Assembly: GCA_963669155.1 (NCBI GenBank)
Contig: OZ022588.1
Coordinates: forward strand, 6,720,679-6,784,678
Source of the DNA: Arbacia lixula
Lineage: Eukaryota; Echinodermata; Echinoidea; Arbacioida; Arbaciidae
Reading direction: 5' to 3'
Length of the DNA: 64,000 nucleotides
Below, piece after piece: positions 1 to 64,000 of this stretch. Made by a program: the position numbers and the translations under genes. How positions within the stretch are numbered: position 1 is the first letter of the stretch; each line of letters begins with the position of its first letter. Under the pieces are notes generated by a model. It searched no databases. It was not told where the DNA came from and was given only the letters and a program-made list of their open reading frames with translations.

Positions 1-23
1 CAATTCCTTTGAGCTGTAGTGTA
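1..23. repeat. Right end of a TA-flanked foldback MITE, cut by the window edge
   Basis: The first 21 bases match the right terminus of the complete element at 15198-15419 (ending GAGCTGTAGTG) and are followed by TA, the expected target duplication. The rest of the element lies outside the window. Confidence 0.75.
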
Positions 24-3000
24 CAAAGTATGTTTTTCATTTTTCTTCCTCTTTTACCATTTCTTCTTTGCCCTCATTACATAACATTCAGCCTTTGTTT
101 CTCCACCTTCTCATTCCTCCTCAACTTCCTCCCAACCACCACCACACCCCCTTTCTTCTTTGTGTCTTTGTTATTTATTTTTCAAACGTTCTTTGGTACA
201 GTATGCTCTACCTCCTTAAACTGTATCTTTTCATGTTGTGTGCATGGTGTGCGCTAAAATGTGCTGTAAGTGATCTGCATACTGTAGGTCCCACATTGTT
301 GATGCACCATAAAAACATTTGGTTACAAGATGGAAAGATGAATAACAAGCACTGCAATCACATATTACATAGCAACATTTGAAATATTGACAGGAATAAC
401 AAAATGGAATTCAGTCATAAATTTCTGGTGAGACAAATTCTAGCAGGTATGTACAAGCAAAAGACTGAACAGTGCATGGTTATATCTTTCTTGTATCAAA
501 TATATTAATATTTTGTAAAGGCCTGATTGTAGATCTAACATGACCTCGTCCTCATGTTCCTCATCAAAGCCTCACAAGAAATACCTACATGTACCACCAA
601 TCTTCCCAAGACAGTAACAGTTCAGACTGTGTAAGTTGAATGAATTATATTTCAACTTTCAATTCAAATTAAATATTTCCTTTTCATTCCTCCAAACAAT
701 CTACATTGTTACAAGAGAAACAAAGCCAGATCAAGGCATGGCTACACCACTTCAAACATCCGGTCTTCAGTCTTGATTCTTTGGTCATCTATTGACTCAG
801 TTTACATCCCGAATAATTGACATATCGCAATTGTAAAATAACATCACTTGACATTTCACACCACGACAAAGGCGGACTCATTCAAATTTACATTAATTCG
901 TACACTGCAGATCTAAACCCACCTGTAACTTGTGTGCACCTCTTCAAAGTTCAACTCTCTTACTGATAAAGTGACATTCAACCCGTCCTTCTGGAAAACA
1001 TCAACAGCAGGAAAGAAAATTAAAATTGTTCCACTGAGACTAACAGCAACCTCGAAGCTCTACGAATCTTAAATTTTAGCCAAGGCTATATTGAACAGTA
1101 TAAATATTCCCGTCCGGCGAGGCGAGCGCGATGGCAACCCTCTTCTAAGCCGTACTTCTGGCTGAATGGTATCTGCGAATCCGTTCCTCACTAGCACTGC
1201 ATGCACTGGCGCTGCATGAATGCACTTAACTGCATGTATTGTGGAAACTGTAGCTGTTGAGCGGTGCGCTGCAACCGGTAGCTGCAACAATCAGTGCGAA
1301 TCAATTGAAACAGCGCCATCTCAAGTAATGAACATTATATCTACCGATAATTTCATATTAGTATGGAAAAGTTGCTTTTTAAAGATGTTTTTTTTTTTTC
1401 ATGACTACTTTCTTGCCAACATGCTTTGTCTATCCTCAATCATAGTACATTACGTACATAATTGATAAAGGTACGCCTATAATCGGGGATTGAGTTGAAA
1501 TAACTTCTTCATATATCATGTAATTAGATTTTGATATAAATGTTATAGGCATAACGTACAGAACAAAAACACAAATATATTGTTTAAAATGTTACTGTTT
1601 AAAAATGTTGTTTCTTGCATATCACCAAAATGAATCCAAGTGAATGTAATGATTTGAGGGGGAATCCTTACATGTAGGTACATGTATTTGTAAGTATCTA
1701 AATCCTGTATCGACGTATTAATTCATTGAAGTGTATGAATGTAAAACATGTTCATACTATATTTGTGTGTTCCTGTCTAAGTCTCATGCCATTGAATACA
1801 ATATACAGGCCAACTAAATCCTTTCACCAAAGGTTTTGAAACTCAAGATTCATAATTTACAATTATTCCTAATGTGTTGCTATTTGCACAGTTAGAAAGC
1901 CCCTTTGCGCTTCTCATCAACGTTATTCACTTTATTGTGATCGTTCAATCATGGAATGTACAGTAGGCCTACTAACAACGGGCAAGGTCAAATTTGAAAT
2001 AACTGAAATATTGTGAACCAATACAGTACATTTTTAAAAATGAAAGTATAGTCGTAGATATGAAAATAGTTAGTAGGCCGGCTATCCAATGCTCCTTTAT
2101 GTTTCCATGTTGAGAGTGAATTTAAAAATAGTTCGGTAACCCTATTTCATTTTATGTTTTCAAGACAGTCGGCCAATTTAAAGTACGAAGAAAAGAGATG
2201 TGAAAAACTCTTGCGCAAGACTGTTCTTGACTTTAGTTTTGGATGTGTTAAAACCGGAAATGATAGGTTAATCAAACTGGAAGAGCGCGTGGTGATGGAA
2301 GCTGTGAACAGGTCTTATACAGAAAAAGAAAAAGAGAAAGCATGTGCTTGAAAATAGTAGCTTTTCAACGAAACAACGAGATACTATTAGTTTATCGATG
2401 ATATTGGGTGTAGGACCAATGCCTGAAACTGATTCCTTAAAAAATTCACAGAAAGCCTTTTCACTAAAAGCAGTAACTCTTATTTTTTGCAATCATTAAA
2501 AGTGGCAATCAACATGCTAAGGCTGCCCCAAAAGAAAATATGTACGATTGACCAAACTTTGATTTATGTAAATTTCTCTTTAGTGATGGAAGTCGGTTAG
2601 TGGATGAAGTTCGATATTATATCCTCCAAAGATATAAGAAATGGCACTTCTTTTACCGAAGAAAAAATATAATGGATACAATTGGAGTGTTCAACCTATT
2701 TTTAAGGGGATATCGTTTAAGCATGGATTATCTAAAGCACTAAGTACTAGTTGTTTTCAAAATGTTTGTTTTGTGGTTGCTTTCTTATTTGAAGTAAGAC
2801 ATCATGTATTGTGTTTGTGTAATTACTTTGTAGGTCTAACTTTGAGTATTATCGTTGGATCATTTACCTCAAAACAAAATTAGGCAAAACGCATTTCGTT
2901 TTGCTTTGATCGGTCTGTGACCGCGGTTCGCCTGCCAATATCCAGGGTAATTTGTTTTTATAATTTCTTCATTAAAGTACTAAATGTGATTGTTTACTTT

Positions 3001-3227
3001 TTACCTGCCTCGGCTCTTCCTGCCCACTCTTGCTATATTCTTACTTCTGTATTTTCCCCTTGGAAATAAACACCCGCTCACTCTAAATTTCCTCTCCTCT
3101 CCCCTTCTTTCTATCATCGCCCTTTCCCATCCTCTTTCTCAGCTTTCATCTGCCCTTTTGCCAAGTTTTACTCTCATATCAAGATTTTTCTCTCACCCAT
3201 CCGCTCCCAGCACTGACACAAAAACAC

Positions 3228-3241
3228 CCACCCACACACAC

Positions 3242-3277
<36 letters not shown>

Positions 3278-3350
3278 ACACATACACACACATAGAAAAA
3301 CACAGACACACACACATACACACAGACACACACACACACACACACATAAA
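3228..3350. repeat. (CA)n microsatellite
   Basis: Interrupted CA dinucleotide array directly after a long polypyrimidine stretch. The open frames over it (His-Thr and Val-Cys runs) are artefacts of the repeat. Confidence 0.95.
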
Positions 3351-4109
3351 CATACTTTGTGTTCCTTCACTTCAAAAGCAAGTTTTGACCACTATGTACA
3401 TGTTCTATCAAAGGTTTGGAACAGTTTAAGCTCATCAAATCTGCATTAATGATCTACATTGATTTTCTACTCTCGAGCAGTATACCATTAACAAGAGAGA
3501 AACTCTTAAATGAAATCATCAAAATGAGGCTCTGAGAAATCAGTTTTAAATATTGTTCTGCTTTTTTGAGATCCAATTCATTTGCAGAATTTCATTCTCA
3601 TTTCAGTACAGCTTTACAAAACTTCTCACTTCATTATTGGTAGTGCAAAGACACACACATGTCCCAGTTCTCATAATTTAAATAGTTCTTTATTTGAATA
3701 ACATCATTGTAAATAATACAGTTGCGTGCATGCAGAAACATGGAACAAAATCGCATCATATTAGTGATGGAACTGAATGAGATTTAACGGTGCTGATAGA
3801 AATGAAATGATTGTACTGGCTCTCTTTTTTACCATGTTTTTTTTCCAAGCACAGACCATGTTATACTCTACATGATACACCATACAGTCATAATTTTTTT
3901 TATATAAAGGCCATGTTTGATACAAATGAGGAACACCATACATCTCGTTTTTGACAATGAAAAGTTAATCAGTACTTTTGTCTGAAGTTATGGCTGTTTG
4001 TACATGCAGTTGGTGTATTCTGTACCAGCATCATACAACTGTTACATGTTACACATGTAAAATGGAAAAACATGACATATTACAAATTAGGTGTTAAATC
4101 ATCAAAGTT

Positions 4110-4405
4110 TGGGCACCTTTGAAAACTTATTAAAATTCAGTTATTACTCGAATAAAGCTGAAACTGACACAGCATAAAGTCAAGGGATGTCAACATTCTT
4201 AGAAGGTGTTGTAATATTTCATAAATTACTTTTCTTACAATAATCCTGTGAATATGAAATTAGATTTTCACATTTGGACAAGTTTGGGTATACAAATGTG
4301 TATGATGATGATGATGATGATGTGTCAATTTCAGCTTGATTGAAGTTGCAATTTATCTTTAATCATTTTTCAAAAGTGTCAGAAGTGTTTTTGGACACCT
4401 TGTCT
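4110..4405. repeat. Diverged copy of the 600-bp foldback family
   Basis: The left part (phrase GTCAAGGGATGTCAA near 4180) and the right part (GTGTCAATTTCAGCTTGATT near 4322) match the two arms of the complete palindrome at 32561-33170. The centre is shortened and partly replaced by a (GAT)n run. Confidence 0.6.
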
Positions 4406-4415
4406 AATGTACACG

Positions 4416-4700
4416 TACAACTGACACTTTAAATGTTTCAGGATTCCATAAATGAAGATGAAGTCTCTGGAAAAGAAAACAAGACAGTGAAATACGTAGT
4501 CAGGATTTGCATTCACATTGAATATGCTATAAATCAGTATCATACAACTGTTACATTTCATACTTGGACAAACATGGCACATAACAACTGTTTTTTTTTT
4601 TTCAACATGACAAAAATATCATGTAAATGTGCAACTGACACATGAAATGTTTCAGGACTTCATAAACGAAGATGAACTCTTTGGAAAAGTATACATAAAT
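4416..4700. repeat. Tandem duplication, period about 210 bp
   Basis: A block at 4416-4490 containing AAATGTTTCAGGATTCCATA recurs at 4626-4700 as AAATGTTTCAGGACTTCATA, with the same flanking order. It is non-coding and diverged. Confidence 0.7.
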
Positions 4701-5796
4701 CAGACATATAAGATATTTGTATTACTTACAAAATTGACAAATTTCTTCACTTTCCAACATCTTGTGCATTTGTGGTATTCAACCATTCTCAAAATGATAT
4801 ATTAAGATGTGTATTATCATTAATGGTGTATGTGTGCATTTGCGTGCAGCGGAGATATTTTACTTGAAAAACTAGTTTATTTGTATTTGCTGATACCTGT
4901 TATGCTCATGGAAGTATTAATACCATTAACAGAACGGGACAAGCGAAATGAGACTGGACATTTCTTTTGTTCTCTCTGAGAAGCCGTTGCCACACAATCA
5001 TGTTCATAATTGTTCAAACACCTGAACAGCACCTGTTAAGAACACATAACTTTTCAGCAGCGTGGCACATGGGTTCAAAGAAAGAAAGTTGCTTCATATC
5101 CTTCCATAACATATCCCTGGAAATACCTAGTCATAATTTGCAACAGTACAGTAGAGATTATTCCCCCTTCCTACTTGTGCTGTCATGGTTCAAACACGCT
5201 GCCTTTCCCTAAGGAAGGGTGCCATTTTTGCGAGGAATCCACAGGACTGCAATAGTCCTAAAAGATGTCCTTTCCATGTGATGGGTGTTGTGACAGGCAT
5301 CACTGGGTTCTTCTAGCATTCCATCTGCTCTATATAATTGTCTCGAGGGAGGGGGTGGAATACACATGCCACCCCCCCCCCCCTTCTCCCCCTATATGAC
5401 GTTTAATGACTGCATTCATTACAATTTGATCTGAAATCTGTCCAAATCAGACTCATCACTATCTTGTGACACAAACTTCATGTGTATTGTCAGTTTTCTT
5501 CCGCCTCTTTTGATATCACTTTCAGGCAATTAGAATTCAAATTTCTGACAAAAAATTAAAATTCCTTTGAAATAAAAAGTTAAAGACTCTTGATATAAAT
5601 TCATTTTGTGTCACTCATCAGTTCCTTTATTCTATAAAGGAAACTTATTAAAACCATGTTTTCTTCTAGATATTGTGATTTTTACACAATTTTATGTTTT
5701 AGGCCTGCACAAGGGATATACAACTTTGATCTTAAATGCATTCACATAAACCCATACTACTGCTTCAGTTTGTGACAGGTGCTTTCAGCTGAAGGT

Positions 5797-6234
5797 TAGC
5801 CTATCTGATATGCCTCGCGCTGTATACAGTTTCTACACAAAGGCCTATCATCACTTATACTCCTCATGAACGTTTCATTTGTTTATATTGACATTGTTTC
5901 AGGTTCGTAGAAAATCTACACACCTTGTGCTAAGCTCTGTCACAAATATTTATATCCATAGACCGATATAAGCCAATAAACAAGGAATCTGTGACGTCAT
6001 ATGAACCAATAAACTCGGAACTGGGAAGTAATATGTGATTGGTTGAATAAAAAGCAGCAATGACCAAATAAGGTAAGCCTTATGAATCATACATGAAAAA
6101 TACTCTTGTCACGCATACGATAAACATATATAAATAGTGATGAGGGTATGAGTGATGGTAGGCCTCATGCTGCATTTTTTTGACTGCCGTTGCATAGAAA
6201 CTGCCATACAGTGCGAGGCATATCGGATAGGCTA
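5797..6234. repeat. Foldback MITE of about 440 bp
   Basis: The left arm starts TAGCCTATCTGATATGCCTC. The right arm, read on the minus strand, starts TAGCCTATCCGATATGCCTC and continues in parallel for about 40 bases. The unpaired centre holds CCAATAAAC and CCAATCAC-like boxes. It belongs to no family I can name. Confidence 0.7.
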
Positions 6235-6654
6235 GCTGTAGGGGAGTAAGAAGATTGCTACTCTTAACCCTAAACATACCACATTTGCATTGTTTCACCA
6301 TCAATACGCACAAATCACTTGTAGCAGCATTTCATCTGGCAAACTGAGTGTTAAAAGCAATGCTTAGAATGCCGTGCTAGTCCATTGCTTCACTGGATTG
6401 AAGAACACTTGTGGACAACCCAAACAGGATTGCTGTTATGGTGAGCAAGAGAAAACTACTGCCGTTTTAACAAACCGAGCCCCTCATCTAGGTCTGTCTG
6501 TCTGGGGCTTGTTGACTCTTTCAAAGCTATCTTTGGTGTATTTTCCTGGATAATGTCTTCTCCACATTGCTCTATGAAAATTGTGTGTCTCTCTCTCTAG
6601 ATAACAAATCCTAGAGACATCAAGATCCATCTGCAAATGACACGTTCATATTTC

Positions 6655-6835
6655 TGAGCCATGTTGCACATAGATTATTCAATGTTTGTCCTCACTACTG
6701 ATCACCATGACAACATCTACACAAAGGATAATTGTTCAGAGTTCATTGACTGGTTCTTTCCACAGGTGATTTCAATTGTTGTAAGTGACAATGCTTGAAC
6801 AGATATGCAACATGAGCCCTGGGCTACGGCAAGAT
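6655..6835. repeat. Diverged copy of the GGGCCATGTTGCATATAGG foldback family
   Basis: Starts near GAGCCATGTTGCACATAGAT and ends near ATGCAACATGAGCCCTGGG. These are degraded versions of the two arms of the better copy at 34145-34313. It sits just beyond the CDK9 stop codon, so it is probably part of the CDK9 3' UTR. Confidence 0.55.
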
Positions 6836-6851
6836 ATGTCAACAACCTTCC

Positions 6852-9800
6852 TCAAAAGACACGATCATAGTTCTGGTCTGTGGCAGGCTGTGATGGTCTG
6901 TTGGAATGGGTGTGGTGTGGGTTCCTGTGGTTCCCTCCTCCTCCCCCACCTCCTCCTCCCCCTCCACCAGCAGGATGCGGATGCTGCTGGATGCGTCGCC
7001 GTGGCGTCAGATACTCAAACATGGACTGGTTGTGCATGGAGAGCATCCGCTCCAGGCTGCAAGGCATCGGATCCACCCAGAAGAAGTCGTGGTTCAGCGC
7101 CGTATCTGCATCCACCCGCGACTTTGGGTCCAAATTCAGGAGCTTGTCGATGAGGTCCAGGGCTTGCTGGTCCTTGACGTAGCTCCGTAGACGCTCCTTA
7201 ACCTTGCGCTTCTGTCCCTTGGGAAGCTCCAGCGTGTGCGACAACTCCAGCTTTTCCAGCCCCGGCCAGACCGTGGCCGTGATGGACCCACACAGGTGGC
7301 TGATGAGTGTCAGCTGGTGCTGCTCTGTGTTCCCCTGCATGATCGGGCTGCGCGTCCACATTTCCGCCATGATACATCCTGCGCCCCAAAGGTCAATGGC
7401 TGGTCCATAATTCCGCTCCCCCAGGAGGAGCTCCGGCGGGCGGTACCACAGCGTCACCACTCTGTTCGTGTACCGGTTCGGCTGGTCGCCTTTCGGCAAA
7501 CTGAACGCCCGCGCCAGTCCAAAATCGGCGAGTTTCAGCGTGCCGGATTTGGTGATGAGAATATTTGCAGCCTTCATGTCCCGGTGAAGCACCTTGTTGC
7601 TGTGGATGTAGTAGAGTCCATTAAGGAGTTGTTTGATGACAGATTTGATCTCTCCGAGAGAGAACTTGACGTTGGTGTTGCTAAGGAGTCCAGCCAAGTC
7701 ATGTTCGCAGAACTCAAACACCAGGTAGATGCTGCCCTTGTACCGATTGTACGGAGTTGCTGAAACAAAGTGTTACAAAATCTGTTACGCAGTGTTACCA
7801 AAAGTTTTTCTATTTTCTAATTAGTATTTGCTAGCTAACAAAGAAAGTTGACAAATCATATATTACATTCATTTCTCCTCTATCTCATGTCAGTAACAAT
7901 GTGGGTAAAGTCATACATTATCAAGGGTAAAATACATAATCAGTACAAAGTACACCATAGATGCACATCTAACTTCCCTGTTTCTTCCATTAAAACCAAA
8001 AATAAAAAAAACAACAACAACTTTAGTCCTACAGATCTCTAAGACAGATTTCTCTGCTATCATACTGTCTGAATGTCACAATGTGGCTTAAGTCACACTG
8101 CTAAACAACAGTAACATACACAATCAGAAACGAAATATTTCTCAAGCAGCCTTGCCCCATATAAATAAACGTAGATCTTATGCAAATACAAACACACCTT
8201 TTGTCCTACAATTCCTCAGAAAACATTTGTCCTCTTTTAAATGCATGTCACAATTGGTTAAGTCATACTTCCTAAGCAGTAAAATACATTATCAGTACAT
8301 CATACATGAACATCCCCCCCCCCACCCCCCGAACAATGTGGGAACAGTCATACTTTCTTAACAGTAAAATACATCATCACAACAATGTAGATGGATTTGT
8401 AAAGCACCCCACTCCATATCAATAAACAAAGATACAATACAAACACACCTTTGGTTCTGCAGATCTCTAAGAGAGGGACAACATTATCATGTCGCAGCAG
8501 CTGAAGAATCCGAATCTCCCTCAGAGCTGTGATAGGGAACTGTCAAAAGAAGGAAATCAGAGAGACGTGCCAGATAAGCTTGGATTGCAACATCTGAGAA
8601 TGAAACATTTCAATCCTCGCTGGTGGCTAAAATCCCTCAAACAGTTTCTTTGAATAGTATTCAATGTGAACAATTCATACCTTACTCTACGAAATCTATG
8701 TCAAATGACTATAAGTCCGAATATAAAATACTTGCAGGCTTTGCAGCACCTAGATATCACATTGATTTGACACAGAAATAGGTTTGCAAAAGTTAAGCCA
8801 GAAGTATCTAAAAAATATGACAAGTCATGAATATTTGACAAAAGTATGCCATGTAGTCCAGGAAGACAACATCTGCTTGGGCTCATAATTATACCTGAAC
8901 AGTAATATTCCCCATTCAATGTCGTGACAGTTCAATGACATTTTCAATGGTAGATGTACAGGGTAGCTTAGTAGTAGCTTACCCCTTCTTTCTCGTTCTC
9001 CATCAACACCTTCTTGAGAGCGACTATCTTGCCGTTCTTCTTGTGCCTCGCCTTGAACACCTCCCTGCATGATTCATAAGAAGAAAAAAAATTTGGTAAG
9101 GTCGACCAGGAACATGGAAGAAGTATTCTTACAAATCTGATGGTTCTCAAAACTCCATTCAGATTTAAATTTTACAGTGTGCGATAAAGGATTCCAATTC
9201 ACAAAGAATGACTAGTCTACAGTCAGTCTATAGAATGACAGAATTACATTTGTTGCAACACTAGTACAGTAGTACAGCAAAGATAAGTATTGACAGGCTA
9301 ACATATTGTGCCCAGAAAATATGAATTTAGAGTCTTTTACTTAGACACCTAGACATCCTAGACTCTATATCACATGCCCTAGCCCCGGGACTGCTCCCGC
9401 GCAGCGGGAGCCCACTCACTGTGTGAGCGGGCTGGTCGCAGTAATCACATGCCCCTAAATTTGTTGCCAAAAATATTGTTCATATTTCTTGTTATATAAC
9501 TGAGTATGAATTTGTATGGCAATCATACTACGCAGTCAAGCAACTGGCATCTCTTTTATTGACTGAGTGTGTAGTTCAGTTGCAGCGTGTGTCAAATTAA
9601 AAGATGGTAAATTGGTATTTGTGCCGATGACTTCAGCCAGGTTTTAATCTAAACATTATGAAGATGTTTCAGTTAAGGATAACAAAGTTGACTCATATTC
9701 ATAATCTAGATAACATTCATAATGTCTCTCACGCTGTCTTGAAAGAAGCATTTTTCAAAACTTCACAACTAACGTCTTCCTTGACCTTGTCAAGCCTCCT

Positions 9801-10064
9801 TGTCCAAACATTGAACTGAAGATTGTAAACGGGAAGAAAAGACTTCTGAAATTGAAAAATAAAAATAAAATGAAAAACATACCCGAAAGTTCCTTGACCG
9901 ATCTTGGCGACTTTCTCATATTTAGACACTTCATCACAATGAGGAAATTCTACGGAATCCCTCTGATAAGGAGCCATAGTCATCTTGTAGCCCTGAGAAG
10001 TTGCGGCTTGACCAGGCGGTCCGGCAAAAGGAGCCCCTTTGCTGCTACTACTAGTTTCAGCCAT
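6852..10064 (-). CDS. CDK9: Cyclin-dependent kinase 9 (P-TEFb catalytic subunit), 4 exons
   Basis: CDK9 with cyclin T phosphorylates the RNA polymerase II C-terminal domain, DSIF and NELF to release paused polymerase in the nucleus. Coding exons on the minus strand: 10064-9883, 9064-8983, 8539-8449, 7759-6852. All junctions are GT-AG and the phases agree, giving 420 aa (human short form 372). Visible motifs: glycine loop GQGTFG (56-61), ATP-binding Lys78 in VALKKVL, catalytic HRDMKAAN with Asp179, DFG Asp197, T-loop Thr216 in NRYTNRVVT, and the APE-equivalent RPPE. The stretch ALREIRILQLL at exon 3 replaces the PSTAIRE helix, as in CDK9. Extra features are a 35-residue Ser/Ala/Gly-rich N-terminus before YQRDSVEF and a run of about 12 glycines near the C-terminus, which ends in DRVF like other CDK9 proteins. 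The first ATG has a good context (aacATGG); an in-frame upstream ATG exists (separate entry). Confidence 0.96.
7890..8240. repeat. Intronic tandem copies of the CDK9 exon 3 donor edge
   Basis: The true exon edge at 8449-8490 (plus-strand reading CCTTTGGTTCTGCAGATCTC) has decayed relatives at about 8022-8065 (TTTAGTCCTACAGATCTCTA) and 8195-8235 (CCTTTTGTCCTACAATTCCT). Each is followed or preceded by a shared intronic block with ACAATGTGG and AAGTCATAC, which is seen at 7890, 8075, 8250 and 8334. The copies are too diverged to act as exons. Confidence 0.75.
9369..9456. mobile_element. 63-bp GC-rich double-hairpin element with 12-bp target duplication
   Basis: The insert 9381-9443 starts AGCCCCGGGACTGCTCCCGC and ends GGGCTGGTCGCAGTA. 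It contains hairpin 1 (GCTCCCGC-GCAG-CGGGAGC) and hairpin 2 (CTCACTGTGTGAG with flanking CCC/GGG remnants); ACTGC near the start pairs with GCAGT at the end. ATCACATGCCC occurs at both sides (9369 and 9444). It lies in CDK9 intron 1. Other copies are at 12526, 50680 and 51795. Confidence 0.8.
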
Positions 10065-10166
10065 GTTGCTTCGTTGCTTCAACGTTGTGGAAATTCCGCG
10101 AATCTGACGTGAAACTGATGCATATGGGACTGAAATAGCTTTAAGATCCGCCAGACGCTTCGCCAT
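10065..10166 (-). other. In-frame N-terminal extension of CDK9 exon 1 (possible long isoform)
   Basis: The frame stays open upstream of the CDK9 start to an ATG at 10166 with a fair context (gtaATGG). This would add 34 residues, beginning MAKRLADLKAISVPYASVSR, with six arginines or lysines and one or two acidic residues. Mammalian CDK9 has a known long form with an N-terminal extension, but this extension is shorter and I see no similarity to it. It may simply be 5' UTR. Confidence 0.35.
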
Positions 10167-10260
10167 TACATCAACTCACCCAAAATATTAGCACACTTGT
10201 TCCCTTCGGGCAAGTTTTCTTAGTTTTCCCATTTTCTCTGTTTAGCTTTTTGTGCCAGGT

Positions 10261-10306
10261 GTGCATTTATTGTCACCAACAATGTGCATTTATTGTCACT
10301 AATAAT
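10261..10306. repeat. Two tandem 23-bp units upstream of CDK9
   Basis: The units begin GTGCATTTATTGTCAC and differ at two positions near their ends (CCAACAAT against CTAATAAT). They lie about 200 bp upstream of the CDK9 start codon, so a regulatory role is possible but unproven. Confidence 0.8.
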
Positions 10307-11189
10307 GCACAAGAATCACACTGAGGAGTATTTCATCTGATACAGAAAGGATTAAAATAAGAAAGTGTGAAAGATAGTGTTTATTGTATGATGTCGTTGT
10401 TTTGAGTAAAATAACTATCGCATTATTTGTAAATGTCATATTAAATGCTAATCATGCTTTGACTAGTATACACACCAATAATAATTAAAGTTGGAAGAAA
10501 ATGTTTCTTTCAAGAGCTGGAAGAAATATATCGGGTTGAAAGTTAAGGCCAGTTCAAGCCAGCTTGGCTACGGTTACAGTTGTTTTTATCCTACAGGAAT
10601 TATTTACCCTTAAGGAGAAAATTAAGGCCCTAGGGACAAAGAGTTCAGAAAATTTGAAAGATTGAGGAAATATAGTGACTGGAAATAAAGATAAGACAAT
10701 TAACTGAGATCGAGGGAAAAGGGAGAAAAAGAAGAAGAAAATGAAAGAAAATTACATGGAAGAAAACAGACGACGAGTAAACGCAAAAAGCAAATTATAC
10801 TATAATCGGAGACGTGGGACAGTCCCACCTCTCTGATAGGTTAGCCTATATGTAGGTATATCTCTATGAAAATAGCGTCCTGGAAATAAGATCAAAAGTT
10901 GTTGTTGACCTCGTTGTTTTTATTCATTCACTTATAAAAATACAAAAACATACCGATGTAAAGTATTTGAAACGTCATAAATCATAATAACAAGCATGAA
11001 ATGAGAACTAGAAAAAGGCTATAGTCTAATTGTAAGTTAATTCTCTGCGGGTCAGAATATAATAATTTGACATAGTTAATATAATGTTACTTAATCAATA
11101 AAAAAAAAACAGATACAAAATAATCACAATTAAAGATCAACAATATAAACAATAATTGTGTTTCAGTGATTGGGCCTGGGATACTAGTA

Positions 11190-11368
11190 CAGTGAAACCT
11201 GTCTTTAGTTGCCACCCAAGGGAAACACTAAAGTGTGGCCTTTATAGACAGGTGGCTGCTACGGACAGGTTCTTTAATACATGATCTCTCTTTGGGGGAA
11301 TTATTTTAGTGGCCACTATAGACAGGTTGGCTGCTATAGACAGGTGGCCACTGAGACAGGTTTGACTG
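11190..11368. mobile_element. TA-flanked MITE with CAGTGAAACCTGTC terminus
   Basis: The left end CAGTGAAACCTGTC and right end GACAGGTTTGACTG are imperfect inverted repeats flanked by TA on both sides. The interior repeats the phrase TATAGACAGGTGGC. CAGT termini and a TA duplication fit pogo/Tigger-type Tc1/mariner elements (family knowledge). Diverged relatives are at 31565-31716 and 43661-43845. Confidence 0.75.
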
Positions 11369-12263
11369 TATTTGACTCCTCTAGTCGGCTCTATATTATA
11401 GTCAATCAATTAGTCAGTCAATTCCGTTCTTTTTTTTTTTTTTTGCAGGATTGACTCTGGTTATGTTTTGCAACGGTGACCATGAGTGCATTGGAGAAAC
11501 GTTTACTCTAGCCTCTTGTCGAAGCCCTGGCGGCTGCTACCCGAGCGAAGACGCACTTTACTATTGGTAGTTAAAAAGCTGCTCCATTTCGTATTTGGCC
11601 TTTTATTAAAATATCTACTAAGTAATGACTTTCTTTCGTCTGTTAAAAAGGGCATTCAAATAGATAATGAAAATTCGTTCTTCATGATTGAAAAGTCATT
11701 CATTGTTTGGATTATGTCAAGAGGATCAATACTGGCGACTTTTTCTAGGGCGCATTTTATGGGAGCAAAAGCTGTATAAGATCCATGGCGATGACGTCAT
11801 TTTAATAGTCGTATTTTATTCGTTTAGGGCCATTAAAACAAAATTCTATCAAAATACTGTAATAGATATCTTCTAAAAAATATTATGCAATAATATAATA
11901 AATAAAATTTTAAATAGTGTGTATTTTATGACGGGAAAAATTACATTCTTTGAAAAAAAGCGAGAGAAATTATTATGTAGACTGGATTACAGGCTATTAC
12001 AGTTCGTCCGCCAATCATATTCCATGATTTGTGTCACACCTCCGCCACACACTCGCAGCTGTATGGTAGGTCTGTTTTCCATTACACGGAATTCCCATAC
12101 TCGGTACGGTAGAGTGGTACCGGCGTATAGTGTGCGTATGCGTACCGTTGGCGTACACTTTTTTCGTGTTACCAAACCAACTGTTCCAAAGTTCAAGAAC
12201 TTCAAGGCCAAGCGCAAGGGCGTGATAAGGAATTTTACACGTAGTGTTTGCAGAGGCCAGAGC

Positions 12264-12317
12264 TATAAAAAACATTAGGCCTGTTCAGATCGTAGTTTCA
12301 GCTGTAACAAGTTAAAG
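12264..12317 (+). promoter_or_regulatory. Candidate KYAT3 core promoter and untranslated first exon
   Basis: A TATA-like box (CTATAAAA, about 12263-12270) is followed 25-30 bases later by TTTCAGCTG, which could hold the start site, and then by a strong splice donor AAAG|GTAAGT with the exon ending at 12317. This is a suitable untranslated first exon for splicing to the acceptor at 14120. No transcript evidence is available, so exon 1 is inference. Confidence 0.4.
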
Positions 12318-12351
12318 GTAAGTTGTACCATTAATTGTTATATGTAGACTG

Positions 12352-12764
12352 TCTAGATCGAAAAACCAGTCTCTGACTGTCAAGTGTCCTGGCAGATCCA
12401 AAAATGTAATTTTGATTCAAGAATGCTCCGAATGCAATGAGACGGTTATTCCTGTCTAGTTACACACTTGACTAGACTCTTGAAGTTGCTTGATCGCGAT
12501 CGTCGTGCGTGATCATGACTCAACTTAGCCCCGGGACTGCTCCCGCGCAGCTCACTGCGTGAGCGGGCTGGTCGCAGTAAGACTCAACTCAGAGTCAAGT
12601 CTCAAGCACGAAGAGTCAGTAGACAGTAGACAGGAATAACGGTCTCATTCGGGGCATTCTTTAATCGAAATTACATTTTTGGAGATAGGGCGTTCAGAGG
12701 AGCCAGATGCAATCTCAGGCTCAGTGGATCCAACATCCTCCAGAGACTGATTTTTCGGTCTAGA
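12352..12764. repeat. Foldback element of about 410 bp, interrupted by the GC hairpin element
   Basis: The left arm TCTAGATCGAAAAACCAGTC pairs with the right arm, which reads TCTAGACCGAAAAATCAGTC on the minus strand. Inner parts also pair (AAGAATGC...GTTATTCCTGTCT). The spacer carries the 55-bp GC-rich insertion at 12526-12580, giving the order of insertion. Confidence 0.75.
12517..12589. mobile_element. 55-bp copy of the GC-rich hairpin element with 9-bp target duplication
   Basis: The element 12526-12580 has the same ends as the copy at 9381 (TAGCCCCGGGACTGCTCCCG and GGGCTGGTCGCAGTAA) but lacks the second arm of hairpin 1. Perfect direct repeats GACTCAACT flank it at 12517-12525 and 12581-12589. 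Confidence 0.8.
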
Positions 12765-12943
12765 GTTAGGTGACATGAAATTTTGAAAATATGACTCCAC
12801 CCCACTACCTTGGCACTATATATTGCATTGTCCTGAGTTGAGTGACTAAACATCCCTGCCAGGCAAACATGAAAATAACAATAAAGATATGTCTTCCAAT
12901 TATTCTTGTCTTTATGAGTCATGCCGGGATCGATGACGATGTA

Positions 12944-13149
12944 CACTCCAGCTCAAAGGAATTGGCATAGGGAAAGGAGCCATAGTAATTAAACCGTGGT
13001 ATATTTTGTCCAGTTCAGCATAAAACAGTCACGATGCTTTTTAAGCTAAAGGCAAGCATCGTGTTTCATGCTGAGCTGGACAAAATATACCACGGTTAAA
13101 AACTGCGGCTCCTTCCCTTTTTTCCCTTTCCCTTTGCCAATTCCTTTGA
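12944..13149. mobile_element. TA-flanked foldback MITE, right end truncated
   Basis: Starts CACTCCAGCTCAAAGGAATT after TA and folds back through the internal arm TTTTGTCCAGTTCAGCAT. The right arm stops after CCAATTCCTTTGA, about 12 bases short of the full terminus. Confidence 0.85.
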
Positions 13150-14128
13150 CCTTAAGATGCCTTTGGTCATGCAGATCTATCCATGTTTCTGTCCTTGGGT
13201 TGGGACTGGGGACCTAACTCAACAAATGCCAGGCTCGGGAAGTTCCAGCTTCTGGAGCTAAGGGCTTTGTTAGTTTTGACAATTAAGCCAAGGCCCAAGT
13301 GTAAAGTGTGTCTTAAAGTGTGCTCATAATTAATAAGGACATGATTGACATCACACAGGAAAAGTGTGTGCGCACAAAGTGTTTGTTTAATTTATCCAAG
13401 GATGTTTAAGTTTAATACATGGAGTAGATCTACCATTGGCTGTTTTATTTGTTTTCATTGTATTGTAGTGCTAGCCACAAAAGTTTACAAAGATTTTCTC
13501 TTTGATCCCATATTCAATGTCGCTTATTATCTGCTTAATTTTTGCTGGATTTGACGTAGAAACAAAATAGGATGCGTAGAAGAAGTTGGGGAAATATCCT
13601 CACCCCATATGTATGTGCAGTTGTGACTTCTTTATAGAAGCATTGAAGGTATTACATACAATGCATCTATAAAGCTTCAATCAAGGAACATTGTTGCAAT
13701 AAGTTAAAAAGGCTCTCAAAGTGATATCAAGTTGCAGTATGTACAAAACTCTCAATTGCACACTTTTCATATTATTAAGAGCAGCTGCCTATCATGAATT
13801 CTGTGGATTGAAGTATTGAACCGTGAATGACATAATGGATTTGATGAGGCTCCATATAAAATCAAAACAAGATTGGCTGATAATGGCTCCTCACCTTCAA
13901 ATGTATGTCACTGATTGCGAGGCACGTACTGAATTTCGTATGAGCTGAATTTCAAGTGTCAATCAAATAATGCCAACAGCTGGTATACTGACGATATATC
14001 ATGGTACTGCATGAACGAATAAATTCATCAGTATTGAAAAAAAATCACATCACCACAAGCTCTCAACTCACTGTTCATCAAATTCTGTATTTTTTTTCAT
14101 TAATTGATTCTACCAAACAGGGACATAC

Positions 14129-17100
14129 ATGGGTATGCCTAGCCTAAGCGTATCAGCTCTGCGGTCTCTGTCTCGTCTCTGTCGCTCTTCTTCATATCTT
14201 CCACTCACTGCTTCTATACCCACATCATCTCATCTTTGCAAACACGTGCAGACCAGATCAGTGGTAAATACATGCTTTGTGAAATTCACCAAATTGATGT
14301 ACACTACAGCTCAAAGGAATCGGCATAGGGAAAGGGAAGAAAGGGAAGGACCCGCACTTTTAAACCACGGTATATTTTGTCCAGTTCAGCATGAAACATG
14401 ATGCGTTTTAGGCTAAAGAATCATGTTTCATGCTGAACTGGACAAAATATACTGCAGTTTTAAACTGCGGCTTCTTCCGTTTCTTCCCTTTCCCTTTCCC
14501 TTTCCCTATGCCAACAGACTCTTCAGGGCTGTGCTGGATTTTGTTTTAATAGTCTTGCTGTGTGTTTGAGTTATGGAAGTCAATGTATTTGTTTCATTTG
14601 TCAGTGTGTTTGTTTTCAACTTTGTTGTTGTTGGCTTTTTCAGAACTTTCCATGGAGGCTGTTGCATGAAATTTATTTCCCATACATATATGTTTATCAT
14701 GTTAAAATGCTGAAGTTGTTGTTCACATACCGTTTAATTTTTAATATATGAAACAATAATGTAAGTATAGATGTACAATGGATTATCATGCACATTACAA
14801 AACCACTGTTGAAGAAATGATAAACATGCCCCAAAGTTGATTTTTCTTTGCATGTATTTGATTGATTTTGTAACTATGCATGACAAGTTTCAATATATAC
14901 AGTACCAGTAAATTGTAACAAGGCAATTTTGGTGGTCCCAACAAATTTGGTATCATAAAGGGTTATGGTTATAAAGGGACTCCACAGTACTGTATTTCAG
15001 TAATATTAATCAGAATGTTTTTTAAAAAATGTGGAATATTTTATCAAATGAAAACCATCAATTTACTTATTCTTTGCGCTTTAACAAAATGGATTGTTTC
15101 AATGAACCCACCTGCACCAACATTAGTTTCATGTTACTTCAGTGTGGTATACATGTATGTTAAAAAATGTTATTTGTGTTCAAATCAGACACACATACAC
15201 TACAGCTCAAAGGAATTGGCATAGGGAAAAAGAAAGGGAAGAAAGGGAAGGAGCCTCAGTTTTAACCCTCAGTATATTTTGTCCAGTTCAGCATGAAACA
15301 TGATGCTATATCGTGTTTCATGCTGAACTGGACAAAATATACCACGGTTTAAAACTGAGGCTCCTTTCCTTTCTTCCCTTTCCCTTCTTTCCTTATGCCA
15401 ATTCCTTAGAGCTGCAGTGTAGGTACATTAAAAAATATAACGCATTAACACTAGCTTCATGTTACTTCAGTGTATTGTCTCATGGTAACAAATCATAAAG
15501 CATAAATGTGTTCCAAATCAGGCATAAATATGTCCCCTTGCGTACCAATAAGCCACTTTGTAAAATTTTCGCATGAGCAGATTATTGCTCTACTCACAGA
15601 GTAAAATGGGAATTCATTAGATAGTCGACCATATTTCAATCTATTATCATGCAAATATGGCAACAGCTTTCAGCTCTGAGAAGGTAGTGAAAGAACATTC
15701 CATCATGTGCATCTGCTTCTATTGTTGTTCTGGGCACACTGTAAAATGTCTTTACATCCATCATCCAACACAACGTCATGAAAAAATGCGAGTCAGCAGT
15801 CTAGTAATATTTATTCAGTGGATTCTCAGACCATGGTGTAATTACAAACTGGTCTATTTGTTGCTGTGTTTGCTATCACATTAATCACACAGCACAAGAA
15901 AAGCAAGGCACTAGAGAAGTGAATGTACTGTCACATGAGCATACTGTCTAGACGGCGAAGCGGCAGAGCTAGTCGCAGTGATCATTGTTCTAATTCTCAA
16001 TGCTAGTGCCTGACACTAGCCCAAGCATTAGACCGTGCCGGAGCAGCGAATGTACTTCACTGCGCAACATTTGACGTAAAGAGTCAATAACAAAGCTTCA
16101 GATCTGTATTGTTATTAGCTGCTCCTTGGAGTATTTATCATTTCCCCATTTCATGACATTCTTCAGATAATACCCACAGTATTGTATTATTTCTTACAGG
16201 AGTGCTAAATTACTGTTCTTGAAAGCACGGGGGGGGGGGGGGGGCATTCATGGAGGGTGGTGGTGGTAGTAGAGGGGGTGGGGCAGTGGTGGTGGTTTAT
16301 GCCAGTACTTCAAAATCATGTTAAGACTGCTAGTACATGTTAAGACTGCTAGTACATAATTAAGTTTAAAGTTCATGGGGCAAGAAATATCCAAACAGTT
16401 GAGATGACTGTGAATCCTGTTGGTACACAGTACAGTACATAATAACAAAACAAAGGAATCAAACAAATGGTAAAACATGACAAGTTACTTATCTTATACT
16501 TGTACTGCTAACATGGTAATGTGTGTGTTTGTGTATGGGAGAGAAAGGGGGGGGGGGATTCCTTACCCTTACCTCTCCATGCATGTGGCCATACAATCTT
16601 CCTCATATTTATATCTACAACCTACTTGCTACTAGCTAGTATTGATTTACTATAAAATGTGTGTGTGTGTGTGGGGGGGGGGGGAGGGGGAGAGGCTAGG
16701 CTCCTCCCTCCATCCCATCATCTAATTATGCCTTCATTTCCAATCCTAGAGTCACTACAATGCAATCAGTAACCTTCAAAAATCACACAGACACCTCTGA
16801 TCTGGGGAATATACCATTTGTAGGACACGCCCCCTTTCAGTTCCAGCCCAGTAGCTACATTGTACAGCATGCAAGAGCATGCATATTTGATTGAGCCATA
16901 TGTACACCAGTGTCTGGGTTGAACTGGGTCAGAATCACAGTAGCAACTCTGGCACTTTGGTGGGAGAAACTGCACAAGTTATGTTAATCAGCTACTCTAC
17001 TTAGTTGTACATGTACATGTATGCTCATTTGTGTATGTTCATTGAAGTGGACTGATAGCAGCATTGCAGCACATTGAGTCTGTGTGGAAGGTTTGTAATT

Positions 17101-20100
17101 ATCATTTAGATTTAGATTAGATTTTCACTTTGAGACTGGTATTAATATAACTCAACTGTAGAATATGTTTGTATCATGTACATACTCTATGCCTATATAG
17201 TTTGTCATTCAATGGCATTTTTGAGTGATTCTTTGAGCTGTAGTTTGGTAAATCGACAATGAAAAAATGTGCTCTGTAATTAATTTTGTATCCACAGTAT
17301 CATCATCATATATAAAACTTGGTACTCAAAGTGGTGATAAATCAGTGTTAATTGATATTTGTTCAATATTTAGTCATGTTGTTTTACCATTTTTGTAGAG
17401 AATTTCAGTACATTGTTCATGTATAGCTGCTGTAGCCATATGGTTGTAGAAAAGGAGCTTTGGTGTGCTGGTACAAATAGCATTGTAGCATGATACACAT
17501 ATGTATGTATTCTATTACACATTTGTGATTGATGTTGTCAACTTTGTTAAGTTCTATCGTGAGTCATTATTTGACTGAACTGTAGAAAACTGCATGGGGT
17601 ATTCTTTTTGGTGTATGTATAGTAAATGTATTTTGATACTAGTTATTGGTAAAGGGTCAAAAGAGCACAATGTCATTTTTAATTGAATACTTTATTTGTG
17701 TTGCATGTGCAGTGTATATATAACTATGGAACAATAGGGAAATTGATACTGATACCGTAGTAACAGGTGGTACGGTAAGTACCACCTGTTACTACACAAG
17801 CTTTTACTTTCTGGACTGAAGGTATGATGCTTGCGTAAATAAAACAATAAAAAAAAAACATTTGTGAATTTGGGCCATGGTGTTTGCACTGTGTGTTTTC
17901 TACACTGCATGGGGACCACTCTGAGAAGTGGTTAACATTACAATAAAATGGAACTAAAATCTTTTTGTCCCCATTTCCCCTCCACTTTTCACGTCAGGAA
18001 ACCATGGCGAGTGATAAGTTGAAAGCGGCTGATCACCTGAAAGGCCTAGAAGGAAGTGTGTGGTAAGCTGTTTTCCTGAACTCTTTCTCTTTAGGCTATT
18101 TAATGCGTTAAAGTGATATCATGTTTTCTTTCTTTCACTAACTGACATGTATAGTACATGAAGAGTGATTTAACTTCAAGGATCACAACTTTGTTCATTT
18201 AAGAAGTATATGACTGCTTCCCTTCTACAGGTCAAAAATACATAAACATGTGTGAAAACTAAATAGAAGTAAACATTGTAAAGAACACCCCTCAGACTAA
18301 AGGAATTAAAACAAATTTTTATGCAGTTCCTATTGACAGCTACAAATCTAATTATTTTCATGTCAGGTCACCTAAATATGTAGTCTGATGTCTGCATATT
18401 ATTATACTTATTCATTTGCTTCATTGTGATTATTATCAATCAAAAGTTAAAAATATATGTAAAAAAAAGTACAATGTAGAGCTACGCGTATGTGGTTTTG
18501 CGGCCATGTCTATATGTCATAACGTGGATGGTTGCACCCAGTATTCTGGTAATTGCTTATCTCCTTGCAGGAAGACTTGTGTAAACTATGGTAATCAAAA
18601 ATTAATAATTTTCTTGCTTAGTTCTTAATTCTCCTTTTTTTGACAGAGAAATAAAAAGAAAAGTAATATGTCACAAATAAGCTTCCCAATGATACCCAAT
18701 TAAAAAAGCAATCAATATCTACTCTAATAACAATGGTAATCACTTCTTTGTAATCATAATATGTTTGTGATGTGAAGCATCAATTAATTGCATTTTGAGA
18801 TACATATTAAAGTAGACATTGATTTACATGTAGTTTTTATTCTGTTTAAATTGAGTATTGACGGATAGTTCATTTGCAGTACATAACAATTTAATTTCTC
18901 TTTCAAAACAGGGAGAAAATATCAACAAGAAATAATATAAACTAAAGTACAAACCACCTGTCCTCCTGATGGAAGATTGGTAATCACAAAGCTGCTGGGC
19001 TCAATCAACTGAGGTCACAACATGTGCTTTCAAAAGCAAAATCATATCCTACACATCCAAAAACATATTGTCACTTTTGATTGAAATTAGCTCTAGGTTA
19101 CAGTACAAACAAATGCTGCAAATAAGTTTTCCAGGGATATCCAAGTCCAAAATTATTTAATGTCTACTTAAGGGCTTACATTTCATTATGAAAGGAAATT
19201 ATGAAGCCTGTTAATTATACATTGTTAAATATTATCTGTACTTTTTGACTGTGACCTTTATTCATGTCTACTTGCAGGGTTGAATTTGTGAAGCTTGCGA
19301 CAGAAGAAAAAGCCATAAACCTCGGACAAGTGAGTGAATTAACTTGACAAAAGCTGACACTACATATATACCCTATCATAATCTTGCAGAGTAAACATGG
19401 AATCTGATCTTAAGAAATTGACTATGAATGAATTTTAGGACCATATTGCAAAGTTTCAACTGTATCACATGACTGAAATGCTTGAGGAATCTGTCCTCTT
19501 CATGCTATTAGTTTTCCACAAGCAGTGTTTTAATAGTATATTTGTGGTCTTTGCTATTTTCTACAAATGATATGTATACCCCGTCCAGTTGGAGAATGAT
19601 TGATTGTATAAAATGGAATGTAATGGTGTCAAGTTTGGCAACTCTCAGAGGATACAGAAATGGAGGAATACTTGTGATTCAATCTCCATTCTGTTCCCTT
19701 CAGTTTAGGGGTAGTCTACCGCGATATTTATTTGTCATTCATTGAAGCAGAGACATCAGAAAAATAGAATAGAACATGTAATAGAACCTAATAAAATCAG
19801 ATGTTGGAAACAAAACTTATGCATGATTTTTATTTGCCATATTTGAAGACTTGGTGAGAGGCTCTCATCTTGTTGAGTATGGCTCTCTTTTCTCTGTGTA
19901 CAAGAAAAATGTAATTGATATGTAATTGATATGTAATTGATATATAATATGTAGTTGATATGTAATTGATGTGCATCTACAATGAACCTAACTGCGAAGT
20001 AAAGTGTTATTTCATTCACCTGTATCTACCGGTAGTCATTCTGATTAAATGGGTGGAATGTACTTTGAATCTGTTAGTTGTTGCTACTTGGACAAACATC

Positions 20101-23100
20101 GGACGAGCTTTGGGGTTTCCATTAGTAACGTATTGTTTGAAAGATGTACATAAAATTTGCATACCTACATAACGAAAATGGTCTTTTTCTTTGAACTTTG
20201 CAGGGGTTCCCAGACTTTGCCCCTCCAAACTCGGTGACAGAGGCTCTGTCTGAGATTTTGGCTCCGGGCGCTAACCCGCTGATGAACCAGTACACACGGT
20301 CATATGTGAGTACAGAGTCACAGCTGGATTTGATTTGATATGATCTGATTTGATTGATTTAATTCATAACCTAGCAACATATTATAAGAACAAATTCACA
20401 AGATATGAATGCTTACTCCATTGCATTTTACAAATCTGAAAATGTCTGAGATTCTGGCTCCGGGCGCTAACCCGCTAATGAACCAGTACACACGGTCATA
20501 TGTGAGTACAGAGTCACAGCTGGATTTGATTTGATATGATCTGATTTGATTTGATTTGATTCATATCCTAGCAACATATTATAAAAACAAATTCACGAGA
20601 TATGAATGCTTATTTCATTGCATTTTACAAATCTGAAAATGTTCGCATTCTCGTACATGAAGTGGAGAGTGCTCAGATTTGTCGTCTAGCATGTTTCACC
20701 ATACCGCTACTTGAAGAGACTGAAACCCTGAAGTGAATGTAATTGAATAAAAGCAGAAACCCACATTGGCAAAAGTGTGAGAAAATTCAGACATATTGTA
20801 AGGGAGTTGTGAGATCTTGATTACAAGCACTGATGACTGATTAGCCTTCATGGGCAACTCAATTGCTTCTTTTCTTCCTTATATTTTGTGTATTTACATG
20901 TTGGATAGAGAATGTGAAATGAATGCAACAATTAAACATGTTGTTGTGTCTCGCAGGGACATGCCCGGCTGGTCAATGCGATTGCTGCCATCTACAGCAA
21001 GTTTATGGGTAGGGAGGTTGACCCGATGAACGGTGTGCTAGTCTCTGTGGGTGCGTACGGCTCCCTCTATTATGCAATCAACAGCCACGTTAACCCCGGA
21101 GATGAGGTGAGGATCGTGAAAAGAGGTGTGGTGGTGGTGGTGGTGGTGGTGGTGGTGATGAAGGTGAGGGTGGTACAGATGGTAGGGTGATGTTTGTGGT
21201 AATTGTGATGGTAATGTAGTTGCGATGGTGGAGGGTGGGGTGGTGGTGGTGGTATAGATGATGGTTGTGGGTGATGATGATGATAGTGGTGGTATTGATG
21301 GTAATAATGTTGATGGTTGTTACGGTAGTGGTGACGTTGATTGTTATGTTGTTGATGGTGGGGATGGTGTCATGGTTGTGGTTGTGTTGATGATGGTGGT
21401 GTTCATAATGATGGTATTATGGTAGTTAGTCGTGATAGAGGTGTTGATGATGCTGATGATCTCGGTGGCAAAAAAGTGTAATAAATTGAAGTCACTAACT
21501 TAATGTTTATTAGTTTAACAATGATGTGCCCTTTTTGCAAATATGGCTGAATGCAGCAAAATATTTACTGAATAATTCATATAGATTAATTTTGTGAATC
21601 ATGATTTTCATAAGAGACTAATGATTCAAATAATGCACATAAACATACTCTATTGCAGCTTACCTTCTAGTTTCACTTTCATGCCCAATTCTTTTTGCAA
21701 ATGCAAATGAAATTTAGAATAAGCTAGGATCCATGCCTCTTTCAGCTGACGACATGAATGTGTATCTATATTTTTATTTATTTACCAGGTCATCATCATT
21801 GAGCCATTCTTTGACTGCTATGAACCGATGGTACGCATGGCGAGAGGAGTCCCACGATTCATTCCGCTCCGACCGGTAAGATTGTTTCTATCTCATTTTT
21901 GTTTGTCTCCAAGCTTCTTTCTATCTCCTTTCTGTCTGTCTCTAAGGCTGTCTTCCCCCTTTCTTTAATTGTCTAGAAGGCCTTTCCCATCGCAGTCCAG
22001 AGACTGAATGAAGTGGGATGTTACAATTTGAGCCCTGGTCACTGGATACAAGAACCTATATACAAATATGTGCACCATCTCCACTCCCTGGGGAGTATTC
22101 TTTGCCCGCTGCACGATATCGGCACTGGGTCAAGATCATTCACACAATCATCCACCTCCTACTAGATACCCGTTTATACTGTACTCCTGGATGGAGAGCA
22201 GCAATGTGGATAAAGTATCTTGCTGAAGGACACAAGTGCCATGGGTGGGATTGAACCTGGGACCTGGAGATCTCCGACCAGTCACAATTCACAACCATGC
22301 TTTCCGTATGCCTGTCTTACTGTCAATCAATCCAGTCAATATTTCAGTGTTTTCAGTCTGCCATCTCTGTCTCTAAAGTTCACACTGAAGATAAGTTGGT
22401 TTCAATAAAAGCAGAAACATGAAAGAAACATATTAGTGAAAGTTTGATGAAAATCCATCAAAGAATAAGAAAGTTATGATATTTTGACATTTCAATTTTG
22501 TGACGTCACGCGCGAGGTGCTCTCCCATATGTTGTGTGCAGTGTCATTCCATAGATTGCTCGTTTTCTGTTTTGGACAACAGAATGATTTTTTCCCCATA
22601 CAGACATGTGTAAAAACATATTTTTAATGATGTATCAAATGCACAGGTAAAAGGATGCCTATCTTTTTGAGAAAATGCACATTTTACAAAAAAAATGTAC
22701 ACCACATATTGAAGAGCACCTCGTACATGTAAGTGTCATCACAAAATCAAAATTTTGAAATTTATAACTTTCTTATCCTTTGATTTTCATCAAACCTTCA
22801 CTGATATGTTTCTTTCATGTGTCTGCTTTTATTAAAACCAACTCAATTTCAGGGTGAACTATTCCTTTAATATATTCAATGAATATGTTTTTCCTTTGCT
22901 GGTTGTGCCTGGACAGAAGAGCGATGGAGTGACATCGACCAAGGACTTCTATCTTGACACTGAAGAGCTCAAGGGACTGTTCAACAAGAAGACAAAAGCC
23001 ATCATCATCAACAACCCTAATAATCCTCTCGGCAAGGTACAGCTATTCTTTGCTCAAACTCTTGATGATAAGCAACAATGATTTTAAAATCAATTAAACA

Positions 23101-26100
23101 CAAATCTTTCCCTGTTCTTTAAATCGAAGGCTGTCTTAGTTTGCTGTTTTAGTTTTATTGTCTATCTCTCTCTCTGACATTTGCAATTGTAATGTGCTGT
23201 TCTAACTTGTTAGGTTTTGTGTGAAGATAGCCAATGAAATTTCACTTCATTACATCCTTTCCTTTGCTTGTAATGTTGACCTATATTTCTTATTGACTAT
23301 GTTTTTTTGTGAAGATAGGCCAATGATAGACGATTTCACTCAAGTTAAACTGTTTCTTATCGAAAGTGATGTTTTACCTGTCTCTGCTATATGAGCATCT
23401 GATCGTGTGATACCAACACTTTGTATTGATGTATATTATGCTTCCCATTCACATAACCATAACCATTGCCACCATGTTTTTATCTACATATGACTACATT
23501 TAGATTTTCAGCAAGGAGGAGCTCACTGTTATTGCCGATCTGTGCAAGGAGCATGATGCCATGTGCATCAGTGATGAGGTGTATGAACACATGGTGTATT
23601 CAGGGAACACCTTCACCAGAATGGGTATGCCTTCATTAACACCTTGGTGTAGTTTGTTAACACTTTATAATGGAGTAGAGATAGTTGATAAAGGTGCTTT
23701 GTATCTACCGTACTGACCGTCGTATTAGCCGCACCCGCACATAAGCCGCACCCTGACTATGAGCATGCAATTTGAAACCCTCCCCCCCCCCCAAAAAAAA
23801 TACAACAATTCAGGTCTTTCAAACCAACATGCGGGAATATATGCATTGTGTGACAACATTCAACAACAACAATAGATGGCTTTGATAGGCATCCAGTGTG
23901 ACACAATTGATGTACCGGTAATATGATCTCAATCACATCACCAGCATAATTACCGGTACCGGTCCTAAGAAAGCACCAGGAATAGTATTTGTCTGAGACA
24001 ACTCGAAGATACTGCTGATGAAAAAGCTAGGGCTCAAACTAGCAAACTCCGTTTGATGGGGGCTGCCACTGTTTCTTTGATCTCCGGCGGTCACGAGATG
24101 GCGGTATACATGTTGGTTTGGAAGACCCAACTTTTGCTAACGCCGCGTACGAGCCGCACCCGGACTTTGCCGTGATTTTTGAGAAAAAAGAAACGTGGCT
24201 CATACGCCGGTCAGTACGGTAAATCAAAGTATATTTATATTTGAGTTGAATGTTGAATATAAATCAAATTGAAATGCAGTTTTAAAGGGTGGAATACACT
24301 CTGAATGTTGTTGCTAGTCTGACAATCCTCAAACAAGCTTTCGAGTTATCATTAATGATGAAGTGTACATGCATATCAAAAATGGTCTATTGATTAAGTG
24401 GTCATTATCTTTCTTCTCCCCTTTACAGCTACCCTACCTGGGATGTGGGATAGGACCATAACTGTTTGCAGTGCAGGGAAGATCTTCAGCGCGACCGGCT
24501 GGAAGGTATAGAACAAAAGTACACACTCTCAAAGACTTATCAAATGATAGAATGCACAACGAACATGCCTGTATTGGCCTGTTGAATTGAAACTCATAGT
24601 AAATCTTTCATCTATTTGTAATTTTGAACGGATGAATCTGTTATGTGAAGGTGATCGGTGACAATCAGTGATTACTCAAAATTAATCCTGATTCGGCAGG
24701 AGGGCAATGTGGTGTTTAATTTTGATTTTCTTTTAAATTGGTGATTACTTTAAGAGTGTAAATATTTGGATTATTTTGATTTTCAGGTATTAAAAAAAAT
24801 AGCAGACACAGTCTCATAAATGGGTTTCTGTAAATGTCTGATGCATTTTAATTCTGATGATGCACTCTTTTGTACTTATTCTTGATTCCATTTCTTCTAC
24901 TTAGCTTGGTTGGAGCATCGGACCCCCTCATCTCATCAGGAACTCTCAGACCCTCCATCAGAACTGTGTGTACACCTGCCCCACCCTCATCCAGGTAATC
25001 CTATGCACCTTTACTAAGCTTAATCCACCCCCTTCATCCCCTCTCTTACCCCTCTTCCTCCCTCATCCTAAGTGAAGTGCTAGGCATTGAGATGACATGG
25101 TGACACACAGCAGTAGTTGGATGTTTTCTTCCGTTTTTGTTGCGTATGTGTACAAGTGCAGTAATTAACAGACGCAAGGTGTTATTAGGAAATGTACGTG
25201 GAAGTTACCAGGATGTCAATATAAAAAAGAACAACATGCAGAAAGGCTTATGACACTGTCATCTGCAATACATTATAGCCTGTATTCACAACAGTAGCTT
25301 AGCTTCATAGACCCTGTACTAAATGTAGACTAACTTTCATGGGGTGCAAAATAAATCATCTGATGCTGTCAGAAAATTATTAGCTTTCGTCACAGAATCA
25401 CAACTGTGGGTAATATCAATTATTTGCCGTAATTAAAATGTGGACAAACGCATGATACCATAGTGATTTCTGAGGACAAAATCAATTATACTGAATCGAT
25501 ATTGATGTTTCATGTGGTTTTATGTAGCGTTCCATAATGTAAGTTTAGGTTTAGTACACGTATTAAATGAAACCTCTGTTTAGAATATGCGCCTATGGGA
25601 TTTCTTGCAGTGAGGCAAGTTTGTGGGGTTTTTTTTTTACGCACAACACATTTCTCCATGCTTTTCCATGTAACAGGAGGCTGTGGCGAGAGGCCTGGAG
25701 TTGGAGTTCTCGCGGCTGGGCCGGCCCGAGTGCTACTTCCTCGAGTTGCCACGGGAACTAGAGGTGAAGCGCGACAAGATGGCCGCCTTGCTGAAGGAAT
25801 GTAACTTCACCCCCATCATACCTGATGGAGGCTACTTCATAATGGCCAGATATGGGCATCTAGGTAACTAATTATTCTATTGATACTGATTCCTAAGCAC
25901 TGTGCTCTCGTATTTGCAGCGGGAGTGTTTACAAATCCTACAGAGCGTGGGATGTCTGGCACAGATATACCTCCAAAGATATTTCCTGTCAACAAATTTT
26001 CAGCTAAAGAACAGACAAAGCCTGGCTAAAGATAAAAATATCAAAGTCACGCATGTACCTGTACCAACAAATTGTATGCTACTAAAGATATGATCATGGA

Positions 26101-29100
26101 AATATGATTAACGGTACTTTCCACATTTGATCTCTGTATTCCCAAAATGTATCTTGGAGAACTATTAATTTATGCATTTATAAGGCATTTTGCACTTGTA
26201 ATAAATGCCATTCCCATATAGTAGTATGGAGCCTGGCAGAGAAGGTGTTAAAATGGTGAAAATCTTCCATCTTCTGAACTCGCAGGTGTTGACGTCAGTG
26301 AGCATGGGGACGGGCCGAATGACTACAAGTTTGTCCGTTATCTGACCAGGACACAGGTAAGCAAATCCACCCCATGCACCTCAGATCAACAGTCAATTCT
26401 TAAAGGGAGTATACTATACTGGGAAGACAAAAAGGCCTTCAAAAGCTGATCGTGAGCAATTTTCTTGCCAAGGATCTTAATTTCATGTATTGTTCGTTTT
26501 AGAAACTTGCTGAAAGTTATTTGCCCTAAAATTATCCAAATTTTGAGTAATTAGTCAGTAAGTCACAAATCCTGATATTGTTCAGGCCGAACATTTCAAG
26601 GATTTGTGATTTAATCACTAATTACTCAAAATGTGGATCATATGAGGGCAAATAACTTTCAGCAAGCTTCTAACATGGACAATACGTGAATTTAAGACCA
26701 TTGGCAAGGAGATTGCTCACGATCACCTTTTGAAGGCCTTCTTGTCTTGTCATATAGTATACTCCCTTTAATATCAAATATAGCGGAAAGTTGTCCCATA
26801 ATGCACTGCGCAGCGACATCCAGATTTTTATGCCTCCGCCACGAAGTGGCCGGAGGCATTATGTTTTCGGGTTGTCCGTCCGTCCGTCCGTCCGTCCGTC
26901 CGTCCGTCCGTCCGTCCGTCCGTCCGTCTGTCCGTAAGTCCGTCCATCCGTCCGTCTGTCCGTCCGTCCCGAATCCGTTTTGGCAATATCTTAAGAACCG
27001 TTAAGCAGATTTGCTTCAAACTTGGTACATGTATTTATTGCATGAAACTAATGAAGTGTGTAAAATTGGGGTCAAATCTGATTGAGGTCAAAGGTCAAAG
27101 GTCAATGAACTCTGTAAAAATTGCCCAAAATTGACCTTTTTCACAATAAATCCAAATCCAATGATGCAATTCTCATTAAACATGGTACAAAGATGGATCA
27201 CTACTTGGGGATAGACTGGTAACATTTTTGGTAAAATTCCTGAAATGTCAGAGGTCAAAGGTCAATGAAATTTGTGAAAATTTGCCAAAAATTGACCTTT
27301 TTCACAATAAATCCAAATCCAAGGATGCAATTCTCATTAAACATGGTACAAAGATAGATCACTATTTGGGGATAGACTGGTGACATTTTTGGTAAATTCC
27401 TGAAAGTTCCGAGGTCAAAGGTCAATGAACTTTTCCAAAATTGGCTAGACATTGCCCCAAACTTTAAAATTTTCACAATAAATCAAAATCCAATGGTGCA
27501 ATTCCAACCAAACATAGTGAAACGATGGATCACTTCTTGAGGTTAGACTGGTGACATTGTTGGTGAAATTGCTGGAAGGTCAGAGGTCAAAGATCAATGA
27601 ACTTTGCAAAAATTGATATTTTTCACAATGAACCCAAATCCAAATCCAATGGCGCATTTCTAACCAAACATAGTACAGAGATGCATCACTTCATGGAGGT
27701 AGACTGGTGAAAGTTTGGGTAAAATTCCTGAGAGTTCAAAGGTCAAAGGTCAATGAACTTTGCCAAAAGTATCTAAAAATTGCCCCCAAAGTGATAATTT
27801 TCAAAATGTATCAAAATCCAATGATGCAATACCAACCAAACATGGTGCAAAGATGGATCACTACTTGGGGGTAGACTGCATGACATTTTTGGTGAAATTT
27901 CTCAAAGGTCAGAGATCAAAGGTCGATGAACTTTGCCAGAATTGGCAAAAAATTGCCCCCAAATAAATATTTTTTCACATTGAATCCAATACTAATGATC
28001 CAATTCAAACCAAACATAGTACAGAGATGTATTACTTCATGGAGGTAGACTGGTGAAGTTTGAGTAAAATTCCTGAAAGGTCAAACGTCAATGAACTTCA
28101 CCCAGAAATTGGCTAATTTTAAACAAACTTGATACAAGGATGGATTTAGACAGACTGGTTAGATTGGAAGTCAAAGAAGTAAGAGGTCAAAAGTCATTGA
28201 ACATTGCCAAACTTGGCTAAACTTGGAAAAACATAATGTGATATTTTCATTTCACATAGGAAGAATGGTACATTGCCCATCAAACATACACATTTTCTGA
28301 GAATAGCAAAGAGGCGGAGGCATATTTATCGACTGCGTGGCAGTCGAATTGCTCTAGTTTTTTTGTGCAATCATGTCCGTTTCTGGGCCCCATAACATAA
28401 AGGTTTGCGATCAATTGCAAATTTTAAAAACAAATTCTGATTGGTGACTGGCCAGTCTTTTGAACAGAGAGCGCATGTAACACTGGTGTTCAATGACCAT
28501 TGCCATTTTGCGATTGATTGCAAACCTTTATGTTACGGGGCCCTGGTCTCATAGACTAGTACGCTAGACTGGAAGCGGGCACGGCTGCAAACAAAATACA
28601 AATGTGGCTGTGGAGTGCATCATGGGACGGCTATTTCCTTATATGCTGTATGAAGCATTTTCGTATTTTTGCGCTGCATTTTCATAAAGTTTACAAATAT
28701 TCCGATGAGTGAACAACCAAAGGACCAATGGAATGAAATCATCACTATTTATGTTAATCCACTAGCGACTGCCATCACAGTGTCATTAATAATTAATGCA
28801 TGATGCTTCTGGCAGAAAAGAAGTTGTGGGTTGGCATGCGTGATGCACAATGACCATTGTTGTATTCTGAATTGGTTATCTGATACACACACATTTTGAG
28901 ATCCAAATTTTTCCAAAAGTGAAAATCACGTAAAATATTCCAAGGATTATTACAAGACACGTCATTGATGAAATTTCACAAAATTTATCTCTAAAAAGTT
29001 TGACATCCCAATGATGTGTCAATTTCAGGTTGATGTGAGTTGAAACTGATTTTTGACTATTTTTCAAAAATTTCAAGAGTTTTTTAACACCTAGTTTTAC

Positions 29101-30052
29101 AGTGGTACATTTGAATGCATTTGCTGTATGCAGTGGGTTATTGAAAATCTGCTCCTGATCACTCTTTACAATGTTGAAGAAATCAACACCTTGCGTTCAT
29201 GCAATAAATCATTTTTATTCTGTATGCAGTTGTTATGCATGTATTTCAAACAATACGTTACTAATGGTCACCCCAGTGCTTGTCCAAGGTTTGTTCAAGT
29301 AGTATAAACAAATAGATTCAGAGTGCGTTCCATCCATTGAAACTGAATCACAAATGAAGGTAAATGTAATAAATAGTTACTATGCACTGAAGTATGCAGT
29401 TTAATAGCGGAAAAGTTGTGAATGCATTATGAAAACAGCTTATTGAGTTATTTCTGAAAGTCCATTCTTTTGTTTTTGTGTGTACTATGCGCACCTTAGG
29501 GTGTAGCGACTATCCCGTGCAGTGCGTTCTACAATAAGGAACACAAGAATCTTGGAGAACCGTACATCAGATTCTGCTTCATCAAGGTAACATTTTTTTT
29601 AAGGAAAATGAGGAGGAAAAAGAGAGAACATAAATTTATTGTGGCAGTTGGGAAAGGGATATATTTACATGACTTCTATAATACATCTTATGATTTAATA
29701 CTATTTGATAGAAAATAGAACAACTTTCAGTAACACCATGTGGTTGTATTCTTTCAGGGTAATTGACCCACTTGTGGGGTGAAGAGAAGAAAAGAAAGAG
29801 TGACAAGAGGAGAGATAATTTTTTTTTTTTATGAAGCTTACACAAGACTATTTGTAGCTTTAGTTTTGGAAATAAAAATAAATATTACTGGAAAATCACT
29901 GCGTGTTGTGTGCATTGACCTCTACAAACAGTCCTTCGGCAAATTAAACTGACTCTCCTTTCTTCCATTTCCTCACCATTATGCAGGATGACTGTACAAT
30001 CAACAAGGCAGCAGACAAACTCCGGGCTTTCAGCCAATCTCTCAAGAAGTGA
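14129..30052 (+). CDS. KYAT3: Kynurenine/cysteine-conjugate aminotransferase, KYAT3-type, 14 coding exons
   Basis: A fold-type I PLP aminotransferase that converts kynurenine to kynurenic acid and can act on cysteine conjugates and glutamine. Exons: 14121-14263 (CDS from 14129), 17998-18062, 19278-19329, 20204-20305, 20957-21106, 21789-21875, 22917-23036, 23514-23634, 24429-24505, 24905-24994, 25677-25863, 26286-26356, 29500-29586, 29987-30052. All junctions are GT-AG and the phases close to 469 aa (human KYAT3: 454). Motifs: [17 protein letters not shown], the PLP-binding Asp and Tyr in [10 protein letters not shown], Schiff-base Lys295 in [12 protein letters not shown], and PDGGYF. PECYF...ELEVKR and the closing RFCFIK resemble KYAT3 more than KYAT1. 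Exon 2 encodes a 45-residue Ser/Arg/Leu-rich, acid-poor leader typical of a mitochondrial presequence. ATG at 18004 (accATGG) in exon 3 gives a 422-aa form without it. The usual KTFS is KIFS here; the lysine is kept. Confidence 0.94.
14302..14515. mobile_element. TA-flanked foldback MITE, right end truncated
   Basis: Starts CACTACAGCTCAAAGGAATC after TA at 14300-14301, with paired internal arms CCAGTTCAGCATGAAACATG. The right side ends at TATGCCAA, missing the terminal 20 bases. It begins only 37 bp downstream of the splice donor of the KYAT3 presequence exon. Confidence 0.85.
15198..15419. mobile_element. Complete TA-flanked foldback MITE (222 bp)
   Basis: The left terminus CACTACAGCTCAAAGGAATT and the right terminus (same on the minus strand, with two differences) are flanked by TA at 15196-15197 and 15420-15421. 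The element is almost entirely self-complementary, with TTTTGTCCAGTTCAGCATG in both arms. TA duplications suggest mobilisation by a Tc1/mariner-type transposase (inference). Confidence 0.9.
15570..15835 (+). repeat. Unclassified dispersed repeat, copy 1
   Basis: About 260 bp related in the same orientation to 33200-33460. Shared phrases include GTAGTGAAAGA, AAATGTCTTTACA and ATTCAGTGGATT. There are no terminal repeats and no coding potential, and I cannot assign it to a class. Confidence 0.6.
16224..16690. repeat. Low-complexity G-rich tracts
   Basis: Poly-G runs at about 16230, 16546 and 16673, a GGT-rich tract and a (GT)n run. The open frames here are artefacts. Confidence 0.9.
17757..17795. 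repeat. Perfect 17-bp hairpin with 5-base loop
   Basis: GTAGTAACAGGTGGTAC, loop GGTAA, then the exact reverse complement. Each arm contains CAGGTG, an E-box. It lies in KYAT3 intron 2, 200 bp before the exon that carries the internal start codon. Confidence 0.9.
20248..20640 (+). repeat. 196-bp tandem duplication of the 3' half of a KYAT3 exon plus its donor
   Basis: Copy 1 (20248-20443) contains the last 58 bases of the exon ending at 20305 and the following intron; copy 2 begins at 20444. Only a handful of substitutions separate them, so the event is recent. Copy 2 keeps an open frame ([17 protein letters not shown]) and an intact GTGAGT donor at 20501 but has lost the original acceptor. 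A pseudo-exon from 20451 to 20501 would be 51 nt and in frame if the AG at 20449-20450 were used. Confidence 0.92.
21120..21470 (+). repeat. (TGG)n-rich low-complexity tract
   Basis: GGT/GAT-rich array starting just after a KYAT3 splice donor. It gives a Val-run open frame that is an artefact. Confidence 0.9.
22135..22275 (-). mobile_element. tRNA-derived SINE fragment (tentative)
   Basis: On the minus strand it holds a near-consensus RNA polymerase III B box (GGTTCAATCCC, about 22247-22257), followed by the phrase CTTCAGCAAGATACTTTATC that recurs in SINE-like repeats of marine animals (family knowledge). No clear A box or tail is seen. Confidence 0.45.
22373..22866. mobile_element. TTAA-flanked foldback MITE, about 490 bp
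   Basis: The right end AGGGTGAACTATTCCT is followed by TTAA. The left end is a diverged version (CTAAAGTTCACACTGAA). The arms pair over about 120 bases (AACATATTAGTGAAAGTTTG against its complement near 22790-22810). The last part abuts the KYAT3 exon at 22917. A TTAA duplication fits piggyBac-type elements (inference). Confidence 0.75.
23708..24219. mobile_element. TA-flanked MITE, 512 bp
   Basis: The left end CCGTACTGACCGTCGTATTA and right end CCGTACTGACCGGCGTATGA (minus strand) are near-perfect inverted repeats between TA dinucleotides. The interior repeats AGCCGCACCC several times. It lies in a KYAT3 intron and has no transposase. Confidence 0.85.
26404..26767. mobile_element. TTAA-flanked foldback MITE, 364 bp
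   Basis: The ends AGGGAGTATACTATACTGGG and its complement lie between TTAA at 26400-26403 and 26768-26771. The whole element is self-complementary (AACTTTCAGCAAGCTTCTAA and its partner). Close copy at 36726-37090. Confidence 0.88.
26829..28356 (+). mobile_element. Helitron-like non-autonomous element with internal tandem repeats
   Basis: It begins near TATGCCTCCGCCACGAAGTG, has a (TCCG)n run, then about eight diverged units of about 165 bp (phrase AAACATGGTACAAAGATGGA). It ends with a hairpin GACTGC-GTG-GCAGTC, eight bases, and CTAG followed by T. A short hairpin close to a CTRR end with a following T is the Helitron 3' signature (family knowledge). Most units carry AGGTCAAAGGTCA or a close variant. 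It sits in the last large intron of KYAT3. The 5' end is not certain. Confidence 0.65.
28386..28545. repeat. Foldback MITE, about 160 bp
   Basis: The arms TAACATAAAGGTTTGCGATC and TAACATAAAGGTTTGCAATC (minus strand) are bounded by GGGCCC. No clear target duplication is visible. Confidence 0.75.
28740..29095. repeat. Half copy of the 600-bp foldback family
   Basis: Matches the centre and right arm of 32561-33170, including TTCTGGCAGAAAAGAAGTTG (inverted there), CCAAAAGTGAAAATC and the terminal TTTTTTAACACCTAG. Confidence 0.7.
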
Positions 30053-31256
30053 GACCGCACACGCAGCAAGCCCCTCCTTACGAGCAGACATCTTGATGCA
30101 GTGTGCACCGCATATATCAAACTGGCACGTCATCGTGCCAAACGAATGTCAAGCACAAACAAACCCTCTTCCCTCTTTCCTCTCTCCTTTCGCTTAACTA
30201 ATCACTCTGATCCTGCGGATTGCAGTGAGTGGATTCTCTACTTTGTAATTGAATAGGATGAACCGGTAGTCATTCATAGATCAAAAGCACTGTGTCAAAC
30301 AGCGTGCTAAGAAAAAAACCTGTTCTACTTCCGTCTTCTAAATTTGTCCCTGTCATACCATGGAGTGAGCTAATGAGATGTGGGCTTCGTTTTAAATGTA
30401 ATTCTATTTAATTGGCCATTAAACAAGAGATGTACACCTTAGAATTTAGATTCTTGCCACTACTAAAAGGAAGAAAGAAGGAAAAGGCCATATTGCTTTT
30501 CAGTAGAATTTACAGGTCTTCATAATCTATGACATTGTTGTACTGTTGGAAAGTAATGTATTTCAAATATGGTAGGCCTTTATACAATTTGATGTGTAGT
30601 GTGTCAATGCTAACACGATTAAAAATTATGTAACACCATTTTTATAAATTATTATTAAGGAAAGTTGCTGTGTTTTCTTGTGCTATTGCATTTCTCTTTT
30701 GTTTGCACTCGATTTGGAATTTAAATTCGAGTTTCATTTAGGAATGAAGGTGTTTGGAAGTGGATGTGTCTATGGCAAGGTGACATTGGCACAGCACTCC
30801 AGATTGATTGTGCTTCACACACAATACTATTATTTCTCTTCTTCATTGTTTTCATTTACGCTTTTCAGTCTGGATTCTGTAGATGTAGCTGCCAGCAATT
30901 TGAAAAAAAAAATACAAGATCATGGGATCAAGTCTTATAAGATATTTGTATACTTTTTTGGTCATCTAAAGCACTGAAATCAAGAATCCAAGACACACAC
31001 ACATGATACCTATGTCCAGACAAAAATATATTTTTGTAAAAGATGAGTAGGGATTCGGATTCTTTGTGGAAAATCCTTGCATTGTGGGTGAAAACGAAAT
31101 CATGTCCAGAAAACAATTGTACATTCTTCTCCTGATATCGTACAGAACCCCCAAGGAGTGTGCTTGCAGCTGATCAAGCTTGTTCATATGGCAACGGGTT
31201 AATTGTAAATACTGTAGCTTTACAATGCGCTTAAAGAGGAAATATTTTCAAGTTGC

Positions 31257-31262
31257 AATAAA
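31257..31262 (+). terminator. Candidate KYAT3 polyadenylation signal (proximal)
   Basis: AATAAA about 1.2 kb after the stop codon. A second AATAAA at 32019-32024 is followed within 20-40 bases by a GT-rich stretch (TGTGTTCCATGTGTGG) and is at least as good. Either would give a long 3' UTR. Confidence 0.4.
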
Positions 31263-31564
31263 TAGTGAAGTCTTCTGAGATGTGTGAGTAAGGAACTTAG
31301 TGGTCGTAGGGTGAATCTTTTTTTGAAGGGAGAGACTTGGAGGCGGTTCTTGTGGCTCATAAGATGCATCATAAGATTGCATGTTGCAATAGCCAGAACA
31401 CATTCATATTCCAGAGTCTCTTATAAGTAACTTCCAATGCACCATTGATGCAACTTGGCACAGATATAACACACAAATGCCATAGAGCAAAGAGTGTGTC
31501 TGGTAGACAAAGAGTTGCCAATCAGTAATCGTAAAGCAGATTCAAGGATTTTTGTCAAATACAC

Positions 31565-31716
31565 GATCAAACCTGTCTTTAAAGGCCAGCGCAAAGGAAA
31601 CTGGAAAAGCAGTCTTTATGGATAGGTGGTCTTTATAGAAAGGTGCTATCACAGGGAAACTGCTGTGAAGGGTTGAAAGTTGAGTGGTGCTTAGTAGGCA
31701 CTTTTTGGTTTGACTG
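31565..31716. mobile_element. Diverged relative of the CAGTGAAACCTGTC MITE
   Basis: Left end ATCAAACCTGTCTTTAAAGG and right end GGTTTGACTG followed by TA. Internal phrases TGGTCTTTATAGAAAGGTG parallel the element at 11190. Confidence 0.6.
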
Positions 31717-32560
31717 TACATTTACAATTCTCTCCTGCTCCGTGATCATTTATCAATCTGAAAGGGTTTCATACTCATGTTTCTTTGTACACTGTATTCT
31801 TTTTATTGCTCTGATATTTAAAATTAAAATGTATTATTTGGGACTTTTGGGGAGATATTGAGGGAACAGGTTTGTTCCCCCACATATGTATTCATTTCAT
31901 GATTTAAAGTCCAATGTCATCAAATTTTATCATTATGTGCTAATGAAGCTGCGTTTTAAAATGGAAGTTTCATTTTTGTTATTGAAAAGAACTTTTGAGA
32001 ATATATTCAATGAATTGAAATAAAGGCTTATCAGAAAGCATGTGTTCCATGTGTGGTCAGTTTTTATATATGGATGTGTTATCATGTTGATGTGCTGGGA
32101 TGCGTGTGTGTGTGCAATTGTGCATGTGTATACACATTTGAGGGTTTTCAGGGATAAATTATTTTAAGTTGCTAACTTCAGCCTGGGGATGGGATTATGG
32201 TTAACGATAGGATATCTTAACCCTAGCCCTAGGCAGAAGTAAGCAACCTAAAATAATTCCCCCCCCCCCCCCTAAAAAACCCCCCCAAGATTGACCCCAG
32301 ATGTGTATACACATGAACACACACACATACACACAATTCGAGTTAAGTAAATAAATCCTGACAATGCAATACAATGTGTGAAGGTGTATAATCACAAGTT
32401 TATTTTGTGCAAAACTAGACACATGTAAAGGTTTTCAGGTTTGCAACCATATTGTACAAAATCATACTGCTAGTACGTGCATGAACGAATGCATGACATA
32501 TTTAATGTCTTCATATTAAGTGGACCTCCTTACTTCATTGGTCTATATAATGCAGTTTGT

Positions 32561-33170
32561 ACTAGGTGTTAAAAAAACTTTTGACACTTGAAAAATAACA
32601 AAAAATAAATTTCACCTCACTACAAGCTGAAATTGACGCATCATGAAGTCAAGGGATGTCAAATTATTTAGAGACAGGTTTTGTGACATTTCAGTGATTG
32701 CTTTTCTTGTAATACTCCTTGGAATATTTAATGAGATTTTCACTTATAGACGAATTTTGATCTTAAAATTTGTGTGGATCAAATAATTTAAAACACAACA
32801 ATGGTTATTATGCACCACACATGCCAACCCGCAACTTCTTTTCTGCCAGTAGCATCATGCATTATAATGACACTAGGATGGCAGTTGCTCATGGATTAAC
32901 AGATGTGATACACAAAGCTTATTGTTGTGTTCTGAATTAATTATCTCATTCACACAAATTTTGAGGACAAAATTTGTCCAAAAGTGAAAATCTCATTAAA
33001 TATTCCAAGTATTGTTATGAGACAATTCCTCAATGATCCGTCACGAAACCCACATCTACAAGAATTGACATCCCTTGACTTTATCATGTGTCAATTTCAC
33101 CTTGATTTGAATCAAAACTGATTTGTTATCATTTTTCAAACGTGTCAAATGTTTTTTTAACAGCTAGTAG
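32561..33170. repeat. 610-bp palindromic foldback element
   Basis: The arms begin ACTAGGTGTTAAAAAAACTT and, on the minus strand, ACTAGCTGTTAAAAAAACAT, and pair with mismatches through most of the length (GTCAAGGGATGTCAA in both). Partial copies are at 4110 and 28740. If it is in a transcript it would form a long double-stranded stem. Confidence 0.8.
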
Positions 33171-33179
33171 TTGCGATGT

Positions 33180-33460
33180 GTATACATGTACATGAGCAGG
33201 TAAATGCTAGTACAAATAAACTTAGATCAATTGTACTACTTCTCTCACAGTAAATTAGAAATTCATTATCATTTGTTCATCTTATGCAAATATAAAAACT
33301 GCCATTTAGCTCTGAAAAGGTAGTGAAAGACATTCTACTTCCTGCACCTGCATCTATTGTTGTGCCAGGTTTCTTGTGAAATGTCTTTACACCCATAATC
33401 AAACACAGTTTCAGGAACAAATCCCAGTCTGCATTCCAGTAGTTTTTAATTCAGTGGATT
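33180..33460 (+). repeat. Unclassified dispersed repeat, copy 2
   Basis: Related to 15570-15835 in the same orientation; see that entry. Confidence 0.6.
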
Positions 33461-34144
33461 GTCTTAACTACAATGGTGTATTCTTGAAATGGTTACCTAT
33501 GTCTTATTTACTCCATGTACTAGCTATGGAAGATGGCCTGTGCAAAAATACTTTTTGTAATGAATTTATTTGTTTTAAAAAAAGTTGCTGTAATGGTATG
33601 TAATGAAAAAATAAATGTTTATGAGGTTCACATGAGTATTGTTTCTTTCAATATCAAATGAAATTAATTTGGTACACATTTCACTGCATAGTTATATCCA
33701 TGTTAGGTCAATGGATTACCTTTTCTCACTCTTGAGAATACAGCAAAATGTGTTCAGATCAAACCAGGACATTAACGTCAGAAAACAAATGATCCCTTCA
33801 CATCCATGAGACATTTTATTTTGGTATGTTTTTTCCCTGTCAGAATGTATTTTGGCAAAATAAAAAAACAATCCACACAAAATCAGTTTCCATGATTTCT
33901 AAATATTCTGCCTCATATATATTTTCCACTGTCTCAAAATGTCATTACTATCTTGACTAAATCATAGTTTGTTGTAAATCGATGTAGCTTTTAGACACCA
34001 CATGGAACAGAAACAACAACAAAACATATCTATACCGATAAACATATCAATGATCAATTGCTAGCTAGCATTTGCCTCTTTTTATGATTGACCCCGCATA
34101 TTTTCATCAATCTGCAAGGAAGAACAAGCAGAGAAAAGGCAGAC

Positions 34145-34313
34145 CTGGGCCATGTTGCATATAGGTTTTCAATTATTGCAATTTACCATCAATGGTGGCT
34201 ACCATGGCAACAGATGTAATAATGAGAGCTCATTGGCTGTTACCATGGTAGTTACCATTGATGGTAAGTTATATGTACAATGATTGAAAACCTATATGCA
34301 ACACGGCCCAGGC
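34145..34313. repeat. Foldback MITE, about 170 bp, in the XAB2 3' region
   Basis: The arms CTGGGCCATGTTGCATATAG and CTGGGCCGTGTTGCATATAG (minus strand) continue through GGTTTTCAAT, with a second paired block around ACCATCAATGGT. Confidence 0.85.
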
Positions 34314-34487
34314 AGCAAAGATTGAGGCCTTACTTGCGCCAATCCCCCCCCCCCCCCCCCCCTTTGTGAAGTGCTATGATAAAGTCACTATTGTGAAGCC
34401 CATTTCCAACATGACAGGAAGACAATCTAGTGGGCCTACAGAGTGGTGAGGTCCATAACAGTCACCATAGCTGTCCCATGATGGTGG

Positions 34488-37400
34488 TTAGTCTTCTTCT
34501 CCAGCCTTTATGCTGCCAAAAACTTCACTGGGAACGTTCTTCTGCTCAACGTTCACCTCTGCAAGAAAAACAAAGTCAAGAAAGGAGAATTTAAGACATG
34601 AATTGAAGTACACAGGCGTTTGAAAGCATTTTAAAAATCATGAATTTAATGCATATTTATTGTTGATTGCTGTGATGATACCTTTCCAAAGGATTTTGTT
34701 CATTCTCAAGTATATGCCATTCTCCTCAGTCAGCAATTTTTTCAGAATCCCTTTTAAAATATGCAGTTTTCCCCCAAATGTCTAGATATAGCTATGCTTC
34801 TATTACATCCTACAATACATATACGTAATCAACTCTTATGACCGACCATACATAAAATGCCACCTAAATCATACGTTCAGCGTAGTGATGAACCGCATGT
34901 TTGTACATGCCCTCTGTATAGTTATGTGCTCCCTGTTAACTTTGCCCCATCTCCAATACGTGAGATGGCCACAAAATTATTGTAAACGGGCACCTGTTAA
35001 TGCAGATAACCCCGATAGTTAACCCATTCAGTCGCATGGGCAAGACACTGAGTTGTCAGTGATATGGACCTCTCAGTGTTTAGTACTGAGAGGGTTAACT
35101 TGCTCAGTCCCATAGCCAAGAAACTAAGTTGTTTGTGATATTGAGCTCTCAGTGCTCGTTTCTGAGGGCAATCAAATTTGCATTGACCAATCAAAACACT
35201 CACCATCGACCTCCTCCGCACTATCCTCATCATCATCATCATCGATGTTGATTTCAGCCGGGTTGGCAGCTCTTGTTGCCTCGGCAACCGCCTCCTTCTT
35301 TGCCTCTGTGTCACCCCTGCAAAACATCAAACAAGAACATTTGAGATATAATTGGTGTTACATGTTACAGGCTGCACAATGACCATTTTTTCAATTATCG
35401 TTTTATTTCTCTTGTTTCAAGGTGGCAGCTGAGAAATGGAAGAGAAAGAAATTGGGGATGAAACCTGGTTAAACTTCTCGATTGACATAAACTTGAATTT
35501 CAAACAATTTCAGCAATGCACTCTCTGTGATGCTAGAAGTATCCAAATAAACATTGTTACATTTTCAACAGAACTAGATGAAACAAACACACACACATCA
35601 CTTAATGGAACTTGTAGAGGAGGTGCACGCTCGCTTGGAATTTTTATGCTTTCCCGCCCTGAATCATAAGGTGGCATCGTAATCGGACAGAACTATTGAA
35701 ATGTGATACAAAAATGATTCCCTAGCAATGTAAAAATACATTCAGGTTGTCAAACTTGTTTTGTATGTTCATTTCAGATATATCTTTCATGTAAGAGAGT
35801 TAAATTTCTGCCTGGTGGTACCCTTTAAAGTAGATGTGGCTGGGGCAGACTCACCTGACAAAGAGGATGTCTTTCTTGAGTCGTGGTTTGTCGGCCTCTG
35901 CTTCGGCAGCCAGTGCTTGGGCTCTCTGCTCCAACAGCTGCATGTCATCCTTGGGGGCTTGGCTCTGCTTGGCTGCTTAGGGTAGACACAAGGTTAAAAT
36001 TGATGGAAAATAAATCTATCTACGTCTATAATGATTTATTTTGATGGTTTGCCTTAGCCTTGGCAGCCTGAATCAGGATACTCTGCTCCAATAGCTGCAT
36101 GTTATCTTTCGGGGCGTGGCTCTGCATAGCTGTGCTTGAATGAGGGAAATGTGAGGGAAAACGAGATTAAAATTGATGGGAATTGAGTGTATTTAAGTCC
36201 AGAATAAAATCTTGGTTCATTTGCGTAAGCTTTGGCAGCCAGAATTAGGACACTTTGCTCCAATAGCTGCATGTCATCCTTACATGAGGGAAATGAGGGT
36301 TGAACTTGTTAGGAAGTGCGATAACATCTTAAGCTGTCAAATGTTGGGGATTTCTACCAGTTTGTTAGAAGGGGAAATAAACACATTTACACTTTGTGTC
36401 CGTCTGGTTTTTGGGGAAATGAGTGAAGCCCACAACATTGTCATATTTAGTTATGTGCTTAAACGAAGCACAATATGTTCCCTAAAAAAAAAATAAAAAA
36501 AGAGGGGAAAGATTTCTTACCAACACCGCTCTCTGCAGCTAACATCTGAGCAGACATGAAGTTGACCTACAAGACACAAAGAAAAACATACAAAAATAGT
36601 TTTACAAACAAATACTTTGTAAGGATTAAACGAGAGATGTAATGAATATGGGTTGTAATAATGGCCTACAATAAAAAAAAAAGGAACAAAAATAGTTTTT
36701 AGGAACAACCGTTTGTAAGGATTAAAGGGCATATACTGAACTGGGAAGGCAAAAAAGCCTTCAAAATGTAATTGTTAGCAATCTTCTTGCCAATGGTCTT
36801 AAATTCATGTATTGTCTATTTTAGAAGCTTGCTGAAAGTTATTTGCCCTCAAATGATCTACATTTGGAGTAATGAGTGATTAAATCACAAATCCTCAAAA
36901 TGTTCGGGCCGAACATTTTGAGGATTTAATCATTAATCATTAATTACTCCACATGTGGATCATTTGAGGGCAAATAACTTTCAGCAAGCTTCTAAAATAA
37001 ACAATACATGAATTTAAGACCATTGGCAAGAAGATTGCTAACAAGTACATTTTGAAGGCTTTTGTGCCTTCCCAGTACAGTATATGCCCTTTAAAGGACA
37101 AGGGAAGTAAGGGAAATGATTTTGGGCAGTAATAGTGCGGAACCATCCTACTACCATCAACACTAGTTCCAGATGATGTTTCATGTCCATGATTTTATAG
37201 TTTTGATATGTTTCCTTCCTGGCATCCTGAAATCATAAAAGAATGGGACCCATTAAATATTAATTCTATTCTTTCATATCATTATCAGTGGGGCTGTCTA
37301 CCCTGTTTTAAAATGAGTAGGATAACACATGACTTAATGAATAGAAGGATTGAATCAATATGGCTCCTTTCCCACTAAATACCTAACTAGAAGCCCTCAG

Positions 37401-40400
37401 CCCCACATTAGGCTTTCTGTGTTTGTTGTCTCACTGACGGGGACATACCTGAGTGTTAAACTTGGCCTGTATACTCCTCTTGATTCTCAGCATCTCCCTG
37501 ACTGTATCCTCGTTACCATGCTTGATCTCAAAGTCCTTCCACACCTGCCAGAACGTTGCCGTCACCTGCAAAAAAAAGGGAATGTAGTTTGGTTGAGATG
37601 AACCCTTTGGGTGCTAGATAAACTGCTTCTCTATTGGATGTGTGTGTATTATTGTATGACAGATACTTTCCCAAGGGTTTATTTTTATGTAGAGGGAGAG
37701 ACGAGAAAAAGAGAGACTGACCAAGAGAGATGGAGAGAGGAAGAAGGAGAGATTGACAAACAGACAGGGAGAGAGAAGGAGAGAAAGAGAGAATGACAAA
37801 AAGAGAGATCTAAAAGGAAAGAGAGACAGAGCCTGGGTTACAAAAGAAAAACAGCTTGAGAAAAGACATGGTAAATGCGATGATTAAATATAAATTAGGT
37901 AGTACAAGCGTCCACAAGTTTTAATCTTAATTAGGTAGTACAAGGGTCCAAAGTTTAAATTTTAATTAGGTAGTACAAGGGTCCACAAGTACTAGACTTA
38001 ACTAATAGAGGATCCATCAATGAAAAATCAAACAGTCAATACACTTCCACAGAAAGTCAATCTTTAGTTCCAATATTGAGAGAATTCTTCGACAGTACAT
38101 TTTGTAAGCTCCCCAGTCCCTTGCTTTAACAAAACTGTACATCTTAGGTCTGCAAGTTGAACACAACATCTTTCTAACAAATCTCACTCACTCTCGGATC
38201 GCACATCTGCGAACAGTGAGCGTATACCGCCCTCGCCCGGTCAATCTCTCCCAGCTTCCTCTCCAGGTCGGCAAACCTGATGCACATCTCGCGAGCCTCT
38301 GCATCGGGCAGGATTTCGATGGCCTGCTCGTAGATGGTACGGGTGTGAGTCACACCGTACACCTCCGCCACCCGCTTGATGTAGATGTTGAACATCTGTC
38401 AAATTCAAAGATAGGACTAAATGAGCATTTTTCTGAAAATAAATTTTATGTAAATAACCAGTACTGTAGTGTGAATAGTGTTGCTCCATCCTGTATATAA
38501 ATGAAATACAAGTTACAAGGAAAAGTCTTGGGACCAGAGGTATTCAAACCCGTATTTCCTCAGAAGATTCAAGCATATTTGCATAGAGTGTGTCACTCTG
38601 GATTATATGGGACGGGGGTGATTTGATTTCTTCCACATTTCATCAACACATTTCCAACATTCCCCCAAATAAGGAAGTGCAATGCTTAAATGTTAATATT
38701 CGCCAAATCATCACAAAAGCATCAACATAATTATTATTTACATAATGTTGAGAATCTGAAAAGAGTTTGATGAAAGAGTTGTAAGCATCATCCCAATAAA
38801 TGATCAGAAAAAATAAAAATGCATTTGTGTCCAAAGAAATAGAAAAGAAGATGATAAGAGCCTGTTTGTACCTCATGTTGCTCAGCTGGAAGCACTGCTT
38901 TGGTTGCTCTGTCGTACACCGCCACCGCATGGCGAGACAAGCCATGGTTCTCCTCCAGTTTGGCGTACAGCAGGTACAGAGCTGATGAGAGACAAAATGA
39001 AAAAGAGTGATTACAATTTGAAAGTTATGAAAATGTTTTTTTAACGCAATCAGGAGATTGACCTGTTTTGGGCAAGCTGTCGCTTACTGGATCTGTTTAT
39101 AGTGTCCTCAGACCATTGACGAGTTGAGTTGGCATTCTTCTGGTTGTAGATGGAGAATATTTTCAGTCCTATTTCCAAATCAGAAGAAATTCTTTGGCAA
39201 TGTGAAGATTATTTTAATGTTAAATGTAATAAACGATTAAATCGCTGATTACTCCAAATGTGGATCAATGGAGGGCAAATAATTTTGAGCAAGTTTCCAA
39301 AATGGACAATACATGAATTTAAGACCATTGGTAAGAAGATTGTTCAGGATAGTTGGAAATGTAACTCCTACTATATCCAAGCAGGAACAGATTGGGGTAT
39401 GTCATTTAGCAAAAGTAAGGGTCACTAGTTATGCATTAAGTCGTTCTTAGCTTAGGAACAGCTTGGTGAAACACCCCCCAGGTCACATATTCATTACTAA
39501 TGGTATTCCTTATCAAAGTTGACAAAAACTCATCATACCTCAATACATACAAGCAACAAGCTACAAAATAAATACATCCATTATCATTGATACAGAAGGA
39601 TGATGATGTTAAAAGGTGAAGAATAAACCACGCAATTATGACTTGCTTTCGTCTTTTTCATGTGCCTAATACCAATTGTTTCCTCTATCATCATTTTCTA
39701 GTACATGTACATATTCTTCTTCATCAACGTCCTGCTTTACCTTTATACCTCTCTTGCTTGTTTATTCCCTTTTCACTTTCACGATTAATTAGCATTAGAA
39801 AGAAGAAGAGCTGAATGGAGCATTTTCTTTTCGGAAGAAACCTACTTTTGGCGAACTTCGCAGGGCATCCTTCCAAGCACTGCTCAAACAGGTCTCTGGT
39901 TCTCTCCAATTTCTTGCCACCCTAATGGAAAGAAAACGATACAAGATATGGAATAATGGGTAATGTGACTGACTAACCTAAACAGGGGGAAAAAAAATAC
40001 ATGAGTGTTCGGGGCGATTTCACCCCGGAAACGTTTAAACGAGCCCTTAAAATGTCCATAGGCACAATGTAAAATTGTAGCCAATTCGCCAATGTGCTCA
40101 AAAAGTTGCTCCTGAAAATGTTGAATTAATTTTCCCCCTGAGCCCAATCCTGTCATCCTTCCACTACTGCATGGCTGAAGAGAGGTGTCTTGATGAGGCC
40201 TTAAAGGGATAGTTCACCCTGAAATTAAGTTGGTTTCAAACAAAGCAGATACATGAAAGAAACATATTCATTAAGGTTTAATAAAAATTGGTCAAATGAA
40301 AAAAAAGGACTATGTACTACTTCAGAAAGTTCACTTCATTTCTACATCTACCTCATGAAGTAAAAAGACAAAATATCTAAATAGAAGAGAGATTGAAAGA

Positions 40401-42720
40401 AATGTATGTTGCACAGGTTGGTTGCAGCTGAGCATTGACAATGACAATGTTTATTTAATCATTCATAAAAAAAAATGCTACAGGAGCAGAAACAATGATG
40501 ACAGTGATAAATGACAATGATGATGACGGGAAATGGACTAATATCAAAGCGTAGGACTTACATATCGCTCCATGAATTTGGTGAGATAGGTATTCCAGAT
40601 GTCATACACGTTGGGCCACTTGAAAAGACCGATACCTTTTTCATAAGCCTAGAAGAAAGGAATATAACACGAGAAATAAAGCAAAGTTGTTGTCACCCAT
40701 ATATGTACATTCATCTTTAGTATCGTTTCTTTGAATGCCAAGTACAATCTAGAATGAAGTAAGAACCGCGTAACTAATTTCATACACATCAAAATACAAT
40801 TTTTGTATTAACTTGCCATTGTGCAAGAACAAAAATAACATCAAACTTGACATTAAACATTACAATGAACAATTATAAACATGTGATATTTTAATAAAAC
40901 CACTACATTGATGGAAATTAACATCAACATTCAAACAATGCATACACAAACAAAAGCAGATAGAAAGATATGAAGTACAGCTGCCAGGAATTACTCACAT
41001 AATATAAGTCAACAATTACTCTTCATACTAATTTTCCAGAGCCTGCAAAGAATGCTATTTGAAAGTTCACACAGACCTTTATAAACTCCCTAAAATACTA
41101 AATAGCTCACCTTGAAGGCCTCTTCAAAGTACTGATTCTCCTCGAGAAACATGCCATAGTTGATGATGATCTGGGGAGTCGCAATGCGGATGTCGATGAT
41201 ACGATCATACACAGCCTTGGTGCTCTGAGGGACGAAAGAAAAATACATTAGTGTCATTGTCTTTTTTTTTTCTTCATGATCACATCCATATTTATTGCCA
41301 ATGTGAAGGTAGTATTAAAGTTGTCTGTCACTTGAAGATACAAAAACACATGTAGATAAATATAATGACATGCAGGCAAACAAACACCCAGATAGACAGA
41401 CATACTTCTATAAAAACAGATACACAGCCACAGAGATAGACAGATATACAGTCACATACATGCAGATGCATAATACACATAAATACAGACACAAAGCAAA
41501 ATACACATACAGAACTAGAGCAATTCGACTGCCACGTAGTCGATAAATATGCCTCCTCTTCTTTGCTAATTCTATTTAGATTATTCTCAGAAAATCTGTT
41601 TGTTTGGTTGGGAATGTTCCAGTAAACTCCTAAGTGAAATGAAAATATGATATTCTGTTTTTTAATGTTTAGCAAAGTTTGGCAATGTTCATTTGACCTT
41701 TGACCTCTTACTTCTTTGACTTCTAATCTAACCAGTCTGTCTAAATTCATTCTTGTATCCTTGTAATTCATGTACCATGTTTTCTTGAAATGCATAATTG
41801 GATTGGGATTTATTGTGAAAAATATCAATTTGGGGGCACGTTTCAGCAAATTTTGGCAAAGTTCATAAACCTTTGACCTCTGACCTTTCAGGAATTATAC
41901 CCAAACTTTCACCAGTCGACCTCCATGAAGTGACACATCTTTGTACCATGTTCTGTTTGATTTGCATCATTAGATTTGGATTCAATGTGAAAAATAGCCA
42001 AGTTCATTGACCTTTGACCTCTGGCCTTTGAGCAATTTCACCAAAAATGTCACCAGTCTAGCCCCAAGGAGTGATCCATCTTTGCACCATGTTTAATTGG
42101 AAATGCGCTATTGGATTTGGACAGTTTTGGGCAGTTTAGAGCCAATTTTGGCAAAGTTCATTGACCTTTGACCTCTGACCTTTCAGGAATTTTCAGGAAT
42201 TTTACCAACAATTTCACCAGTCTACCTCCAAGTAGTGATCCATCTTTGTACCATGTTTGATGAGAATTGTATTCTTGGATTTAGATTTAATGTGAAAAAG
42301 GTCATTTTGGGCAATTTTCACAAAGTTCATTGACTTTTGACCCTTGACCTCAATCAGATTTGACCCCAATTTTACACACTTCATTAGTTTTATGCAATAC
42401 ACGCATGTACCAAGTTTGAAGCAAATCTAGTTCACGGTTCTCAAGATATTGCCTAAGGTTCTCAAGATATTGCCTAAATGCATTCGGGACGGACGTACGG
42501 ACGGATGTACGTATGGACAGACGGACGGACGGACAACCCGAAAACATAATGCCTCCGGCCACTTCGTGGCGGAGGTATAAAAACAAACAGATAGACTAAT
42601 AGACAGATAGACAGACAAACACACAGATGCACAGACACAATGATAGACAGATAAATGGACACACAGATAGGAACAGACAAAAAGACAGAGAGATAGACAG
42701 CTCCATAGACTGACATACAA

Positions 42721-42753
<33 letters not shown>

Positions 42754-45700
42754 TGGACAGACACAACACACAGACAATACCTTGAAGGTGCCAAAGCTCT
42801 CTTCCAGATCTGCATACATGGACCACAGCTTCAGGTTCTTGTACAGCCTGTTCTGCACTGGTTCGGACTGGAGAATGAGGACAAGAAAATATTTTGTCAT
42901 GTTATTATGCATCATATCATATCATACTCACCCAGTGTGCTGTGACAGGAACTGCTTGCTCACTTCACACCAATGACCCACAACTGGTGACACAGACTGC
43001 CAATTTTGACTGCTTTAGTTTGACATATATACATGATAGATGATACAATTTTAATGTTTAAATCTTGCACAAAGTTGAAGATTCTGTGGTTTAAATATTC
43101 AATTTAATTTACTGTTGGTTAGTGTGTGTTTCACCTTGTCATGGTAAGCCGCCTTCCTGCCTGGAGCTGCTGTGGCCCTCCTCATCAGCTTCAGAGCATC
43201 GTCATAGTTCCTGCAAGAGAGAGAGAGAGGACATCCATAGAACTTAAATATCCTGTATGAGCTGGTATTTTCGCGACTTTTGCGCTTCATGGTAGGCTCG
43301 CAAATGGAACAAGCACAAATATTGATGCATATTAATATTGAGGGCATTTGCGGTGCAAAACTACGTACGTTATTCTCCCCACGTTCATTCACGTTTCAAG
43401 ATAGCACTGTAGCCCACAGCAGTATATGTACGTTTTCTCCCTGTCTTGTAACATGTGTATATTATGAAAATATGGCTTATACAATAAAAGTTCATGCAAA
43501 CCATCAGATTACTATGTATAACAATGACAATATAAACACAATTATGGTCACTGTTCTATATTTTAAATTCTAATAAAAGTTTTATTTGGGATTGTCTTCC
43601 TTCACTGTGGAACCAACTCCCTAGCTCTGACTCTATTTCACTTGAAACATAATTAAACAATGAAACCTGTTTATAAAAACCCTCACGAGAGACAATTAAT
43701 GCATCGTTTATGAGCAGATGGTCTTGATGTACAGGTTATTTTGATACAGGTTTTAATGAGAAACACTATCCAAGGGAGACAAAAATATAGTTGTTAAAAG
43801 CAGGTGGTCTTTCTGTAAAGGTGGTAGCTCGAGAAGGTTTCACTGTATTGACTTACTCATGCCTGATTTCCATTTCAGCCGCTTCACACCAAACCCCCGC
43901 CAGCTCATCCACTTTGAGGTATTCCACCTTGGTTCCTTTCTCAAAGATCACCCGGGCCTGAAAACCAACCAAACAAACAACATATACGATATATGTGAGT
44001 CACTTTTATATTGGTAGCGATACCATACTTCCCTCAGAAAAAGAGATGCTATCAAACAAACCAAACAAACAACATATATGATGCACGCAAGTCACTTTCA
44101 TATTGGCTTCGATGCCACACTTCCCACACTTTTTGAGAAAAAGAGCTGTTATCATTAGTATATAAGTATGCTCATTATTGTCATTAATTTCATCGTCGCT
44201 GTTATCATCATCAATGTCTTTATCACTCACCTCATTATCATCTTTGTCACCATTTCCATGTTTATATTCATCATTTCCATCACTGTCATCATCATCATAA
44301 TCATCATCACCACCACCACCACCATCTTGTATTGCACCAGTATCATAATTACCACCACTATCATCTTACCTATCATCATTATCATCACCAACCTCCTCTT
44401 TACCTTCCTCATCAACATCTCATTTTATCACTTTCTCTCTACCTCCATTATTTGTCCATGCTCCTCAAAGAGTTAAGCAAACTCCAACCAGTGTGTGTGA
44501 AGTTTCCCTGTCACTAGCTGATGGTTAATCATCCTAAGCTTCTTCATCCCCTTGTCTACCATCATCATCATCATCATCATCATCATCATAAACCTCTCTT
44601 TCCCATCCTTATCAATGTCTCATGTCACTGTCTCTCTACCTCCATTATTTCTCCATGCTCCTCAAAGAGCTTGGCAAACTCTACGCAGGGCGTGTGAAGT
44701 TTCCCTGTCGCCAGCTGAAGTTTCATCATCGTCATTATCTTCATATTTACCACCACCATCATCATCTTAATCATCATCAGAAACATCTTATTTCCCTCAT
44801 TATATCACCCTCTCCTACCTCCATGATTTGTCCATGCTTCTCATAGAACTTGGCAAACTCCACCCAGAGAGTGTGAAGTTTCCCTGTTGCTAGCTCAGGC
44901 TTCACCGTCTGAACAGCCTCTGTGTACATGTTGATTACCTATGACCAGATGTAGAGTGATTTAAACAGTTTCTTCACTGATAATACAATTTCCTAATTAT
45001 TTATATCAAGTTCAACACTTTAATATCAAACTGTGTATACATTGATGACTTATGAGCAGATACATTGCCATTTAAACAATTTTCCCCCAAATATTCAAAT
45101 TGCACAGTTATGTTCTTCCCTATCAACACTTTAAAAAGTGTGATCACCTATGACCAGATACATAGCAATGAACAGTTTTTCCACAAATATTCAAATTTTA
45201 CAATTACGTACTTCCACCTCACCTTTACACCTTTAAACATGTGTGTTGACAACATATGACCAGATACACATCAATTGAAAAGTTTCTCCACAAATATTGC
45301 AGAGGTTTGCACATCATGATTACCCAATGGTGACCATGGAGTGCCACAACTCTCTATCCTGAGCTATAATTGTGGACATTACTTTTATAAACACAAGATG
45401 GGATGCTGACATACCTCCTTGGGCTTGCCATCAAACAGCTTGGCTCTCTTGTGCCACTCATGGACATTGTGGGGGTTCTGCCTCAGCAGCACGCTGTTCA
45501 ACAATAGAGGGCGCCTGTCCATCAAGTCTTCAAATCTCTCCAACCGCAGCTCAATGTCGATATCATCTAACGGCACAATAAGAAATTGTGAGATTACAGT
45601 AACAACGGGTCCACTTGTAGAAATATAGTACCGGTAATCAAAGCAAGCCAAGAAAAGATCAATGTTGATATCATCTAATGGCACAATCAGAAATTTTAAG

Positions 45701-48700
45701 ACTCACAACAGGTCTATTCTCTGTCATTACTTCTAATTTACACTGTGATATTTGACATCAGATACTAACAGCAGCATATGGAGGCAACAAATTTGTACCA
45801 AATTGAAAAAATATGTCATGAAACCTTTGCATTCATGCAAAGTGTAGTTTTTATGATGATATTATGCATCATCTGCCAGGATGGGGTGGGCAGATTCTGC
45901 TTCCTCTAGCGCTTTTATGCCTTAACCATGATACACACAAATTACAAGCCTGTGTCTTACATGTCAAGCTATCTGAGAAACCTGAATATTTGGAGTAAAA
46001 AATAAAACAAATCAGCCACCTTCTTCTGTTCCTCCCGTTTCTGCAACAGTCTCCATCTTTGCTTTGAGCATGCTCTCCTCAAACTGGGCATATGCATCAA
46101 AGACCTGTATTCATTAAGCAACCAGAAAAGAAATGTGCTTACTTTCCAAAGACAATGAAGCATTTTTTTTTTTATCAGGATACATTACTGTACAAGATAT
46201 GTAATGGAGGAAGGTGCAATTTCATTTGACCTACTTCCATTTGGTCTAGTTTACATGCCATCTACAACCAGCAGTGTATATTTGGGGTTAAGGATTAAAA
46301 GGGGCAAAGGTTAGGCTTAGGATGAATCTTTTATTTAAATCGGATATGACCAAAGTGGCAATATTAAGTTGTGCTATTCAACAATATTGGAACTGGACAA
46401 AAATGGGGAATAGATCTGATGACATTGAATCACATGGGTCTATTGAGCATCCAGCAATTTATCAATGACATTTATAGCTGTAATTATGAGAAAATCTAAA
46501 GGAAAAGGCTGAGAGAACTAAAATGTTATCCAAATAGAGGGAAAATTTGATTTCATGATTTGGGACCAAATGAACAGATATCTGTTATAGACGTGTTTTT
46601 ACTCATAAACACTGCATTTGAGGAGGACACAATTCAAAAATAAAATTGATAAAAGCAAAAGATTTAAGCATTTAGGATGGTTTGAAGAAAATGATCAATC
46701 CTAAGTTGTGAGAAAGCGAGAACTTACCTGTGTAAAATCCCTGACCGTGGTGACAGTAAAAATGGCCTCTTCATAAATGTCTCTGGCCTGTGACAGAAAA
46801 GCAAAGAAAAAGGATGATTAATATCATCAAATCAGGAAACATATATCGGGAAGGTAACCAGTTTTTTTTTTAAAAAACAACACAGAACTTTGACTGCACA
46901 CAGTCAATTTGTATGACCCCCCTCATACCAAAGGCTTCCATTAAAACCTCCTCCTTCTTCTCCTGTTTTGACTCTCAAACCCACACCTATAATTTATGCA
47001 TGATGAGCAGTACCTCAAATGTGGATCAACGTTGCCATGGTGCATGTACATTTTCAGTAATTGTAACTTTATTACATAAACAGGGCAACACAATATATGC
47101 CAGGCATGATACTACAGTATAGTTGCATTTTACTATTGATCACAAAACCAGAGCTACCAACATTGAAATTCAACAATCAGGAAGATTTGGGGAAATTTCA
47201 TCAGAAATCAGGGAGATGTCTATTGAATGCATACAACCTAATGACAATAATCAGGGAGATTAGGTGATGTCATGAAATCCGATGCAGTATTATTGGTCTA
47301 CTTTCAAGGAGTCTCCTGCAAAATCGGGGAGATTTGGCAGCTTTGCAAAGCTGATATCTCAAGATACATTTCTCTTGTCTAACCTTTTCAAAGTGCCCGC
47401 TCCTGATGTAGTAGTCGGCCAGCGAGCACCATAGCTTCCCTCGCTCGTCTGTGAAGCGCTTAATGCCCCCTCGGATGATAGGGTCCACCTTGAGAGACGT
47501 CACCTTGGTGGGGTGCTTGCAGATCAACTCGCACAGGTCATGCCACAGCTATGCATTATGGGATACAACAAAAAGGAATAAATCTAACAGAATGGTCCAT
47601 ACAATACACTACTCATGGATATTAATGAGTCAGATTGAATGAGACTTTTCGGTATCTGTTTCCAGGTTGTCGTGTCTTGATCCATGAACTAGAAAGAGCT
47701 AGCGTGGTTAAGTCGCTGCTCCGGCAAGCAGTAGATTGCAGGTTGAAATCCTTCTGGTTTCAAGATTTTTTGCTGACTTGTTTTTCATTCATAACAGGAT
47801 TGAGCATACTATCATTTCTACTACTGGGCGTATGCCTAAAATTTCTTTTCAAAACTGAAATTACCCCAGAAAGCCCTTTCACTAAAATGAAATGCACATT
47901 GCCTGTTTTGATTTACTCCTTTTTCGTCTACTCCTACTTGATTGAATTCCCATTAGTCCTATTCCTGTTTGTTCTAATTTTCTTTCATTACATTACAAAT
48001 TCAAAAATAGATGCTATTGTGTAATGGTAAAACCAATGAACAGGAACTCTGCTTTTCAATAAAAAACAAGTCTATGAAAACAATTCTTAAAACATTACAT
48101 ACAATTTCACACTTACACATTTTCTGTAACAAATAGTCTTAGCATTCTTCTTTTCCCCCTCCTTTTCATATTTCCATTCTCTTACCTGATGGTTGGATTT
48201 TCCTTCTTTGGATGCAAAGGTCTCCTGGTTGACAATGTCCGCCAAGCGAACAGCCCCCTCGTCCAGTCGAAGAACGTCAACCAGGTATTGAATGTATTCC
48301 TCTGCATTTTCCGTGCACAGCTGTAAGAGGTATCACAGAGCGAGGATAGATTTAATTTGTGCGTTATGTTTATTTCTATTTGTTTCGTATACATGTAAGT
48401 GATGTTGTACTGAAAAAAATAATAGAGGCACATCTTCCTCAAGTGTAAGCCATCTCAAAGAGAGATGAGATGCACAAAAGAGAATGCATCAAACATGGCA
48501 GTGCAAAACCACTTGCAGCATTTATCTATCGCATCATGATTAGTTTCTTTGGTTAAAAGGTGGTGTAGCTCATTTGAAAAGGTACACACTTTCAGAAAGT
48601 TAAAGTGTATTAAATCTATGAGTATTAACTATACCAAAGTTTTCAGTAAATTTAAATTAAAAAAAAAAACAAATAGAAAATTAAACAGGTGCCCTATCCA

Positions 48701-50964
48701 CAAAACCTTCTGGATCCTAAAAACAACAAACGTGTTTAAATGTCCTAGGCAAACATACAAATCAGCAACAAACTCCAAACAAACCTTGAGATATCTGCGG
48801 TAGGCACGGACGGCTGTTTCTTGCAGCGGCATGGCACGCACAAACTGGAGGTAGAGCGGCCAGATGCGGTGATGCTGAGAGATGGGCAGGGCCCTCAGGG
48901 CGCGGTCAAAGGTGCGGCGGGTGCGCGTCACCTTGCACTGGTCCATCAGAAACTGACAGTAGTCCAGCCAGATTCGAGGCATCTATGGATGTGTTAGAGG
49001 AAAGAAATAGAAAATAACACAAGAGCATAAGAAAGAATATAACATCAAAAACTGACACTAGTCCAGCCAGATTCGAGGTATCTATGAGTTTGTTTTGTTA
49101 GACAAAAGATAGAAAATGACATGTAAGAAGAGCATGAAACAGAGTACAAAACAGTTGTATCAATTATATCCATCTCTGCATCACCTCATATTTTTTTTGG
49201 TTTGAGGTTTAAATATTGATGTTCCTAATCCAAATTTACTATCAGGTATACAAAGCAGATTTCTAGCTGACATGGCTGAGGTAAAGCAGTTTTTTCTTTA
49301 GTTCTTGTCTGGCTTGTACCAGGGGAGGAAGAGAATTACCTTGTCAGTACTAGACCCAAACGTGTTAGAAAGCGCAAGAAGCTTGGATGTCAGGCTATGC
49401 AATATATGTGGCACAAGGGAAAAGAACTGTAACGACCTTGCACATTACGCTACATACCTTGTGCATGAACACCAGAGCCCTCTCAAAGGCATTGTTGACA
49501 TCTTCATAACCAGGATCTGTGATGCAGCGCCCTTTGATTGCTTTCCTTCGCAGCTTCAAGTAGTTATACCATAATTTGTAGCTATGGTGCAAATATCAAA
49601 ATGTACAAATAAAAATACAGTGAACATACATTTGATGATTATGAGGAAAAATGATAAAACACACATATGATGCGCTTTTCTTCCCAAAGACCCAATATAG
49701 GATTTACAAAATAGAGAAATATACAATGAGGAAGAGAGACAGAAGGAGAGGGAGGAGGAAAGAAAGAGAAAAAAAGAGAGCTATTTTGCATATAATGCTT
49801 GATGAATTATAAATTCCTAATTTGGCACTATCTTTTTAGGGAGTAATTCAAAATCTGAATGATCCTTGCCTGGCAAAAGTTCAGACATCCTAGCCCAGAA
49901 CCTCAACCTAGACTGAAGTTAGGAACCTAAAATAAATTTGACCCCTAAGACTCGGGAGTTCCAATGTTGGTTTGTTTTCAGTAAAGACTCTGACCTGCCC
50001 GGCAACTCTTTGAGTGCCCTCTCGTAGATGAGGTGCAGCCCTGCGGGGGGTCCTGGTGCTTTGTGCTCAGCGTACCGCAGCCAGCACTTCACCGAGAAGG
50101 GATGGCGCAGGATCTCTTCCTCGTATGCCAAGTCCTCCTCCTCCTTTATGTGTAGAAAACAAACAATGAACAAGGCAGTGAGAACAAATGACAAAAGATT
50201 AGGCATATGGTAATTGGGTTAGGGTTTAGGTTAGAATGTCAACCCAAGCCTAGGCTGAAATTTGCCACTTTTTCCAGAGCTACAACATAAATAATTGATC
50301 ATTCATACACCAATTCAAGTCCTCACCTGTTCATTATACTTGTGTAGACAAACAATAAATGTGGCAGTGAAAAAAAAATACAGAGGATTAGGGAAAGGGG
50401 AAGGCTTAAAGTAAGATGGATTAATCGGTCTAAAAAAAAAAAAGTAAGATGTTAAGCTTCACGACTGTGCAGTATCAAATGCAGTATCCTGTTTAAAGTA
50501 ACATGTTTAAAACTATGGCAAAAATATCTTGACCATAAAAACACCAATTATTTTGGAAATAGACTAGACTAGTATCTCGTTATATGAAGTTATGAAGTAA
50601 TTCAATGTATTAAATAGAGCGTTTATTGTTTTCAGCTAGCGGCGCGGCGCTGCCGCGATTCAGCGGTTAGCCGTCAAGCTCGGGGCGGCTTAGCCCCGGG
50701 ACTGCTCCCGCGCAGCGGGAGCGTCCTGAGGGCTCGCCCCCGATTTCCCGGAATGTCGGGTGCGATTAATGAATAATCGACCCGTGCACATGGATGAATT
50801 ACTCATTTCAAGTATATTTATCACATTATATGAATGGTTGAATGTAACTTCCATATGTCTGAAGTAAGAAAATGATGGAAAATATTGAGTAACGTTACCA
50901 ATTTCCCCTTCATGTGTCTGTCTAATCATGGTCTAACAAAACGAAGTCCCTTCCAGACTGCCAT
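34488..50964 (-). CDS. XAB2: XAB2/SYF1 HAT-repeat splicing and transcription-coupled repair factor, 23 coding exons
   Basis: XAB2 belongs to the spliceosomal NineTeen-related complex and, in mammals, binds XPA for transcription-coupled repair; it acts in the nucleus. Minus-strand exons: 50964-50938, 50143-49995, 49581-49458, 48982-48785, 48320-48186, 47548-47384, 46787-46728, 46104-46020, 45566-45415, 44938-44819, 43957-43857, 43210-43135, 42867-42781, 41224-41111, 40648-40562, 39921-39846, 38981-38872, 38395-38192, 37565-37449, 36566-36521, 35972-35855, 35316-35204, 34558-34488. All are GT-AG and phase-consistent, giving 844 aa (human 855). Clear blocks: [94 protein letters not shown], the acidic tail [13 protein letters not shown] and a VFGSIK ending as in human VFGSLK. 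The chain is almost all HAT (half-a-TPR) repeats. Exon 1 (nine residues, gccaagATGG) is my least certain exon. Confidence 0.95.
36060..36290. repeat. Two decayed tandem copies of an XAB2 exon edge
   Basis: The exon 35972-35855 contains, on the plus strand, GCTCCAACAGCTGCATGTCA. Related blocks occur at about 36085-36110 (GCTCCAATAGCTGCATGTTA) and 36257-36280 (GCTCCAATAGCTGCATGTCA), each preceded by TTGGCAGCC and followed by intron-like GAGGGAAATG and AAAATTGATGG. Period is about 170 bp. Neither copy is a full exon. Confidence 0.88.
36726..37090. mobile_element. TTAA-flanked foldback MITE, 365 bp
   Basis: The ends AGGGCATATACTGAACTGGG and complement lie between TTAA at 36722-36725 and 37091-37094. 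Same family as 26404-26767. It lies in an XAB2 intron. Confidence 0.88.
37155..37226 (-). other. Candidate 72-nt in-frame cassette exon of XAB2
   Basis: Between the exons ending at 37449 and starting at 36566, the minus strand has a good acceptor (TTTTATGATTTCAG), 24 open codons (starting [18 protein letters not shown]) and a donor GTAGTA. Both sides are phase 0, so inclusion keeps the frame. Human XAB2 has no such insert and the flanking exons join directly as FNTQ|VNFMSAQ. It could be chance. Confidence 0.35.
37680..37835. repeat. (GAGA)n low-complexity tract
   Basis: Purine-rich GAGA repeats in an XAB2 intron, yielding artefact frames of Arg/Glu on one strand and Ser/Leu on the other. Confidence 0.9.
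37888..37996. repeat. Three tandem units of about 36-40 bp
   Basis: The phrase AATTAGGTAGTACAAG occurs three times, each followed by a GTCC and AAGTTT or AAGTACT ending. It lies within an XAB2 intron. Confidence 0.85.
39215..39375. repeat. Half of a TTAA-family foldback MITE
   Basis: Matches the second arm of 36726-37090 (ATTACTCCAAATGTGGATCA, ACAATACATGAATTTAAGAC) but ends before the terminus. Confidence 0.75.
40201..40310. mobile_element. Left fragment of the second TTAA MITE family
   Basis: TTAA followed by AGGGATAGTTCACCCTGAAA and AACATATTCATTAAGG, the better-preserved version of the terminus of 22373-22866. The right half is absent. Confidence 0.8.
41514..42579 (-). mobile_element. Helitron-like element, second copy, inverted
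   Basis: Read on the minus strand it starts near TATACCTCCGCCACGAAGTG, has a shorter TCCG run, about five diverged internal units, and ends GACTACGTGGCAGTC, GAATTGCT, CTAG, followed by T, as in the copy at 26829-28356. It lies in an XAB2 intron, in sense with XAB2. Several internal units carry TGACCTTTGACCT on the plus strand. Confidence 0.65.
42580..42780. repeat. (CAGA)n microsatellite
   Basis: Interrupted AGACAGACAGAC array that abuts the donor side of the XAB2 exon at 42781. The Cys-Leu-Ser-Val frames across it are artefacts. Confidence 0.92.
43661..43845. mobile_element. Diverged relative of the CAGTGAAACCTGTC MITE
   Basis: Left end TGAAACCTGTTTATAAAAAC and right end AAGGTTTCACTG followed by TA. 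It ends 12 bp from the donor side of the exon at 43857. Confidence 0.65.
43962..44150. repeat. Tandem duplication, period about 85-90 bp, next to an XAB2 acceptor
   Basis: AACCAAACAAACAACATATA and GTCACTTTNATATTGGNNNCGAT recur at about 43968 and 44057 with small changes. It starts within 10-15 bases of the acceptor of exon 43957-43857. Confidence 0.85.
44438..44730. repeat. Two decayed tandem copies of the donor half of an XAB2 exon, with (CAT)n
   Basis: The true exon 44938-44819 shares with 44438-44520 and 44633-44725 the ordered phrases CTACCTCCAT, TCCATGCT(C/T)CTCA, CAAACTC and GTGTGAAGTTTCCCTGT. The copies include the donor region and are separated by ATC/CAT microsatellite. Period is about 190 bp. 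Both carry substitutions that break the reading (for example GTTAAGC for CTTGGC). Confidence 0.9.
44930..45300. repeat. Four tandem units that include an XAB2 splice acceptor
   Basis: The acceptor of exon 44938-44819 lies in TTGATTACCTATGACCAGAT. Related blocks occur near 45046 (GATGACTTATGAGCAGATAC), 45143 (GATCACCTATGACCAGATAC) and 45247 (GACAACATATGACCAGATAC). Each is followed by an A/T-rich part with CAAATATT or CACTGATA. Period is about 100 bp. Confidence 0.85.
45655..45705. repeat. Decayed copy of an XAB2 exon start and acceptor
   Basis: AATGTTGATATCATCTAATG followed by GCACAATCAGAAATT matches the true junction at 45551-45590 (AATGTCGATATCATCTAACG, GCACAATAAGAAATT). Period is about 105 bp. 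Confidence 0.9.
47695..47768 (+). mobile_element. tRNA-like SINE head (tentative)
   Basis: A-box-like TAGCGTGGTTAAG at 47700-47712 and B-box-like GGTTGAAATCC at 47741-47751 have tRNA-like spacing. The acceptor stem does not pair, so this is a SINE or tRNA relic rather than a working tRNA. It is in an XAB2 intron, antisense to the gene. Confidence 0.5.
49040..49125. repeat. Decayed copy of an XAB2 exon start and acceptor
   Basis: CCAGCCAGATTCGAGGTATC followed by TATGAGTTTGTT and AGATAGAAAATGACA parallels the true junction at 48964-49010 (CCAGCCAGATTCGAGGCATC, AAATAGAAAATAACA). Period is about 98 bp. Confidence 0.92.
50325..50395. repeat. Decayed copy of the region upstream of XAB2 exon 2
   Basis: ACTTGTGTAGACAAACAATA, GGCAGTGA and AGGATTAGG follow the same order as TTATGTGTAGAAAACAAACA, GGCAGTGA and AAGATTAGG at 50146-50200, just intronic of the exon 2 acceptor. 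Confidence 0.75.
50680..50735. mobile_element. Partial GC-rich hairpin element
   Basis: TAGCCCCGGGACTGCTCCCG and GCAGCGGGAGC match the first half of the element at 9381. The second hairpin is replaced by unrelated GC-rich sequence. No target duplication is seen. It lies in XAB2 intron 1. Confidence 0.65.
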
Positions 50965-51794
50965 CTTGGCTGTTTAATAACTTCGTAGGCATGCGCAAAA
51001 TAATATTCATGATGATGACGCTTTCGCTCTGATGACCGTATTTAGCGCTATTGATGAATATGCATGAAAAAGTGATTTTTTATTGTTTTGATTGTGCAAA
51101 TTATCAACCTGATTTTCATTAATTGTGTCATTTAAAGTGACCAAAAATGATTAAATTCTATGTTATAAACTTCAGTGGCGGATCAAGGATTTTTTAAGAG
51201 AAATAGTTCCGAATCTTCCAACTTTCCTAATACCGTGCACCACTGCACCACTGCACCATCACTGAAATCTAGCTAAGCGGGATGGCGTTATTGGGTTGAA
51301 AAAAGTGGCTCTTAAAAACAAAACAAAACAAAAAATTACGGACAAACATAAATATGCAAAATACAATAAATGCTCCAAAATAAAATTTGAAATATAATGA
51401 AATAAAAATTGGAATATAAAATCTGTTCCAATAATAATGAAAAAAGAAAAAAACAACGATGTGAAAAGAGTGCTACGGTAATGGATTGTTGTTGAAAACG
51501 TAACACACACGAATCGTATAGAGAACTGGCGCATGCGTGTAAACTTCAAAAAGTCGGCAATCTTCAGATACATGTTTCCCAGCTGCATTAATTCCGACCG
51601 CCGTACGATGGTACGTTTTCAAGAAAAAAAAAACATCATGGACTAAATTCATCTTCAAAGCAACTACGGAAGTATTCATGTAAGTATTCTCCGTAAGTGT
51701 GTCCAATAGCTTTAAGTTCTGCGCAATATAATTGATGATATTTTCCAAAATCATCACTGCTTATCTAGACTACCTTGCACCAATGCTCGGTGCA

Positions 51795-51840
51795 ACGCAG
51801 CCCGCTCACTGCGTGAGCGGGCTGATCGCAGTTAGGGGCG
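51795..51840. mobile_element. Second hairpin of the GC-rich element, alone
   Basis: CGCAGCCCGCTCACTGCGTG followed by AGCGGGCTGATCGCAGT matches the 3' half of the element. It has a perfect hairpin CAGCCCGCTCA-CTGCG-TGAGCGGGCTG. Confidence 0.7.
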
Positions 51841-52522
51841 GCCCTGCCAGAGCATATGGGCAGCGTTCCTGCCGGGAACCGATCAACGACCAAAAATGAG
51901 GCATGTTAATTTTGACTAGTCTCTAGCTTTATGTCATTGAAAATACAACTTACAAACAAAATATTCTTGGATCTCTCTGCTCCTGATATCGGCATATTGT
52001 ATCTTGTACTGTCGGGGTCTAGACTAATACGTTATGACGGTGAAATTAACGTGTCTATCGCCGTTTTCGGCTGATAACATGCCAACACGCTTCGTAGACG
52101 AACACCAATCAGAGCGAGTGGGACACAAGTACGTACGTACGTACGAACGTACAACGATTGATGCGCGCGCGTTGTGTAAAGCGTACGTTAGGCCAGGTGC
52201 TGCATCATCTCAGCTCCGAGCTCGCTGTGTCTACTGCTGTACTGATATAGTCTAGGTTCTAGACGTCTTTTATCAGCCCGGATTCGTACACAAACACGCG
52301 CGACGAAACTCAGCGCAACGATATCGAGTGATCGCGCGATCGCCGAGAATTGCCAGCCCGGAGAAAAAACGTCTAGGCAATTTGCTCGGATCTCCCTCGA
52401 AATTTGGAAGGGGAGCCATTAGGCGAGACCGCGCCCACGTACGAAATACCCGCTCTGATTGGACGCAGTGACCGTCCATCAGTTCGGTTTGAATCGGGCT
52501 GGGGCATGCGGTCCCGCGTAGG

Positions 52523-52834
52523 CTAGTCTATGTTATCAGACACAAATATGCTCTTTGCGTAATGAAACACGCACGATGATGAATGATTTACTACGTAACA
52601 ACCTGAATATTTAAATCAGTTGTCATACTATATTTTTTATGCAGAAACAGTCCAGCAAAAAAAAAAATGAAACTTATAATTGAAACATTTGATTTCCTTC
52701 TGCACGACATATGGTATGTAATGACAGACTAGGTGCAAAGTGCTTGAATTTCCAGGAAAACAACGTTCGGCTCGATGAGTTTGTAAACGGGTGTGAATGC
52801 GCATGGTGTGTTTTTAAAAGTGGGGTGGGGATGG

Positions 52835-52870
<36 letters not shown>

Positions 52871-53260
52871 ACATATCCAGTGTTGCTGTGAAGACCGGGC
52901 GGTACATTGCAATCACGAAAGAGAATCACCGGCCTAACAAATCGGAGTTTTGCTAGTCTATTTTATCAGACATGCGCTCTTTCCGTCATGAAAATTGCAC
53001 GACGATGGGTGATTTACTACGTTAAGACCTGAATATTTGAACCAGTTGTCATGAAAACTGTTTTCATTCAGAAACATTTTTTTATATAGAAACACGAAAC
53101 TAATATTTGAAAGATCCAATTACCTTACACACAACACATAGTATGTCACGACAGACTACCGGCCGGTTAACAAGGCATTGCAAGTACATTGTAAATAAAC
53201 TTTCGGACGGGTTAGTGATGATGAAAGAGAATCACCAGCCTAACACATCTGAGTTTCGCT
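52523..53260 (+). repeat. Tandem duplication (430-bp period) upstream of the DUF6589 gene
   Basis: Unit A starts at 52523 (CTAGTCTATGTTATCAGACA), unit B at 52953 (CTAGTCTATTTTATCAGACA). Shared blocks in order: GATTTACTACGT, ACCTGAATATTT, CAGTTGTCAT, CAGAAACA, ACAGACTA, and GAGAATCACC-GCCTAACA near the unit end. Unit A carries an extra (GT)n stretch (52832-52868). Unit B ends 78 bp before the start codon. Confidence 0.9.
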
Positions 53261-53338
53261 GAGTGGAGAATACGAGTCAAATCACTAGAGATCGAACTTC
53301 TTTTGTCTTGATTAGTAATAAGATGCAGTGCGTACATT

Positions 53339-56300
53339 ATGGCTACCAAGCAAGGAAGATGGTGCATGTTATGTGATGCTGAGTTGATAACATGCAAAAA
53401 TTACATCAAAGTTAATTCAACCAGAGCATTGAGAGTTGGATTGATAGAAACAATAGCTGAAATAGTGGATGATAATATTTCTGATAACCCGTCGGACTTT
53501 CTCTGCAAGAAGTGCGAGAGCAAGACTAGGCACGTGAACACGCTTTCAACGCTCAAGAATGAACTTAAAGTTGCATACCATCTGACGAAACAGAAGCATA
53601 TTGGAACTGGTGAAATTCAGACAAAAACCCCCGAGAAGAAAAAACAGAAGCGCCAAGCACCATTCTCTCCTGGAACGCCGTTGTCGAAGGTAACGATTTT
53701 TATAAGTTGTTCAGCTTATTAATATTGACTGAAGTGTGTGCATTTCTCGCTGTCACTACGAAGACCTAGACTGTACGATTAAAACTGTTTATATTTTACA
53801 ATTTCAAACAAACAAATGACGTACATATTCATTAAAATATGAAATGCGTACAATGATCGAGTCCCTTACGATATTTTTGTGGGAAGGGGAAAAATCATTC
53901 CAGATGACTAGTCCATCGATCCCCCGAATTAAAGCCGGGAGGGGGTGGGGATCCTTGGAGAGTTTGTTTTATTTTGTAGAAATCATTTCATTGACTGAGA
54001 AAAATTATGGTGTGAAGCATTACTGGAACAATAACTTTCGTTTGCGAGTTATATGAACGAATCGATTAATATATTACGAACAACAATCAAATTTACAATA
54101 AACCCTCAAATCGATCACGATATAAACGTGTTATACTTTGGTAATACATGTAGGATCGAGCAATAATACAGCTAGTCGAGGTTCGTTCCTTTGAGTAATG
54201 TTGAGTAAAACAGTTGCATAGTTGGTCTCCACGAGTAAATTAAGATTCGATGATTATTAAGATAAGTTTGTAGTATTGGTATTATCTAGTAAAATCAATC
54301 TCGTCGTAATTGTAAGATTAAAAATGTACACTTACAGTTACAGACTGATGACGAATGTAGTCGTGCCTGTTCATTCCTATTTACACACATGTTGAACTTA
54401 CAATGGGTGGAATAGATTTCAATACACAATATGTGTAATGGCTCACAACCTTTTCATATGGATTTGATATACATGTATGTAATGTTTGTGTTTCTTGCAT
54501 CAATATCCAGCCTCGACTGAAACGAATCAGCCATACTACTAAGGAACAAGAAAATATAAATCCGTCAGCAAGAGTTGCTGGATCTGTACCTACAGTCGGC
54601 TCACAAAAACAAGTGGTAAGTAAACTATAACATGAAACTACACTTATGCTCCAGTGACCTCTTCTCTTCCTCGTCCCTCCTTTCGTTTATCTATGCATTT
54701 GAAATGGAACGCCAACGTATATATCATGTTTAATTGAATATGCATACCATTTTGCTCATTATTAATATCGATATTTTTTTTTTTAACTTAATAGTTTGTT
54801 GTTGTACTTGACGTTTCATTTGTGATATTTGACTTTACCGTGACTGGAATCATCTGGTAAAGTAAAAGATGTGTTCGCGCTTGATTATTTTAGTTTTTAC
54901 CAATGATTTAATATTCATCTTTTTACCCATCTGCAATTATCCCCATGCATAGAGGGCATGTCACTCACCAGCAGCACAAAGTCAACGTTTGGCAGCGAAA
55001 ACCAGTCTTTCATTTGAAACATCACCCAACAGTTCTGGTCTGATATCACCAGCAATAAAGGTAAGAACCATTGTCACTGCAATCATGAACCGTATCGATT
55101 CAACATTATTTTTTCCTTAGCCCCGTACCATTTTTCGTTTCTGTTTACACTGGTCTCAGTCCCGGCTTTTATAGCTTGGCATCGTTTTATGTATCGGGTT
55201 AGGTACATAAAGATAATACACAAGACGCGAACAGAGAGCAAGAGTGAATTGTCTGCTTGATGTATAAACTACAAGTGTTTTAATTTTTGAATACTTTTGC
55301 TTACACATGGGTATTTTTATTTCCATCATTAATCATCACATGGTACTGGTTGGTACAATAATATTTTGAGTTAGAGAAGTGAGTCATCTGGGGCCGGAGC
55401 GACCAGTGGCAGGATAATGTGGTCAACATGGTCAAGTGAATATATCGATTGGAATGTGAGAATAAGATAAGAACTGAGAGTTTGAGACAGAGCGAAGTAC
55501 AAAGTGAAAGTGTTGCATGCAAGGCATGGTTGAATCTTAAAGGAGCATAATACAAAGACACATGCTATACATATGTGCGATATACATGCATATCATAACA
55601 ATCATGTAGTTCAGTACACTACACACCGCAATTACGTTACGGGGTTGGCCCTGCTTTTTGCAGTGCCAAATTAATGCCGTAGTCTCCGTTTTCTAGCAAA
55701 AATGGTCTGTTTAACACTCCTCAAAAAGTAGCCAACACACTTACTCTTCCTTTTACAAGTTCATCCATATGCAACCAGAACAAAATGCGCGCAGTGAATT
55801 ATTGAAAGTACCTCCCGTGATGAAAACGGAGTACATGTACATGATGAAATGTGTGTAAACACGGAGTTTGCTATTATACAGGGGGAAAATACAAATGTAT
55901 CAAATGAATTGACCTGTCTTGAGACAGTGTGAGAGGCAAGATGCCTGGGCGTCCTAGAAATACAAGTCAAAGTTCAAGTTAAACATTCTCGAAAAAAAAT
56001 GATTCATGTATTCCCAACGACATGCACTTGAAATGTTGGAATATCACTCCTCTCATCATTCAAGTTGATTCAGAGAGAAGTTCTTAAACGATTCGTATGT
56101 TTTATAAAACACCATAAATCAATTATATACAGTACATGCATTTAGGTTTGCAGAAGTGATACAGCTATCACCCTGCATAGGCTATGTAGCTAAAGAAGGA
56201 TAACGTTGAGATGTCGTTACTGCTGATATTTTTTAATTCAGCACCAATATAATTATTTCCATTGTCTCAATTTAGATATCAATTCACGACGGGAGCAGAG

Positions 56301-59300
56301 TCGCGACCAAATGTGTTCCCGAGAAATGGTCTTCCACAACCCGGGCTATCTATCGAGGAGATGAAACAGCGGCTATCAATCATGTTCTTCGAATGGATTC
56401 CGCCAAAAAGCATATGCAAGATCTCATGTTAACGGATATTAAAAGGGAGACGGATGAGTTATGTAAACCTGGCGCTAAGTCTATTTTCAGAGATTCGTCT
56501 GTGGAGTCTTTGAAGCAGTTTAGTGTCCAGAAGCAGAAAGAAGAGTTAGAACAGAATGCCCCATTATTCATGTCTGTGCTGAAATCCTCGTCACTGGGCG
56601 ACAACGTTGACAAGAACTTACTCAAAACGAAAGAAACCATTCTTCCGAAAGTCATGACTGCTGCAAGTATTCTTTTGAATTGCAAAAGTCAACATATGAA
56701 CTGTTACCAATGCATTAATAGCTTGACACTAAAGCATTCGGGAGCAAAGAGGAAAGCTATAACAAGATTAAGCGCTAAAGGTGTGGCCGCGTCTTACCCC
56801 ACAACTATCGAAAAACAAATTCAATGTGGTGAAGACTTTGACAAAACTGTAAAGCAATGGGCTGCTGAATTACACGAAGGTAATGATGTTGGATACCAGC
56901 TCGTAATGGACAACGTCGACCTCAACATTCGCGCTCGTCACCCAACAAAGAGTAACTACGGACGAGACTTCCACATGGCCCATATTTTAGCAGTCAAGAA
57001 TAGGGTTAGTGGAAGCCACCTCAGCAGGCAGCATTCGGTACCTGAGCTCAATTCCGTCGACAATGCTGTGTTCTTGCCAACTGCAAGTGACAATATGAAT
57101 CTCAAGCATGAATGGGCTGTATTGTGTGGGAGAATAATTTCGGATCACTTGCCAAGTCTGAAAACTGATCTGGATAAGCTACCAAGACATATTCAACATG
57201 ACCACATGACCGAGGCCAAGGAAAGATCTTCTGTGGTAAGTTTAGTACGCCTAAATTCAGTCGACCACCCCCCCCCCCCGACCCCACGCCCTAGCTACAG
57301 GGTTGGTCTTTTTTTATATAGTGCATTGTAGTAAACCAATTACTTGATATACATGTACTTGCCAAGACGCGTTCCAAAGTTTGACTTTAAAACAACTTGA
57401 TTTCATTCAATCATTTGTGCGACTGCATACAGAAAATACTCCAGGCGTCTTTAGAATGAAAAGATTACAAGTATATTACTTTTTCATTTACTCCCTGAAA
57501 AATCGCAACTGCATGTTATCATCAGGCTTCTTTCATTTCACATGTGGATTGGCAAGATTGTCACCATGCAGTTGACACGGGAGCACTATGTACGATTCTG
57601 TATTTCTTTTCAATCACAGGTTAACCTAGGTGTCATCATGGAAGATGAAAATACCTCTGAGGGTATTTACGCCATTATGCACCACATGCACCAGTACGTT
57701 CCTGGGCACGACACGGAGCATCCTTCCACTATCATCAGTGCCGGGGATTTGCTGACTTGCGAGCGGGAAAGCAACTGCATAGAGGAGCAAAGGAATTCTT
57801 CAACTCCAAGCAAACGTTTGGAAGGACTGATGCCCGTCATCGCAGATTTTCATGCTCTCGCAAACTATTATCAGGTAATAACTGTAGAGAGACATAACTA
57901 CATGTATTATGTTTTACGTTTCCCGCGCTGAATGCGCAAATCAACAATCACAAAGCTTTTAAAAATATTTCTGAAAAATCACATTGGTATAAAGAAAAAT
58001 ATAATTGATTATGATTCATTTATCAAGATAAATATGTTTTTATTGATCTCTTTTCGAGACGTAAATATGGTTTTCCTTTTGAGTAGACTAATCACATTGA
58101 TATGATTTATGTAATAATCAAATATTTACTTTATCATCACCCTTAATATTAGTGAATCTCAACATTATTACGGGATGCCCGCATGTCGGGAGGAGGCGAC
58201 TCTCGCGGCTATACTTGACTGTTGTGTTTCCAAATTGCCGCATAGGCCTTACATTATGTGAATGTTTATATTGCTGGTGTGTTAACGTGCTACATGTGTT
58301 ATGGTTTTCTTGCATTCATGAAACAATTCCATGCCACATTTTGACACACAGGTCATGTGGAAGCATCTGTATGATCCAGCATCAAGCGCCGACAAGTGGA
58401 CACTTTACGCGGCAAGGAACTACTTGCAGACACGGAACGTGACACTTGATCCGATCAAGAACGTCAATGCAGCAGAGCACCTGGTTGTGCAATACACCAC
58501 TGCCTTGATTCTTGCCGCTGCTTTGCTCTTCTTTGGCATGGAGAACTGTGATGCTGAGCCCACAATGAATAAGTTTGATCTCGCCACTCATGGGGATTAC
58601 CAGAGTTATGGTACGGCAATCATGCACAAATTTGTTGAAGAATATGCTCTCCCATCGAATGAAGAGATCAACCTTCAGTCTTGTGAGTTCAGATGCAGTC
58701 TTTGTAACAAAACATATGCATCGAGGAAGAATCTGCTAAAGCATCGGAAGGACAAGCATGGTGCCCAGCCACAAGAAGACTCTGCTGCATCCAACACATC
58801 AGAAGTCGACTGTGTGCAGAACTACTCCCGGGTTGCACTCGGAATGGGTCTGCTTGCCATGAACTTCAAAGATGCTCGGCAGTATGGCGATGGCGAGAGA
58901 CTCATTCGCCTCTACAAATTTCTGCTCTTGCACTGCAAAGTAGCAAAAAAGCCGAAATACAGCTACCACATTCTGAGGTTACTGGCACAAGTGAACTTGT
59001 TCTTATCACCGAGATTGTCCCATGAATTAGTGTGGAATCGCTTTGTAAACACTACTGGCAGAAAAGATGGAAATGTGGAGGTTGATCGTGTGATGGAGCA
59101 TCACAACCGAATATTCAAAGATGGTTGTCACGGCTTGAGAGGGAAGATCACCCAGAAGAATGTGGACAGGATCAGTAGGTCTGTTCAGCAAATTGATATG
59201 ATGTTGCAGCATGTTGACAGGGAGACTGCAGTCAAGCCACATGCAGTAACCAAGCACAAAGTTGATAAGCGCGATCCTGTAGCTCTTGCCATTGAAATGC

Positions 59301-59461
59301 ATAAAGATGATATTTTTGGATTCCATCCAGGTCGAGCACATTTCAGATTTCCCCACTTCCCTTCATCTGTATTCAGTGCCCTTGACGCACCAGCTATGAA
59401 TGAATGGATCAAGGCTACGATAAAGAAACTTCATCGACAGAATCAATTTCAGAATCCTTAA
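53339..59461 (+). CDS. DUF6589-type transposase-like protein with ZAD-like and C2H2 fingers, 6 exons
   Basis: Exons: 53339-53689, 54511-54615, 54953-55060, 56276-57235, 57620-57874, 58352-59461. All introns are GT-AG and phase 0. The product is 962 aa with no break. The N-terminus has C9-x2-C12 and C56-x2-C59, spaced like a ZAD zinc domain. A basic/proline linker follows (KTPEKKKQKRQ). Residues 320-600 hold VMDNVDLNIR (Asp400), GDLLTCERESN (Asp551) and RLEGLMPVIADFHALANYYQ; 594-962 hold a C2H2 finger (C708, C711, H724, H729) and VMEHHNRIFKDG (Glu842). The acidic motifs and the EHHNR block match what I recall of DUF6589, a family spread in fungi and animals and suspected to be RNase H-like transposases. 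Function is unproven. The start (attATGG) is the only in-frame ATG of exon 1 that keeps the cysteine pairs. No transposon ends were identified. Confidence 0.82.
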
Positions 59462-59680
59462 CTTTGTTGCTTGATGTATGGGCCTAAACTGTATGCAATA
59501 TATACGCATGGGACTTTCACCTAGTAGAAATGTTAAATTTGACCAAAAAATACACCACTACCCTTTTTTTCTTTCCGTTCTTTTCCTTGGGGGGGGGGGG
59601 GGGGCGGAAGGAGTGGGGGATCTTGCCATATGTATTGAAGTCTGAAGTATCGAAATATGTTTTTTTCAGGTGAACAAACA

Positions 59681-59686
59681 AATAAA
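59681..59686 (+). terminator. Candidate polyadenylation signal of the DUF6589 gene
   Basis: AATAAA 220 bases after the stop codon, followed by a T/GT-rich stretch (ATGTGATTATATTC). Confidence 0.5.
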
Positions 59687-60733
59687 TATGTGATTATATT
59701 CAAACACGAGGAGTGTTTCAACCTATTTAATTACCGCTTAAATAACAAGGGCATAAACGTAAAATTGGCAAGTAATCTATCATTCGAAATAGGGCTTCAA
59801 ACTCTGCATTATGATACACAAATTTAAATAGCTGTATGTTGTTATCTAGTTATCCTCATGTGCTTTCATTGCAGTGCATATATTATTGGTAATGCCAAAA
59901 ATTCTCTCTGTTTTCTCAATTGTCAGCTATAATGAACGACTGTGAGAGAATAGATATATGTTTGCGTATATTTTGTTTGTAAATACATCCGTGAATACAT
60001 AATTATGTGATCTGCATTTTGGTAGGTCAATTTGAAAATCAATGTAAAAGCGGAAATTGCTGATTTATTGAAATGAGCAAATTGATGCCAATTATATGAC
60101 AAACTCATATACTAAATGTTTAAGGGTGATCATGGAACATAACATCATGACTTGAGGTAATACTATGGCCGTCGTGCATACAATGCAATATAATGGACGT
60201 ATTGGTTTGTTTGTTTTTCTCAATACATGTAATTAATAGAAATACAAACCACTAACACGGTTATGACGCATCATAAGAAAGCAGTTTTCGTAATGGTTTC
60301 ATATATTCTGCATGCATTGTTGACGATACGTAACTTGGAAATCAATTATGTATGACGCATCGTATATTCATCAATCGTATTTACGCATGCACATACATGT
60401 CTAATGAGTTCCCAAAGTACATGCAGCTAGGTCCACATCTAAGCTGTTATGTAAACTCTCTTGAATATGACAAGCAGTGTTGTCCACTTCCTATCCGACT
60501 CTTTCATATCATTTCCTATTTATTTGTTTATATTGACATTCGATTTCAAGTAATGATCTTCCAGGGCACCTTCAATTATTTATTTTACATGTACTTATAC
60601 TACGATCATAATGATTTTAATCATGCTGAGATTGGACATTTGTTTTAGTAGGTGGCTTTGCAGTGCTGTGAGGAGAAGAGCAGAACGGAGGGTTGCTAAT
60701 GAGAAATTAATTAACAAAAGCGGAAAGCTTATA

Positions 60734-61755
60734 CAGCTTACTCTCGATATAACGAGGTCGTCGGGACCAGAGGTTTTTCCTCGTTATAACGAAACCTCGT
60801 TATATCCAAACAGCATAAAAAACAATAAAAAACATTGAAATATGTGTGCTTGTGTGTTCTTTGTGTTTTACTATGTTTTGATATCTATAGCCGCCTCGGA
60901 AACATGCGTTATCAAACGGGAAAAGGGGGATTGGAAACATGCGTTTTCAAATGGAAAAGACGATATATTTTTGCCCAACACATCATCTGACCTCGTTATA
61001 CTGTCGCCGTTTAAATAGCTAATTGCATTACATGACATGAATCTGACTTTCAAACCACATGCTTTCAATGTACGTACTCTGTGCGAAGGAGTATGCTCCC
61101 GTATGTGTGCAGTGTATTACGAGACACGTGTGTCTGGCTCCATGCGTTACCGATGCAAACATGTGCTTTCAATATACATGTACGTACGCTATGCGAAGGA
61201 GTACATGCTTGCGTTGTGTGTACAGTGTATTACGAGGCTCCATGCGTTGCCGATGCAAGACATGTGCTTCCAATGTACATGTGCGTACGCTATGCGAAGG
61301 AGTACATGCCTGCGTTGTGTGTACAGTGTACATGTATTACGAGGTGTGTGTCTGGCTCCATGCGTTGCCGATGCAATACATACGTGCTTTCAATGTACAT
61401 AAGCCATGCGAAGGAGTACATGCTCGCGTTGTGTGTACAGTGTATTACGAGGTGTGTGTCTGGCTAGCTCCGAGCTCCACGCATTGCCAAAGCAATACGT
61501 GTGTAAGAAGATTGCTTTCAGCCCGCTCGCCCTCAATTTTTTGTTCCTCGTTGTAACGGACACATTTGTTATGTTTTTCTTTGTCTTGGGGTCAACATGA
61601 AAAGCTTGTTATAACGAAATCTCGTTATAACCGTGCTCGTTGTAAGCGGCGTAGTGCACCATAGGTTTGCATGTAGACAATTTTGGGCCCGAGATATTTC
61701 CCTCGTTATAACGAAACCTCGTTATATCCGTGCTCGTTGTATCGAGAGTAAGCTG
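60734..61755. mobile_element. TA-flanked pogo/Tigger-like non-autonomous element, 1022 bp
   Basis: The left end CAGCTTACTCTCGATATAAC and right end CAGCTTACTCTCGATACAAC (minus strand) lie between TA at 60732-60733 and 61756-61757. Subterminal copies of CCTCGTTATAACGAAACCTC occur on both sides. CAG termini and TA duplication fit pogo/Tigger (family knowledge). The interior holds a minisatellite rather than a transposase. Confidence 0.85.
61059..61500 (+). repeat. Minisatellite of about four units of 100-120 bp inside the pogo-like element
   Basis: Units share GCGAAGGAGTA, GTGTGTACAGTGTATTACGA, GGCTCCATGCGTTGCCGATG and GTGCTTTCAATGTACAT. All three plus frames stay open for 120-165 codons because the unit lacks stops. 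The frames are cysteine-rich but not supported as a gene. Confidence 0.88.
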
Positions 61756-62581
61756 TAGAAACCATTGTCAAGAGAGTGTGGTTATGTAGTCCAAGCTCCT
61801 GGAAATAATAAACGTTACTTTGTTAGGTCATCAAACAATATACATGTATCTGAATTTTTGCTAATTTTTTTTTTAATTCACTCGGGCGATAAAATTTGTC
61901 ATACATGTATGCTAAACCAAATGACAATACATATATACAAATGTACTCGATTACCATGCAAGGACAATTACGTTCTGATGTATTTGGGCATTTTCTTTAT
62001 CGGTGTGCCATTATTGTGAAAATAAATGCCTTAAAGTTTCCCTTCATCTGTTCAAGCAAATAAGTCACGCAATTGAAATCAGTAAAGGACAAAATCATGT
62101 AATACAGAATGATATCTGGATCAAGTATATTTATTTAAGAAACGTTAGTAATATGTATGGAGAGAAAGTAGAAAGTAGAGATAAATGTGAGATAACCATG
62201 TAATGTTCAGAACAATACTGAAGGGAGGAGGTAAGTATCACATTATGTCTACAATGAAAAGAAGATACGTAGAATAAAGAGGATAAGTGTGAGTGCATGC
62301 ATGTTGAGTGTGTATGAGCATGGTATGCGCGAAGTATTTTGTCTGCTCTTATTAAACTGGCAGTTTCTTATCCTCTTCTGAACTTCCCCCTCTCTTCCCT
62401 TTGTCCTCCTCCACCTCCCATGCATACTTCATCTCTCTCGTTTCTACTCTCTCGATGTTGTGCATAATGCGTATGTGTCCACAATAATTACATGTATGTG
62501 AGTAAATAAGCGTACGTTGGTGTGTGTATGTGTATAGAATAGAAAGCAAGTTCAGTAAGATGGTTGTTGTTGCTGATGTGT

Positions 62582-62588
62582 GTATGTA

Positions 62589-62625
<37 letters not shown>
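62582..62625. repeat. (GT)n microsatellite
   Basis: GTAT/GT dinucleotide run. The His-Thr frame on the other strand is an artefact. Confidence 0.95.
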
Positions 62626-63304
62626 CTACTTATACTCATCGTTCACTCTGTTAAAATAAATGACTTCCTTACCTAAATGTCACCTTCTTTGCTATTGCTC
62701 CATTTAAAGAGATTTTCCTCGCACCGTTTGTCTCGCTCTAAACCACGCCTATTGTCACTTCACCCCTTCTATTCAACCCCACCCCTCTCCTCTTCACTCT
62801 CTCATCGTGTAGTATGTTACCTCTCCACACTAGATATAATCTTGTCCCCCTCCTTCTCTCCCCCTGTCACGTACATAGCCACGCCGTGAGGATGTTAGCA
62901 TTGCATCTAAATACGAATGGAACAATCTTCATGTTTATGGTAGGGAGAGATACAGCGTTTTAATCGCATTGCAGTTATTTCTATCGATCGGGCCTCCATC
63001 GTATCAAGAACATTATATAAATCAATCCTGTGAAACAGTGTTACCACCGCTATCCCTTACAACATTACAATGTGTCCATGCAGATTGGCAATTTTTTAAA
63101 CACGCGTATTAATTTTACCATGTCTACGGTTTCTGCCGTACAGGGGAAACAACTCATGACCAAAGTTTTTGAATCTAAAATCGAAATGCCAAACCAATTA
63201 AACCAGATGCACAAACATAATTACTTTATAATCAAGTCGCGTAATACAACATAGATACCCCCGAAATTAATAAAGATGCACTTGTGAAGGAGAGCAAATA
63301 TTAA

Positions 63305-64000
63305 AAAGAGCTATACATAAGTAGGCTGATACCAGTGCAACTATAAGACATAAGACGTGTAATATACATATGAGTTATAAGAGTACATACCATCGGTATT
63401 TATGAACTGTAATAAAATAAGAGATGACAAGACGGAATGTCAAACATTATTTTTAACTATTGATGAACTGTATCGCATTTATCCCTGTCCTTCTTCAAGA
63501 AATCATTTTGTAATAAATAAAACCGTATACATGTACATCATCTCACGAGTGTGATGTCCTAAAACATACATTCCCAACCGGGGTACTGGTTGTGCAATAA
63601 ACGGGATGTTGTGTAAACATGAAATAAAATTTAAATATACAAAATTTTGTCCCTTTTCAACTGACTAGAGTGCACTGTTGTAATAGTAGAGTACATGATT
63701 TCAATCAATTTAGTACGTTTAAACATAAGAACTGCAACAGAATAAATGCATTAATCGACCAGCAAATCATAACAAAAAGTGTTTTCTTACAATGTTCATG
63801 GAAATAAACATAGAGGGGAAAACTTAGACATCAGTTTGTGATGAATCTTATACATTAAGTATGCTGATACCAGTGCAAACATGATCTTTTTTTTGTCGAA
63901 CAAATCTTCACATAAGACGTGTTATGTACATGAGAGTTATATCATCGGATCAGCACATTAACGTTGAATAAATATTGAGCATAAATAAATGGATGACAAG
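63305..64000 (+). repeat. Diverged tandem repeat at the window end, period about 540 bp
   Basis: The block at 63317-63430 (AGGCTGATACCAGTGCAA, CATAAGACGTGT, GAGTTAT, ATCGG, GATGACAAG) recurs in the same order at 63856-64000. The second unit has extra bases after the first phrase. The repeat may continue beyond the window. Confidence 0.75.

Follow-up and report, generated by a model that had tools for sequence, protein, structure and literature searches.

The DUF6589-type gene in the analysed stretch of 64,000 nucleotides of Arbacia lixula DNA (hereafter the window) is, in our assessment, very probably the transposase of a DNA transposon of the AcademH lineage, about 15-17 kb long, that is apparently autonomous and has been mobile recently. 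A complete transposon of this kind, with open genes and a helicase of its own, is described here (Table 1), along with short foldback elements carrying the same ends. A function is also suggested for DUF6589, a Pfam family listed as of unknown function; a text search across 5.39 million papers returned no occurrence of the word DUF6589.

Table 1. Features of the window copy of the element, numbered from the first base of the window (positions above 64000 lie beyond its end).
Feature	Position	Strand	Remarks
Left target-site duplication	52240..52247	.	TACTGATA; exact over 8 bp; second copy at 69041-69048, past the window end
Whole mobile element	52248..69040		runs past the window end at 64000; transposase gene forms the left half
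Left terminal inverted repeat	52248..53241	+	about 1 kb; begins TAGTCTAGGTTCTAGACGTC; 98.4% identical to right arm
Transposase exon 1	53339..53689	+	cysteine module CxxC...CxxC (C9/C12 and C56/C59) at 53363-53515
Transposase exon 2	54511..54615	+	
Transposase exon 3	54953..55060	+	
Transposase exon 4	56276..57235	+	D400, first candidate catalytic residue, at 56909-56911
DUF6589 Pfam match	57062..59233	+	residues 451-887; introns included
Transposase exon 5	57620..57874	+	D551 at 57746-57748; D584-x-H586 at 57845-57853
Transposase exon 6, with stop	58352..59461	+	C2H2-like motif at 58688-58759; E842 at 59096-59098
Element interior within the window	59462..64000	.	contains the later insertion
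Later insertion	60734..61755	.	1,022 bp; TA flanks, CAG..CTG ends; foreign to the element
RecQ-like helicase gene, 2 exons	67732-67236 and 66440-65171	-	outside the window

Copies, target sites and age

Four near-identical full copies were found on four contigs, namely C13 (the window copy), C3, C18 and C7, with unrelated flanking sequences. Every full copy is bounded by inverted repeats of about 1 kb, and the arms are 98.4-99.4% identical within each copy; the right repeat of the window copy lies outside the window, in the part of the element that extends to 69040. It was noted that the site of the later insertion in the window copy is empty in the other three (3/3).

Three of the four full copies are flanked by exact 9-bp target-site duplications, with 8 bp at the window copy. 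When these were taken together with 15 short elements that share the ends, exact 9-bp duplications were present at 14 of the 19 insertions inspected (3/4 full copies and 11/15 short ones). The remaining insertions comprised the window copy, two with 8/9 bases matching and two with no duplication, both of these being short elements (2/15). In a control with mispaired flanks, a 9-bp duplication was encountered in 1 of 342 pairings.

The frame and splice sites of the transposase gene are intact in all four copies, and the helicase frame is likewise open in 4/4. Across the six copy pairs, the transposase dN/dS ranged from 0.24 to 0.37, and less divergence was recorded in exons than in introns in every pair (6/6); for the transposase gene, this conservation goes beyond chance. 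Because synonymous sites differ between copies by 0.010-0.016 and introns by 0.9-2.3%, none of the four copies is entirely new. The four near-identical full copies and the hundreds of end-sequence copies in the genome suggest recent movement. The first-pass annotation had proposed either a recent arrival or an element that is still active, in agreement with this.

The same differences between copies would also suit an element that is AcademH by descent and now immobile, its four copies being relics of one recent burst. This account is compatible with the AcademH identity, and we consider it a serious contender whose probability falls somewhat short of even. Against it stand the two genes that are open in 4/4 copies and the near-identical inverted repeats of each copy.

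The transposase and helicase genes

Joining the six exons yielded a protein of 962 amino acids with no stops and no frameshifts; each exon length is a multiple of three, and all five introns are GT-AG and phase 0. The intact gene of six exons and 962 codons with phase 0 introns, as previously annotated, is therefore confirmed. A Pfam search of this protein returned DUF6589 (PF20231; E 1.5e-40, 139.6 bits, cut-off 27), in keeping with the DUF6589-like core that had been proposed. This was the sole Pfam match above its cut-off, and no other transposase family was matched in Pfam. In PDB, the transposase sequence matched only zinc fingers, at E 0.038 or worse, and no viral relatives were found in three scans of viral contigs.

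The embedded C2H2 finger that had been described corresponds to a C2H2-like motif at residues 706-729, to which several Pfam models matched, each below its curated cut-off (best E 0.00057); its first cysteine is absent from a diverged relative on C9. The paired cysteines near the N-terminus had been called ZAD-like, and this description was not supported. No zf-AD match was obtained in Pfam, whether the whole protein was searched (E up to 1) or exon 1 by itself (E up to 5). These cysteines align instead with the cysteine module in the protein of a sister element, a comparison made with one of two sister sequences, the second sister locus being cut off before the module.

Asp400, Asp551, Asp584 and Glu842 sit in the translation at the positions originally assigned to them, and all four are kept in one diverged relative on C9. 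D551 lies within an AGD motif, with D584 in a DxH motif directly after it. In a three-sequence alignment of the transposase with the sister proteins, D551, D584 and H586 are invariant. Judged from sequence, D551 may be preferred over D584 as the second candidate catalytic Asp, a preference that is weak because both residues are invariant in this alignment. D400 and E842 do not line up there with acidic residues of the sister and were paired up with them by eye only; D400 also falls outside the Pfam match, because this spans residues 451-887.

The helicase comprises 588 amino acids and is encoded on the strand opposite to the transposase, and the two genes converge. It shares DEAD and Helicase_C domains with RecQ and WRN, its best relatives in PDB (E about 1e-40). 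It differs from these helicases in being encoded inside a transposon, and its match to the RecQ zinc-binding domain lies below the cut-off. When the helicase was compared with the genome, the strongest 8 matches were its two exons in the four elements.

Probable affiliation with AcademH and a sister element in the same genome

By the title of a 2020 article by Kojima (Mob DNA 11:15), AcademH is said to be a helicase-encoding DNA transposon, and the element resembles it in encoding the open RecQ-like helicase besides the transposase. PMC10045372 gives duplications of 9 or 10 bp for AcademH and 3 or 4 bp for AcademX, the former comparable with the exact 9 bp at 14/19 insertions and 8 bp at the window copy, and its author ties these lengths to the helicase and the nuclease, respectively. 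We take the element as a new AcademH family, of a kind already described; the comparison with AcademH was made through its published description.

The same genome also contains an AcademX-type sister element of 11.2-11.4 kb, which has a single uninterrupted frame of 1818 amino acids with a DUF6589 match, inverted repeats of about 17 bp and 4-bp duplications (TACA, TGTA and TAGT in 3/3 copies inspected, by eye). Its protein carries a tesmin-like CXC domain and no helicase domain in the 1818-aa frame. A nuclease was matched in it by neither Pfam nor PDB sequence search, and its acidic motifs presumably resemble XPG/PIN. The DUF6589 match and the cysteine module are common to both elements, and their ends look alike by eye, CAGTCTGG against TAGTCTAGG. 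The two transposases are very distant (18-21% in alignment), and hhalign of the two types gave a weak result of only 51 columns at a probability of 5.7% and E 0.0067; the link between them is drawn because both match DUF6589.

With this 4-bp sister family present in the genome as well, the relationship between partner enzyme and duplication length proposed in PMC10045372 would become testable: if the present reading is true, open copies of both types could be used to ask whether the helicase or the nuclease sets the 9-bp or 4-bp duplication. We propose only tentatively, as a possibility rather than a probability, that the family is mobile today, that DUF6589 marks the Academ transposase core in both lineages and that this genome could test the duplication-length idea.

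A Mutator-like (MuDR/MULE) transposon with a diverged MULE transposase would fit the long inverted repeats and the 9-bp duplications, given that IS256/MuDR duplications span 4-10 bp according to PMC10045372. We nevertheless regard this as very unlikely, since no MULE domain was matched by Pfam at E up to 1 and only DUF6589 exceeds its cut-off, the element carries a RecQ helicase, and the duplications of the DUF6589 sister family are 4 bp long. Kolobok duplications are TTAA and Helitrons are not known to make any, a misfit with the varied 9-bp duplications at most insertions inspected. Together with the Pfam search, in which no other transposase family was matched, this leaves hardly any probability for a helicase transposon of the Kolobok type (KolobokH-like) or of a Helitron-like type, even though PMC9587614 reports a RecQ helicase in KolobokH and, in Kolobok-1_CCri of a red alga, a RecQ helicase on the complementary strand, the same arrangement as in this element. 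Domestication of a transposase as a host gene, followed by segmental duplication, would also account for the intact frame, the introns and the purifying selection. For these copies it is refuted, as they lie at unrelated sites, are bordered by inverted repeats with target duplications and include the helicase; its probability is close to nil, and the choice between transposase and domesticated gene, originally left open, is decided for the transposase of a DNA transposon.

Proposed mechanism and short foldback elements

For the AcademH-type transposon, the spliced transposase would bind the element ends, perhaps via its N-terminal cysteine module and the embedded C2H2 motif. D400, D551 (or D584) and E842 would make up a putative DDE/D site, which would excise the element and then join it to target strands separated by 9 bp. 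The RecQ helicase might open the DNA, either at the ends or at the gapped joint, and so allow repair to complete the reaction, and the short foldback elements could be moved in trans by the same proteins.

The 29-bp end sequence was found at 451 places in the genome at up to 3 mismatches, with 0 in the control, and about 440 end-sequence copies lie beyond the full elements. The 15 short pairs inspected are foldbacks of 126-264 bp. These (L040 and 14 others) are the best-kept examples and no random sample, because converging pairs were picked by eye among 100 of the 451 places. L041-L043 were left out of the duplication count: one is single-ended, one is a diverged pair with a duplication off by one base (by eye), and one has ends in the same direction. 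Two further ends, separated by 5.9 kb at C8:5.419-5.425 Mb, enclose reverse-transcriptase-like frames (by eye) with the transposase absent, and were set aside.

Foldbacks were also counted in the window by a simple 14-mer stem search, which recorded 18 in the 52.2 kb left of the element and none either in the 11.75 kb of element that the window covers or in the gene. This agrees with the first-pass annotation, in which foldbacks were numerous in the neighbouring genes and missing from this one. At the density of the neighbours, about 4 would be expected in the 11.75 kb and about 2 in the gene, so the zero in the gene is weak evidence. Among the short elements without a duplication, L057 has flanks in common with the locus L058, which indicates that copies can spread within larger duplications too.

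The transposase gene, its copies and the helicase

The six exons of the transposase gene join as the first-pass annotation had claimed, giving 962 codons with GT-AG introns in phase 0, and the acidic residues that it had named as conserved (D400, D551, D584 and E842) are present at those positions. Its proposed DUF6589 core was confirmed by profile search, in which Pfam DUF6589 matches residues 451-887 (E 1.5e-40). The embedded C2H2 finger stood as a motif but not as a domain call, as its Pfam scores fall under the cut-offs. D400 lies N-terminal to the DUF6589 match, so the Pfam model in its present extent would leave out the candidate for the first catalytic position.

A search of the 607 Mb genome (590 contigs) returned at least 36 DUF6589 matches, counted per exon (45 of 45 candidates scored). 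Near-identical copies of the gene, which the annotation had suggested counting, were found on contigs C13 (the window copy), C3, C18 and C7. An exon 6 DNA search gave seven matches, the three outside these copies being pieces on C6 that are 93% identical. When 38-44 kb around each copy was compared, the pieces common to all four were found to span 52248 to 68918, interrupted by insertions and deletions carried by single copies. One insertion has CAG..CTG ends, lies between two TA dinucleotides and occurs only in the window copy, the site being empty in the other three; we take it to resemble a pogo/Tigger-type non-autonomous element.

Features of the element and its four copies (window numbering; values above 64000 lie beyond the window)
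Feature	Coordinates	Strand	Length
Element, window copy (C13)	52248-69040		16,793 bp
Element, C3 copy			15,161 bp
Element, C18 copy			16,087 bp
Element, C7 copy			15,862 bp
Transposase gene, six exons	53339-59461	+	
Insertion, window copy only	60734-61755		1,022 bp
Helicase exons	67732-67236 and 66440-65171 (beyond window)	-	

Between copies, the transposase gave dS of 0.010-0.016 and dN of 0.003-0.005, from 6.5-10 synonymous changes per pair and 6-11.5 non-synonymous ones. The dN/dS was 0.24-0.37 in six of six pairs, which hold few changes each and are not independent. Divergence in the same pairs was 0.9-2.3% in introns and 0.45-0.73% in exons. The dN/dS and the lower exon than intron divergence lend support to the exon model and to recent copying of a working gene.

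Near the right end of the element, on the strand opposite to the transposase, we found a helicase of 588 aa encoded by two exons, with a GT-AG intron between them; its frame is open in all four copies. It carries the Pfam domains DEAD and Helicase_C, with a RecQ_Zn_bind match under the cut-off, and its closest PDB relatives are RecQ and WRN. The helicase genome search returned at least 78 matches (74 of 177 candidates scored), the top eight being two exons in each of the four elements. Another 26 are 129-156-aa frames matching helicase residues 11-75 only (45-53%), and these are a repeat family carrying a helicase start. It was noted that helicase fragments at C7:3.598-3.603 Mb adjoin another DUF6589 match at C7:3.608 Mb; this stretch (C7:3.598-3.608 Mb) may be a second AcademH family. 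A diverged DUF6589 relative at C9:23.88 Mb had no helicase match nearby among the helicase matches listed.

Ends, target-site duplications and short relatives

The element ends in TAGTCTAGGTTCTAGACGTC and its reverse complement. The two inverted-repeat arms of a copy are approximately 1 kb long and share 98.4-99.4% identity. At the right inverted repeat of the window copy, the final 118-119 bp are in tandem duplicate with a 4-bp spacer (68800-69040, beyond the window), which sets the outer end and length given for this copy in the table. The 29-bp end, with at most 3 mismatches, was found at 215 forward and 236 reverse places in the genome, compared to 0 and 0 for the reversed-pattern control. 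The ends of the four full copies account for 8 of the 100 listed places, and another 30 make up 15 converging pairs that span 126-264 bp; the others had no near partner within the listed part. A 253-bp genome search gave at least 44 matches (40 of 641 candidates scored). The inverted repeat had no match within window 1-52247, so the foldbacks of the neighbouring genes belong to other families. Among the left neighbours, kinase-like exons were seen by eye at 6852-10175 (-), presumably of a CDK9-like kinase gene.

Exact 9-bp target duplications flank the C3, C18 and C7 copies, and the window copy has one of 8 bp (TACTGATA). Across 19 insertions (four full copies and 15 short elements), 14 have exact 9-bp duplications. 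Of the other five, one has 8 bp, two agree at 8 of 9 bases and two lack a duplication. Mispairing the same flanks gave a 9-bp match in 1 of 342 cases, which probably arises from the near-identical flanks of two short elements, L055 and L056 (C1 and C7). These occupy the same position within those flanks, and therefore both sit inside another repeat or duplicated segment. Loci L057 and L058 (C8:5.419-5.435 Mb) have end pairs of 264 bp and 5.9 kb that share their outer flanks and lack a target duplication, and are a local duplication of one locus.

Proposed placement within Academ and the candidate catalytic site

The window element is not a new kind of system. In PMC10045372, duplication length is tied to helicase and nuclease, being 9 or 10 bp in AcademH and 3 or 4 bp in AcademX. 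Set against that description of AcademH, the window element matches both the helicase and the 9-bp duplications. A Kolobok reading was weighed, as PMC9587614 reports a Kolobok of a red alga that encodes a RecQ helicase on its complementary strand, which blunts the contrast with the window element; the target duplications of the latter still count against it. Placement by published description as a new AcademH family, recently mobile and with both genes open, is well supported. It is of interest chiefly because it suggests what DUF6589 does and because duplication length could be tested on it.

Single frames, 1589-1891 aa long, hold 18 of the 36 DUF6589 matches, with seven of the 18 in frames of 1818 aa. 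We compared three of these seven sister elements (L031, L032 and L033), which are 11.2-11.4 kb long with main pieces 99.5-99.9% identical and ends of CAGTCTGG. Their 4-bp duplications (TACA, TGTA and TAGT; n = 3, by eye) match the length given for AcademX. The sister protein has DUF6589 and CXC domains (one copy scanned) and no nuclease match by sequence search. A tandem repeat of variable length directly precedes the 1818-aa frame in these elements.

From the ends and duplications, a DDE/D site would cut and join DNA with a 9-bp stagger; that the helicase might act in transposition is a guess. On residue patterns, D551 is tentatively preferred to D584 as the candidate second catalytic residue, because AGD (551) followed by DxH (584-586) also occurs in the sister proteins and because in several superfamilies, according to PMC10045372, the second Asp is followed by a C/DxxH motif; the DxH spacing is one residue shorter than that motif. 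In a MAFFT alignment with the sister proteins, D400 and E842 were not opposite acidic residues. The diverged, broken C9 relative keeps all four acidic residues, and its finger is without the first cysteine.
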